DNA of 64,000 nt from Hyaloraphidium curvatum (lineage: Eukaryota; Monoblepharomycota; Hyaloraphidiomycetes; Hyaloraphidiales; Hyaloraphidiaceae). The notes beneath the pieces are model-generated. The model saw only the letters and a list, made by a program, of their open reading frames with translations. It searched no databases and was not told the origin of the DNA. Within the stretch, counting starts at the first letter, position 1, and each line of letters begins with the position of its first letter. The DNA is taken from positions 496,001 to 560,000 of the forward strand of contig JAIVFI010000015.1 in NCBI GenBank assembly GCA_025558095.1, read 5' to 3'. Below, piece by piece: positions 1-64,000 of the stretch. A program made the translations under genes and the position numbers.

Positions 1-591
1 AGGGACGAAAATGCCATCCCTTGGATGGTACGTCACTGTCCCTCAAAAGGGATTGAAGGGATGACGATCCCAGGATTTTCACGAGTGAATGACTCAAGTC
101 TGTTCTATTGCTGACGAATTGCCACAGCGTCCCAGGGATTACTGTGCGCCTTCCGCGGACGTCCGCGGGACTGGCGAAGGAGCCGATGTTTTGTTCACGC
201 GACCATACCAGCACCGCCAAGGCTATCCCGAAAATCTCGGGTCCTTTGTTCCGCGGAACTTCCAAACAAGCTGACTTCGAATCTGAAGTGCAGTTCCGGC
301 AACTTCGAAACTCTATCGATATTGAGCCATTTTGGTCCATTAGGGAGATGGCCAGCAAGGGCAGGGACGGAAGTGGACGGAACCGAAAATGCCAGACGTC
401 CGTTGGGTCCATCACCATCGTGCTTCGCAGCCCACCGCATCATCGAGCAATAGGTCCGATTGTATTCCAAAGCTTTGGTCTCGTTTTGCTGTCACTTCCG
501 AGCGCAAGGGCGGGGCGGGGTCAGGGCACTGGGTCGGGCCCGCGGGCCGCAGATCAAACTGTCCGCCCGACTGCCCCCCATCGCCACGAAA
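1..591. other. Intergenic sequence upstream of the MAPEG gene
   Basis: I see no gene here. Reading frames in this stretch are short and have no recognisable motif. A perfect 16-bp palindrome, CCGCGGACGTCCGCGG, lies at 153-168 and could be a dimer-binding site, but nothing else supports that. Confidence 0.4.
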
Positions 592-1178
592 ATGGCCCTC
601 CCCCGCTCGGAAATCATCAAGCCCCTCTGCGGCCTCGTCGGCGTGACCGCCGTCGTCTGGGTGAAGCTGTTCAGGGACCGCTTCGCCGAAATCGCCGAGC
701 GCAAGATCACCCCCGAGTCGGTTGGACGTGCCGCCGTGCGCCTCGCGGGCTGACCCCCCTGGGACGGATCAGGGAGTTTTCGGCAGAGCCTGCCAAGCGC
801 GTTGTGCTCAGGGACGTGAACGCCAGCGACAACTTGAAGAATCTCTTCGAGGTGAACTTGGACCGCTCCTGCCCTTGCGGACGTCGTTCACCCGTCGACA
901 AAAAGGTCCCGACCCTCTTCACGACCCTCTGCCTGTCCCTCGCCGCCACCGACCGCGTTACCACCACCTTCTACCGCGGGGCTTGGTTGTACGTTGCCCT
1001 CAGGGCCGTCCACTCGACGATTCACTCGACCTATAACTACGCGAGTTTTCCGTGCCTTGAGCTGGGTCGGGGCTGACCCGATCTGCAGGTTCCGCACAGG
1101 TTCGGCGTGTACATCTTGAGCTCCCTCGTATTGTGGGGGATGTGGGGCAAGCTGGCGTGGGAGCTCTTCCGATCGTGA
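592..1178 (+). CDS. MAPEG-family integral membrane protein (4 exons)
   Basis: This is a small MAPEG-family protein (the family includes membrane glutathione S-transferases and eicosanoid enzymes) expected in an internal membrane. The model is exons 592-727, 787-851, 906-1040 and 1089-1178, in phase throughout and giving 141 residues, normal for the family. The first hydrophobic segment follows MALPRSEIIKPLCGLVG. The family core appears as NLFEVPTLF, then a helix with the AWLYVALRAVHS..H..YN pattern, and a C-terminal V..RFGVY..SS.VLW helix. The last intron (1041-1088) starts with GC, not GT, and no GT donor keeps the conserved residues. The substrate cannot be told from sequence. Next to it, 210 bp downstream, is the methyltransferase gene on the same strand. 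Confidence 0.75.
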
Positions 1179-1387
1179 ACCGTTCCCTGTTTCGATTCCC
1201 CTTTCCCTTGGAGTTGGACAGTAGCTGTCGCTGTATGCCCTTCCGTAATCGTACTTCTATTGCGCACCGAGCCGAGCAGATTCTTTCCCTCGTAGTCGTC
1301 CAAATGATCGATTGCAAGGCGTCCGTCAACAACCAACATTGGAACCGGGACGCGCCTCAACGCGCTGCTCCTGCCGACGTTGCCGCG

Positions 1388-2299
1388 ATGTTCGGCCGCA
1401 AATCGGGCCCGAACTTCGGCAGCCCGTTCGACCCCGCCCGCGCGCCGCCCCCGCCGGGCGCGAAGCGCGAGCCGCCGCCGCTCCTCGGCCGCCGCGTTGG
1501 CCGCATCGCGGGCGCCACCCTCGCCGCCGGCGCCTTCCTGCTGGGGACGTACACGGTGTTCGAGGTGCAGCGCGTGCGCAACCTGCCGCCGCCCGGGCCC
1601 GACGCGACCGACTTGGCGCGGCAGCGCGACCATTCGGGCGTGTTCAACGCGATCGCGCGAGACTACGACGGGGACGTCGACGGCACCGAGCTGTGGTCGC
1701 TGATGCGGCTGATGCGCCGCCGGCTGGTCTCGCAAGCCAAGGGGGACGTGCTCGAGGTGGCCGCGGGCACGGCCAGGAACTTCCGATACTACCGCCCCAA
1801 GGACATCAAGTCCATCACCCTGACGGACACGAGCCAGGGCATGCTGGACGTGGCGAAGGAAAAGTGGCGCGCCCACGTGCGCTCGGATCCGGGCACGCTG
1901 CGCGCGCTGCCGGCCTACTTCTACGCCGTGGACGCGCACAGGCTGCCCGCCCCGGACGCGACCTTCGACACGGTGGTCTCCACCTTTGGCGTGTGCTCGT
2001 GCTCCGACCCCGTGAAGGAGCTGCGCGAGCTCGGCCGCGTGTGCAAGCCCGACGGCCGGATTTTGCTCCTGGAGCACGGGCGGAGCTCGCACGAGTGGCT
2101 CAACGAGCTCCTGGACAAGCGCGCCAAGGCGCACGCGGAGCGGTGGGGGTGCTGGTGGAACAGGGACGTCGAAAAGATCCTCGAGGAGAGCGGGCTCGAG
2201 GTCGAGTACGCCAAGCGGTGGCACCTGGGGACGACCTACTACATCATCGCCAGGCCGTCTTCCTCGGCGAAGGACGCCACGGCGCCCGCGGCATCGTGA
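1388..2299 (+). CDS. Membrane-anchored SAM-dependent methyltransferase, Oms1-like
   Basis: A single-exon gene of 303 residues. The N-terminus is short, basic and proline-rich and is followed by one transmembrane segment (about residues 36-55), then a class I SAM methyltransferase domain. Motif I reads VLEVAAGTARNF, with a later acidic residue in TDTSQGMLD and a post-core VVSTFGVCSCSDP motif. The layout matches the yeast mitochondrial inner-membrane protein Oms1 and METTL7-type enzymes. I chose the ATG at 1388 because the open frame extending upstream to 1133 adds only unconserved residues. Mitochondrial placement is inferred from the Oms1-like architecture. The stop codon lies 3 bp from the stop of the convergent cutC gene, so the two 3' UTRs must overlap. 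Confidence 0.75.
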   Translation: MFGRKSGPNFGSPFDPARAPPPPGAKREPPPLLGRRVGRIAGATLAAGAFLLGTYTVFEVQRVRNLPPPGPDATDLARQRDHSGVFNAIARDYDGDVDGTELWSLMRLMRRRLVSQAKGDVLEVAAGTARNFRYYRPKDIKSITLTDTSQGMLDVAKEKWRAHVRSDPGTLRALPAYFYAVDAHRLPAPDATFDTVVSTFGVCSCSDPVKELRELGRVCKPDGRILLLEHGRSSHEWLNELLDKRAKAHAERWGCWWNRDVEKILEESGLEVEYAKRWHLGTTYYIIARPSSSAKDATAPAAS

Positions 2300-2302
2300 T
2301 CT

Positions 2303-3313
2303 TCAGCCGATCCCCCCGTCTCCGGACGACAGCGCTGCTATCAATCTGCGCACCTTGGCGCCGTCCCCGACGGTCCTGACGTCGTCGCGGCCCTTGAGGA
2401 CCGGCGCGAACGACACGGCAGAGTTCCGGCACGCGGCCGAGGGCGCCGCGGTCGACGCCGAGCAGTGCACCTCGCTCAGCGGGGGGCAGCCGGCGAGGGC
2501 GACGTGGTGCTGGATCAGCGGCAGCGTCCGCGGGTTCACGTCTGGAGGGTTGCTGTGAAGTTCTTGCCACCCTTGCGGAGATGGACACCCACCGCCTCCG
2601 GGCAGGATCGTGATCCTCCCCGCCGCCGCCTTCACCAGCTGCACGATCAGATCCAACCCCTCCAGCACGGACTTTTGCTGGCCGCTGGTCAGGATCCGCT
2701 GTATCCCGCCGATGCGAACGATCTCCTCCAAAGCTGCCAGTGGTTGCGCGGTCCAGTCGAACGCCCTGTGGAACGTCACCTCCATCGGCTCGGCCAGCCG
2801 CACCAGCCTTGTCCGTCACCGGTCAAGGATGGTCTGGAAGCCGGCCAGATGTGCACGCACTCGCTGGTCCGTCCGACGTCGACCGAGCCGTCCGGATTGA
2901 GGATCCCAAAGACGACCCCGCGCGCCCCTAGCGATTTGGCGGCCGCGACATCGCGCTTCATGATCTCGAACTCGATCTCCGAGTAGCAAAAGTCTCCCGG
3001 CCTGCGCAGGACGCGGGAATGCAATGCCAGCGTCAGTTGCCATCGAGTATTTCCGGTGGAGGTCCGACCTCGGCCGGATCATGACCATGACCGGAATCTG
3101 CAGCCGCTCGATCGCCACGGCGATGGTCCCGTAGCTGGGCGCCGTGCCTCCCTCTGCCGACGGGGAACCTCAGGGGAGCGATCGCTGTCGGGTGCAGGCG
3201 GACCGACCCAGGAGGTCCGCGCACAGCTCGATCCGGTCCGCCCCGTTCTCCTCGGCGACGAGCGCGGCTTCCACGCAGTCGACGCAGATCTCGATCAGAG
3301 GGCGTGCCGGCAT
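2303..3313 (-). CDS. CUTC: CutC-family copper homeostasis protein (5 exons)
   Basis: A TIM-barrel CutC protein linked to copper homeostasis, predicted cytosolic, 261 residues in the favoured model. Exons on the minus strand are 3313-3208, 3153-3069, 3001-2861, 2807-2593 and 2541-2303; all phases agree. Landmarks in order are IEICVDCVEAALVAEENGA, RIELCADLLEGGTAPSYG, VMVMIRPRPGDFCYSE, GVVFGILNPDGSVD, VTFHRAFD, RILTSGQ and ITILPGG, then EVHCSAS near the C-terminus. The fourth intron has two workable donors (after 2593 or 2589), changing a few residues next to the PGG motif. Introns are 52-67 nt. The gene is divergent from GUP1, with 101 bp between the start codons. Confidence 0.8.
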
Positions 3314-3414
3314 CGCGAAATACGGGGACACTGGTCTTCAGTCATGCGGAGTTTGACTGATCCCTTTGCCCCGCAGTGTCCACGGTCCATTGCCGGTCGC
3401 TCGGGCGGCGCCGG
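3314..3414. promoter_or_regulatory. Shared divergent promoter region of CUTC and GUP1
   Basis: Only 101 bp separate the start codons of the divergent CUTC (minus) and GUP1 (plus) genes, so both core promoters and 5' leaders must lie here or overlap the coding regions. I see no TATA box. Confidence 0.5.
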
Positions 3415-5414
3415 ATGACGGACTTGCCCGCGTACGCGTCCGTGAGCATCCCGCCGCCGTCGCCGCCCTCGCCGAGCCGCGGCGAGATGGCCCCGCCGCC
3501 GCCGCGGTGGCACACCGCCGAGATGCGCGCGTACGTCGTCGCGGTGGTCGTCGCCGTGGCGTCGATGCTCGCGATCGGCGCCGGCATGTCGTCGAGCGAG
3601 CTGGAGAACTACGCGAACTACGACCGCTTCCTCTCGCGCGGCTGGCTCGGCAGGCCGATCGACAACAGCGACATCCAGTTCCGCGGCTTCAGGAACAACA
3701 TTCCGTACCTCGCTGTGGCAATGGCAGCGCATTTGCTGCTGGGACGGGTGTTTGTGAAGCGCAGGTCGGCCGCGAGCGCGTCGGGGAGGCCAAAGGACAC
3801 GCCGTCGACGCCCAAGGCGGCAGAGGGCGCGGGACCGGGGCCCCCGGCGGGTGCTGACGCCGAGGAAGCCGCGACCGCGGCCTCCGAATCCTTTGCCAAT
3901 TACAACATCGCCTTCGGGCTGCTTTTTCTCGTCGTGCTGCACGGGTTCTCGACCCTGAAGATCGTCGGCGAGATCGGACTCAACTACGCCATCGCGCGCC
4001 GCTTCCGGGGCAGCGTCCTGAACCCGGTACTGACATGGACGCTGGCGCTGGTGCTGCTATGGTGGAACGAGCGCGGCGGAGCGCAGACCTACGGGAGCCT
4101 CGTCCCGTTCCTCGGGTTCCTCGATTCCTTCAAGGGCCTCCTCCCGCGGTGGTTCATCACCTTCAACCTGAGCATCCTGCGGATGATCTCCTTCAACATG
4201 GACTACTACTGGTGCCTCAACGGCGCCGAGGACGCCTTCGCGGCCCACAAGAAGGGCTGCGCGGCGTGCCGGGAGGCCACGACCAAGGCCGCGCGGTGCG
4301 AGCGCGGCCGGACAGACCAGCCCCTGGAACCGGAGGACTACAGCCTCCTCAACTACCTCTGCTATACCCTCTATACCCCCCTCTTCCTCGCCGGCCCGAT
4401 CATGACCTTCAACGACTTTGTCTCGCAGGTCCGGCACCCCCTCCCCTCGACCTCCCTTCCCGAGGTCGCGCGATACTCGGCGCGATGGGTCCTGAACCTG
4501 CTGGTCATGGAGGTCATGCTGCACTACATCTACGCCGTGGCCATGATCCGCGCCAAGGCGTACGACCTGCTCACGCCGGCGCAGGTCGGGATGCTGGGCT
4601 ACTTCAACCTGAAGTACATCTGGCTCAAGGTCTGCCCCTCACCGTGCTCCGGGGGGATGGTTGGCTGACCGTCCCGCTGCAGCTGCTCCTCATCTGGAGG
4701 TTCTTCAGGATGTGGTCGCTCGCGGACGGCATCGACCCGCCCGAGAACATGCACCGCTGCATGAGCAACAACTACTCCGCGGCCGGATTCTGGCGGTCCT
4801 GGCACCGCTCGTACAACCGGTGGCTTATACGGTGGGCAGCGGGCTGCTCGTGTCTCCCTTCTCGCGTCTGACTCGGTCGCGCAGGTATATGTACGTCCCC
4901 CTGGGCGGCTCCAAGCGACGGCTGCTTTCCATGCCCGTCATCTTCACCTTTGTCGGCTTCTGGCACGACCGCTCCTTCACGCTGCTGGCGTGGGCGTGGC
5001 TGATCATCCTGTTCCTGCTGCCCGAGGGCCTGGCGACCGCCTACTTCGGGACTCCCAAGGTTCGTTTCTGCGCCGACTAAGGTGGACAACGCTGATTCGA
5101 TCTGCAGTGGACGTCCTGGAAGTACTACCGCTACCTCGCGGGCCTCGGAGGCGTCGCCAACATCCTCATGATGATGGTGGCCAACCTCGTGGGCTTCGCG
5201 GTCGGCGTCGACGGCATCAAGAAGATGCTGTCGCAGCTGCTCACGATCGAAGGTACGTCCGGCGGGCTTCTTGTCGTTGTCAAGCTCACGGGCATCTTCC
5301 ACGACAGGAATCGCCTTCTTTCTCGGCACCTTTGTCGCGCTGTTCTCTGCCGTGCAGATCATGTTCGAGATCCGCGCGGACGAGGATCGATCCGGAGAAA
5401 AGACGCGATTCTAG
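3415..5414 (+). CDS. GUP1: Gup1-type membrane-bound O-acyltransferase (MBOAT), 5 exons
   Basis: A multi-pass ER membrane O-acyltransferase of the fungal Gup1/Gup2 branch, known for remodelling the lipid of GPI anchors. Exons are 3415-4629, 4683-4831, 4885-5059, 5108-5252 and 5308-5414, giving 596 residues in phase; yeast Gup1 has about 560. The joined exons restore the family signature LLIWRFFR..., [33 protein letters not shown] and PLGGSKRR. A later VGFWHD holds the catalytic-type histidine of MBOATs. Introns of 48-55 nt are all GT-AG. The N-terminal residues are proline-rich and a low-complexity Ala/Pro loop sits near residues 120-155. An in-frame GTG at 3376 would add 13 residues; ATG 3415 is preferred. 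Confidence 0.9.
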
Positions 5415-5469
5415 TTGTAGCTACAACACGATGCTACATGATTCTTCATTTTTGTTTCCCAGCCATGCT

Positions 5470-8183
5470 TCAGTATTCGCCGCGCTCGAACCGGGCGGCG
5501 TCGTAGAACGACGCGGCGACCTTCCTACCGGCAAACCATCGCCCGTTCAAGTTTGCTTGCGCTCTCGCGGCGGCTGCGGAACGGTCAGAACCGCACACGC
5601 CACCGACTCATGACTTGGCACCCACCGGCGGCTTCCTCGAACTGGACATAGACCTTGACCGTGTCGCTCCCGTCGACGACCCAGATGACGACCTTGGTGA
5701 CCTTGCCGTGCTTGCCGCACTCGTCGGCGATCTCCTCCTTCAGGTCGTCGTCGATCTCCTCCTCGATCCCGACGAGGTTCTCCAGCAGGAGGACGTTGCT
5801 GTGCGCTTCCGCGGGGGGCTGGGGCGTCGAGGGCGCTGGAACGGGGGAGGCGGCGGACGCCGCAGACGTCGCCGCGGATGCAGCGGAAGACCTGCTCTGC
5901 TCGAGCTTCTTCATGATCTCGTACCGCTGCGTGGAAGAGATGCTCGCGTTGTCGTCCAGCGAATCCTCGGCGGCCCCGGAAGCCTTGGAGCCCTTGGATG
6001 ACACGGCGGCCAGGACCTCTGCCGCGGCGGGGGTCGGGATGCTGCCGCCGGCCTTCTGGGCGATGTTGGTGTTGATGGCGGTCGCGGCCGAGAGGACAGC
6101 CGCGGGCAGGGTGACGGGCGCGCCGGGGCTCGCGCCGCGCTCCATGATCGACATGCCCACCGGCATGGGGCCACCGATCATGGTCTTGGTGACGCGCAGC
6201 TGCATGCCTCCGATCTCGAAGCCGTTCATGGTCGAGATGGCCAGCTCGGCCGCTTCGCGGGTTTCGTACTCGATGTATCTAGAGCGCGAAAGGAACGATT
6301 CAGTCAGTCGCATCATTCACAAAGAGCGTGTCTGCTGCTGGTCCGTCGGTGATGGAGGAGGAAACGGACGGAAAAGGACGAGTCAAGCCACAACGGAATC
6401 CACCGGCCACAAATCGCGATCCGTTTGACTTCACCGAGGCAACTTCAAGGCAATGCCTTAGGTGCAACGTCGGGAAGAGGGGGGAGAAGGGAAGAAAAGA
6501 ACGAAAGGAAAGAAGGAGAGGGAGTCCGAAAGCCGCAAAGTAAGTGCCGCAGCTCGATCCGCACCCCGGGTGACCCAAGCCACTCAACCATCGAACGACC
6601 GGACCAGCAGACAGACACGCTCATCGTAGCATTAACTCACCCGCAAGTTTTGTGCTTCTTCGTGGCCAGGTCCGGCATGAGCGATAGCTTGCTTATCGTT
6701 CCAAAGCTGTTGAAGATGTCCTTGAGCTCGGACTCGCCGATGAGCTCGTTCACGTTGGCGACAAAAATGCGGTTGGGAAGAGGCGGAGGCAGCGTAGACA
6801 TGACGGCGGGGTTGAAGTTGTTGGGCCTGCCAACTTTCAGCTGCCTGTGGACACGGAGCGTAGAAGTCAGAACGTTCAAGAGATCTCCGACTGCACGGAC
6901 TGACCTTCCGCCAATGTCGGCGCCGTTCATGTAGTCCAAAGCCAGCTGTGCGGCTTCCGGCACCTCGTACTCGACGAAGCAGAAACCCTTGTGCTTGCCC
7001 GTCGCGGGATCCATCGTCATTCCGACGTTCTTCACGTAGCCGAACTGGCCGAAGATGGCCTTCATGTGGACCTCGGTCAGGTCGAAGTTGATCGAGCCCA
7101 CGTAGAGGCGACTCATGACGAGGATGTTACGCTGCTCCGCACCCTGCTGAACGGCCAGCGCGGCGGCCGCAGCGGCGCCAGCGGGGTTCGTGGGCATCAT
7201 GGGCAGCGGAATGACCGCCGAAGGCACGTTGGGGTTGCTCTTTGCCAGCTGAAGGGGATTGGTGAGAAGAAAGCGTTGAAACGGTCGCCAGAGCAACTCA
7301 CGGTGGCATTCTGCTCCTTTGCAAACGCCTTTGCCTTTTCGAGTCTTGCACGCTGCTCCTCCGTCAAGGGCTGAGAAGCTCTGCTCGTCCAGCTCGGCGT
7401 GCCTGCCCACACAGTGTTGGTCGACCTATGTTGAACGGCCTCGAGCAACCCACCACTCTTCCTGGTGTCAGCCGAGTCATCCCGCCGCCTGCGACGCCGA
7501 TCGTCATCGGACCGATCATCATCGCTGTAGCGGCTCCTCCTGGGGCTCCTGTCGTCCCTCCGCCGTCTCCGACGGCGGTCGTCCGAAGCGTCCGAATCCG
7601 AGTCGCGCCTGCGGCGGTATTCCCTCGACCGGGAGCGCCGGCGCCGCCTCGATTCATCCCGACGGCGATCCTCTCGCGAACGGTCTCGCCGTCTGTCGGG
7701 GCTGCTGCGTCTGCTGCCTCGGTCTCTCCGATCCCGGCTCCGGCTGCGGCTCCTCGACCTGTCTCGGGTCCTCCGTTCCCGATCCTTCGACGTCCCGCGG
7801 TCCCGATCACGGCGCTCGCGTTCCCTGTCCCTCTCTCTTTCTTTTTCTCTGTCCCTTTCTCTGTCTTTGTCCCTCGCTTCGCTCGGCCGGTCACGCCGCG
7901 AGCGACTCGCGGGAGACGCGGAGCGCTCCGAGCGCCGGCTCTTCGAGTCCCGCTCCCCGGGCTTCGGGTCAACGTCCATGTCGTCGCTTTTGCTGCGCTT
8001 CGCATCGTCGCGTTTTCGGTCGGCCTCGGCGTCGCTCATGCGTGCGTCGCTGGGGGACCTCTTCCGCCGTCTCGACGGAGACTTCTCCCCATCCACGCCG
8101 CGGCCTCCTTCGCGGTCCTCTTTTCGCTTCTCGTCCGAAGCGTTCCGGCGCGAGCCATCGGCCTCCGTCGGGGACTTGGGCAT
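5470..8183 (-). CDS. PUF60: PUF60-type poly(U)-binding splicing factor with N-terminal RS domain (5 exons)
   Basis: A nuclear splicing factor that helps U2AF define 3' splice sites. Exons on the minus strand are 8183-7302, 7248-6905, 6844-6641, 6278-5626 and 5573-5470 (728 residues, phases consistent). Residues ~1-250 are an Arg/Ser/Asp-rich tract of RS and RD dipeptides. A helical [19 protein letters not shown] segment leads into RRM1 ([11 protein letters not shown]...[17 protein letters not shown]), RRM2 ([10 protein letters not shown]) and an Ala-rich linker. The C-terminal UHM ends in [17 protein letters not shown]. Animal PUF60 as I recall it has this RRM-RRM-UHM order but no RS tract; the RS tract resembles RBM39 or U2AF65. 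The third intron (6279-6640) is 362 nt, against 52-60 nt for the others, and could be a regulated intron. Confidence 0.85.
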
Positions 8184-8324
8184 CGTCCGGACCCGGGCAA
8201 GCTTTTGTTGTTTCGCCGTAATAACGCCCTCGAAGCCGCAGCCGTGGTCGATACTCGAAGCCGGGATCTTGAACAAGTACAGCGAGGCGTCAAAGAACTG
8301 CATCAAGTACACCACTAAGTTACA

Positions 8325-9962
8325 TTACTTTGCTTCGATCCATTCCTCCCAGGGCACTTCGACCCTGACTTTCTGGTAAACCCATGGAAGGTTGTCGCTC
8401 CCGATCCTCTTGCGCACCTGTTCCGCCAGAGTGTGATCGAACATCGTCTTGAACTCCTCCTCGGTCTGCAGCACATCACAGTAGCTGTGCTGAAATCCAC
8501 CGAATGACCTGACAGCCGCAAGGACCCTGCGCACGGCAGCTAAAGTGTCGTAGTTGGAGTCGCCCTCGCGGACTCCACGGGGCACACCGTAGATTCCGAG
8601 GTTCAGATAGTGCCGCCGCGACTCGTGCTCCGGCGGTGCAGGTGAGCCACGCTTCCCAGGATGGCGAATGAACCCGCCGCGATCGATCATGAGCGCCGGA
8701 TAGACGAGCAAAGGGAAAATCGACAGCTCGCGATCGACCAGTTCGACCATGTCCTGCAGCTTCTCCCGCGGAAACGCAAGGTCCTGGAAACAGCTCCCGA
8801 CGACATCGTTGACGCGCACTTCTGGCGGGCGCAGCCCCTTTAGGAACGTGATCTTTGGAGGCAGCATCCAGCCCATGGTCCAGCGGATCAGTGGGTGATT
8901 GCCGATGGGCCAAACGGTAAGCATGCTCATGCACATTGCCTTGTCGTGGCGCATCAAGTAATCGCGCATCGGCATGAGCTCCCTGTGTCCATCAGGAACG
9001 TCGCGCGCGTGCGAAAAGTACCAGGCTTTGTACCAGCGACCCTGGAAGTTACGTGGAACGCCTTCTTTCGACAGCTTCGCCATTCCGTCCTGGTCGATCA
9101 AATCTCCGCGCACAATGACGGCGTGCGATAGGGAGAAGATGAATGCCTCGAGGAAGAACGAGTCCGGGTCGGCAATCTCCTTCTCGTATGCCTCGCTGAG
9201 CGCGGCGATGGACGTGTATGTGCGGTACGTCACGAGCAATTCCTGCTCCGCGGGCACGACTCGGAGCGTCAGGCTCGTGACGAATCCCAAGGAGCCATGG
9301 CTGAAGCCCGCCGCTCGATACACGTCCTCGTTCTCGGTCGGCGTCGCCCTGATGACCTCTCCGCTACCGGAAACGAGCTCAAACTCTGTCACGGTGTCGT
9401 GGACGAGACCACATTGGTGGGAGTGTGTCGTCATGCCCTGCGACAGCGCCAAACCGCCGATCGTCGCGTCCTCCATCTCCAAAGTAGCTTCGAGCATGAA
9501 CCCGTGTGACAAGAGGTACGTGGTAATGTCACCGACCGTCACGAAAGGTTCGACGGTGACGGTTCGCGCTTCCTTGTCGAGAGACAAGATGTTGCAGAGG
9601 TCACCCATCGGCACCTTCAGTGCCCCGCCTTTTTGGACGGCGCGAACTGAATGGCTACTAGCCTCAGAGCGATCCGTTCGGATGGGCGGACGGCTGTCCG
9701 CCGGCAGCGCGTTCCACGCCTTTACAGAGTCCGCGACGCGACGGACCCGAGCAGCGTGGGCGCCATCGATGCCACTGTCCGATCCGGCAAGCCGCAAGCG
9801 TTTCCAGCGAGCAGGGAGGCCCCAAATTTCCGCCAGGCGCGCAGAGAGAAAGGACAGAGGCAGAACAACAAAGGCAATGAGGAACGGCTGCAGGCGCTCG
9901 CGGAGGCCCGGCTTGCCCGGTTTCGGGGCCTTAGAGGTCGTTTCCTCCTCAGTGGAGACCAT
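8325..9962 (-). CDS. DHCR24: Delta(24)-sterol reductase (DHCR24/DIMINUTO type), FAD-dependent
   Basis: A 545-residue intronless gene for the FAD-linked enzyme that reduces the C24 double bond of the sterol side chain, normally on the ER membrane. A hydrophobic N-terminal segment (about residues 27-50) is followed by the PCMH-type FAD fold. Matches to the human and plant enzymes include VEPFVTVGDITTYL, IGGLALSQGMTTHSHQCGL, SHGSLGFVTSLTLRVVPA, WYKAWYFSH, PLIRWTMGWMLPPKI and a C-terminal GGFQHSYCDVLQTEEEF block. Length fits the family. Most neighbouring genes carry introns, so its single-exon structure is notable. The start ATG lies 127 bp from the start of the divergent monooxygenase gene. Confidence 0.88.
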   Translation of the reverse strand: MVSTEEETTSKAPKPGKPGLRERLQPFLIAFVVLPLSFLSARLAEIWGLPARWKRLRLAGSDSGIDGAHAARVRRVADSVKAWNALPADSRPPIRTDRSEASSHSVRAVQKGGALKVPMGDLCNILSLDKEARTVTVEPFVTVGDITTYLLSHGFMLEATLEMEDATIGGLALSQGMTTHSHQCGLVHDTVTEFELVSGSGEVIRATPTENEDVYRAAGFSHGSLGFVTSLTLRVVPAEQELLVTYRTYTSIAALSEAYEKEIADPDSFFLEAFIFSLSHAVIVRGDLIDQDGMAKLSKEGVPRNFQGRWYKAWYFSHARDVPDGHRELMPMRDYLMRHDKAMCMSMLTVWPIGNHPLIRWTMGWMLPPKITFLKGLRPPEVRVNDVVGSCFQDLAFPREKLQDMVELVDRELSIFPLLVYPALMIDRGGFIRHPGKRGSPAPPEHESRRHYLNLGIYGVPRGVREGDSNYDTLAAVRRVLAAVRSFGGFQHSYCDVLQTEEEFKTMFDHTLAEQVRKRIGSDNLPWVYQKVRVEVPWEEWIEAK

Positions 9963-10089
9963 GATCGGTGGAATCCAGTGCGATGCGTTTCAGTACAAAC
10001 CGGCGGACGAGTCGGAATCGACGCCTGGCTTTGCCACCGCAACCACCCGTCTCCCATCGCCATCAAGACTCCCCGCATAGCGGTCCAAA
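9963..10089. promoter_or_regulatory. Shared divergent promoter region of DHCR24 and the flavin monooxygenase
   Basis: A 127-bp gap lies between two divergent start codons. Co-regulation of a sterol reductase and an oxygenase is possible but unproven. I see no clear TATA box. Confidence 0.4.
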
Positions 10090-12362
10090 ATGGCTCCGAA
10101 CACGCCGCGCGTATGCGTCGTGGGCACGGGCATATCGGGAATAGGAATGGGAATAATCCTGAAGCACAAGCTGGGCCTGGAGACGTTTGAGCTGCTGGAG
10201 AAGGACCCCGCAGGAGTTGGCGGCGTCTGGGTGCGTTCTGCAGCCCTGGGTGTGTCATCTGACATTGCAGGACACTGATAGGATCACCATAGCGCAAGCT
10301 CAAGTATCCTGGGCTTTCCTGTGACGTGAGTGCCAGACAACCGAACAAGCTCCCGGCTTTGGTTGCCTTGTGCTCGAATACGGCTCAAAACTCACCAAAA
10401 TTGCACAGATTCCAGCCCACTTCTATTCGTTTTCATTTGAGCGATGGCCTCACTGGTCTCGTGACGTGGGTCGACGCCTTGGTTCCAGGAGACGGAGTCG
10501 GAGCTGACGAAGCTCCGTACCTCTGCCTCCATTTCGCCTTGTTCTTCTCTTCCTCGTTCTTTTGTGCTCAGTACCCGAGCGCTTTGGAGATCCACCCCTA
10601 CCTCGTTCACTGCGTCGAAAAATATGGTATCCGTGACCATATAAGCTACGGTGTCGAAGTTACGGAGCTCCGTTGGGACGACGACCGATCCGTCTGGCGG
10701 GTGATGACCAAGGTCGATGGGAAGTTTGTCGAACGCGAATTCGAGGTCGTCTTCAACGTAAGTCGCCTTTCGCACAGTGTGTCGTGGCTTGACCTGTTGC
10801 GTGCAGTCTGGCGGGGTCTTCAACAAGCAGTACACTCCCGATTACCCCGGGATCCCATCCTTCAAGGGCGAGCAGATCCAGGCGGCGGATGATCGGGTGG
10901 TCGGCAACGATTGGGACCGAGTCCAGCTCGCCGGCAAGCGGGTCTCGATTGTGGGCACGGGGCCGACAGCAATCCAGATCATATCGGAGATCGCCCACAA
11001 GGTCGAGCACCTCGACATCTACCAGCGTACCGCGACCTGGATCCTGCCGATGGACAACAAGCCTTTCGATGAGAAGCAGAGGAAGGAGTTCCAGGACGAT
11101 GCGAAACTCCGGGCCTACCGACAGAATCTGATGGACCAGACGGAACGCATGTGGCTGCTCATTTCCAAGCCTTACTCGTCGACTGCTGTCAAAATCCAAG
11201 ATCGGTGCCTTCGCCACCTCAGGGAAACGGTCAAGGATCCCGAGCTGGTGAAGAAATTGACGCCGAACTTTCCGATTGGCGCCAAGAGGATCATGTTTGA
11301 CGTTCGTGTCGATCGTTCGACGCCGATGAGGCTCTTTCTCACCCACTTTAATGCAGCCCGGCTACCTTCCGAGTCTCAACCGTCCCAATGTCTCGCTGCA
11401 CACCGACCCTATTGCTCGCGTAACCCCGGATGCCATCGTCACGCGCGACAAGGAGAGCGGAAAGGAGAGCGAGCACAACACTGAGGTCATTATATGGGCC
11501 ACGGGCTGGGGTAGCTTCTCGATGGGAGTCAAGTACCCGATCTACGGCAGGGGCGGCAAGGAGATCTGGGAGCGCTGGAGGGAGGTCGGGATGCCGAGGA
11601 GCTACCAGGGCGGTGGGTGCTTTGTTCGCCCTTTCATGCACCTTGACTGACGTTGTGACGCTCTTGTTCAATCAGCCATGGTCACGGAATTCCCGAATCT
11701 CGTCCTCGTGGTCGGCCCGAACACGCAAGTCTGGAGCTCCTTCGTTGAAGGCAAGTCTGGAGTTGCTTCGGTGAAGTGCTGAAGATCGATTTCCGTGGAT
11801 GAAGTGGTTGAGATGAAGATTGATCTGCTCACGAGGCTGATCAAGCACATGTGTTCGGCAAACCAGGCTTCCTTCGAAGCGCGAGAGGATCTCGAGGAGC
11901 GATGGGGCAATTTTTGCAAAGAAGGATTGAAGTCGACTCCGTATGCAGCGCCAGTTGTGAGCTACTACAAGGTGCAGAAGGAAGGGAGCTTTCGCCGCGC
12001 CCACTCATCTCGGTCGCGAATTCATCCGCAGTTCACGTGGTCGTCGCCCCACGTTTCTGGCAAGACCGACGAGACTTCTGCATCCGGCGAGGAGGTCTTT
12101 TACCCTGCGTGGTACCCAGGCCTTCCGTCCGAGCTCCGCAAAGCCTCGGACAACTCGGCGCCGGAGGAATATATCTGGCGCCCCAAGCAAGGCCGGCGGT
12201 GGGACGTGCCCGTGCCCCCGACGATCACTCCCTACAAGGTGATTGATTCCGATCGCACGATGCCATCGTTTCTCAATGCTGATTCGATCGCTCGAGGAGG
12301 ATCGCATGGCAGCGACGCCGGTCAAGCTGAGGGAGGCGCCCCAGGCAGAGGCTCGGCTGTAG
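10090..12362 (+). CDS. Flavin-containing monooxygenase, Baeyer-Villiger-like (10 exons)
   Basis: A two-dinucleotide-domain flavoprotein monooxygenase of 558 residues. Exons: 10090-10230, 10293-10325, 10409-10465, 10572-10757, 10807-11301, 11357-11612, 11676-11724, 11785-11971, 12032-12238 and 12297-12362; every junction is in phase. The FAD site is VCVVGTGISGIGMG and the NADPH site is VSIVGTGPTAIQ. Between them run YPGLSCD, IPAHFYSFSFE and W..D YPSALEI, with a later WATGW. The Baeyer-Villiger fingerprint (FxGxxxHxxxW) is degenerate, reading FKGEQIQAADD, so H and W are missing and the reaction type is uncertain. Intron 7 (11725-11784) uses a GC donor (GCAAGT); reading through it meets an in-frame TGA at 11780. 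The C-terminal exons are less certain than the core. Confidence 0.75.
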
Positions 12363-12641
12363 GCTTTTGCCGTCGGTCAAAATGTGTGATGTTTCTTCAA
12401 TTGACGTCGTTGAACTGGTCGATTCTTGAGCACCGTTCGTCAATTGGATCAGACGTACTCAAATCCATTCTAAAAGTGTCTCAAGGATTACACTCAGCCA
12501 CCGCCATTACCCCCGCGGTCTAAAACAACAAAGCGTAGGATAAACCATTACTTTTGCCGTGTCGTATCCGTAGCTTTTTCTCGCGGCTTGCGCACGGGGC
12601 CAGCACCCGCGCGCAGCCGACCGCACCCTCTCCATCTCCCC
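12363..12641. other. Convergent intergenic region between the monooxygenase and the GT2 gene
   Basis: These 279 bp between two convergent stop codons presumably hold both 3' UTRs. It is more AT-rich than the flanking coding sequence, and I see no gene. Confidence 0.5.
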
Positions 12642-15010
12642 TCACACCAGCTTCACAGCCGCGTCCCCGGCGTCCATGCTGACCGCCTTCTCGCTCACGA
12701 CGTACTTCTGCTCCTTGCCCATCGTCAGCAGCGACGTCAGGCTCGAGACCGTGCTGGGCAGGGTCATGAAGAGCACGGCGCCGACGGGGAGGAAGGCGTA
12801 GTCCCGGTACGAAAACCACTTCCGCACGGAGCGGTCGTCGTCCCTCTTCTGGTGCAGCTCCCTGTCCACGAAGCGCACGTACGATTCGTAGAGCAGCACG
12901 TTGATGATCATGGGTATAATGAGGGCGACCGAGAGCGCGTTGACGGTCCAGTAGAGCGCCATGAACTGCGCGCTGCCGGCAAAGAGCGAGGCGCCGCCGG
13001 CGATCTGCAGGATAGGCACGCCGAGGAACATGAGCCAACCCGAGGTCAGGGGGATCAGGTGCGCCTCGAGCACGTGGAAGCAGCAGAGCAGGCGGGCCAT
13101 GAAAATGCGCCATTCCGACGGGCTCGCCGTCAGAAGCATGCGCAAGAGTCCGCCTTGGCCTCGGAAGGTCGAACGCAGGGCGTAGGCGACGTCCGCGGAG
13201 CCGTAGTAGTGCCGCTTCGCCTGCACGTAGCGCGCCCACATGTCCGCGAGGTAGCCGCGGTTCGTGGCGACGTTGGTCAGGTTGATCGGCACCCAAATGG
13301 GGTGCCCGCGCGCCATGCCGCTGGTCGCGAAATAGCACTTCAACAGCCTGGAAGGGAGAGGGCGTGGTCAAAACGAGATCATCGCAACCAACGTCAAGCA
13401 ACCCACATGTGCATGTCCTCGCCGATGGCGTTGAAGCCGGTGTCCCAGTACCCGACCTTCTCCGCGAGCACCATGCTCAGCGAGTAGGTCGAGCACGGGA
13501 AGTTCATTCCGCGCGAGTTGGACAGGTTCTGCGCCACCATGACGCTCCAGATGTAGTCCGTCACCCTCACGCTGGCGGGGACCTCGTGCGCGTTGCGCGC
13601 AAAGATCATGGGGGGCGAGAAGATGGTCATGTACGGATCGTCGACGTCCCGCATGGCGCGCTCGAGGCAGGTGACGTAGAGCTCGGGGATGGACGAGTCC
13701 GCGTCCGTGACCGTGACCACGAGCTGCTTGAGCGACATGTCCGAGACCGATCGCAGGTGCGCGTTGGCGAATCGGACCGCCCAGTTGACTGCCGACGGGA
13801 AACGGCGGGAGTTAGAAAACGCCCAAAAGATCGCCGAAGAAAAATGCGCGAACGGCGCGCCGCCATCAACTCCCGAGACGTCGATCGACCCGGTTTTTGA
13901 GCCGGAAACGTCTGTTCACGACCCATTCGGTCGGGTGCGCCACACCGTCACGCCACCCGCCCAAACACCACAGGTACCCACCATTGCTCCCCTTCCCCCT
14001 TGCCTCGCCGGGGATACCCGCCGGGTGCACGCTGACGACCAACTCGCGGAACCGGCCGCGGTACTCGTGGTACAGCGTCGCAGCCTTGGTGTCGTGGCCC
14101 TTCTCGGTGGCCTCCATGGCCAGCACCAGGACGTAGTTCGTGCGCGCGTACTTGTGCTGGGGGATCGGAACACGACATTGCGGAGCGTTTGGTGAGGTTC
14201 GCGCGAACGGATGGCGAGTTGGACGGAAGGCGCCGAATCATGACGTAAAAGGAAGGCGTCAGTCCGGGATCGGCGTGGACCCGAAACGCCGCCGCTCACC
14301 GCCGCTAGCCGAGAAATGGTCGATCGGAGCATTTCGAGGGGCTCCTCGTAGTTGGGGATGATGAACATGTGGATGTAGGAGCCGGCGGAATCCTGCGACA
14401 GGCCGGGTCAGCACCGTCATTGTTTGCCACCGGCCCCCGGCTCCACCCCCCCAGCGCCCTGCTAATGGCCCCGCATGACCCCATAGAAGGTCCGGCAAGG
14501 GCATCGGAGGCGCCGTCGGGGCGGCAGACCGGGGGACGGGAAGGCGACCGGGGGACCCACCCGCATCAGCTTCTCCTCCTCGCCGCCGCTCGACGACTCG
14601 GCGATGGTGCGCTTCACTCTGGAGGCACTCAAGCTCCACTTGTAGGTGTGGGTCATTGATAGGCAGACGAAGGAGGCGAAGTAGAGGAGGAGGAAGACGA
14701 GGTAGATTTTGGGCGCCAGGAGCGGGCCCAGGAAGAGCACGGCGATGGCGCACAGCGCCGAGAGCGGCACGATGAGGTCGTAGCCGTCGAAGCCCTGCGG
14801 GGAGCCGGGCGAGGAGGGGGGCACGGGGTAGGAGAGCTGCGACGACGACAGCGACATGGCGAGGGTCGAGGTCGACGACGCCGGCTCGCGGGCGGGAGAG
14901 CCGCCGGACGGCGTCGGCGTATTTCTGCGCACGATGCCGCCCTCGTACGGGGCGTCGTCTGTGGGCGAGCCGGGCGACGCCGAGCGCGGCGACGGCACGG
15001 GGGTCGGCAT
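12642..15010 (-). CDS. Family 2 processive-type glycosyltransferase, multi-pass membrane (5 exons)
   Basis: A membrane glycosyltransferase of the GT2 fold; the sugar donor and product are unknown. Exons on the minus strand are 15010-14561, 14392-14300, 14156-13982, 13788-13407 and 13347-12642 (601 residues, all in phase). The N-terminus is Ser/Pro-rich and cytosolic in character, followed by a helical hairpin (about residues 80-115). The catalytic domain shows FIIPNYEEP, HPAGIPGEARGKGSN, TVTDADSS (metal-binding DxD region) and GEDMHM (catalytic acid). QAKRHYYG stands in the place of the processive QxxRW motif. At least four membrane helices follow. It resembles uncharacterised fungal GT2 proteins more than chitin synthase. 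Three introns are long for this window (143-193 nt). Confidence 0.8.
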
Positions 15011-16719
15011 TGTTGGAGCGAGTCCGGCGCCCGGGGCTCGGTGCCTTGTTTCCGGGTTCCGCGGAATTAAACGCCTCGGTCCGGGTGCGGCGGCGCTAGC
15101 GCATCGGGCGCGGGCGCGGCGGCGGGCGGTTCGGCTGCTGGGCCGGCCGGGGTCGGGCGGCCCCGCGGGCGCGGCGCGCGGCGGATCACGGGCCGCGCGG
15201 GTGCGCCCTGCGAAAAGGACGCCGGGCGCCGGCGCGGAGGGCGCGGGGGGCGGGGGCGCGGGCGGGGGCGAATGGGGGAAGAAACGGCCTGTGAACGCAC
15301 GTCAAACCGCCGCGGCTTGGATGCCGGCTGCGCCAGCCCCAAACACACCGCCCCAACCAGCAAGGCCGCCAGTCGAGCGCCTCGGAAACGGGACGTATCT
15401 GCTCGTCTGCAATGGATGCGCTGTCCGGCGAGCCCTGGAGCGTGCTGACGTGCGGCAGGGGGGATCGACCCACTAGGGAGGGATCGTGTTCGCGGCTGAA
15501 TTTGAAGACGCACGGAGTGCACCCGATCGCCTCGGAAATCATCACAATAGCTTGTCTTCATCCAAAACCGTCCAGCCGAGGTCGCGAAGTGGTTCCGGGG
15601 GCTCTCTCGGCCGGGGCAGGACACGGGTGGCGCCGGTTTCCGCGGATCGGGAGATCGGACGGGGCCGAAAAGCGGATCGTCCAAAGTTTGCCATTCAATT
15701 TGTCGTTTGCGATGCACAGGACGCCTATCGACGGTGGATGTTCGGCCGTATCGGGGGATCGCCTTCTGTTTGCTGCGGGCGGCAACACGACCCGCGAAGT
15801 TCCGCAAACACGGGAACCTCGCAGGCGCGCCATGCAGGCTCGGATCGGGACATTTGGCACCTGGATCAAAGCGTCTCCGGTTCAAGAAACAGCTTCGACG
15901 TTGGGCGACGGGCGACGGGCCGCACCGGCGCTCCGGACCCCCTCCAAACATTGTCCCACCTTGTTTGGCTCGTCGGTTCTCGGAGCTCATCCGTCCGGCG
16001 GCCTCGGGATCGCTGTGAAATGCTTGGAAAAGCCTTGCAGAGCTCTGGCTGGATGGAGAAACACACCCGCGGCCTCCGGGTCCAGGGGGCCGCGTGACCT
16101 GGTTCCAAAGAAACAATTGAACGAAATCGAAGACCAGGTCGGCCGCCTGCTGCTATTGGGCAAGCTTTGGAAGCAGGGAGCTCGGCGCAGCAATTCAGCA
16201 GCTCCGTGTGGTGCCTCACAGCGGTGCTGCGGCGTTCGTAGTGGACCGGATATCGAACGGCACACAAACAAGGCCGCGTTTGACCGACGTGTCCAGATCT
16301 ATCAGGCTCCTAACACACGCGGCGTGGACCCTCGGCGGCACCATCAATTGCATGGAAGCTAGCACGGAACAAGGCAGTTGACCTTGCACGATCAGCGTGT
16401 TTTCACGGGATAACGCTGCCAAGCGTAACAGGGGACTCAGATCTCGAAGCTAGGCGATCGCTGGAAGCATCGTAGGCTCGTTAGGCTGGCGAATGCAATG
16501 GAAGATGCCAGATCGTTGCTTCGGATCCTCTTCCTATGTCCATTCCCCGTTCGAACTCTCGAAGACACACTCTCCTTTCTCACTTCTGCCATCCTTGCTT
16601 GCTGACCATCATAGATGCTTCTGCATAGGCATGCCGCGACACGCCGCCTCGAAAGCGATCGATCCTGTTCGGCTCTCAGAGCATCCACCTCCCTCCTCGC
16701 CCTTTTTTCCTCCGGAACC
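15011..16719. other. 1.7-kb intergenic region between divergent GT2 and API5 genes
   Basis: There is no recognisable gene on either strand. Open frames up to about 350 codons exist but lack motifs, overlap each other, and look like the by-product of GC-rich sequence. Upstream regulatory elements of both divergent genes are the only expected content. It is the longest apparently non-coding stretch in the left arm. Confidence 0.4.
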
Positions 16720-18859
16720 ATGGCGGGCCCGCCCAACGCCGAGCTGCTAGAGTTCCACGACCTCGTGGTTGGCCTGGTCCACGTCAAACCCGGGGTCGTC
16801 CCGACCCCCGAGGTGCTTCCCCCGCCCCGGCAACCCCCCCGCTCCTCTGACCCCCGATCCAGGACAAATCCCTCTTCCTCCGCACCCTCGAGTTCGTCCG
16901 CGGCGCGCGCACGGCCGAGGTCAAGATGGAGGCCGCGGACAAGGTGGCGCGGTGGTTCGCGTGCTTCCCCGAGGCCGGGGAGCAGGCGTTCGACGTTGTG
17001 ATTGTGGGTCGACTTTCCATCCCCGGTCTTTCTCCCGCATTGCGCGCGATCTGACCATTGTTTCAGGATCTTTTGGAAGACCCTTCGGTGCCTGTCCGCC
17101 TCCGCGCCATCTCTCGCCTCCCCTTGCTCGGTGAGCCTTCTTCACCTCGCTGGATCACTGGAACTGACCCCCGTCCAGCCCACGGATCCGCGGGCCACAA
17201 TTTCTCGTGGAAAATCGGCGACCTCCTCACCCAGCTGCTCGGGGACGCCGAGGGCGAGGAGGTCGAGGCGGTCGAGGGCGCGCTGAAGGAGGTGCTCCGG
17301 TCCGGGGACGCCCCCGGTACGTCCCCGCCCACCGTGGCGCGGGAACCCCGCTCACCCGCCCGCGCGGCAGAGGTGCTCAAGGGCATGGTCGATTGCGTCG
17401 TGGGGCGCGAGAAAGGGCGGAGGGTGGGACTGAAGTTCCTGGCGGAGAAGGTCGTCCCCGCCGGGCTGCTACCGGCGCAGCACGCGGGGTACCTGGGGCA
17501 GCTCCTCCGCGGGGCGCTCGAGGCCGGCGGGGCGGGAGAGGAGTTTGAGCTGTATGCTTCGCTGCTGGGGAAGTTGGAGGGCGGGGACGGGATGGGGGAC
17601 CTCTACCTAACCGAGGCGAAGAAGAGGGCGGAGGGTCTGGACGTGGGTGCCATTGCCGGCAGCGGTTCGCCGATTGCGCTGACCGTGGCCAATTCTGACA
17701 GCCTGCGGACGCGGAGAAGGTGTCGTCCTTGATCTCGCTCGCTCGGCCGGTCGTCCCGCTCGCCAAGCGCGGCGCCGCCGCGCCGGCTGGCAAGATGGCC
17801 GCGCTCCTCCTCCCCCTCTTTGACTCGGAACGCTACGGCAAGCTTGCTTCCAAACACCAGACCGGTCTGCCGCGTCTGACGGCGGATCTTGTCGAGGCGG
17901 GCGGTGCTACGTCGTTGGACGGCGCACCGAAGGCTTGGGAAACCGCTTCGGCTCTTTTCAAGGTCGGCACCAGCCGCGGCGCAGATCGAAGTGCGGAATC
18001 TGACCCAGTCATCCAGCACCTTGCTTCCCCCGAATCACCCGACCTCGCGCGAATCGAGCCCGCCGCCTTTCTCCTCCTCCGCGCCTCTGCGAAAGCCCCG
18101 AAGTCGGCGCTTTCGGACGACCAGGAGCTCTCCTCGCGGTGGGTCCTTCCGTCTTTACCGTTCCGAGCCCCGCTGACCGCGGCGATCGCAGAATACGGCA
18201 CGTGTACCAGGCTGCGCAGGACCAGGCGGCCGAGCTGCGGGCGCGGAAGGCGGCCGTCGTGCCGGGACCGGGCGCGGGCGAGGTTCGTGGACAGCACCTT
18301 TGCTGCCTTGCCCTCCGTCTGACCTGTCGGCCACCCACCGCAGATCCTGGCCAAGCTGGATAAGCAGCTCGCGGCGGCGGACAACGCCTTTGCGCTGGTC
18401 AAGGAGCTGCTGAAGCCGTTCGGGACGCGGGGCATGGTCGCCGTCAAGTTTTCGTGGAGACCGCCGGCGCCGCCCGAGCCGCCGAAGCCCGCGGAAAAAC
18501 GGAAGGCGGAGGAACCCACGGTCCCGGCCAAGAAGCCGGCGACGGGGGACGGCAAGGCGGGGAAACCGCAGGCCGCACCCGGACAAAAGGGCCAGCCGGC
18601 CCAGGGCGCAAAGGGAGGGCAGCAGCAGGGGGCAAAAGGGGGGCAGCAGCAGGGCGCAAAGGGGGGCCAGCAGCAGGGCCAGAGGGGACAGCAGGGCGCC
18701 AAGCCGCAGCAGCAGGCCGGCAAGGGCCCGCAGCAGCAGGCAAAGGGGGGCCAAAAGGGACAGCCGGGGCCGCAGAACCGGCCCAAGCAGAACGGGGCGG
18801 CGAACGCGAACGGAGCCGCGGGAGGCGCGCAGGGCGGGCCGAAGAGGGCGAAGCAATAG
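16720..18859 (+). CDS. API5: API5 (apoptosis inhibitor 5)-like alpha-helical repeat protein (8 exons)
   Basis: A nuclear helical-repeat (ARM/HEAT-like) scaffold protein; in animals API5 is anti-apoptotic and binds RNA export factors. Exons: 16720-16794, 16863-17003, 17067-17130, 17179-17316, 17371-17642, 17702-18138, 18192-18282 and 18344-18859 (577 residues, in phase). The family pattern is seen in EAADKVARWFACFPEAGEQA, DLLEDPSVPVRLRAISRLPL, IGDLLTQLLGD, EVLKGMVDCVVGREKGRR and FLAEKVVP. A final VAVKFSWRPP aligns with the conserved VTLSWKP of API5. The last ~120 residues are a basic Gly/Gln/Lys-rich tail in place of the RG-rich tail of animal API5. Its function in fungi is unknown. Confidence 0.78.
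18601..18740 (+). repeat. In-frame Gly-Gln-rich repeats in the API5 tail
   Basis: The codons spell GGQQQGAK in near-tandem copies followed by looser QQQ-G-K units. The tract is low complexity and basic, within the coding sequence of the API5-like gene, and is a likely site of length variation. Confidence 0.75.
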
Positions 18860-18981
18860 CATGTGCCGTTCTCGAGATACATGGGTCGTTCCCGTATCGC
18901 AGAATGGAAGAGAGTTCCGAGTCCGAGATCAGTCTCCTTTCATGACACAGTTGTCCGGCCCAGCCGTCCTCAGCAGTCATT

Positions 18982-19440
18982 CTAGACGTTCAGGTTCTCG
19001 CAATAGCACCAGCTGGGCCTCAAGATCTCCCCCGGCGGCCGAATGGTGACGGACGCCTCGTTCTTCTTCCCCTTGACCTTCAGCGCCACGGCGAGGCCAT
19101 CGCTCTCGACCCTGCAGGCCTTCCGCATCCCATCCTCGTGGTGGAACTCGACGATCGCGGCCGATGCCGCCGTCTCCCTCACTTTGGGCCGGGAGGAGAG
19201 CCACTGGGCGTAGGTGCACGCCCCACCGTCCGGCTTTGAAAAGGAGAACTCGAGCGAGCCCGAGTGCTCCCTCCCTCGCGTGTTGAGGGCCACCTCGGCG
19301 ACGGTGCCCATGCGGAACACGGTGTGGTTCCCGTGGTGCGGCTGCGGCCCTTCGTGGATCTTGCTTCGCCAGTCGTAGGTGACTGTGAGAACCTCCCCTG
19401 GGAAACCCTCGGGGGACTGCTTCGTCCCGCCGGACAGCAT
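18982..19440 (-). CDS. Hypothetical protein, 152 residues
   Basis: I do not recognise this family. The frame opens with ATG at 19440 and encodes a soluble-looking protein with no membrane helix. Visible segments include TVTYDWRSKIHEGPQPHHGN, a Ser/Asp/Gly stretch and a C-terminal WCYCENLNV. Codon use resembles its neighbours and no intron is needed. It converges on API5, with 122 bp between the stop codons, and is divergent from the SWIM/GRF gene 289 bp away. It could be the last exon of a longer gene, but no convincing upstream exon was found. Confidence 0.45.
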   Translation of the reverse strand: MLSGGTKQSPEGFPGEVLTVTYDWRSKIHEGPQPHHGNHTVFRMGTVAEVALNTRGREHSGSLEFSFSKPDGGACTYAQWLSSRPKVRETAASAAIVEFHHEDGMRKACRVESDGLAVALKVKGKKNEASVTIRPPGEILRPSWCYCENLNV

Positions 19441-19729
19441 CGAGACAGCTGGCTGGCGGCCGTTGAGCCGTCTCGTCGCTCTCAGGCACGACGAAATAGG
19501 GTTCGGCGGTGGCTTCGTGAAGGGGATGAGTCGGCGGTCGGTGGCCGGACAAACAAATCAATACACTGACCACCGCTATCCGTTATCTCCTTTCCATCCG
19601 GCTTGGGTTGATTTCGGGAGACGGAGAGCGCCTCGGAGGACCCTGACTGGACGGTGCTGATTTGGCCGGGGACGGTTCAGCTGCACCGCAATCCGGCTCC
19701 GCATCGCATTCCCGCCTGGCCTGGCAGCG

Positions 19730-22396
19730 ATGGCGTCGCCCGTGCTGAGCGAGGCGATGGCGGCGTCGCTGCTCTCTCCGCCGCGCGGCCGCGGCGCCGC
19801 GGGGCACAAGGCGGCCGTCGACCGCGGCCGCGACATTGCCGCCCGCCCGCCCGCGGAGGCCGTCGCGGGGCTGCCCGCCGTGCACGCAAAGGGCGACTCC
19901 GTCGAGCTCGCCGCGCTGGTCCGCGGCTCCGACGCCGGGTCCTCCTACGACGTCCGCGTAAAGTTCGACGTCTCGGACGGCAAATCGCTGCAGGCCTCGT
20001 GCTCGTGCCCGGCCGCCGCAAAGGGGCCGAGCCTGTGCAAGCACGGCGCTGCGCTTGTTCTCATGTACGCAAAGGACCCTGGCGGCTTCAAAAGGACGGA
20101 TAGGGGACTGTCCCCGGGGCCATCGCCAAGGCGGAGGGAGCTCACACCGGCGCCCAGCATCGAGGAGGTCGAGCACCGCGAGCGGGACGGGGACCGCCGC
20201 GAGATTGCGCTCGGGGAGCCGCTGCCGACGCGGTGCGATTGCGGGCAACCGCTGGGGAAACCGACCAAGGTGACAAAGAACACGGAGAACAAGGGCCGAT
20301 ATTTCCTGGGCTGCCCAAAGTTCCGGACCAGGGATCGCGCGGAAAAATGCGGCTACTTCGTCTGGGTCTCGGAAGAGGCCGCGATGGCCGCGCTGTCGCC
20401 GCCGAAACCGACAAACTCGGGAACGACCTTGACGCCTCCAATGTCGCAGCCGCCCGAGGACGCGGCGCTGCCGACGCCGGCACCCACGGGCGCGGACCCA
20501 TCTTTTGCAGCCAAGAGGAGCCGGAGGAAGAAGGTGGCCGAGTTTGCCGACGACGTTCCCGAGGCGGACGAGGCGCCAAAGGCTGCTGACGGAGCGAAAG
20601 CAGCGGGTTCGCCAAAGGCCCCGCCGGAACAGTTAAAGGACGAACGACGGACGGTGAAAGCCGACGACTCGGATTCCGAAACTGGCGACGAGGCACCGGC
20701 AAAGACTCGCAAGCGGACGCGCCGCGCGAGCCCAGCTGCTCCGAGCAAGAGGGCGAGGACCTCGCGAGCGGGGCCCGAAGACGAGCCGATGGAAGACAAT
20801 GCAAAGGAACCGGAGCCGAAAAGGCCGGACCCGCAGCCGGAGCCGGCGGCCACGCAGCCGATCGCGGAGGAGGAGCCGGCGAGGAAGCCCAGGGCGAGGC
20901 GGGGCACCCGCGCCGTATCGCCCGCGCCGCTTGTCGAGCCCTCGAACACGCAGCCTGCCGCGGGAAAGCCCGCTCCAAGGCGGTCCCGCGCGAAAAAGGC
21001 CCAGGAACCGTCGCAGGCGGATCTCGGAGAGGAGGAACCCGCGGCCGAGGACGGACCGCAGCCCATGGACACGCAGCCGATCGCCGAGGCCCCGGCGCGC
21101 AGGACGCGCGCGAAGCCCGGGGCAGCAGGGGAGGCCAAACCAGCTCGCACGCCGCGGAAGCCGAGGGCCAAGCCTGCCGCGTCGCCTGATCCCGAGCCCG
21201 CGGCCGACGCGGTGCACGTAGAAGCCCCCGCTTCGCCGTCGCTCACCCCGGACGCTCCGGCGGTGCTAGCACCCGAATCGCAGCCCGCCATCCTCGCACC
21301 CGAATCTCAGCCCGCCGCCGCCCCGGCGCCTGAACCCGTGCGGCCCGCCAAGCCGTCCCAGCAACCCTCCCCCGCCCGCAAGGCATTCGACGACTTCCTC
21401 GACAACCTTCTCCCGAGCCAGCCCTTGCCCTCGCTCATGGACGACCTGCCGCCGCCCGAGCCCGAGCCCAACTCCGCCGCAGTGCCGCACGCCCGGCCGA
21501 CGTCGGCCAAGTTCGACGACCTGCTGCGCGAGCTCGAGGAGCAGGTGCCCGAGACTCAGTTCGCCCCGCCGCCGGCGGACGAGATGGAGTGGTCGCCCGT
21601 GCCCGCACCTGCGCCACCCAAAGTTGCCGACACGATCGGCGAGGCGCCCGCGCCGATCGGTGCCGCGCCCGCGCCGGCGAGGATCCTCGACCCGATCGAC
21701 GAGGCGAGCACGGTATCGGTGGACAGCGACGAGACGCAGCCGCTAGACACCCGGAGGCGTAGGCCCGCCGGACCGGCGCCCGAGGTGACAGTGACGATCG
21801 TGCCGGTCCCCAACGAGCCCGAGGAGATCGAGGAGGCGGAGGAGGAGGCGCCGCGACAGGTTAAGGGGAAGCGCAAGGCGGAGGAGCAGCCGTCGGCCGC
21901 CAAGAAGAAGCCGTCCCCTGCAAAATCGCCGGCAAAGAGCTCCGCGCCGACGCCGCGGTCCCGATCGCCGTCGCCGGTTGGGGGCCGCAAGCTGCCCGGG
22001 TGGATGACGGGCGAGGCCGTGAAGAAGTCGCCGCGGGCGGCCAAGCCCAAAGCCGACAAGGAGGAGGGCAAGGCCAAGCCGGCCGCGAGGACGCCGAGGA
22101 CGAAAAAGGCGGCCAAAGACGACGAGGAAGGGGACTTGATGGACTTCGACCCCTTTGCGGCAGGGGTGGATGGTACGCAGGAGGATTCGCAGGCGTTCTT
22201 CCGGGACCCGCTGCTCTCCAAGCCGGCCGGCGCCGCGGCGAAGAAGGACGCGGGGGAGTTCAAGGCGCCCGAGCGGCCGGACCCGATCGAGGAGACGCCT
22301 CCGACGCAGGAGATGCACCCGGCGCTCAAGAAGGCCGACACCCTGTCGCAGCTGATCGACATGTACGCCGGGACGCAGCAGGGCACGCAGCACTAG
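19730..22396 (+). CDS. SWIM plus GRF zinc-finger protein with long disordered basic tail, 888 residues
   Basis: An intronless gene. A SWIM zinc finger lies near residues 91-105 (CSCPAAAKGPSLCKH, the CxCxnCxH pattern). A GRF-type zinc finger follows near residues 167-215 (CDCGQPL, GRYFLGCP, KCGYFVW); GRF fingers bind single-stranded DNA in topoisomerase III, APE2 and NEIL3. From about residue 220 the protein is disordered and rich in Pro, Ala, Lys and Glu. TQP-type motifs recur (TQPIAE twice, NTQPAAG, ETQPLDT), which would suit FHA/BRCT docking or SQ/TQ kinases. A role in DNA repair or replication is inferred from the two fingers only. The same fusion of domains is not one I know by name. Confidence 0.7.
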   Translation: MASPVLSEAMAASLLSPPRGRGAAGHKAAVDRGRDIAARPPAEAVAGLPAVHAKGDSVELAALVRGSDAGSSYDVRVKFDVSDGKSLQASCSCPAAAKGPSLCKHGAALVLMYAKDPGGFKRTDRGLSPGPSPRRRELTPAPSIEEVEHRERDGDRREIALGEPLPTRCDCGQPLGKPTKVTKNTENKGRYFLGCPKFRTRDRAEKCGYFVWVSEEAAMAALSPPKPTNSGTTLTPPMSQPPEDAALPTPAPTGADPSFAAKRSRRKKVAEFADDVPEADEAPKAADGAKAAGSPKAPPEQLKDERRTVKADDSDSETGDEAPAKTRKRTRRASPAAPSKRARTSRAGPEDEPMEDNAKEPEPKRPDPQPEPAATQPIAEEEPARKPRARRGTRAVSPAPLVEPSNTQPAAGKPAPRRSRAKKAQEPSQADLGEEEPAAEDGPQPMDTQPIAEAPARRTRAKPGAAGEAKPARTPRKPRAKPAASPDPEPAADAVHVEAPASPSLTPDAPAVLAPESQPAILAPESQPAAAPAPEPVRPAKPSQQPSPARKAFDDFLDNLLPSQPLPSLMDDLPPPEPEPNSAAVPHARPTSAKFDDLLRELEEQVPETQFAPPPADEMEWSPVPAPAPPKVADTIGEAPAPIGAAPAPARILDPIDEASTVSVDSDETQPLDTRRRRPAGPAPEVTVTIVPVPNEPEEIEEAEEEAPRQVKGKRKAEEQPSAAKKKPSPAKSPAKSSAPTPRSRSPSPVGGRKLPGWMTGEAVKKSPRAAKPKADKEEGKAKPAARTPRTKKAAKDDEEGDLMDFDPFAAGVDGTQEDSQAFFRDPLLSKPAGAAAKKDAGEFKAPERPDPIEETPPTQEMHPALKKADTLSQLIDMYAGTQQGTQH

Positions 22397-22443
22397 GCGG
22401 CTGGAACGTCGTTTTTTCTTCGTGCTTGTTCTTGATGAATGGA

Positions 22444-23292
22444 TCACGTCACACGGACCTCTACCCGGCCGATGCCGTCCAGCTCGAACGCGAGCTCATC
22501 TCCAGCCTTCGGATAGACCGGAGGGACCACGCTGCCAGTGATCACTAGCATGCCCGCCCGGAGCGGCCTCCCGCGGTCCACGGCGAGGTTTGCCAACCAC
22601 GCCAGCGCCGCCAAGGGCCCGTCCGTTTTGCCCTCCGTCACCGAGCCGTTGTAGTCCAGCCTTCCGGGGATCCCGTGCAGCTCCATCCCTGGGGTGCATG
22701 CGACCTCTTCGCCTAGAACCATGCCGGCGTTCCACGCGTTGTCGGCGATCAACGAGAACGCCTTCGTTTCGGAGTAGACTGCGCAGCGGTCCTCAACCAC
22801 CTCAAAAGCCGGAGCCACTCCCGCAACAGCAAATTGCACGTTCTTCGCCGTCCACGGTGTCCCGCGATCCCCGAGGTCCGCACCGAGCTTCACCGCGAGC
22901 TCGCACTCGAGCACCAGGCGCACGAAGTCCCCGGAAGCCAGTGTAGCCGGCGTCCGCCTCATTTGCGAGGCAAACACGGCACCGGCTGTCGGATGGCCGA
23001 TTCCCATGAGCTTTTGCATCACCGGCGTGGTCGTCGCGATCTTGAGGGCACCGATGGGTCCCAGCTCCGGGGTGAGAAGGTCGTGGAGCGCTTCCTGCGC
23101 TGCATAAGCGGCCGACACGTCCGGGGGTGCGAGCTCCTCGGGGAGATTCGCGTAGGGCAGCCGCTGCGAGCGCTGCGAGGCTATCCAGCGCGCTGCTGCG
23201 TCCGGGTCGAACATTTCAGCGTAGATAGATAGACGTGGGTGACACTTTTGAGAGCTGCGATCACACAAGCTGCGAACAGCCGTGGAGGACAT
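22444..23292 (-). CDS. 2-keto-4-pentenoate hydratase (MhpD)/FAH-superfamily protein
   Basis: An intronless gene whose core matches the MhpD branch of the fumarylacetoacetate hydrolase superfamily. These enzymes are metal-dependent hydratases or decarboxylases of 2-oxo acids in aromatic-compound breakdown. Visible are GALKIATTTPVMQKLMGI, a FVRLVLECELAVKLGADL segment with the metal-binding acidic residues, IADNAWNAGMVLG and GDELAFELDGIGRVEV. The bacterial start equivalent is the Met at 23214. The upstream ATG at 23292 adds 26 residues rich in Ser, Arg and Cys that could be a mitochondrial presequence. Fungal and bacterial homologues both exist, so transfer is possible but not shown. Confidence 0.78.
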   Translation of the reverse strand: MSSTAVRSLCDRSSQKCHPRLSIYAEMFDPDAAARWIASQRSQRLPYANLPEELAPPDVSAAYAAQEALHDLLTPELGPIGALKIATTTPVMQKLMGIGHPTAGAVFASQMRRTPATLASGDFVRLVLECELAVKLGADLGDRGTPWTAKNVQFAVAGVAPAFEVVEDRCAVYSETKAFSLIADNAWNAGMVLGEEVACTPGMELHGIPGRLDYNGSVTEGKTDGPLAALAWLANLAVDRGRPLRAGMLVITGSVVPPVYPKAGDELAFELDGIGRVEVRVT

Positions 23293-23608
23293 CGGGAGCT
23301 TCCAACACCATCTTCGAAAGTCTTTTGCTGCAATGTATCACTTGATGGGTGATTGGGGAACGACTTGTATTGCGACGCTCTAAGTGCCGAGGCGTTGGTA
23401 GGTGATCGACACGACGGTTCCGTTCAACCGGGCAACGATGCTCTTGGACACAGTATCTGCTCCATGTGGGGTATCCTGATCGGTGTTCGCAGTAAAAATG
23501 GCCCTGAACGCCCGATTGGGGCCCGCTGCTTCAGGCCTGTGATTGCAGGCTTGCGGCTCCTCCCCCCAAAACCACACACCGTCACGCTTCGGAATCCCCG
23601 TCCGAGCG

Positions 23609-24473
23609 ATGGCAGACGAGATTGTACGTTCGCTAGCAGAGCTCGCATTGCGACCAGCCCTCTGATGTCCCGACGCAGGTGGCAACGTTCAAGATTCTCC
23701 TCATCGGAGACAGCGGGACGGGCAAGTCGTCGCTCCTGCTGCGGTTCTGCGACGACGCCTGGCTCCAGCCGGACGAGGTCGCCGCAACAATCGGCGTCGA
23801 CTTCAAGGTCAAGATCGTGGACGTGGACTCCAAGAAGTACAAGCTCACGATATGGGTGAGTGCGGCCACGGGCGCCGGAGGTCACGGGTCTGACTGCCCC
23901 CCGTTTCTGGGACCTCTGTTGGGAACGACGCAACTGCTATGTGCTGCTCGGACGTATCGGTCTCTCTTTGGTACCCGCAATCTAGGATACCGCGGGGCAG
24001 GAGCGGTTCCGGACCTTGACGAGCTCCTACTACCGCGGGGCGCAGGGCGTCATCCTGGTCTACGATGTGACTTCCCGCGCAACGTTTGAGCACCTTCCGA
24101 CGTGGTTCAACGAGCTCGAGACGTACTCCTCGAGCAAGGACGTGATCAAGATCCTCGTCGGCAACAAGACGGACAAGGGGGACAGTACGCGGGAGGTCAC
24201 TCGGAAGGAGGGCGAGGCATTCGCGCGGAAGATGGGGACGCTGTTCATTGAGGCGTCGGCAAAGACCAAAAACGGCGTACAGGAGGCGTTCGGGGAGGTG
24301 GTGCGGAAGGTGGGTTCGAGATTGCGTTGGCAGCTGCCAATCCTGAACTCACACCTATGAATCAGATCGTCGAGACGCCTTCGTTGTGGCAGAAGGCGCC
24401 TAAGCCTGCTTCGGGCAGTGCCGTGAACCTTGGCGAACAGGACGCTGCGTCGCAATCTTCTTGCGCTTGCTGA
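23609..24473 (+). CDS. RAB18: Rab18-like small GTPase (4 exons)
   Basis: A Rab GTPase of 207 residues from exons 23609-23623, 23679-23855, 23986-24309 and 24366-24473. The first exon encodes only MADEI. The G motifs are GDSGTGKSS (P-loop), IGVDFKVK (switch I), DTAGQERFRTLTSSYYRG (switch II), NKTD and EASAK. The FKILLIGD start and GVILVYDVTSRATFEHL favour Rab18/RabC over Rab1 or Rab8. The protein ends in CAC, a double-Cys geranylgeranylation signal. Rab18 proteins act at the ER and lipid droplets. Intron sizes are 55, 130 and 56 nt. Confidence 0.88.
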
Positions 24474-24900
24474 TGACATGGGAGGGCCTCGCTGGGGTTG
24501 TACAGGGAGCTAGAGATATTGATGCTTCGTTGATTGCTGCTGGAATGTAATAGATTGATGCCTCAATCTGCCGTGAACGCGTTGTGATGCGTCCGAAAGA
24601 AGGCCGAGGCCAACAATCGACACCAACCCGATGGGCCCGGCATGGACGCGCCTGGGGACCTGCACAGGCCGTCTCATTTGCCTCAGGCACGTGTGGGCTC
24701 GCGATGTGCACGGTCATGGGCACGATTTCCGGAGGGCGAGGGGCAGGAGTGAGTGAACGGAAGTAGATGCGGAGAGCTCGATCTCACGCCGGAACGTCGC
24801 GGGTGCGCCAGGGAGCCTATCTCTTCTAGCAGAGCATCGACTACGTGTCTGGGAAGAAGAAAAGACCAGGCAGGCGCCGAAACCGGCTGCTTCGACCTCT
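24474..24900. other. Region between RAB18 and the threonyl-tRNA synthetase frame
   Basis: The frame of the synthetase stays open back to 24757 without an ATG, so an upstream first exon of that gene may lie here. I could not place it. Otherwise the stretch should hold the RAB18 3' UTR and a promoter. Confidence 0.35.
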
Positions 24901-26946
24901 GTGGAGCGACCAAATGAAGCACCGCCTCGCGAGCAACCGCTCGTGTTCGACGTTGCCGACGAGAAGAGTGTCATGACTTTTTGGCACTCGTCATCCCATC
25001 TTCTTGGCCATGCAATGGAATCCCGTTTCGAAGACGACTGCCTGCTCTGTGACGGACCCGCACTGAGGCCCACCAAGCCCTCCGCGGGTGTATCGACGGA
25101 CGGTTTCTTTTACGACGCGTTGCTCATGCGCAACGGGCGAAGATGGGTTGAAACATGCCTGACGGAGCTCGACAAGACGGATTTCGACGACGCGCGTGGC
25201 CTGAAGGACGTGGCCGAGTCGCGAATCGTGCAGCTGCTGTCAAACGCCCCCCAGTTTCCGATTTATTCGGTAACTGAAGCCGATATGGCAGACTTGGCGG
25301 CAGCAATGTCTGCCTTGGCGGATTCCAAGGCACCTTTCGAACGCATGGAGCTTTCTCGTGGCGCTGCAGCACGGATGTTTTGGTACAACCCGTTCAAAGT
25401 GGCCTTCTTGTCGTCCATCGGACCCGACGTGCCCGTTACGGTGTACAAGTCCGGCACCTTTGTCGATCTTTGCCGCGGACCGCACATTCCCAACACGCGC
25501 CACGTCAAGGCTGTGAAGCTGACGTCGACATCCGGAGCCCAGTGGTCTCCGGATCAACCGGGCGGACCGGCCGCAAACCCTTTATCAAGGGTGTACGGCA
25601 TCTCATTTCCTTCGGCGAAGGATATGCGGACGTGGAACCAGCTTCTCGAGGAAGCAGCAAAGCGCGATCATCGCGTCGTTGGCAAGAGGCAGGGTCTGTT
25701 CACTACCAGTTCCCTATCGCCGGGTTCGCCCTTCATCCTCCCGCACGGCGCAAGGATTGTTCAGAAGCTGTTGGACTTTCTGCGTGCCGAGTATCGGAAC
25801 TTCGGTTACCACGAGGTCATCACCCCGCTGGTCTTCAACAAGGAGCTTTGGGAGACGTCCGGGCACTGGGAGAACTACAAGGAGGACATGTTCTTCGTCA
25901 CCGCTGGCGCGGAAGATGGGCCGAAATCTGCAAATGGCGCCGATGCGACCTGTCATGGCCATGGCCACGAGGACGTGAGAGGCTTGAAGCCCATGAACTG
26001 CCCGGGCCACTGCCTGATATTCAGCACCGAGACCCGGAGCTACCGCGACCTGCCGGTGCGCATCGCCGAGTTCAGTCCCCTGCACCGCAACGAGGCGACT
26101 GGTGCGCTATCGGGGCTCACGAGGGTGCGGAAGTTCCATCAGGACGACGCCCACATATTCTGCGCGCCCGACCAGATCTTCGAGGAGATATCCCAGAACT
26201 TGGCTTTGGTCGACCGCGTTTACGGGGCTTTCGGCTTCCCTTCGTACGATCTCGCGCTGTCCACGCGCCCGGAGAAGTTCATGGGAAGCAGAGAAGAGTG
26301 GGATCGCGCCGAATCCGCGCTCAAGGCGGCACTTGAAGCGACAGGGAAACCTTGGACGGTGAACGAGGCGGACGGTGCGTTCTATGGGCCCAAGATCGAC
26401 ATTCGCGTCCGCGATGCTTTGGGTCGGGCGCACCAGACGGCTACTGTGCAACTCGATTTCCAGCTGCCGCAGAGGTTCGGGCTCAAATACGTGTCGGAGG
26501 CGGGCGTAGAGCAGACCCCCGTCATCATTCACCGTGCGATCCTGGGTTCGGTCGAGAGGATGCTCGCGATCCTGATCGAACACACCGGGGGAAGGTGGCC
26601 ATTCTGGCTGAGCCCCCGACAGGCGATCGTTATCCCTGTTGCGGAGTCCAGCCTCGACTACGCTCGATCCATCAGGAACTTCCTCGCGGTCGGGAAGCCT
26701 TTGCCCGGCAAACCAGATTTGGGCGGTGGCACCTATTTCGTGGACCTTGACTCCTCTGACAACACACTGCAAAAGAAGATACGAGAGGCGCAAGTCGCCC
26801 AGTACAACTTCATGCTGGTGGTAGGGCCGAAGGAGGTCGAGCGAGGAACGGTGAGCGTGCGGACGCGGGAAGGCGGCAACTTGGGCGACATGGCTCTGAG
26901 CGAGGTGGTCGAGCTATTTGCGCAGCGGACCGAGCAGATGAAGTGA
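24901..26946 (+). CDS. Threonyl-tRNA synthetase, eukaryotic type (5' end uncertain)
   Basis: A class II aminoacyl-tRNA synthetase that charges tRNA-Thr. The frame holds the second additional (editing) domain from FWHSSSHLLGHAMESRF through VDLCRGPHIPNTR to YGISFPS. The catalytic core follows (motif 1 region HEVITPLVFNKELW, GLKPMNCPGHCL, motif 2 LHRNEATGALSGLTRVRKF.QDDAHIF, motif 3 HRAILGSVERMLAIL). The anticodon-binding domain is WPFWLSPRQAIVIPV through NFMLVVGPKE. A His/Gly-rich insert precedes GLKPMN. The usual N-terminal TGS domain is not visible, and the first in-frame start is GTG at 24901, so the true start is probably in an unplaced upstream exon. The 3' end lies 41 bp from that of the convergent SNU114. 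Confidence 0.85.
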   Translation: MERPNEAPPREQPLVFDVADEKSVMTFWHSSSHLLGHAMESRFEDDCLLCDGPALRPTKPSAGVSTDGFFYDALLMRNGRRWVETCLTELDKTDFDDARGLKDVAESRIVQLLSNAPQFPIYSVTEADMADLAAAMSALADSKAPFERMELSRGAAARMFWYNPFKVAFLSSIGPDVPVTVYKSGTFVDLCRGPHIPNTRHVKAVKLTSTSGAQWSPDQPGGPAANPLSRVYGISFPSAKDMRTWNQLLEEAAKRDHRVVGKRQGLFTTSSLSPGSPFILPHGARIVQKLLDFLRAEYRNFGYHEVITPLVFNKELWETSGHWENYKEDMFFVTAGAEDGPKSANGADATCHGHGHEDVRGLKPMNCPGHCLIFSTETRSYRDLPVRIAEFSPLHRNEATGALSGLTRVRKFHQDDAHIFCAPDQIFEEISQNLALVDRVYGAFGFPSYDLALSTRPEKFMGSREEWDRAESALKAALEATGKPWTVNEADGAFYGPKIDIRVRDALGRAHQTATVQLDFQLPQRFGLKYVSEAGVEQTPVIIHRAILGSVERMLAILIEHTGGRWPFWLSPRQAIVIPVAESSLDYARSIRNFLAVGKPLPGKPDLGGGTYFVDLDSSDNTLQKKIREAQVAQYNFMLVVGPKEVERGTVSVRTREGGNLGDMALSEVVELFAQRTEQMK

Positions 26947-26987
26947 ACAGCTGTTGTCGGGTATCGCGATTACACAAAACTCAATCT

Positions 26988-29900
26988 CTAAATCATCAAC
27001 GAGCCCCCTTCAATCAACTGCGCCACCGCGCTGGCACTGACAGAGTCATCGAAGTACCTGTTCGGCGCATCCGCGTAAGCTCGGGGACCAATCGCAATCG
27101 AAAATGACGCACTTAGCCCACGACACGTCCTCGCTGAGGCCTTTCCGTCTCCTGGTTTTAACCATGAAGTCGCGAGCAAGATGCTGCGCCGGCGACGGTT
27201 CCAAGGGTCTCAAGACAATCGATTTGTCGAGCGGATCCCCAGGGACAATCTGCCAATGGTCGAACACCTGCTGGCAGAACGCCTGTCCCTGCGTGTGGGT
27301 ACGGAGATCCGTCTCGAACCCGGCAGAGTCAATGACGGGGATTAGGGCCTTGACCGTGTATAGCGGCGACCCGGGTTTCGGCATGTCCTGGGTGACGTGC
27401 CCTCTGGAAGAGGTGCGTGAGCACGCGCATGTCGCGCCGCACGATCAAACACATACCTTCGTCGGCCGAGGACCGTGTATACGGCCGCGACGCAATCAGC
27501 TGGTGCCTGGATTTCGACGAAGAAGACCGGCTCCATCAGCCTTGGGGTAGCCTATTGATAGAATGAGTTCAAGAGCGCGTGCGTCATGGCGTGCTGACTC
27601 ACGGTGAGGAAAGCAGAGTAGCAGACGCGGCGTGCTGTGGGAATGATTTGGCCACCTCCCCGATATATCGGTTCCGGGGCAATCGCCGCGTCGATGAGTC
27701 GAAACTTGACGTTGCGAATCGCTGGGCAAGAGTCAGACGCGGCTTTCTGACGCAAAGCTGACCGCTCACGTTCGTCGCAGAGCGGCCCCTCGCGGGTCGC
27801 CCATTTGAAGCCCTGCTTCATGGAGTCCTTGATCGAAGTGAGCAGCTTCTTGTCGACTTCCGAAGGAAGCGTATCGTTGACAAGGATGTTTGGCCCTGCG
27901 TCGTCCGGTCCGAACGCCCAAATGTTCCGGGATGCGAGCAAATCCCACTGGTAGTTGTTGACAAAGAAATCGCCCAGCTGCTTGTTCGGCATGTCGAGAG
28001 ACACATTCCGGTTTTCAATGTCCTCGGCGATTCCCTTGTCGAGGGGCTCCGAGATCATCGTCAGCTTGTTCCTGGTGGACACATACGTTAGCCGGCGCAG
28101 CGTCGGAGCACGTGAAAGCTCACTTTTTGTTTGGCGTTTCCGCAAAGCACTTCAGAGCACTCGTCTCCACGACCGTCTCCGCAAACCGGACGATCGGATC
28201 CGCAACCTTGATCTCGATGTCCGAGTACATCCGGCGGAGGTCGTGAAGCACGCAGTCGAGGTAGAGCTCGCCGGTGCCCATGATGATATGCTCTCCCGAT
28301 TCCTCCACTCTGGTCTGGACCAAGGGATAGCTCTTGTTGATCTTCCGCAGGCCATCCAGCATCTTTGGCAGCTCCGTCGGGTTGACGGGTTCCACCGCGA
28401 CCTTGACCACGCTGGAGGTATTGAACCGCAGTGGCCGGAAAATGTACAGCGGCTCATCCTCGCTGGGAGCCGCGGTGGTAATGGTGGCCGTCTTCATGAT
28501 CGATGGGTCCACCCCTTCCACAAGCACCCAGGAGCCTGGCGGCGCGGCCGACATCTTGATCCGGTACCGCGACTCAAAGATGGAAATGCCCTCGACCGTC
28601 TGTATCGTCATGTCCTCCTCGTCCTCGGGGCTGTAGCCCTCGCCGAGGACGCGAACTTTGGATCCAACCTTCAAGGTACCGCTGAAGATACGGCCGAACG
28701 CGTCGAACCGCTTGTTGTCCTCCGAGTTGTAGAGCTTCACAACGTGCATCATGACAGGCCCTTCCGGGTCGCAGCGCATCATGGCTTCCGCGATGGCCGA
28801 GTCCATGGGGCCCGTGTAGATGTGCTCAACCTTTCGACGGAATCGTCAGCGAAGTCCCCAAGAAGGTGCGAGAAAACAACCACCTTCGTCCGCGCATTCT
28901 CTAGCGGATTCGGTGCAAACTTGGTCACCATCTCGACGAAACACGAAGCATCTCCCAGGAATTGCGAGAGAACCAGCTCGAGCAGGGGCTTGACATCCAT
29001 CTTCAGCTGGTGCGGTTTCAGGTACACCCCGAGAGAATCCAGCGTTGTCTTCAAGGCGTCAATGTCCTCGCCCAAAACCTGCGAAAAGATCTTGTACAGC
29101 GGCTCCAAGATGAAGTGCACAAAGGTCCGGACGCGCCCAGATTCGGTTGCTTTGCGAGTAAAGGTCCGCTTCTCCGTGTTGTAGAATATCTCGCCCCAGA
29201 GCCGCTTCGCGAACGCGGCAGTGTCGAAGCTCTCGTACGTCATGGCGTACAGTCTCGCAAAGGACTCGAGCGAGAAGCACCATCTCATAGTGGAGCACGC
29301 GAAGCACACGTTTCCCAGCTCGGGGGACACGCGCATGTCTTCAGAGCCAGAAGCGGAGCTGAAGGCACCAACCAAGTCAGAGCAGAATAGACACAACGAT
29401 GCCAAACCCACGAAATAATGCTGTTGACCTCTTCAATCGTGTGGCGGATCTTGAAGTACGCATCCGTCGGCGGGATCTTGAGTTCGAGCATCAAGCGATC
29501 GAGCTTGTTCACCACCAGAACGATCTTCAGCTTCTCGTTGATGGCGTGCCGGATCGATCTCTCCGTGTTTAGCATGACGCCCTCGATGACGTCCACAACC
29601 ACAACGGCAGCGTCCGAGATCCTCAGGGCAGCAGTCACCTCGTCCGAAAAGTTCACGTGGCCTGTCAACAGCCCATTAGGGCAACGAATCAAGCCTTAGA
29701 TGGGCTGACTAACCAGGCGTGTCAAGCATGTTCAGAAGGAACGATTTGCCCTTCAGATCCGGCAGAACGAGCGACATAGGCATGCTCTTGATGCTGAGCT
29801 CCCGGTCACGCTCGAGGTTGAGAGTGTCCGTGTAGCGAGCCTGCTGGAACGTCAAAATCGAGATGCAAAAAAGAGGCGAGGTACCGACATAGCGCTTCAG

Positions 29901-30583
29901 TCCCCATTTTGCCTCGTGTGTCTGCTGAATGAGCATGTCCATGAAGGTGGATTTGCCGTGGCCCAGATGACCGATGATGGCCACGTTGCGAACCAGTTCC
30001 GGAAAGTTGGTGAGATCGACGAGGTACCTGTTTGCGAACCAACTCTGAGCCCAAAGCCCGAGACCAAAGCCTACAGAACGACGAACTCTTTGTTGTACGT
30101 CGTGTACGGAAGATCCGGCTCCGCGACATGGAACTTCTTGATCTTGATTGGTTGGATGATTGGCTCCGTCAGCGGCTGTGTGTCTTCCTCCTGAACAAGG
30201 GCCTCCACGCCGCTTCCGTAAACTTCCTCAGCCGTCGGGTAATACTTCTTGTCCTCGTGAAGGATCACGGCCTGAGATGGTGCCTCTGAACCGACGCGGA
30301 ACGCGTGGGGCTCTTTGAGCCTTCGGAGTTGAACGTTGGGGGGCACCAAGATCCCACCATCGACCCGCATCCTCTGTAGGCCCATTCCAGGTCTATCGTT
30401 CGCCGGCTCGCCGCGCTCCTCGTCGGCCTCGTCCTCGTCGTAGGCCGCCGAGCGGCCCCCGGGCCTGAGAAGGGCATCGACGCGTCCGCCGAAGCTGTCG
30501 CCGGCTTCCTCCTCCTCATCGTCCAGGTCGGGGCCGATGTAGTTCCCAAACTCGTCCCAGTGGTCCGGATTTAACCCGGACAT
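26988..30583 (-). CDS. SNU114: Snu114/EFTUD2, U5 snRNP GTPase (about 11 exons)
   Basis: The EF-2-like GTPase of the U5 snRNP, which controls unwinding of U4/U6 and spliceosome disassembly. It starts with [20 protein letters not shown] and carries [15 protein letters not shown] and [13 protein letters not shown] as in the human protein. The G domain shows [20 protein letters not shown] and VNKLDRL. Later landmarks are [64 protein letters not shown] and [13 protein letters not shown]. About ten short introns interrupt it, for example after KRY, DTP, NARTK, TPNKK, SAFLT and LGRRR. The last exon encodes [14 protein letters not shown]. It looks complete, near 970-1000 residues. The 5' end is divergent from RAB6. 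Confidence 0.9.
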
Positions 30584-31028
30584 CGCAGGGATTCCGCCTC
30601 GAAAGGCGGTTGTTGTCGACGCTGGGTTTTCCTGCGAACTTCCATCAGCTCATGAAGGTCGACGCACTGTGCACACCTCAGGCTGCGACCCGACCGAGCG
30701 GGCCGAGCTAAAGCATGGCTCCCACACAGATCGTTATCTAAAGTTGACCGCGGGCGCGGAATTCTTCCGATCGCGAGTGTCGTGGACGGAAGCAAGGCAA
30801 AGACAATACGCGAAGCTCAATAGGTGTGCGAAGACTCTCGGATGCTCCTCGCAGCAGCTATTCATGCTGGCGTTTCATCCCAAAGTCTCTTTCGTTCGGC
30901 ACCTCTGGCTGGGCCAGAAGTGGTCGCCCGTCTGGGGAACGCCTCGTTGACCCGTGGCGGCGAACTCCTGCACCAACAACGCCCTCGTTACCACACCTCA
31001 TACGCTTGGCCGCCGGCTCGTGGCCAAG
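30584..31028. promoter_or_regulatory. Divergent promoter region of SNU114 and RAB6
   Basis: These 445 bp lie between the two start codons. No TATA box is obvious. An in-frame ATG at 30954 could extend Rab6 by 25 unconserved residues; I treat that as leader. Confidence 0.4.
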
Positions 31029-32227
<1,199 letters not shown>

Positions 32228-33320
32228 GCAGCTCCCTCCCCTCACTCTACTCTCTCTGCTCTGCCACGGCGTTGTACCACTTCCTATTTACCCTTGGAAT
32301 GCGTGTAGACCATCAGCGTCCTCGATCAGTCCAGGTTAGTAATGAGGAGTCCAAAGTCCATCTCAGAACAGTCCAACTTCCGCCCAAATTCAACGACGTT
32401 CCCGACAGGATTTGCTGTCGCCGGAGCCTCGAAGACATAGATCAGCTCCGTTTTGCGTCTATCTTGCCGCTGGAGTGGCACCAGACCCGAATGAATGCTC
32501 CGGAGGGCAGCGGGGCAATCTTTCCGCCCGGAACCAAACAGAGGCGAAGTGCCTCCGTTCCCAAACAATGCACGATGGATGCCGGGTCCGACCAAGCGGG
32601 GTCATGAATTCAATTGTGCGCAACGTGATCCGGTGGTTCAATGAGTCTGAGGCCACTTCAGCTGCCTTGGACTGCTCCGGCACCGTTTGCACCGACGTCG
32701 CGTTAAGGTTGGAGCGCTTGGATGGAGATGAATCCTAGTCCAGGTAGCAGGCAGCAACGTTGGTCAATTGATCCCGATCATGTCGCGAGGCGTGCACGGT
32801 TTTGATCCCCGAGGAGCACGGGTCCACATGGACCCGAACGCGCTGACTCAGCGGTCGCCGGAAGAACCAAGGAAGCGTCCCAGGCTTTCCAAGCGGCGGA
32901 GGACGCTGCCGGGTTTGCCGCGTGCGGGAGCGATCTCGGGCTCTTCCAAGCCCGCACGCGAGCCCAGAGGGCTAAGCCGGCGCGGCCGGCGACCTCCAGA
33001 GCGGCAGCAAGCCTCGAAGGATGCGACGCGCGTCGGGGAGCTGCCCCATGTCTTGGCCGCGGACGCGTGCACCGGAAGGACGCCTCTCGGCGTTTCGCAC
33101 TCCCCGTCTCTGCCGGCGCCTCTCTTCGCGCCGTTCCGGCCCCCATTCGACAGGAGCGGCGTATTTGAGCCGGGAGGCGTCGTCTCGGGCCGCCGCCTTT
33201 TATCGGGCGGTCCGGGCGGGCGAACGATGAATGCAGTGGTTTGCACGTGCCCGATGTTGCACACGACACTCGACACTCGAATCCTCGTTCAAACATCGGC
33301 CATCGAGCACTCAGCGCACC
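32228..33320. other. 1.1-kb intergenic region
   Basis: I find no gene between the Rab6 stop and the next ATG. Frames on both strands are unconserved and Arg/Pro-rich, typical of GC-rich non-coding sequence. The Rab6 3' UTR and the promoter of the next gene are expected here. Confidence 0.4.
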
Positions 33321-35183
33321 ATGCAGGCCCTCGCCGCCGCCGTCTGCTTCATCCAGTTCATCGTTCTCGCCATCGCCACCCTCGCCGTCGAGCGGGCCGC
33401 CCTGCTTTTCAAGGCCGCCGGCTTCGGCCCCGCGCTGGTGAGTCCCGCTTCCCCCGCAGCGGGCGACCCCGGCGCCGCCGCCGCAGCGACGCTGACCGCT
33501 CTTCGCACCCGCAGATGGCCGCCCGCACCGCCGCCCGCGTCTTCTCGCAGGCCAGCGTGGCCAACATCGCCATAGTCGCCGCCGCCATCAACCAGTCCAG
33601 CACCTCGTCTCTCGTCCCCAAGGTGGGCAGCGCGACGCCGCCGCCGCCCTTCTTATGCGTTCTTCTAACTCGATCGTTTGGTGCGCCGCCCGCAGGTCTC
33701 GATGGCACTGTCTACGGTGCGCATCGACCGCAACCCGGCCAAGTGGCTGCTCCGGCAGTTCATCGCCGCCCTCGTCGCCGGCCAGAGCATCCCAACGAAT
33801 GCCATCAAGGTGCGTATCGATGTTGCTGCCGCTCTTTCGTTCTCCGCTCACCCGCTGCTCCGCCCGCGTAGGCCGTCATCCCCCGTGCTCTCGTGCCCAA
33901 AGTGCCCGCTGGTCTCCTGGACATCGTCTGCCGCTTCATGGTACGTTTTGCCAAGGGTCACTGCGTTGCACGGCAGGCCGTTGACGCCTGTTCTTTGCAC
34001 CGCAGGCCCTCCCCGGCATCGCCATTGAACTCCTCGTCGACGTCGAGCCCGTCCGCAAGCTCATCACCTTCGCCGACTCTGTGCGCCCTGCAAGCCCCTG
34101 CGGCTCCGACAGCGACGTCACCGAGGCTGCGAGTGACATCGAGACAAGGGTGAGTTTGACTTTCCATGCGTGCTCCGCACCCTTCTGATATCCATTCGCA
34201 GGACTCGTACGACTCGGACACTTCCGAAACCACCGCGGTCGCCAGCGAGATGGAATTGAACGTCGAACGCGGCATTCCGGTACGCACTTTTGCATCGCTC
34301 CCTCATGCACCACGCTAATGCGTCGCTTGCATTTCCAGACCACGCTTCTTCCCCTGGATTCGGTGTGCTCCATCGTTCCCGTGATCGAGATTGTACCTCG
34401 CAAGAAGAAGCAGCCCGTCAACGTCCCCGCCCCCAAGACCGCCAAACCCAAGCCGCCCAAGATCGTCACCAAGCTCGACGCAGCCGAAGAGCAGTTTGAC
34501 TGGAACGAGCACATTAGGAAGAACGCGGCCAAGGTTCCCGAGGAGAACCTGCCGTGGGAGATCAAGGCGCTCCAGGTGATGCGTGAGTTCTATTGCACAA
34601 GCCTCTCCTGCCAGTCCTGACCCGCATTCCCCCACCAGTGTACCAAGCCTTCACCTCCCCCCACTTCCTCGCCTGCGAACAAGGCAGCAAGGAGCTAAGC
34701 TACACGCTCGCCGGCATCCCCGGAGCCCACAGCCAGTGGTGGTGCGCAATCCAGGCGGCCAAGGACTTGCTCCACATGGGGGCCGTGGCGCGCACGCCGG
34801 TCGAGACAGAATCGGCACTGGTCAACAACGTCGAGGAGTTTGTCTCTGCCTCGTCCGCGCTCTTTTCCCGGTGGACCGAGATCTGCGGGTCGGTGCAGAA
34901 GCTGGACAAGTTCGCACGCAAGCGGTACCGCGAGGTCCTGCGCTCCACGCTCGCCATCCTCACCGAGGCGGCTGGCGTCGTCACGGACTGGCTCTCCGGC
35001 CTGGACGGCTACGCCTTCTTCGACGAGCGCCAGCGCCGCAAGCTGGCCATGCTGCCGCCGTCGCTGGCGATCGTCACGCAGATGTGCGCCAGGGCCAAGG
35101 AGGAGACCGAGGCCCTCCTGCACCGCAAGGGTCCGCTGGTGAAGCTGAAGGAGAGCTTCAAGAAGCTGTGCCGGCGCGGGTGA
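33321..35183 (+). CDS. Hypothetical membrane-anchored protein, 472 residues (8 exons)
   Basis: I do not recognise this gene. Exons 33321-33437, 33515-33622, 33696-33809, 33872-33940, 34006-34149, 34202-34279, 34339-34582 and 34639-35183 join in phase with GT-AG introns of 50-80 nt, which supports a real gene. The N-terminus has a strong hydrophobic segment (FIQFIVLAIATLAVERAALL), a signal anchor or peptide. Further hydrophobic patches follow, then an acidic Ser/Asp-rich region and a Lys/Pro-rich linker (RKKKQPVNVPAPKTAKPKPP). The C-terminal ~180 residues are predicted helical (for example TEICGSVQKLDKFARKRYRE). No catalytic motif is visible. Confidence 0.6.
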
Positions 35184-35228
35184 TCGGCCACGGGCTCGGG
35201 CCGGAAACGGACTTCATCTTGGATCGCC

Positions 35229-35310
35229 CGGTGCGATCGCATGTCGCGGACACCGTCCGCTTCATTGAGGGTGATCGGATGTAGATAGATTCTCCTGAGC
35301 TATTGTTTAT
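35229..35310 (+). repeat. Copy A of an ~80-bp direct repeat
   Basis: It begins CGGTGCGATCGCATGTCGCG and lies 46 bp after the stop codon of the preceding gene. About 58 bp match copy B with roughly nine differences. The similarity continues more weakly, with a 7-bp gap, through the GAGCTAT sequence. Confidence 0.8.
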
Positions 35311-35713
35311 TGCTGTTTACGCCTACATGAATGATATTTGGCAAACGCAGTCACAAGCGCGCGCGTCGGCCCTGGGGCCCCCTATTGCTACCGCCCGACG
35401 GGCCAACCACCGGCGCGATGCTTCTGTCGGACCGTCACGAAGCAATCTAAAGAGTTTCAAGGCATCCGATGTCGAGACGAAAATACTCCTTTTTCAGAGC
35501 CAAACTGGTCTACTCGCCCTACTACAACAATCCAATCGGACCGACGCGGGGTGCATCGGTCAGCCCAACGCTGAAGATGATAAAGTTGCCCCGTTGAATA
35601 GGAACCGCCACCCGCTGGTGAATCCCAAGGAGACGACGCTCAGGATCAATGGCAAACGGCGCACGCTTCCCAACTCACGCTTGTGGGAGCGGAGGAGGTT
35701 GCAGGCCCAGCGA

Positions 35714-36435
35714 TCACGTAACGCAGCAACCCGCGACGACGCCGGGGCTGGCGTCGGCTACCGGAAGCGCGCAGATCCAATCGCCCGAGTCCGAGACTAC
35801 TCCGGTGCTGCTTTCGCAATACATATCGTTGGCATCGGTGTACATCGAGACGGTGGCGGAGCCGGCGCTCGGGATGCAGGGCGGGGAGTTCTCGCCGTCC
35901 ATGAGCTCGTGGCACAGGTACGACAGCATATGGAGGGCCGGCGCGCAGCACAGGTGGCCGTTTGCCGCCGTCTCCCAGCAGATGCCGGACGAGCTGTTGC
36001 CCGGCGCCGCTGGGAGGCCGGTGGCGTAGTCGCAGCCGCTGCCTGCGACGCCCGGAGCCGCGCAGACCTTGGAGCCGGCTGGGACGAAGACCTCGACGTC
36101 GGGGCAGTCCGCGTTGGCGTACCGCCGGTACAGCTCCCGGGCCGACCCGTGCGTGACGCAGGCGACCGAGCCCGCGGGCGCGGCGGGGTGGCCGTACTCG
36201 CTGCCGGCGGTCAGCGGGGCGCGGGGCGGCGCCGGCGCACCCACCAGTATGCGCCGTCGGCACACGCGCCGCACGATGCGGCGAAGGAGACCGCGGAGCC
36301 GCGGCGCTGCGCGGGCGGGCTGCGGGCGGTCAGCGGCGCGGGCTCCCGCGCGGGCGCGACCCACGCGGCGAGGGCGGCCCCCGAAAGGGCGAGAGCAAGG
36401 AGCGCGGCGAGCGCGGCGGACGTTGCGCCCGGCAT
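35714..36435 (-). CDS. Predicted secreted cysteine-rich protein, 225 residues (2 exons)
   Basis: The N-terminus MPGATSAALAALLALALSGA is a clear signal peptide. Exons on the minus strand are 36435-36245 and 36200-35714, joined across a 44-nt intron, the shortest accepted in this window; the join creates a Cys codon. The mature part has at least a dozen cysteines (CGAC, VACVTHG, NADCPDV, SKVCAAPG, SGCDYATG, ICWET, HLCCAP, YLCHEL, PPCIPS, MYCESS, WICALP, GCC), so disulfide bonding is likely. I know no family with this pattern. It is isolated from its neighbours by the flanking direct repeats. Confidence 0.6.
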
Positions 36436-36531
36436 CGCACGGATTGGCCGGCGGGAGCAAAGTGGGGGAAAAGTGGGTGTCGGCCTTACCTGAGTGACTG
36501 GCTGAGCGCAACGCAACACGATGGTATTGCG

Positions 36532-36612
36532 CGGTGCGATCGCATGTCGCGGAGACGATCCGCTTCATTGAGAGCGATCAGATGTATCTCCCGAGCTATG
36601 GTCATTGGTTTG
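36532..36612 (+). repeat. Copy B of an ~80-bp direct repeat
   Basis: It has the same start (CGGTGCGATCGCATGTCGCG) and orientation as copy A, 1.3 kb away. It sits about 97 bp upstream of the start codon of the secreted-protein gene, so the two copies bracket that gene. Confidence 0.8.
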
Positions 36613-37044
36613 TGCATGCGCTACGCGATCTTGAATGGACTTGCGAGAGAGCCTTCTCATCCGCGTCATGTCCAACAGACCAGGACTATCTGAGGCACTT
36701 TGCGGGCATTTATCTTACCCGGACACAGCTTTCAGTTAGATCGTCCAGCACTGCCAAACACTCTATCTCTACGACCCATGCAAGCAGTAGAGTGCATCCA
36801 CCCGATTGGCAAACGGCTCGCCAGGGCCGCCTGGCCCAATGTCCCTTCGTCCTCCAGCTGTCCCCGCACGATCTCGTGTTTCGATTTAAACCTGTGGCGT
36901 GCATCTCGAGCCGCAGGCCTCTCGTCAACACTTTTGCGTCCGCCGCCCCCGGCGCCCCGGACCGGACCCCGCGGCCGCACGCACGCACGCCCGACCCCCT
37001 CGCATCCATTGGGTATCGTCCATTCCCCCTCCGCCGCGAAAGAA
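36613..37044. other. Intergenic region downstream of the MAPKK gene
   Basis: No gene is seen. It should contain the MAPKK 3' UTR and sequence upstream of the secreted-protein gene. Confidence 0.4.
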
Positions 37045-39017
37045 TCAACCCCTCCCCGCCCCCGGATCCGTCTGGCTCCTCCGCAACAAGCCCTGCGCCT
37101 CCTCCTTGGCCTGCTGCTCCCTCCGCGCGGCCTCGGTGCGCTCCCTGTATGCCTCGTGCGCGGCCGAGGCCCACGAGCGCACGTCCACCTCGGCGGGGCC
37201 GAAGCGCAGCAGCCAGGGGTGGGCGGCGAGCTGCGTGTAGTTGGGGCGGGATTTGGGCTCCTTGTGGAGGCTGGGAGCGCGCGGGCGGGAGCGTGAGAAC
37301 GATGAACGGTCGGGGTGAATGGGCAGGGGAACGCACCATTGCGCGATAAAGTCGCGGCACTCCTCGGAGTAGTGCTCCGGCGGAAGGCTCGGTCTGTCGC
37401 GGAAGGGAAGGGGCGTCAGGACCGGAACAGCGGGGCAAACGGCAGGTCAACCCACGCCTCGCCCTGCACGATGGCCGTGAGCTGGGCAAACACGCTCGCC
37501 TCGGTCGGGTAGGGGTACTTCCCCGATCCCATCTCGACGAGCGCGATGCCGAGCGACCACACGTCCGACGCCACGGTGTAGGTCTGCGCCTGCTCGAACG
37601 TGATCCGCTCGGGGGCCATGTAGGGCTGGCACCCGATGTTGGTCTTTGCCAGCGAGTTCATGAGCTGCCCCGACACGCCGAAGTCGCACAGCTTGACCTC
37701 GCCGCTCGAGTTGACGAGCACGTTGGTGGGCTTGATGTCGCGGTGGATGATGGAGAGCTCGTCCTTGAGGAAGCGCAGGCCGTGCACCATGGCGTGGGCG
37801 GTCTTGGCGAGGATCGGCTCGGGGAGGCCGTCGGGGACCTCGAGGCGGTCGAGCGAGCCAAAGTCCATGAACTCCATGCCTGGAAGGGTGCCGCAGGCAA
37901 ACGCGCCGCAGGCAGAGCGCCGCAGGCAAAGGCAAGGCAAGATGAGCGAGCGTCCATGGCCCGCCGGAGGCGGCAACCCACAGTAGTAAACGCAGCTCTC
38001 GACAAAGAAGGCCCCGTAGAACTCGACGATGTACGGGCTCACGGCCTTGTGCAGCACGTCCAGCTCCATCAGGATCGCGTTCAGTTTCGCCTGGTCCAGC
38101 TCCAGCCTGATCTCCTTCATGGCCATGACCACCCCCGTGGGCTCGTGCCGCACCTTGTGCACCGTGCCGTACTGCCCCTTGCCCAGCTCCTCGAGCACGG
38201 CGAGCTCGGACATGTTGATGCGGTAGGACTTGCCGCCGGAGAAGTCGACGCCGTCGGCGTGGATGACGGCCTTGCCCGAGAACTGCAGTTTGCTGCACCC
38301 GGCGGGTGAGGGCGAGACGGGCCAGGGGCGCGGCAGGGCTCACCCCGAGGGATCGACGTATCTGCTGAAGTCCCTGAAGGCGTTTGCCATGGGCGCGCCG
38401 TTGCCCAGCGCCGACAGGCTCATGGGCTTCTTCTGGTTGCCGGCGCGGTTGCGCATCGACAGGCCCGAGGCGGGCGGCGTGCGCGGCACGGGAGCCGGGG
38501 CCATTCTGGGCGCGGGCGGGGCGAGCGACGAGGGCGTGGGCAGCGCGACGGGGCGGCTGAATGGCGGGGGGCGCGGCCGCGGGGGTTGGGGAGGCGGTGC
38601 GGCGGCGGCGGGGGCTCCGGCGGGCGCGGGCGCGGCGTCCGCGGCATCGGCCGGCGGGGTGGGCAGCGCGGGAGCGGCGGCGGGCGGCTGCGACACCGCG
38701 ATGGCCGGGAGGGAGCCCGATGGCGCGGCCGCGGGTTGGGGTCCCGTTGCCGGGGATGCGTCCTGTTTCGCGGGCGGCGGCGGGGGCCCAGCCTGCGCCG
38801 GCGGCAGCTCCCCGCTCGCCTTCCGCTGAGAGTCCGTCGGCGGCGGCGGCGGCGGCGGCGAGTGCGCCCGCGGCGACGGCAGCCGTTCGTCCGCGTCGGC
38901 GATTTGCAGCCGCTCGAGCGCGTCGAGGTCGCCCGCCTCGATGAGCCGCGCAATGTGCTCAGAAAGGTCGACGTCGGTGCCCGGCGGGAGCGTCGGCGAT
39001 GGCGAGGGAGACGCCAT
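37045..39017 (-). CDS. PBS2: MAP kinase kinase, Pbs2/Wis1 type (5 exons)
   Basis: A dual-specificity kinase of the fungal osmotic/stress (HOG/SAPK) cascade. Exons on the minus strand are 39017-38344, 38292-37982, 37879-37441, 37393-37337 and 37270-37045 (568 residues, in phase). Residues ~50-190 are a Pro/Ala-rich disordered region. The kinase domain has LGKGQYGTVHKVRHE, the catalytic Lys in VMAMKEIRLELD, EFYGAFFVE, IIHRDIKPTNVLV and DFGVSG. The activation loop SLAKTNIGCQPYMAPERI is the Pbs2/Wis1 form. It ends with PNYTQLAAHPWLLRFG and a helical Gln/Glu-rich tail. A 29-nt intron is also conceivable at 37394-37422, but a donor 18 nt upstream gives a normal 47-nt intron and a better alignment. 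Confidence 0.88.
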
Positions 39018-39572
39018 CCTTTGGTCTGGTGAAGTGGAAACGACGCCCCTTCACGGGACGCAACTTCGTGACGTTTTTCCGTCCCCGCGGATCCCCTAGA
39101 TCAAAACTCGGTCGGGCCTCAAGCAGACATAGATTGCAATGATTCGATGCTCATAGTTGCATCGCGGCTGCTGCGGCGCGGGATTGCTCGTCCCGGACGC
39201 CGAGGCGCCCGCATCAGCGCCGGATCTGCGAGACCCCTCCTCCAAAAATCCCTACTCGTCCTTCAAGTTCCTTCGATAGCTCTACTGCTCATCATTTTGC
39301 TGTTGCCGCCGTCCTGCGTCCTCGCGGGCGATCGGTGCGGTCGGATTTGGGGCACGATGCGATGGTGGTTTACGCTAGTGCGCGGCGGGGTATACATCGG
39401 AATCTAGAGAAAAACTCTCGAGACCGGGCATAGATAGGGTATGGGTATCGAGCCGCGCCTAATTGTTGCCCAGCAACTCCCTCTTTCCCCTTTCCTCCTT
39501 CGGGGCAGAGGCAGCTGGGCGAACGTTAAGGTGTGGAAGGGGACCGAAAGGTCGGGTGGTGGTGCTCGAGGG
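39018..39572. other. Intergenic region between the MAPKK promoter and the Fanzor-A 3' end
   Basis: I see no protein gene. It contains the promoter of the MAPKK gene and the sequence downstream of Fanzor-A. In known Fanzor elements the guide RNA is often encoded at this end, so the part next to 39573 is a candidate, but no RNA fold was computed. Confidence 0.35.
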
Positions 39573-42500
39573 TCACGGGCGCTCGAGGCCAGCAGGCCTG
39601 TCGTTTGGGTCGTAGGTGTGGTTCTGTAGCCAGCGTGCCATGGCATGCTTGAAGATGCGGAGCATGTTGATGGCAGCGTTCTGGTCTCGACCCACGCACG
39701 CCAGGTTGCAAGGCCCGTGGTAGCACCACCTGTCACCCCTGCGACGAGCAAGGAGGATCAGGATACGGCAAGGGAAGAAGCAGGAGCGCGTCCGACACGT
39801 ACCACGGTTTGAACGTCGGTATCGACATCGGTGGGTGGAAGGGGGTGGGCTGCCGTCGGCGCTTGCGCTGGCTGCGGTTGTCGAGGCACCTGCGCGTATC
39901 GAGCATCACCGTCCCGCACTTGTGGTGAGTCTTGGAAGTGCGGAACTCGTTGAACAAGATCGGGAGCACGTTGTCCCTCCTCTCGAACTCGTTCACGAAC
40001 CGGCGGAGAGAAGCGCGCATGTGCCCCTTGATGTACTTCATCGATCCCGTCTTGGTCGAGCCCAACGAGATGATGAAGTGCACGGGCTTCTTGGGCGGTC
40101 CCGGGCCGTGCTCATCGGCCATGCGCTCCCGCCGCTCCTTCCGCTTCCGCTGCTCTTTGCGCTTCCGGTTCTTGCGCTGCGTCCTCGTCAGGGCGAGCTT
40201 CGGCGTCCCGGAGACCTTCATGGCAAGCAGCTCGTCCACCATCCGGATCACGCCGATCTGCGCCCCGCGGTAGTTCTCCAGCTTGTGCCGGGCAAACTTC
40301 CACTCGAACTCGACCATCTCGTCGAGGTGCTCCAGCCGGTACTCGGCCCGCTCGCGCACGCGCTGGTAGTCCGTCTGCCGCTTCGATCCGATCCCGTTGT
40401 AGATGTCTGCCATAGAGCGCCCGGCGGGATCGTAAAGCGACGTCGGATCGCCCGGCGGCTGCTGCGTCGGCAGGTCCTGGCTGGCCTGCCAGTTCCTGTT
40501 TGCGTTGCGCTGCGTGACGCCGATCTCCGAGAACCAGCGCTCCGGAGAGATCGAAAAGAAACTGTACTCGGGAGTCCCGTCCGAATGGACACCGCCCGTC
40601 TCCGACGCACACGTCAGTATGGTGTCGATGCCGGGATCGGCGCCGATCTCGCGGACGTCGATCTCGCCCGCGTCCTGTCGCTGGTAGAGCACCTCTGCCT
40701 CCTTGAGCGCGTCCACAGTCATCTTGCGGTTCGCTTCGGCGGCCCTTGCCCGTCTCGCAACGTCCTCGTCCTCGTCGCCCATCCCGTCGACGGCCCGCAC
40801 CTGGCTCGCGTCGTAGACGACCTTCGGCACAATCTTCTCGAACTTTACCGAGACGGCCACGCTGTCGCTCGCGATCGAGAAGGCAAAGGATCGAGGCACG
40901 TTCTTGTACTTGCTCTTGTCGCCGTCAGAAATGAGGTCGTTGATTTTGAACAGCCTCGGCCACGCTTCCCTCAGATGCGGCGAGGTTCGCTGGATGACAA
41001 AGTTGCCGTGGAAGAAGGTGACCTCGAAGTCACGGTACCGCTGCGGAAACAGCCGCTTCCACCGCTTCAGCAGCTCCCCGATGCACCGGTCGCTAGCAAT
41101 GTCGATGTGCTTGGGGGTTGTCGAGTACAAGGGGAGGATCGGCGAGGTGGGCGGCTCCGGATCGTTCCAGTTCGCCGGCCGCGGATCGGGCGGCGGCCGA
41201 GGCACAAAGGAGGCCGCGATCATGTCGTTCGTCCGCCGAATGAACCGCAGAAGGCGGTTCCAGTCATCGGGCGCGCCGTCCATCCCGTTGTGGACGATCT
41301 GCATGTGCCTCCGGATAGCATCAAGGATGAATGTTAGGAGCCGAGCCGTCCGCGCCGGATCCAAGGCCATCTGCGTGATGCCGCCCATCGATCGGAACTC
41401 CCACGTGCAGGCGCCGTTCGTGTTGACGAGGTTCCGGAGGCGCGCGACCGTCAACAGTTGAGGAGAGCCCGCGATGCCGATCTGGACCGAGTTCTCGATC
41501 TGGTGCGCCTGATTGTAGGTCCCCGTAATGTGGCGCATCAGCTTCTCCACCTCCCCCTTCCTATCGTTCCGGAACTGCTTTTGGACGGTCGGCAGAATGT
41601 CCGTGAGCGTCTCTTCGAACCAGAGCTTGTACTCTCCCTCTTTCGCGACGTAGAGGGAACGGTAGCGCGCGACGAGTTGGAGAATCTCTCGGATCAGGAG
41701 CACGGGCAGCAGAAATCGGCGTCCACGCCGCATTCCTGGCGTCTTGTACTCGTACTCGATCGGCTGATTGGCCTGGATGGCGGCGTTCATGCGGGCTTCG
41801 GTGATGAACCTATTGCCTCCATCTCCCGCTCCTTCGTTCCCGCTGAACGAGTAGATCCGAAGCTCCTTGCGGCGCGAGTGGGCTGCGGTGTAGCGGCTGT
41901 CGCGGAGGGCTGTGAGCCTCGTCTTCGGCAGCGCGACCGGTTGTCCATGCCCGTCTTCCGCCACTTCATCGTCGTCCAGGTCGAGGTCAACGCCCGCCGC
42001 CGGAGCGCCTCCTTCTGCCTGCGCCGGTTGTCCCTGCGCGGCCTGTCCCTGCGCGTTCCCCGGGTCCTCCTGCCCCTGCTGGGCCTCCGGCTGCTGTGCG
42101 GGCGCGGGAAGCCTCGGAAGCTCCGCCACCGTCTGCCACTGCAGCAGCGCAAAGTCCTGCTCGAAAGCGGTCTTGAAGTTGCGGTTGCACGCGCCCTTGA
42201 GGTACAGGTCGATGTTGTTCTCGTACTGTTTGTACGAGGAGTTGAATATCTGCGAGCACTCTTCCGAAAAGAAGCTGGGGACCATCCGGTAGGGCAGATT
42301 CTCTCCATCCTCGGCCTCGTTGACCGGGGCCGCGTAGAAGACGGGATACGAGAACCTGAGGCCGTCCTCGTAGGCGTCTGCGTGCTCCTCGTCCGTCGCG
42401 ATTAGCAGCTCCTTGACGGCCGGGTTCCGAACGATCGACGCGTCCGCCAGCTGCTTGCCGAGCCAGATCCTGATCGAGTGCACGAGGAAGGGCAACTGGG

Positions 42501-43262
42501 CCGCCAGCGAGGGCGAGCGGATCACGCGGAGCTCGCCCGTGACGACGAGCATCAGGATGCGGAACAGCAGCGTCTGGTCCAGCGCGGGAAGCCTCTTGTC
42601 CCAGTCCAGCCAGAGGGTGACCGCGTTCTCCAACAGCCAGCACGCGGCCACGCCACATTTGGTGAATTCGTCGGCAAGGGAACGGAAGACGGGAATCAAA
42701 GAAAGGTCGGCGCAGAGTGACTCCATGGAGGTCTTGATCGTGCTCATGACGGTCTTGACGTTCTCAATTCCCGCGGCCTCAGCCTTCTCCAACGTCTCCT
42801 TCTTGCCGGCTGCACGCGCCGACGGCTTGTGATTGGGGCACAACAGACTGTTGCTCCGCTGGTGATCCGTGCGACCACATGACGGGCACGACTTCACCGG
42901 AACTGCAGGCTGTTGAGCGGCGGGCGGCGGCTGCGCGGCAGGGGCGGCGGGCGGCGGACCTGAAGGTTGCGCAAGGCCTTGCGGCGGGGAAGCAGCGCCT
43001 TGGCGCTGCAGGTGGAGGGGAATTGGAAGACCGGGCGGGGGCCCGATGTCGCCACGGGTCAGAGGTTGCCCGAGATGAGCCGGAACAGGTAATCCCGGGG
43101 CATGCCGTCGAGCGGGAGGGGTTTGCTGCGAAGAGGAAGCAGATGTCAGGATGATTCGCGGGCTTGCAGTGCAGGCCACTTCACCAGAGGCACGTCGTCA
43201 CTCGGCTCCCTCTTCCTTCCCGACCGACCCCCGGCGAAGCCTCCTTGCTCGTCATCCATCAT
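39573..43262 (-). CDS. Fanzor nuclease A (TnpB-like RuvC effector), 3 exons
   Basis: A predicted RNA-guided DNA endonuclease of the Fanzor family. Exons on the minus strand are 43262-43185, 43125-39803 and 39738-39573 (1,188 residues, in phase). An N-terminal Pro/Gln-rich region carries a zinc-knuckle-like CPSCGRTDHQRSNSLLCPNH. The RuvC-I aspartate is in IGADPGIDTIL (about residue 856). A Glu in FNEFRTSKTHHKC (about 1085) matches the relocated catalytic Glu described for Fanzors. The RuvC-III aspartate is in GRDQNAAINM (about 1151), and that last exon is needed to complete the fold and the zinc finger (WCYHGPCNLAC). An Arg/Lys-rich stretch precedes the end of the nuclease lobe. An RG-rich open segment from 43894 may be an extra 5' exon; the phases there do not close cleanly. 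Confidence 0.85.
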
Positions 43263-43894
43263 CTGCGGACGACGAACGTGAGAAAATGCGAAAGAAAGGA
43301 GAACTTCACACGCACTTGGTCCAGTCCGTCGAAAGCTTCCCCCATCTCTTCGTCCAGAACCCGCCCGTCCTGCGGCTCGAAATCAGATCGGGGTGCCAAT
43401 GCAACTCGACTCCATGTTACTCGCCGGCATCGTCGCTCTGTCCGACGGACTTGCGCCCTCCGGAGCTGCTCCGCGACGAGACGCCAGATCTGGAAAAAAA
43501 TGAGCAGAGCAAAGCCAGAGTTTGCAGACCAACGCATACTCTGTCCACGAGCTCTTCGACCCCGTGTGGTCTGCCGTGCAGGAGGCGATGCGGCGATGGC
43601 GGGCATCGGCGCCGGAGCTCCTGGCTGGGCGACGCGGCCCCGGGTCGCTCCACGACGGGCAGCCCGGCCACCGCGACCCCCGCGGGCCCCTGCTGAGATC
43701 TCTGGATGATTTCCGATGCCCGCCGCATCGGGAGTTGCTTCCGCCGCGGCTTGGGGGGCACCCTGCGCGGCGTCGTCGGCCGCGCCGCCGCCGCGTCCCC
43801 GGCCGCGTCCGCGCCCTCTGGCTGCTCGGGGCGCTGCCGCACTGCTGTTGCCACCCGCCGGCGTGGCGGCGTCCGCTCGCTTCCGCGGTGGCAT

Positions 43895-45570
43895 TGTTGT
43901 TGCAGTATCGTGACGTCGGTGATGATTGCGTAGTCCGAGCACAAAATCAAACCCAGCGCGGGTGATGGACGCGCAGGCCCTTACAGCTCCAAACCGGTGC
44001 GACGGCGCGTTAAGTGCCGTGCAACAGCTCCACAACCGCCCGCCGCTAGGCTTGCCCTCCCTGCTCTCCCTAGTTGCGGGGTTCACCAGCCCGTGACCGG
44101 GGGTCCGACGCGCTCAGACCGGCGAGCGGGATCGGACTCCCGCGTCCCCGCGAAAGCTCCCTGCACCGAAACGTAGAGGCTGGGAGATTGAACGCCAAGG
44201 AACTCGCGCTCGATTCCGCTCTTCTTTCGATTCGGCTGCCAGCTTTGAGGGGACTCCCGCCAGACCTTCGCCGCATTGTCCTCGCGCCGGCGGATGTCAG
44301 CGCGGCTCCAGATACCCGCGGGCAAAGCAATTTTGTCCTTTGAGCTCGAGAGGAGGATAGACGCGACCACAGGACCTCCGTTGCTTCCAATGTTTCGGCG
44401 AGGCGAAACGGTCAAGCAACCAACCGATGCGGTGCAGGATCCTCAGCATTGGCCCCTGAGCGGCCGAAATCCTCCTCGAATCGTTTTTCCTCGCGACATA
44501 CTGGGAACTAGGCCACCTTTCTGCGGAATGCCTGCGGTGGCAGGTCGCGGAAAGGAAGTTCCATGTTTCGACGGTACCGCGGGGCTTCGGCCGTCGTATC
44601 GGCGGTGATCGGGCGCAAAAAGGAGCCGCGCCGTCGGCATCGTCTTCCAAGATGCGTTTGGCGCCGTCTAGGTGCCATTCCAACGGAGATGCGTTTGCAG
44701 GTTGAGGTGCTTCGTGAGCGTGTTCGTGGGGGCGGTCGGCAAAGTCAAAATCAAACATCAGAAGTCTCCGGTTTCCGATCTCTTCATGTACGGCCAGGCC
44801 AATGCATCTGGAGAAACTAGCATGGGCCCATACTTTGGACATGTTGTCTTCACAACCCCCCGTGGCCCGAGTCGCGTCGTCCCGTTCCGATCTGACCTGT
44901 GGACGCCAACTTCAAGCTAAAATAGCAGGTCAACGACCGACTGCTGCACCTTCGATTCGCATTCTTGTGACGCCTGGAGCACGTATGGCAAAGAGTCAGT
45001 ACAGATAAGCAGGGCGCGTGCGTCGAACGCTTCGAACGATGCCCGGAGCGGGCAGGAAAAATCCGCAAGCGGCTCAGAAAGACGTGCTTCAGGATACCAC
45101 CTCAAGCATGCAATGCAAGCGTCATACCGTCCGCGTTCCAGACTTATTTGGTCACGATCGTCGCAAGAGTGGGTCGCAGGGACCGTAGCCTATTCCGCAG
45201 CAGCACGATGGCCTCCCCGACGGTGCCGCCGACGACAAGGAACATCACGGGCACAGTTGTGTTGCAGTCTCGCCACCAACTTCCACGATGCTTCTGACAT
45301 TGCATGTGAGACCGCAGCAGCGAGGAGGGTACCCTCACAAGGTGCAACGGCCCCAAATCAGAGGCTGCCATGCAGGCACTGGAAGGACAGCTTGGCCAAT
45401 GGAGACGGAGACAAAGGTGCGGGGCCGCCACCCTTTGAGATTCAGGCAGCAATGAGACGCTTTGGGACTGGCTCCCGCTGCAATGAGACAGGGCGAATGG
45501 TTGTTGCGTGTCGAGATTCGGAGGTAAGGCGGAAGGTTGGCTGCGTCCGTGGTCCGCGACGACTCCACCA
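43895..45570. other. Unassigned part of the mobile island upstream of Fanzor-A
   Basis: No protein motif is recognisable on either strand. Frames of 60-180 codons occur but are unconserved. Given its place between Fanzor-A and the decayed transposase, it is probably remains of the element. Confidence 0.4.
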
Positions 45571-45582
45571 ACGGCCTTACCC

Positions 45583-45765
45583 GGTCTACGGCCGCTTCTG
45601 GTCCACTGCCACTGTGAACGGTCTACCGTGGCCGCGAATGGTCCATGGAACCTTGCGATGATCTACTGCGGACTCCGGTGGTCTGCCAAACCTGAAGCGG
45701 TCCACGACTGCGCGAACGGTTCACGGATACCCCAAATGGTCTACGGCGATGCGCAGGTGGTTCAC
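45583..45765 (+). repeat. 20-bp-periodic array of ten GGTCYAC-like motifs
   Basis: Heptamers resembling GGTCTAC/GGTCCAC/GGTTCAC begin at 45583, 45600, 45620, 45640, 45660, 45680, 45699, 45719, 45739 and 45759. After the first step the spacing is 20 bp (once 19), while the sequence between motifs is unique. Several copies are preceded by GAAC or GAAT. Periodicity close to two helical turns fits an iteron-like row of protein-binding sites, such as subterminal transposase sites. It lies just outside the inverted repeat at 46026. Confidence 0.85.
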
Positions 45766-45936
45766 CACCGCTGTTTCCGACTCGTGTCGGCATCTTTCAC
45801 GCGGAACAGACATTCCGCCGACCCCAGCGGCCATCTATGGCGCTGCCGCGCGCTCTACGGTGCTCCAGAGTGCGAAGGTACAGGACGTTTTAACTTCTAT
45901 TTCTATCAACTTCAACTAGGGCGAGTCGGCTAAGGG

Positions 45937-45963
45937 CGACTGCGCAGCAGTGCTGCGCAGTCG
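45937..45963. repeat. 27-bp perfect inverted repeat
   Basis: The arms CGACTGCGCAGCA (45937-45949) and TGCTGCGCAGTCG (45951-45963) are perfect complements around one base. It could form a hairpin or bind a symmetric dimer. Confidence 0.85.
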
Positions 45964-46016
45964 GGACGGCGTCGCAACGGCGTCGCAACGGCGTCGACGG
46001 CGTCGACGGCGTCGAC
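45964..46016 (+). repeat. Short tandem repeat (ACGGCGTCG with CA spacers)
   Basis: Five or so copies of ACGGCGTCG lie in a row, the first two followed by CA. The tract lies directly upstream of a TATA box at 46028. Confidence 0.85.
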
Positions 46017-46025
46017 TCCGCCCTG

Positions 46026-46317
46026 CCTATATAAAGCGCGGGACATGTAATCGAAGAATCTTGATCGCCTCCAACCCCCACGCACGTACTCTCCGTGTCG
46101 CTTCGGCTTCGGCGTGCAGTCCGCCGAGCCCGCACTCTGAGAGCCCTTGGGACGCCCGTCTCCGGAAACCTTCCGCAACGACTTTCCCCGGCCGTTTGCT
46201 AAGTATACTCAGCGCCGTTCGCTAATTCACGTACAGGGCCTCCCTGACCCGAAGAGCCGAGCGGGATTCGCGCGCCGGGTTGGAGCTTCAGGCCCGGTTC
46301 TGACCCGGACCGTCGCA
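46026..46317 (+). repeat. Left member of a diverged ~300-bp inverted repeat, with TATA box
   Basis: It starts with TATATAAA (46028-46035). It shares blocks with the right copy read on the other strand: GAAACCTTCCGCAAC, GCTAAGT.TA, GAGCCCG and CCCGGACCGTCGCA, all in the same order and at similar distances. The 3' end of the decayed transposase frame overlaps it. Confidence 0.75.
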
Positions 46318-47822
46318 AGAGGGCGGCAAGGAGTCGGGGTCCAAGCTTCGCCCCGCGCGGACCGGAGCGGCAGGACTTAGGAAGCCGGAGATATCCTTCA
46401 AACTGCCGCCTGCCCCGTTCGTCAAGTCTGCTCAGGAAGCGCACGGCCGGATCGCCCGAATCGGGTGAGTAGCCGCTCAGTGTCGCCGCACGACCAAAGC
46501 GATCCGCGACCATTGCCATCTTGGCGCCTACTGATGTGCGGACGAGTCGCAAGACTGCCCGGAGGGAGGGCCAGGCCGCATAGCGCCCGTCTAACGCCCA
46601 CGGCGGGGTGCATGCGCCCGAGGCGTCGGCCGCCCAGTGATCGGACCACTTGTGCCTGAGCCTTTCGATGAAGCACCGGGTTCGGCGCATCTCTGGGCTG
46701 GCTGAGAGCTGTTGGCTGCTCATTAAGGAGAATTGGCGCACGGCGGGTGCGCAGTAGCCGGCCGCAGCATCCACGAGGTCGGAACAGAACTCAATCCAAG
46801 CCTCGTCGCCTCCCGCGACGAGATGACGGACAAGCGCCTGCAGCCTGGCATCGAACTTTTCAGTCGAGTTCATGCCGTCGAGCTCCACGGGGGCAGAGTA
46901 GGAAATGCAGAGGTCGCGCAGGACGGCCGCCAGCTGCGGCCCGAGGCTTTGCGTAAAGGCCACGCGGAGATGGTTCAGGTCGGGCACTTCCGGATCGGAA
47001 TCCACACATCCCTCCTGCCGCTGATGGATGTCCCGAGAACCTTGCGACTCTTCTTGCCCGGACGCCCACGTTTGGTGTGGCCCCAGCAGCAGGTAGCCCC
47101 TCTCGTCGCAGTAGGCTCGCGGCAACTCCAGCACCAAGGCCCTGTAGCAATCTACGGCAAAGCGGATGCGCTGGGGTGCCCTTGATCGCGTGTATGGACG
47201 GCTGCTGACAGGCTTGCCCTCCACCAGGTAGGAGCAGAACCGGTCGAGATGCTTCTCCGAAATCAGAGCCAGCCGGCGCAGCACGTTCCCATCCGGCGCG
47301 ATGCGGGCATCGATAAGGGCGCGGTGGAACCTCCCCATCCACGGGTTGCGGCCCAGCTTGATCACATCGGTCACCAACCAGGCAAGGTCGAGTTCGCGGG
47401 GCAAGGAGCGGAACGAGTCGCAGATCCCCACAACAGCAGCCGCATGAAAGAAGGGAGAAGCGACGCAAGGACAGTGCGACGCTAAAGTAGGTGCAAGCGA
47501 CCCCGAGATGGGAGCTGTGTCGGCATCGGCATGCCGTTCAGGCCCCGCAGAGTCGGCCGCTGCGGCAACGGGGCGGACATCCGACAAAGGAACAGGCAAT
47601 GTGCCCAAAGAAAGGAGCCCTTCGGCGGCAACGAGCCGGGTGTATTCGGCCGCGCTGGCCTTGAAACAGTGATGGAAAATCTTCGAAAGATCCATGTCCG
47701 CGACCGCATCCACTGCGCGCTTGATCGAGGCGATGAGCTCCTCCTGCGTGGACGGGCAATCGGCCCTCACGCGGTGCTTGGTCATGGCAAAGAAGATCTC
47801 TGCGGGATTGAACTGCGGCGTG

Positions 47823-48133
47823 CGACGGTCCGGGCCAAGCCGGGCCTATTTCGGCTCTAGCCGGACGCGCAGTTGCGTGCCACTGCTCACGGGTCGCACG
47901 CCCGATTGATAGGCCTTCACTTGGTTAGTTTGCCGGGGTTGAATAGACTTAGCTCCGATGGTCTCCGGTTGCGGTTGCGGAAGGTTTCTCAGAAGGGGAC
48001 TCCGGTCACAGAACTCGGGCTCCGCAGTCAAGCGAAGACCGGACTCCGAACGGTGCGTCTTCCGAGCGGAACGGTTACTTCGGTACGACTTCGAACCCCT
48101 TTCAAGACTACATTCGCGCTGCTTATATATTCC
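47823..48133 (-). repeat. Right member of the ~300-bp inverted repeat, with TATA box
   Basis: Read on the minus strand it runs from TATATAAG (48129-48122) to CCCGGACCGTCGCA (near 47826) and matches the left copy block by block. It lies inside the transposase interruption, just before the codons for FNPAE. Confidence 0.75.
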
Positions 48134-48149
48134 CCCTGGAGGCTGGTGA

Positions 48150-48171
48150 CGCCATGGCCATGGCCATGGCC
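48150..48171. repeat. Tandem CCATGG-type hexamers
   Basis: Three overlapping copies of GCCATG are followed by CCCCGGGG-rich sequence. They lie upstream of the TATA box of the right repeat, mirroring the tandem repeats upstream of the left one. Confidence 0.7.
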
Positions 48172-49123
48172 CCGGGGCCCACGCCTTGGCCCCGGCTGCG
48201 CCTCCTCTATGCCCCGCCTATGCGATGCGGTTGATATGGAAAGTGTCCCCAGATAGGAAAATGTTAACCCAGGCGGCCCGTGCCGCCACAGGCGACTGGG
48301 GCCTCATGTAGGCGAGCGAAAGGTTGTTGGCGGAAGCCACCTCCCTCACCGCCTTAAACGAATTAGTGTTGGAGCAGTCGCGGTAAGTAACGGTGCCGTC
48401 GCGGGCCTTGCGCTTCAGCAGTGGCGGTCCGTGGAACCCGGCATTGTCAGCAATCACCGTCAGGGGCGCCGCCGCCCTTTCGGCGCCGCTCTCGCTGCTG
48501 GTTACCGTCCTGAGGAAGCCCACGAACCGATCGTTGTCCGTGGTTCCGTTGTGGATGATGTACGACACCACGCAGCCCCGGTAGTTGCCAGGCCTGGGCA
48601 CGGCAGAGATGCACACCCGTCGTCTTGGTACCCCTGTGCAGCGGTCTCTCGACGACTGCTTCGTCGCCCTTGCGCGCGTAGCCGTACCTGGGCCCATCGT
48701 TCAGGTAGAACCCCGACTCGTCCAGCGCGGCCCTGTTGGCCGGCTCGCTAGCGAGAATCTGCTCGTGGAAAGCAATGTGCCTCTCCAGCTGCGCCGCAGC
48801 CTCGGAGCTGACGTATCTGACCTTCTTCCGCACGATGCCCTGCCTCCGCAGCACCGTAGAGACGTGTTGCTGACTGACGGGCACACCGAACCTGGTTCAA
48901 AGTCCTTCGCCAGTCGCGCCTGGGTGACCGTGACGCGCTCCAGGGCCTCCTTGGCTAACCATGCGGCCCGTTCAGGAGTGACCTTAGAGCTGGCTGGCGC
49001 CCGGCGGGGCTCCTTTTCCTGCGGGACAGCAGCTGCTTCGGCCTGCCAGCGGAAGAGGGTGCTGCGATTGATGCCAAAGAAACTGCATATGTTCGGGACG
49101 GGGATTTCGAGCCCGTTCTTCAT

Positions 49124-49254
49124 GCCGAGCGAACATAGCTACACTCTCAGAAACTGCTACTGTGCCCCCTGTGCCGCAATCCTTTGCGGCCTAGCAGCAA
49201 TGTTCATCATCGAGCCTGCGAATAAAAGGCGGTCCCTGACGGACTCCACCTCGA
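49124..49254. other. 131-bp gap between Fanzor-B 3' end and transposase copy 1
   Basis: It is too short for a protein gene. It is a candidate position for the 3' end of the Fanzor-B module or part of a guide RNA; no fold was computed. Confidence 0.3.
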
Positions 49255-52200
49255 TCAAGCAAATGCAATGGCGCCCACGTGGTGCATGGCACGCCAACTT
49301 GTAACTGTTTCCGCGGCCAGGTCAGCTTGCCGGCTTGAGCTTCTTGACCGACCCATTCGCGGCGCTTGCGGCCGTACGCTTGCGGCCTGTGGCGGCACCT
49401 GGAGCTCCCGGATCAGCTCGGGATGACGCTCGGGATGACCGTCGCGAATGCGAGCGCGCTCACCCGCGGACTTGCGCGGCGCTGCACCAGTCCCAGCTCG
49501 GAGCTTGGGCTGCGGCTTCGGCTTCCTGGTGTCCGGCCTGAACGGCCAGGGGCGCTCCCCTCCGGTGATGAGGCCGAACCAGAAGAGGTGCTCCATGGAG
49601 TGCACACTGTTCACGTCGCGCATCCAGAAGCGGCGGCAGAGGGGACAGTATTTCACCCCGCGCACCTCGCCCTTGGAGCCGGGGTTCCGGATTCCGACGA
49701 CATAGGTGGTCTTGCAGCTGGAAAGGACGTCAGGCGAGTCGGATGATCACGGCGGCTGCCGCACCAGCTGCACATTTGGGACGTGAGGTACTCGTTGACC
49801 AAGACCATGATCCCGGCCTTGGCCAGCTCCGCCCTGAAGCGAACGATCCGGGAGGCCGGGCCGCCCTTGCTCGCATGGCCGAATCGCGCGGCGCCGTATG
49901 CGATGGTCGTCTGTGGATCGTACTTGCCCGAATACGGGTTGCGACACATGTCGCGACAGATCCAGCTGAGGACCTCGCGGCGCCGGCGAATCGTGCGCAC
50001 ACGATCCAGGCTGCAGGATGCGTGAGCGAAGTCGTTGCCACAGGGATTGGCTTGCCCACCTCCGTTCTCCGGAACAGTAGACGTCCAGGATGCGGTCGAG
50101 TTGTGGCAGCAGCGCCCTCGTGTAGTCCGAGAAGGCTGCACTGTTCGTTGTGCGTTGAGAGGGCAGGTCGCGCTCGAAATCGTGGAGAGACTTCTGCACA
50201 GGGTTGCCCTCGCAATCGTTGACGTCCAGCATGGTGGTCCGCTTGGTGGCATTCAGACGCGCGGCCGCCTTATCGTAGCCGCACAGGCGGCGGTCGAGCT
50301 TGGCCGGAACACCGAGGATGAGCTCCGGCAGCGCCGGGGTCCCCGCACGGCCGGCACCAGCGACCTCGCCCCACAGCTTGGCACCAAACTCGTCCGTGCA
50401 GCCGCCAGGGGTCGGGAACAGTTCGACGTTGCGCCGAGCGTGCTTCTCCGCCTTTGCAGCGTCGTTGGGGCGCGAATCGGGCGCCGGCGGCTTGAACTCC
50501 GAGATCTTGGGCTCCCAGAGCGGGTGGTGTCTGCACGCTCCAGCGGCAGGCGGCGACGGACCGAAAGACCTTGCGATCCGCTTAGTATCGGAGCAGGAGT
50601 GCTCTAGGTGGAAGCCGACGATCCTCCCGAAGCTGACGGAACCGTCGGCCTTGGACGGGTTCGCCCGCTTCGGCACGTAGTGCGACTTGGTGCCGTCGGC
50701 ATTGGTCACGGTGATGCGCTCCGTTGTCCCCGGCAGATGACTGTTGGCGAAGTCGTAGCGTCCGTTCGGCCCGGGGTTCAGGCTCTTGGCAACGATCCGC
50801 ACGTCGACGCGGCGGTTGGCAACAGCCAGAAACCAGCGATTCGGATCCACGTCGACGACCCCGCCCTCCACTGGCTCGCCGCGCTCGGCCCGCTCGAACA
50901 TTTCCGCCTGCGTCGGCATGTGCAGGAGATTGGGTGCCAGCACGGACACATGGTCAGGGCGGCTGAGGTAGTAGACGGGAATGCCAGTCTTGAAGTCGAC
51001 CGGGGGCCGCGGCAACGGCTCGGCAGAACGCGGCGGGAGCGGAACCGGGGTCGGGGCCAGCTGAGGAGGTACGGGGGCAGCGAACTTGCCCTCGACCGTT
51101 ACCGTCGGCGGCGACGGTTCGACCGCGCAAACGACGACTTCGGGAGGGAAGCAAGAAAGGAAGGGGGAAGGAAGTGGCGGCGAGAAGTCGGGGAAAGGAA
51201 GGGCCGCGCATGGATGCACAGAAGTCTCGGGCACCGAGTCACCGGGCGAGACAGTCGCGCAGGGAGGGTCGTTGTGCCCCGAGCTCAGGGGCGCGAACAC
51301 GTTGGGCGCACAGTCCACGGCCTTGCAGGCGGCATCTTGACAGCACGAGCACGGGTCGTGCACCCAATGCGGGGGCGGTTCCGGGGGAATGGAGGCAGGG
51401 AGAGAAGTCGAGGCTGGTGGTTCGACGAAGGAGAAAAAGGGCGGGGGTTCCGGCGGGACCGCGGCGGGGATGCCGCAGTCCGCCGGAGGCTCGGAAGGCA
51501 TGGTGGTGAAGTTAAGGTTGCTGCTGGCACAATAAGAGGGCTCCCAATCCATCGGGACCGATTCGTCCCCTTGGGCCGTCGCCTGCAGGTAGTAGACCAT
51601 GCCCCCATGCCAAATCCGATTCTGGCCTGGAAAAGTGAGGATCCGATCAGCCTCCGAACCCGTGCGTCACTGAGCAAAATGCCCACCATCGAAGACAGCC
51701 ATGTCGCACGGCGGGTCCGGATCGCCGTTTGGCAGCCATGGACCGGTGTAGAGCGGCGGGTAGGGATCCATCGGAACATCGCGAGGGAACGAAACATCCA
51801 CTTCGAAAGCAGCAAGACCGGCGGGCACATGAGCTGCGGCGGGAACGGAGACGGTGGGCCGAGTTTGAACAGGAGGAGCCGGCGCGGCTGCTGGCGAATG
51901 CGCTGCGCGCTTTGGCGGCTCGACGTCCTGTGTCGTGTTTTGCCGCTCCTGCTGCTGCGACTGCTGGAACGAGACCTTTTCCACGAAGGAGACTTCTTCG
52001 TTAAGAATGCCCAGGGTGCTGCCGCAATGATAGATGCCCCGGACGCCGGAGTACCTCAGAACGTCCGCGGTGCGACGATAGATGGGCTGCGTGGCGGCGG
52101 CATGGCCCCTGGCCGAGACTTTGCCCTGCTGACGGAGGCGGAAGAGCCGGTCCTCGTTGACGAGTTGGTTGCCGCCGTTGAGCAGGTGGCCGAATAGGTA

Positions 52201-55200
52201 GTCCGAGTCAACGCGCGAGGTGTCGATGCCAGGCGCGACCTCCACGCCCAGCTTGGACAAAAACTCGGGCAGATCCGAGGCCGAGATGTAGACGGTCACG
52301 GGGGACAAGCTGATTTCGGCGACCGCAGCCCGAAGCTTCCGCCGCGCCCACGAGGCTGCCTTTTCCTTGCCGGTCTGGGCGGCGCCAAGCCCCGCCATCG
52401 CGGCGGCGGCGGCCGCCTTGCGCTCCCGCCGCTTCGTCTCCATGGTCTCCTTCTTGGCGAGTCCCTCGGGCCCCGGCTGCGGTCGGCGCTTACGGAAGCT
52501 CACGACGAACCCGTGCCATCGCTTCGGGGAGCCATTCTTGCTGTAATGCCGCTTCTCGACGCGGTGCGGCCGCCACGTGTTGCGGGCCCTCCTGGTCTTG
52601 TTCGAAGCCTCCCTGTCCTTGACCGGAGCAGTTGAAATGGTTGGGAAAGTTGGGGTTGAATCGGGGTCCCTGGCGGTGCTCGTCCTCCGCGCCGTTCCAG
52701 GTTCCGGCAGTGCAGCAGCCGCGGACGCGGCCCTCTTCTTCAGCGCCTCGTCCTGCTTTTCGAGCTCGTGCAGGGCGATGAAGCACATCTGGAAGCCGAA
52801 GGCTTCGTCCGCGGGGTTCGTGGATGAACGACACTTGTCGAGGTCATACTCGCTCATCCGCGCCACCAGAAGCTTCTCGCTTTCCCAGTGGGGCCGGTTC
52901 TGCCCCACCAATGCCGCCGCCGCCGCCTCGTTCATGTCCTCGGCGTGCTCGGGGACCCAGAACTTGGGTTTCTGCTCTGTCGACCGAATCGTTGCCGTGG
53001 TCACGGCCGGGTAGCGGAAGGGGATGCTCCGAAGCTGTAGACGGTTTGCAACCACCCAGTCCCTCAGCTCCTGCAGCTCCACCTTTCGCAAGTCAGCCTT
53101 CTCCGCAGGTGAGGCCCGCGGCAGCGTCTCCCAAATGTTCTGGAGGTAGCTGCGCACCGCCTCCGTTTCCGCGTCGACCTTTCCGCGCGGCTTGCCCTTC
53201 GGCAGGTTCACGGTTCGCACCGCGGCCGCCACGGGGTTGCCCGCCTGCTTGTCCTGCAGGACCCGAGCGATAACCCTCCGCTGCGAAACGGTTGCCGGCA
53301 CCGGCGGCTTCTGTTTTGAATCCCGGAGGTCAACGATCCGGTTCAGCTGCAAGCCTCTGAACGGCCGGAGGAGCCTCCCCAGCCCGACCCTGAGCTCCGT
53401 GGCCTCGGCGAGACCACAGCCAAATGCGCTTTCGAACGGGAAATTGGAGAAGTCGTCGTCCCCATATCCGAGCTTTGCCAGAGCGTAGCTGAGGATTGGG
53501 CCAATCCGCCTCCGGCCGACGCCCGCGTTCACCTCCCCGCGTAGGAAGCGACGGATGAGAACCTTGAGCGCAGTCAGCAGCCGCTGCGGCACGCTTCGAG
53601 CTCGGTTGAAAGCGACCTGCTCGGCATAGCGGAGCAAAGGTCCCTGCACGAAAAGCGGCCTGAGCTTGTCGTACGTCTCGCCCACAAGTTCCCGCGCCTC
53701 TGCAAACGCAGCAACGGCCGCCTTGCGGACAAGCTTTGCCGCTGCGTTGTGCTCCGCGACGGTGAGAACGGACGGTGCGCCCTGATCAGCAACCTGCGAG
53801 AGATCGGGGGTGTCCTCAGCCGTAACCAAGTCCTCGTCCTCAATCTGATCCAGCTCGCCGTGCAAGAAGTCGGCCAAGATCTTGGCGCCGGCCTGGTCCT
53901 CGGCCATCGCGTCGTCATCGTCCTCGAAGTCAACGTCCTCGAGCACCTCGTCTCGATCGTCGTCGTTGGCTCCGAGGTCCGGACCGCCGTCCACAAGCTG
54001 CTCCACTCCTGGCGCCCCCGAATGGCCCGAGTATCTCGCCCCAGCACCGAGCCCGGCCGACTTCTGCTTTCCCGCGCGGCGGGTTCCAACAGCGGCGGAC
54101 ATCTGGCCGGCACCAAGCACGGCGTGGATGGCAATCTTTGCGACGTAAGACGGGGGAAAGCTGGCGAGCATGTCCTGCGTGACGGATCCGTCTTGGTCCG
54201 GGAGCTCTTTGTTGTGGATCTGCAACAAGATCTTGGTCCAGATGATCTTGAATAAGATGGCGGCGAGGGTGCAGGCCTTGGTGATGAGGGGCCCGACTTG
54301 CTCGTACGGGCCCCGCGCCCATGGGTGGCACACCTCGGCCGCCGGGAACCACTTGACGGCCAGCTCCGTCATCGTCTTGTATCGCTCGTGCTGGGGGTCG
54401 CCAAGTGCGAGGAAGCCGTTGAGCGCGACCCACCGCCGCTTCGGAGAGCACTCCTGCCGGTGCCTCCCGCCACCGGCGAACAGAAAGGGCAGGACGAGCC
54501 GCCGAGGCCCGTAGGAATGTTGGCTTTGAGGTTTGTCGACGCGAACGGGACAATGTAGTGTGCGTTGGCAATGAACTGGCCGAACGACGTGGTGAGATTC
54601 CTTGGGGCGACCAAACTGTCCGCGGCGGCGGTCAGCTTCGCATCGGTCCCAGGCATGCATGGAAAGCGCGGTGCAACTCACGCCCCACGGTGGTTCTCCT
54701 CGACATGCTGCCGGAACTCACTCTCGAGGTCGAACTGATGTCCCTTCCCCGGGCACGCTCTGCAGGTGAGGTGCGCACCCTTGACGTGGTGGAGGAGCCG
54801 AAGCTCGGCGTCATAGACACGCTCCCGCGCAGCTCCGTCAGCCACCATCCCCGACGCCGCGACCTTGCGCCGCCGCCCAGCCTTCGCCGGGACTTCGCCT
54901 TCCACCTGCACACTGAAGGAACAGAGCGGACAATCCCGCTTCTGGATACGGCCGAAGTCCAGCAGTCCAACGGATTCCGCGTGGAAGTGGAGCTTGGCGT
55001 CGAGCGCGGTGCGCGCGGCCTCCTGCCGTGCTTCGGGGTTGCTACCGCGCACCAGCGCGGGCATACCGCACAAGTCCAGGGTAAAATCGCGCATCTTGGG
55101 CCCCGACTCCAGCAGCCGCAGCGTCACCATGGAAGAGTGTTCCCACCCGAGCTGCTCCGCCTTCAGGAACAGGGTTGCCAGCAGCTTATCGCCCTCTGCA

Positions 55201-55253
55201 TCCAGTCCAGGTACGCCCGGGCTCATCTGGAAAAGGCCCGGGAACGAAAGCAG
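49255..55253 (-). CDS. Fanzor nuclease B, predicted 3' part of a transposase-Fanzor fusion (exons 2-7)
   Basis: Exons on the minus strand are 55253-54682, 54615-54474, 54390-51687, 51626-50060, 50010-49765 and 49717-49255. All six junctions are GT-AG with matching phases. The first exon has C2H2-like fingers (CPLCSFSV; CRACPGKGH...FRQHVEENH). A middle acidic stretch precedes a long helical region. The RuvC-I aspartate is in VVDVDPNRWFLAVA (about residue 2172 of the fusion). IAYGAARFGHASKGG and VNEYLTSQMCSCC (Glu near 2508) follow, then CPLCRRFW and the RuvC-III aspartate in RDVNSVHSM (near 2549). The zinc-finger cysteines only pair up after the 47-nt intron 49718-49764 is removed. If not fused, the start would be an internal Met. 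The fusion join is described under the transposase entry and findings. Confidence 0.8.
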
Positions 55254-57626
55254 CTGCCGGGGCAAAAATCAGTTTGGGATTGCGGGGCTGCTCGACAGGA
55301 GATTGCACACCAGCACGGGAACGGAACCCGGATTCTCGATGGCGAGGGCCTCCTCGTTGGCCGCCATCGGGTTCCACACCGCCCAATCGAAGAATCTCTT
55401 GCGCCCTTCCGCATTGCGACTCGCCACACTATCCGGCAAACGCGCCGCCATGACTATCTTGCATCGCTGCGGGAGGGAGAGCGAAGCAAGGAAGTACTCC
55501 AGGCCGGGCGACGCATCAAAAAGCGAGCGGCCCTGCTGGTCCTTCAGCGTGCGGCACGCTTCCTCCAGTATCTGCCTAAGGTTCCTTGGCAGAGACTCGG
55601 TCGAAGCCGCGCGTTCGAGGTACTCCAACCGACAGACCTTCGAAATGGGCTGGTGAACATAATGCAGAGCACGACGTGCTGTCTCGGATGTTTCGAAGCT
55701 GTCCATGCGTGCCCTCCCGGCCGGGCCGAGCTGTCCCCAGAGAGAAACAGCGAGCGCACGTAGCCATTCTGGTCCACGACCGTTTCGTACAAGGCCCGAT
55801 AGGAGGATGGCGAACCTCTCGTCCAGCACGGTGTCGTTTGCAAGGGCTGAGAGCGGAAACAGCTGTTTCAACGCGGCGCGGCTGGCTTTCTTGAACGAGA
55901 CGTTAAGTTCCGGTGGGACGTCGGCATAGCGGGCGAGGTTATCCAGCTGGGAGATGGAGACGTCGGGGGCTGACGGCGGTCCCAGATCCGCGCCATCGTC
56001 CGCGGGGCGGAAAAAGGGGGGTGCCGGTGCGTCTGGTCCGATCAGACTGGGGGCGACCCGGCGCCGCCGGGCGACGATGTTCCGGAGGCGCGCGACGAAA
56101 AGCTCGCGCTCCAGCTTGTACCCCCGACCCGATGCCACCCGCTGACAGATGAACTCAAAAGGAGCTTCACCGAGGTTGGAGAGGCCCCCGAGGACGTCCG
56201 CAGCGTCGAAGCCCGCGGTCCTTTGAGCGGAGTCCGTGAAGTCGTTCCACGGCCCAAAGAATTCCCTCGCCGAACCATCGACGTGGAGAACTTCCCTCAG
56301 GATCAGCAAAGTGTGCTTTTGGTGCGGGTTGATGTGGGCGACGCCGAGGTTGCGAGCCTGCTCGGAGTGGGCGTTGTCGTGAGTCAGCGCGGTCTGCATG
56401 CCCGATGCGCAACCGTCATGGCAGTCCACCTCTTCAGCGAGCCGCTCGGCCGCGTTTGCTTCGGTCTGGGTCGCTGCTGCGCCCTCCATCGCGGAAGGGC
56501 ACGTCTGAGGAGCCGGAGAAGCAAAGGCAGAGATCTGACCTTGTAGTGTGACCTTCCGCGCCACACATTTGCCGGCGGACGCGGATTCCGCGATGCGCAC
56601 AAACTCAGCCTCGCTTAGCTTCAAGCAGTGCCGGAACGTCGCCATCAGATCGCCGTGGCCGACGATTTGAATGGCCCTCTCGATGGACCGGACGAGATCC
56701 GGCACCGTCCTGGGGCAGTCCCGCCTCACGAGGTTCTTGATCGTGGCAAACACGTACTCGGTCGGGTTAAATTCCGGCGATCTCGGTCGCAGGTAGATGA
56801 GGCTCAGATTGTTGGCCTTTGCTACGGCCTGGACCGCAAGGAACGACTTGCCCGAGAGGTTCTTTATTATTGCCGTGCCGTCCGTGGTCTTCCTTGCCCG
56901 CAGAGGAGAGCCGTGGAAACCCGCATTGTCCAGGATAACGCCCAGGGACTCGGACCCACAAGCCCCGGCGCGAATAGTCTTGAGAAAAGCACAGAACCTC
57001 TCGGTGTTCATGTTGCCGCTGTAGATCTGGTACGAGATCACGTTTCCAGTGTGATTACCGGGTCGCGGAGTGGGTGAGATGGCGAGGCAAAGGGTCACCT
57101 TGGGGCCCCGGTTCCCTGGCAGGTATACGACGGCGGGAGTCCCCTTCTCCGAGTAGCCGAAGCGCCCCGGATCGTTGAGTTGGAATGAGGACTCGTCCAA
57201 GGCACCTAGGCGCCCCAAATCAAAGGAAGTGACCCTCTCGTGGAACATGCGGTGCCGCTCGGGTTGTTTCAGGGCTTCGGCGCTCTTAATGGTGAGCTTC
57301 TTCCTCGTGACCCTGTTGGCCTTCAGCAGCCGCGAGATATGCTGCTGCGACACCAAAACGCCAAACTTTTCCGCCAGGTCAGCAGCGAGCTCCCTTTGCG
57401 TCACGCGGACGCGAGCTTTGGCCTCGTCAACTACGTGCCGGACCATTTCCTCGGACACCTTGCGGAAGGCCTTGCGGGGATGGTCCGGAACGGTCTGAGC
57501 CCCACATCGGCGGATCCAACGGAAATACGTCGTTCGGTGAATTGCGAGTACAGCAGCAATCTCGTCCGGGCCAAGCTTGCCGGTCTGCTTGAGCCGAACC
57601 GCGGTTTCTGGCCCGCTCAGAAGCAT
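55254..57626 (-). CDS. Intact IS630/Tc1-type DDE transposase with extra C-terminal domain (first exon of predicted fusion)
   Basis: A DDE transposase for cut-and-paste movement. Unspliced, the frame is 785 codons, ending at 55269. A helix-turn-helix occupies the N-terminus (IAAVLAIHRTTYFRWIRR), with a second near VSQQHISRLL. Catalytic residues are D144 (LDESSFQLND), D233 (ILDNAGFHG) and E290 (PEFNPTE). The D-E spacing of 56 is longer than the usual ~34-35 because of an insert after the second Asp. Residues ~330-772 are a domain I cannot name, shared with copy 1. A 57-nt intron (55254-55310, GTGTGC...CAG, phase 0) would skip the stop codon and join this exon in frame to Fanzor-B, giving a 2,669-residue product. 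A TATA-like element (CTCATATAAG) lies upstream near 57800. Confidence 0.82.
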
Positions 57627-58216
57627 GTTTTGGCCGTGCCGTTCCCCGACGCGACGCAGGAGGCACCACGCGCCTTTTGCGATGGAGACTGTGCTCTAGC
57701 GGTTGCAAATTCGCACGCGGCGACTCCGGCAAGCTCGAGTAGCGGGACCTGTGTGTGAAACGACAGTAAAAGTAGGGGGGAGTAATAAGTCCCTTATATG
57801 AGCCTCTAAGGTCATCCGCTCACGGTGTGACCCGATCTCCCAGCACACGCGACCTTGGACCACGGGAAGCTCGGCAAGGTGATTATCGCCGGCCTGCGGG
57901 GCCTGCCGGCGAAGGGAGGAGACGCAGGAGATTCTGAGGGAGGCCGGGGCGCGGCGGACGGACGGCCGGAGGGGGCCGGAGGGGGCGGAACGCCGTGTCG
58001 GCCGGTCGAGGAACCTCTCGCACCACTGCCGGGACTCTCTGGGACGCGGAAGCCGGTGGGCGGGCGTGTTCTTGGACCGCGTCGCTGACGGTGTTTCCTC
58101 GGAATCGGCTCTGCTCTGTTGGACACCTGCCCCGCTTCGCGCCTGCTCCACCTGCGACTCCCCGCCCCTGCCCTGCGCGCCGGCCGCCGACCTCCACACC
58201 CCTCCTCAAACACCAG
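57627..58216. promoter_or_regulatory. Divergent region between the transposase and ribosomal protein eS10 gene
   Basis: Read on the minus strand, a CTCATATAAG sequence near 57800 is a plausible TATA box about 175 bp upstream of the transposase start. The part before the eS10 ATG is pyrimidine-rich, as is common for ribosomal protein genes. No gene is seen. Confidence 0.5.
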
Positions 58217-59033
58217 ATGCTCATCCCGACCAAGAACCGCAAGGCCATCTACGGCTACCTCTTCCAGGAGGGCGTCGTCGTCGCGCAGAAGAACTTCAAC
58301 GCGCCCAAGCACCAGGACATCGACGTGCCCAACCTGCAAGTGATCAAGGCGCTGCAGTCGATGCGCTCGCGGGGCTACGTCAGGGAGCAGTTCAGCTGGC
58401 AGTACTATTACTACTTCCTCACCGACTCGGGGATCGAGTACCTGAGGGAGTACCTGCACCTGCCCGTCGAGATCGTGCCCAAGACGCACATCAAGAGCAA
58501 GAGCACGGGGTTGAGGCCGGGGCGTGAGTGTTTTGCCGGGGAGGGATCCGTGAGGCGTGCGGGCGTTGGTTGGCGGGCGTGTGAGGGTCGGCGTTGTGGG
58601 ATGAGATGAGACCGCCGGTGCGGATACCGGCGAGGTCGGCTGCGCCGGCACGCATGCCGGCATCGACGCCGACACCGGTGCTGCTCTTCCGCATCCTCGA
58701 GTGCCCGCACGCACGTCGGGAGCACCCGCGGCCATCGGCCCCGCACGCACGCACGGCCCCTTCGCACTCGTTCCACATCGGCACCAACTGAACCACTTCC
58801 CCCTTCTGCAGAGGAGGACCGCCCGCCCCGCCGCGACGGCGACCGCCCCTTCGGCAGGCGCGAGGACCGCGAGGGCGGCTACCGGCGGCGCGAGGGACCC
58901 AAGGAGGGCGCGGGCGGCGAGTTCCGGTGCGTACATTGCGGCTCGTTCGTGCACATATTGTGCTAACGCGGTGTGCCTTTGTCTGCACAGGCCGTCGTTC
59001 CAGGGTGGTGTGGGTCGCCCGAGACCCGAGTAG
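58217..59033 (+). CDS. RPS10: Ribosomal protein eS10 (3 exons)
   Basis: A 40S subunit protein of 154 residues. Exons are 58217-58523, 58812-58926 and 58991-59033, in phase. The family signature opens the protein ([20 protein letters not shown]) and continues through [36 protein letters not shown] and [17 protein letters not shown]. The C-terminal tail is Arg/Gly-rich, as usual. The first intron is 288 nt, long for this window. Long first introns are common in ribosomal protein genes of compact fungi and may help expression. Confidence 0.92.
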
Positions 59034-59450
59034 GCGTGTACAGGCTGCGAATCGAGGTGTCGACTTGATGCGCGTTGCTGGATTGCGTCCGGCTGTCCTG
59101 GGGGTGTGAATGGATGCGGAGGGGTTGATTAAGGGGCTTTGCGGTGGTGGATGGCTTGATTGGGTGGATGCGTCTGCGGATGGGGAGTGCAGGTAAGGGT
59201 GTGCACGGTGGTGCGGGCCGGCCGTCGTCCATCCACCACCAGTCCGGCTAGAGAAGCTACAGAACAGCATCCATTTCTTATATTTTGCTTTTCCTGGCTC
59301 GCCGTGGCCGTTGTGTTGGCCGTGAAGCGTCTGTACAGCTCCCACCGCACGGTCACCCACAGCCCTCCACCCGCGGCGACATTGACTCAGGCCCCCCCCG
59401 CCTGCCCCTGCCGCGCCGAATCCCGGCTCCGCGCCCTTCTGAGCCCTCCA
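59034..59450. other. Intergenic region between eS10 and COX9
   Basis: This 417-bp stretch holds the eS10 3' UTR and the COX9 promoter. No gene is recognisable. Confidence 0.4.
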
Positions 59451-59633
59451 ATGGCCACCATCGCGCCCATCGTCGGCAAGTTCCGGCGGCAGATCATCCG
59501 CGACATCTCGCTCTGCCTGGCCACGGGCACCGTCGGCGCCTACGTCTTCTGGTACACCGAGCACGTGCCCAAGTTCAACCGGATCGACGGGTACTACCAG
59601 AGGCTGGCCGAGGCCAAGAAGGCCGAGAACTAG
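59451..59633 (+). CDS. COX9: Cytochrome c oxidase subunit 7A, fungal Cox9 type
   Basis: A 60-residue, single-exon subunit of mitochondrial complex IV. It aligns with yeast Cox9 from its first residues: IAPIVGKFRRQIIRDISL is followed by one transmembrane helix (CLATGTVGAYVFWY) and the tail YYQRLAEAKKAEN, which matches the yeast tail closely. Length is the same as in yeast. There is no cleavable presequence, as for Cox9. This subunit type is a fungal hallmark and is the best single clue to the host group. Confidence 0.88.
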   Translation: MATIAPIVGKFRRQIIRDISLCLATGTVGAYVFWYTEHVPKFNRIDGYYQRLAEAKKAEN

Positions 59634-60610
59634 GCGAGGGGACCGCTGCGGTGGGTATTGGAGCGGGTGGCGCATGGGCTGGAACGGACCGGCCCCGACG
59701 GGATGGGGCCTCCGGAAGGCCCCGCACGCACTTTGGGCCGCGAAGGAGTGTTGCTGGAAGCGTTGGGGCGCGGCGGCCGGGCAGGCCTCTGCGGGGTGTG
59801 CGCACCGCAGGCTTCGTCATGGTCGCCGGCCTGCGGGCCCTCCTCGGCGGCACAGGCGCCCGTTGTGCCCTCCATCCGCTGCGTACACGTAGCTAACCTC
59901 TTTCCTCCCCCCATGCCCGTCCCCCGCCGCGCAATCCAGGCGATGGACCGCCTGCCATGACGGACGAGGGAGCTTTCGCACAAACAGCATAAGGTCACAT
60001 ATTCGCGCCCGGGCCGGGGTGCCGGACGGACGTGCGGGCAGAGGCACTTGTGGGAGCAGCGGACCGAGGAGTTTCCGCGCCGGAGGATGGGCGCGGGGAC
60101 GGCGAATACAGGAGCCGAAGCCTAGTCGCTTGCGGGGGCGTCCGGTCCGGTTGGTCATGATTATTGGGGTGCGGTTGTCCAACAGCTTTCGAAGTCTGCC
60201 GCTCGTCTACATCGCACGGCGTGTCCTGCTGGTCCGTTTGCATCTCGGGCAGTGGAAGCCACGGGAGAGGGGACGCCAAGATCCGCCGAGGAGCATCCCG
60301 CGTCCGAAGGTCCCCGAGCTCCCGTTCAAGACCTAAACTGTGCCTCAAAATCGTTCTTCTGCGATTTTCTGGCTTTCTGTCTGGCTTTTCCGTAGGTCTG
60401 GGCTGCCAGGACGCGGGGCGGTGCGTTGAATCGGCCGGCGGTGACAAGTCCTCCAACCGACTTTGAATTCCCCAACTCCAGGGCCCCTGCACGGCGGCCG
60501 ACCGGGCCGGAGTGCCTGCGGCAGTCTTCCTACCCGGCCGCACGCCCCGCTGCCCCGCCGCCGCGGAGTCTCCGGCGGCATTCCGCGCCCGACGCGCGCC
60601 CCCCCGCGGC
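59634..60610. other. 977-bp intergenic region
   Basis: No gene is recognised. Long frames on both strands are unconserved. It holds the COX9 3' UTR and upstream sequence of the coiled-coil gene. Confidence 0.4.
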
Positions 60611-63600
60611 ATGTTTGCCCAATCCAAGCGGTTCCCGGACAAACGTACGTCGGATCCCGCACGCGGAGGAAGAGCATACGGCCGACGCCGCCCGCAGAGC
60701 CGGAGCCCCTGCCGGCGCCCGGCGACTACGACGTGCACGGCTCGCTGCTCGCCGAGGACCCGAACAAGAAGTTTGGCTTCATTCAGCAGTCGCGGCGCTT
60801 CGTGTCCCCGAAACTCGGTACGCCTTGCGTGCAGCGCAGCCGGACTGCCGGATCTGACGGGCCGCAGACGAGCTGCCCATGATAATCTCGGACACGGTCT
60901 CGGAGGCGAGCTCCACCGCGCCGTCGGTGGCGTCCGCATCGGCACGGCACGGCCGGCTGTCACAGATGTCGGCATATAGGGAGGACCCGCATTTGAAGAA
61001 GGAGGTTGGGCCCGGACGCCCTTGCCGTGCTTGCCGGGAGCGCTGACGGACCCGCGTTCAGGTCGCCAAGCTCTCCGAGGTGCTCACCAAGGAGCACGCA
61101 CAACACCAAAAGACCGTGAGGACTCGTGCCTTTCTACCGGGTCGCCAAAGCTTACATGGGCCCCCGTGTGGAGCAGGTCGCGCAATTGGAGGAGAAGATG
61201 CGGACGCGGAGCAGCCAGCTCCACTCGGTGCTCAAGGAGAAATCGACGCTGCTGTCGCAAACCAAGGCCAAGGAGGCCGAAATCACGGAGCTCGCGAGCA
61301 GCGTGACCCACCTGCGGTCCAATGTGGGGCGCCCGGCTCCGGCGCGGCACCGTCTTTCCTGCTCACCGGGCCGCACCGCAGCTTGACAAGGCGGACCGCC
61401 TCATCGACACACTCACGGACAAGCTCCACAAGAGCTCGAGCACGGCCAGGAAGGCCGAGGACCTCGAGAAGCAGACGGTTCGCTTCAAGTCCTCGTACGA
61501 GCAGGCCAAGCAGACGCTGGAGCAGACCGTCCGCGAGCGCGACGAGCTCCGCGAGGCCCTGCGCACAAAGACCGGCGCAGCGGCCGAGCTCGAGGCCGAC
61601 CTGCGCGCGCAGCTGGAGCGCCTCCGCGCGGACCGCGAGGCGCTGGCCAAGAAGCTCCTGCAGGAGCGCGCCGAGACCGAGGCGCGGCTCAAGGAGCTCC
61701 GCGCCGAGGCGGCCAAGCAGCTCGGCGACATTGAGGGCTCGCGCTCCGAGACCGTCAGGGGCCTCGAGGCCCAGATAGGCCACCTGGAGGAGGAGGTGCG
61801 CAAGCTCTCCAGGGCCAACAACGAGCTCCGGCAGGCGAGCTTCCGGGAAAAGGACGAGCTCTCGGCAAAGGCCGAGTCGTATCAGCTCCGGATAAGGGTA
61901 TGGCTCTCGATTCCTTCCCGCGGAATTTGCCTGTTCGCTGACGGCGGTGACCCGCATCGCAGCAACTCGATGCCCAAATTGCCAAGCTCGAAGGCGACCA
62001 GCAGATGCTCAAGGAGGACGGCAAGCTCACGATCACGCGTGCGGAGGGCAGGATCCGGGAGCTGGAATCCAAGATCGGCACGCTGGAGCAGGACGTCGCC
62101 GCCGCGCGCAAGGCCATGTCCGAGGGCCAGGCGCGGTACCAGGCCGCGCTCAAGGACGTCGACGACGCGCGGCGGGAGGCCAAAGTCGCCGTGGACCAGT
62201 ACGAGCGCCGCATCCGGGAGCTCGAGGCCTCGTTCAACGCGCAGCTGACCGCCAAGGAGCAGGATCTGGACGGCCTGCGGGCCGAGATGGACCGCTCGTC
62301 TTCGGACGTGGTCGCCCTGCGCCGCTCGATGCAGGAGGAGCGGGACCGCTTCGAGGCTGAGAAGCTGCAGCTCCAAAAGGCCGTCGCGGAGCTGAAACAG
62401 TCCGGCGCGAGGCTGGCGAACGAGCTGTCTTCGACCCGCGACGAGCAGGAGTCAGAGCGCCTGCTGCAGGCCGAGGCGCTGAGGGCCAAGGACGAGGCCA
62501 TCGACGCCGTCAACGCCGAGATCGCCAAGCTCGAGACGCAGATGGCCATCAAGCAAAAGGAATTCCAGGCCTTCCGCGACCAGTGGACGGCGCAGCACGA
62601 GCTGTCGGAGAAGATGCTGGCCAAGCTCCGCTCCCAGAACGACGCCCTTGAGGCGGACCTGCTCGCATCCAAGGAGGAGATGGCCGCCTTCAGGCTCGAG
62701 GGTCGGGAACGGGAGAGGCGCCTCGAGTCGGAGGTCTACGAGCGCGACGTCACCGTGCGCCGCCTCGACACCCAGATCGTCGACCTCAAGGCCCGCGTCT
62801 CGCAGGGCGATTCGGACATTGCCAAGCTCGAGGAGCAGATCGCCGCGGTGCAGACCTCGCTCCTGGAGCAGGAGGCCATCTCCCAGGCCCTGAAGGACCA
62901 GGGGGTGCGCACGGCGGCTGAACACGAGCGCGTGCTGGCCTCGATCCGTGCCGACGCCGCGGCCCGGGAGAGCAAGGCCAAGGCCATGATCGCCGAGAAG
63001 GAGGAGCGGATCTCCGAGGTCCAGGCTGCCAACTCGATCCTCCTCGCCCAGATCACCCAGCACGAGGGCACCATCTCGCAGCTCAACGCCGAGGCGGACG
63101 AACTGAGCAGCCAGATCCGAGCCGTCGCCGAGACGGCCGAGGAGCTGCGCCGCGCGCTCGCGTCTTCCCAAGCCCAGGTCGCCGACAGGGAGGCCGCGGT
63201 TCAGCGCCTCGCGGCCGAGATGGAGAGCCTCACGCAGACGTACGAAGCCAGGTTCGAGCAGTCCAAGTCGGAGCTCGCCGTCCTCCGTCAGGACTTCCAG
63301 GCTGTCTCCCGCGAGCTGGCCGAGGCCAAGGCTTCCATCGCTGACCTGCAGGAGGCGAAACAGAGCGCCGAGGCGGCGATCGTCAAGATGCAGGGCGAGC
63401 ACGAGGAGGAAGCGATGGCCGCGGAGGAAGCCCGCAAGCGCCTTGGGGACGAGCTGGCCGAGGCACAAGAAACCATCGCCGGCCTTCAAGAGGCGAAGCT
63501 TACCGCCGAGGAAACCATCGTCCGCGTGCACGAGGAGTACCAGAGCAAGCTCCAGGCCTCGGAGGAACGGCAGACAGACCTCGACGACCAGCTCAGGCGG

Positions 63601-64000
63601 ATCCGGGACGACGTCGAAGCTCTCGACCACGAGAACTCGGAGCTCAAGTCGCGCGTGCGCGCTCTGGACGACGACTTGGAGGAAGCCCGATCCGAAGCCC
63701 GCGAGCTGAGGGAGCGGTCCCGCGAGGCGGAGGAGCGCAGCGCCGGCGACCTTGAGGCCGTGGAGGAGAAGTTGCGTGCTGCCGAGGAGGAGGTCGCGGA
63801 GCTCAAGGACGCCAACGAGGGCTTGCGAGACAGGCTCGCCGAATCGGAACGGGAGGTCGACCAGCTGAACGATGCGCTTTCCGAGGAAAAGGACAACGTC
63901 AGGGAGCTCCGCTCGAAGCTCGACGATGCGGAAGGGGAGGCGGAGCAGGCCAAGGAAGCGCACGAGGAGGAGGTATCGCGCCTCAAGGCCAAGGCCCGGC
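60611..64000 (+). CDS. HMMR (RHAMM)-like long coiled-coil protein, 5' part (runs off window)
   Basis: Exons are 60611-60644, 60698-60817, 60868-61004, 61062-61115, 61177-61323, 61382-61897 and 61963 to beyond 64000, in phase; at least 1,015 residues are present. The N-terminus (LPAPGDYDV, KFGFIQQSRRF) matches the PGAYDV...FQKSQRF start of hyaluronan-mediated motility receptor. The next segments (VAQLEEKMRTRSSQLHSVLK, LDKADRLIDTLTDKL) resemble the HMMR coiled coil. The remainder is almost unbroken heptad repeat rich in Glu, Ala, Leu, Arg and Gln. HMMR binds microtubules and spindle poles in animals. Any long coiled-coil protein gives similar tails, so the assignment rests on the first ~150 residues. 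Confidence 0.7.

Follow-up and report, generated by a model that had tools for sequence, protein, structure and literature searches.

A Hyaloraphidium curvatum transposon gene that appears to join a DDE transposase to a Fanzor1-like nuclease by in-frame splicing

Judging from its sequence, an IS630/Tc1-mariner-type transposon of Hyaloraphidium curvatum carries one long spliced gene, whose product would be a fusion of an HTH-DDE transposase, a tail, two zinc fingers, a middle region and a Fanzor1 RuvC nuclease (probability about 0.8). The copy studied lies in the window, i.e. the whole stretch of 64,000 nucleotides that was analysed. There is good support for an in-frame splice that joins the transposase to the Fanzor in one gene: four families of elements have a homologous phase-0 intron, the frame is open over about 2,600-2,700 codons in 12 of the 15 copies of the two larger families (A and B), and both domains are found in one protein model.

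TnpB/Fanzor nucleases and transposases are usually separate proteins, and a Fanzor often has no identifiable partner, so how these nucleases serve transposons is an open question. Where one gene obligatorily yields both, and intact copies of it are available, the partnership can be tested directly, and the fusion would be a natural model for linking a programmable nuclease to a transposase. In the Mariner-type Fanzor1 elements PGv-1, PUl-1 and their relatives, transposase and Fanzor are separate proteins, and there are TA target duplications (Bao & Jurka 2013, PMC3627910). The present element shares with PGv-1 and PUl-1 a 5' DDE transposase, a Fanzor1 in the same element and terminal inverted repeats (PMC3627910), and the fusion may be a variant of these known elements; it differs in its one spliced ORF of about 2.7 kaa, its extra zinc-finger and middle regions, and the absence of a consistent TA duplication. 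The literature searched, whose coverage is incomplete, contains no published report of such a fusion.

Family A consists of 10 near-identical copies in the genome, the window copy included; the nine sister copies are 99.7-99.9% identical. Intact copies encode 2,697 aa and have five introns, instead of the 2,669 aa that a preliminary description had given. The features of the window copy are as follows.

49136-57763, minus strand: whole element, family A, 8.6 kb; its ends are the points where unrelated copies diverge
55311-57626, minus strand: exon 1, aa 1-772; HTH and IS630-type DDE transposase, then a tail of ~420 aa without known fold
55254-55310, minus strand: intron 1, 57 nt, phase 0, GT-AG; in-frame TGA at 55271-55269 within the branch-point motif CTGAT (aCTGAT)
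54682-55253, minus strand: exon 2; the middle region begins, with two zinc-finger-like CxxC...H...H motifs at about 54932-54690
54616-54681, minus strand: intron 2, 66 nt, phase 2, with branch point CTGAC; shared with families B, D and E
51687-54615, minus strand: exon 3; CxxC...H...C knuckle and long middle region
51627-51686, minus strand: intron 3, 60 nt, phase 1; shared with family B
50060-51626, minus strand: exon 4; a proline-rich linker, followed by the first part of the Fanzor RuvC core, with the RuvC-I Asp of DPNR (codon 50847-50845)
50011-50059, minus strand: intron 4, 49 nt, phase 2; shared with family B
49765-50010, minus strand: exon 5; the Fanzor part that holds the first CxxC and the rearranged RuvC-II Glu (NEYLTSQMC, codon 49793-49791)
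49718-49764, minus strand: intron 5, 47 nt; interrupts the zinc ribbon of the Fanzor; shared with family B
49255-49717, minus strand: exon 6; second CPLC, RuvC-III Asp (RDVNS, codon 49617-49615) and a C-terminal tail of low conservation
49224-49260, minus strand: 37-nt block GCTTGATCGAGGTGGAGTCCG...GGACCGCCTTTT, matched at 34/37 positions by a non-coding stretch of family B; hairpin and U-run

What follows the stop at 55269 is thus not the Fanzor frame directly, as first described, but the zinc-finger and middle region, and the RuvC core (about 50991-49534) lies more than 4 kb downstream of the stop. The long middle region is without known fold and probably includes the N-terminal half of the Fanzor; its AlphaFold model (pLDDT 39) was too poor for a structure search.

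On sequence grounds, a short intron has its branch point at the stop that seemingly divides two genes. Introns homologous to intron 1, in phase 0 and at the same position, are found in families B (59 nt), D (60 nt) and E (59 nt), and in all four families a TGA occupies nucleotides 40-42. The claim that a 57-nt GT-AG intron at 55254-55310 removes the stop in phase 0 is thereby well supported. The reading frames, the stop, the splice coordinates and the arithmetic of the preliminary description also hold, its six-intron join giving 8,010 nt with a terminal stop only. Five of those six introns are common to A and B in position and phase, and the first two are also matched in D and E. A YTNAY motif is located 12-29 nt before the 3' end in 16 of 16 introns (6 expected) and CTRAY in 13 of 16 (1.6 expected); neither count is reached in any of 2,000 shuffles. 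GT-AG ends, a branch point, and conserved position and phase, as in spliceosomal introns, are all present at the junction.

The usual Mariner-Fanzor arrangement is one of two separate head-to-tail genes, and the in-frame splice could then be a product of chance. Known Mariner-Fanzor1 elements do encode separate proteins (PMC3627910), and any two frames can be joined by several GT-AG pairs. Near each junction, only 3-4 such frame-joining pairs of 45-70 nt exist, and in each family (n=4) only one pair combines a good donor with a YAG acceptor and a branch point; it is always the homologous one. Against chance also speaks that position, phase and branch point are identical in the four families. 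Further, in B, D and E the nearest in-frame ATG comes only about 42-68 codons after the conserved exon-2 sequence has begun, so that an independent second ORF would leave the conserved part untranslated. We therefore regard two separate genes as very unlikely. Readthrough of the stop codon was ruled out, since in B and E the parts before and after the stop lie in different frames. Introns of this kind, 45 and 52 nt long, also occur in a SNU114-like host gene in the window.

A different possibility is that one gene makes two products, in a P-element-like manner: with intron 1 retained, a protein with only the DDE part, 785 aa long and ending at 55269, would be made, with intron 1 spliced the fusion, and the ratio would control transposition. 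The P element serves as an analogy only: in both cases a stop-bearing retained intron would truncate the protein, while the P element transposase is unrelated to the DDE transposase here. The constant place of the TGA in the four families fits this idea. So does the likeness of the first 42 nt of intron 1 between A and B, 25/42 compared with 10-18/42 for the four other introns. The retained-intron tails, VCNLLSSSPAIPN in A and VSNVLASSSSILG in B, each ending at the stop, also resemble each other (6/13 identities, BLOSUM score 24, reached by 0.24% of shuffles). However, the branch point accounts for the TGA, conservation of the tail does not extend to D or E, and in-frame or near-frame branch-point TGAs occur in other introns too, which makes regulated retention a rather doubtful explanation.

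The window copy itself cannot make the proposed protein. It is without one T beside 54481 (alignment column 3285) that the other nine A copies have, which is either a 1-nt deletion or an assembly error; the copy had been taken as functional. The intron earlier proposed at 54391-54473 is ruled out, as this 83-nt stretch is plain exon in the nine other copies and homologous to a family B exon; the supposed intron only bypasses the frameshift. Of the earlier proposal, the in-frame splice that joins DDE and Fanzor in one gene is well supported, while the protein length, the third intron and the function of this copy are wrong.

It could be asked whether the open frames are coincidental, in dead copies that amplified recently. 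The window copy and the copy L019 are frameshifted, and families D and E are decayed. But eight of the ten A copies are open throughout (2,697 aa in seven, 2,640 aa in the eighth), as are four of the five B copies (2,622 aa). Further, the protein is conserved between A and B, and the DDE and RuvC residues are intact. A decayed element is thus extremely improbable. When seven A copies are compared, N:S is 26:18 against a neutral 2.66:1, with zero stops.

Family B (5 copies) has the same layout as A in its 2,622-aa protein, and the two families are 63% identical over the DDE domain, 56% over the Fanzor core and 35-36% over the middle region. Families D and E are single-copy relatives in which the layout and the phase-0 intron at the junction recur. 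All four families (A, B, D and E) have DDE, tail, two zinc fingers, long middle and Fanzor in this order on one strand; exon 2, between introns 1 and 2, is homologous in them (profile comparison, E 2e-6) and the zinc-finger-like CxxC...H...H pair is conserved. The DDE tail of family C has no detectable homology to that of A and B. Relatives of this layout come from the same genome (B, D and E); none was found outside it, where viral contigs were searched with Fanzor, middle and DDE profiles.

In the joined protein model of A, profile searches place DDE_3 (Pfam) at 57200-56721 (53.6 bits, cut-off 28.6; E 2.8e-14) and the TnpB-type zinc domain PF07282 (23.9 bits, below the cut-off of 26.3; E 4.6e-5) in one protein; in D and E the zinc domain is above the cut-off. 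With its HTH and DDE_3, the transposase resembles those of IS630/Tc1-mariner, and it scores 127 bits against the NCBIfam IS630 equivalog NF033545 (cut-off 100), which places it in the IS630 family. The triad D144, D233, E290 is intact in A, B and the family C DDE. In IS630/Tc1-mariner transposases the spacing from the second Asp to the Glu is usually about 34 residues; here it is 56, and unlike in those enzymes about 2,350 further residues follow the transposase.

The Fanzor1-type RuvC catalytic residues are intact in A and B. The Fanzor1 signature, D...[TS][TS]XX-C4 zinc finger-X(5,50)-RD (PMC3627910), is found in order: the D of DPNR, TSQMC, CSCC...CPLC, and RD five residues past the last Cys. 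The distance from the RuvC-I D to the TS/zinc finger, ~337 aa, is longer than the published 125-275 (PMC3627910). In Fanzors the RuvC-II Glu is rearranged to six residues upstream of the zinc finger (PMC10711439), and this Glu is present as NEYLTSQMC in A and B and HEHGSSQKC in E (E391, invariant in alignment A2). The protein thus resembles SpuFz1 and other Fanzor1 nucleases (PMC10432273; Yoon et al., PMC10711439) in its C-terminal RuvC, zinc ribbon, RD motif and rearranged Glu; it differs from them in having DPN for DPG, in the spacing of about 337 aa from RuvC-I to the zinc finger and in that the Fanzor would form the C-terminal part of a transposase fusion. Since the RuvC-I motif DPG is published as found "near exclusively" in Fanzors (PMC10711439) and A, B, D and E have DPN, we call the nuclease Fanzor1-like, with a divergent RuvC-I. 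Another Fanzor in the window, at 39733-43197, has DPG.

The conserved 37-nt hairpin in the 3' UTR is a candidate part of an omega-RNA (guide-RNA element). It has no match in Rfam, and its core 16-mer, with no mismatch allowed, occurs only in the 15 A and B elements.

If intron 1 is efficiently removed and the fused protein stays uncleaved, the DDE part would excise and insert the element by way of the short inverted repeats at its ends. RNA from the 3' end of the element and the flanking DNA would guide the Fanzor part to cut the empty donor site, and repair of the cut would put a copy of the element back, in the way proposed for TnpB. Through the fusion, both activities would stay with the same element; the frameshifted window copy would at most depend on intact sister copies. 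Such an uncleaved single enzyme, with DDE and an active RNA-guided RuvC, a guide RNA in its own 3' UTR, an origin ancestral to at least four families, and physically coupled excision and donor re-cutting, is a tentative model to which we give slightly less than even odds. Alternatively, the fusion may be translated as a polyprotein and then cut into transposase and Fanzor, so that no active single enzyme would carry both nucleases. Its length, a modular architecture in which the linkers are of low complexity, and a weak match to OTU-like cysteine proteases in the family E middle region (E 0.03) point this way, but that match is below the Pfam cut-off and is not detected in A or B; we hold cleavage to be fairly unlikely.

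Finally, the mobility of the element can be viewed from its termini and copies. Matches to exon-exon junctions, as expected of processed spliced copies, were not found in the genome. Variable 5' truncation, as in retroposition-like copies, was ruled out for three copies, in which the 5' terminus is present beside small UTR deletions. There is no consistent target-site duplication among A copies (TA at the 3' end in nine, TC at the 5' end in six), nor is a TA target duplication seen in family B. The terminal inverted repeat of family A is imperfect and ~15 bp long, TCGTTTCACACACAG at 57763-57749 against TAGCTACACTCTCAG inward from 49136; three A copies have TAGTTTCACACACAG in place of TCGTTTCACACACAG. 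In the copies that start with TA, the two ends match at 11 of 15 bp, and the element thus has terminal inverted repeats, as IS630/Tc1-mariner elements do.

The window (64% GC) lies at C15:496001–560000 in an assembly of 32 Mb and 55 contigs. A DDE_3 search of the assembly returned ten near-identical loci of the element under study, here called family A; the Fanzor part, used as the query, returned the same ten loci, five of a related family B and two single relatives. We compared the window copy with its nine sisters (L012–L020), the five B copies (L021–L025) and two decayed single-copy relatives, D (L027/L035) and E (L026/L034), which came to light when other Fanzors were examined. Family A copies are 99.7–99.9% identical across 8.63 kb. 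The ends, set by the divergence between copies, fall at 57763 and 49136 in the window, and the termini form a short imperfect inverted repeat (left, T(C/A)GTTTCACACACAG; right, read inward, TAGCTACACTCTCAG). No target duplication is consistent across the copies compared. Just upstream of the 5' end, in divergent orientation, an exon resembling ribosomal protein eS10 was recognised by eye (57938..58609, plus strand).

The preliminary description joined the exons of the window copy into 8,010 nt with a single terminal stop, and this arithmetic is correct. Its six introns included one at 54391–54473. Nine of the ten A copies carry an extra T beside window position 54481; with this base the 83 nt are read through as exon, and the stretch aligns to an exon of family B (GD..HER, WF, HPWA). 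The window copy is therefore frameshifted and the true family A model has five introns. The encoded protein has 2,697 aa in seven copies and 2,640 aa in an eighth (L014), which has an in-frame 171-nt deletion, while L019 is also frameshifted and truncated at its 5' end. That these are dead copies is unlikely given the open frames of 2,640–2,697 aa in eight of them and the active-site residues. The seven intact copies differ by 26 nonsynonymous and 18 synonymous substitutions and no stops. Against a neutral expectation of 2.66:1, the nonsynonymous share is by our own arithmetic about two standard deviations too low, which is modest evidence of purifying selection.

The proposed in-frame, phase-0 intron joining transposase and Fanzor (intron 1, 57 nt, 55254–55310) has homologues, all in phase 0, in the other three families. 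In B it measures 59 nt, with position and phase exactly as in A (…PVL|LLSFPGLFQ in A, …PAL|PLTFYEIFQ in B); in D it has 60 nt (…VFVP|ARTLQEC) and in E 59 nt (…AFVP|AQTIEEA). Intron 2, in phase 2, is common to all four families, and three more introns are common to A and B in position and phase. D and E have the same layout as A and B, in which the DDE is followed by a tail, the zinc fingers, the middle and the Fanzor. Both are decayed and on the reverse strand; D (C2:424000-442999) holds the middle and the RuvC part in one 980-aa frame, and E (C2:391000-408999) has a 1,374-aa middle frame.

In all four families intron 1 has its in-frame TGA at nucleotides 40–42, and each time the triplet lies within a branch-point-like motif (aCTGATt, gCTGACg, cCTGATg and cTTGATg in A, B, D and E). 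Among 16 introns examined, YTNAY occurs 12–29 nt upstream of the 3' end in all (6 in shuffles) and CTRAY in 13 (1.6 in shuffles; none of 2,000 shuffles reaches 13). The stop that apparently ends the transposase gene is therefore most simply read as the branch point of intron 1. Around each junction three to four GT–AG pairs would join the frames; in each family a good donor, a YAG acceptor and a branch point come together in just one of them, the homologous pair. Stop-codon readthrough is ruled out in family B, where the splice changes the frame. As a control, a host gene with a GTP_EFTU match (29440..30020, minus strand), presumably a conserved member of the SNU114/EFTUD2 family, contains introns of this kind:

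29888–29844, minus strand: intron of the SNU114-like gene, 45 nt, GT-AG, YTNAY motif TTGAC
29713–29662, minus strand: intron of the SNU114-like gene, 52 nt, GT-AG, YTNAY motif CTAAT

All four families have a homologous exon between introns 1 and 2, in which the pattern CxxC…H…H, CxxC…H…H is invariant and across which the A/B and D/E profiles align (E 2e-6). Its conserved sequence starts, in families B, D and E, many codons ahead of any in-frame ATG, so an independent downstream ORF would miss it. Chance adjacency of a DDE and a Fanzor gene is unlikely in view of this conservation, the branch points and the homology of the junction introns. There is room for a DDE-only isoform: the 5' part of intron 1 is alike in A and B at 25/42 positions, against 10–18/42 elsewhere, and the DDE-only tail at 6/13, but this tail is not common to D and E. 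Proteolytic processing of the fusion protein is also possible.

A Pfam search of the joined protein found DDE_3 (aa 143–302, 2.8e-14) and, slightly below the family cut-off, the TnpB/Cas12f zinc domain (aa 2525–2581, 4.6e-5). The transposase clears the NCBIfam IS630 cut-off (127 vs 100 bits), and the residues D144, D233 and E290 do not vary between A, B and a third DDE. The RuvC core has its first Asp within DPNR, a Fanzor-type rearranged Glu within NEYLTSQMC, and a split zinc ribbon followed by RDVNS. It matches published Fanzor criteria (PMC3627910, PMC10711439), departing in DPN instead of DPG and in longer spacing. For the middle, about 1,300 aa long, Pfam gives no match in A or B and a weak OTU-like cysteine-protease match (0.03) in E; the AlphaFold model for a segment of this region was of no use (mean pLDDT 39).

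Known Mariner–Fanzor1 elements encode separate proteins (PMC3627910), whereas family A is predicted to carry DDE and Fanzor in one spliced frame. No such fusion is described in the papers searched, and a search of viral contigs found no relatives; a precedent among eukaryotic proteins is possible.

A 37-nt block straddles the stop in A and lies within the 3' UTR in B, with 34/37 positions identical. It is predicted to fold into a hairpin followed by a U-run, with a modest folding signal (z −1.7 and −2.5). Nothing in Rfam matches it, and its 16-nt core occurs in the genome with zero mismatches only in the 15 A/B elements. It is a possible guide-RNA element, placed where an omega-RNA would be expected. 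What is documented for the fusion is confined to gene structure, its conservation and active-site residues. For the mechanism we infer that the DDE part would mobilise the element and that the Fanzor part, guided by a 3'-end RNA, would cut the vacated site, whose repair would restore the element, as proposed in discussion for TnpB (PMC10432273). Fusion would guarantee equal dosage and co-localisation of the two parts.

The window holds a second Fanzor (39733..43197, minus strand; 1,154-aa frame) with the canonical DPG. Several copies of it lie in long frames elsewhere in the genome, among them two further close copies (C7, C21) and a family of four at 32-44% (C18, C2, C12, C20). The DDE_3 search of the assembly lists no match near it or its copies, so fusion to a DDE is supported for some but not every Fanzor in this genome. 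At its start the second Fanzor has a CxxC...C knuckle reminiscent of the middle of the fusion. Another divergent Fanzor-type zinc domain, in single copy (C5:336026-336172), likewise has no DDE_3 match listed nearby in that search. A few bases from the end of the family A element in the window starts a fragmented copy (46199..49138, minus strand) of family C, another IS630-type DDE element with other copies at L028 and L029. Its DDE is 46% identical to that of family A, and its tail of about 450 aa is not detectably homologous to the family A tail.
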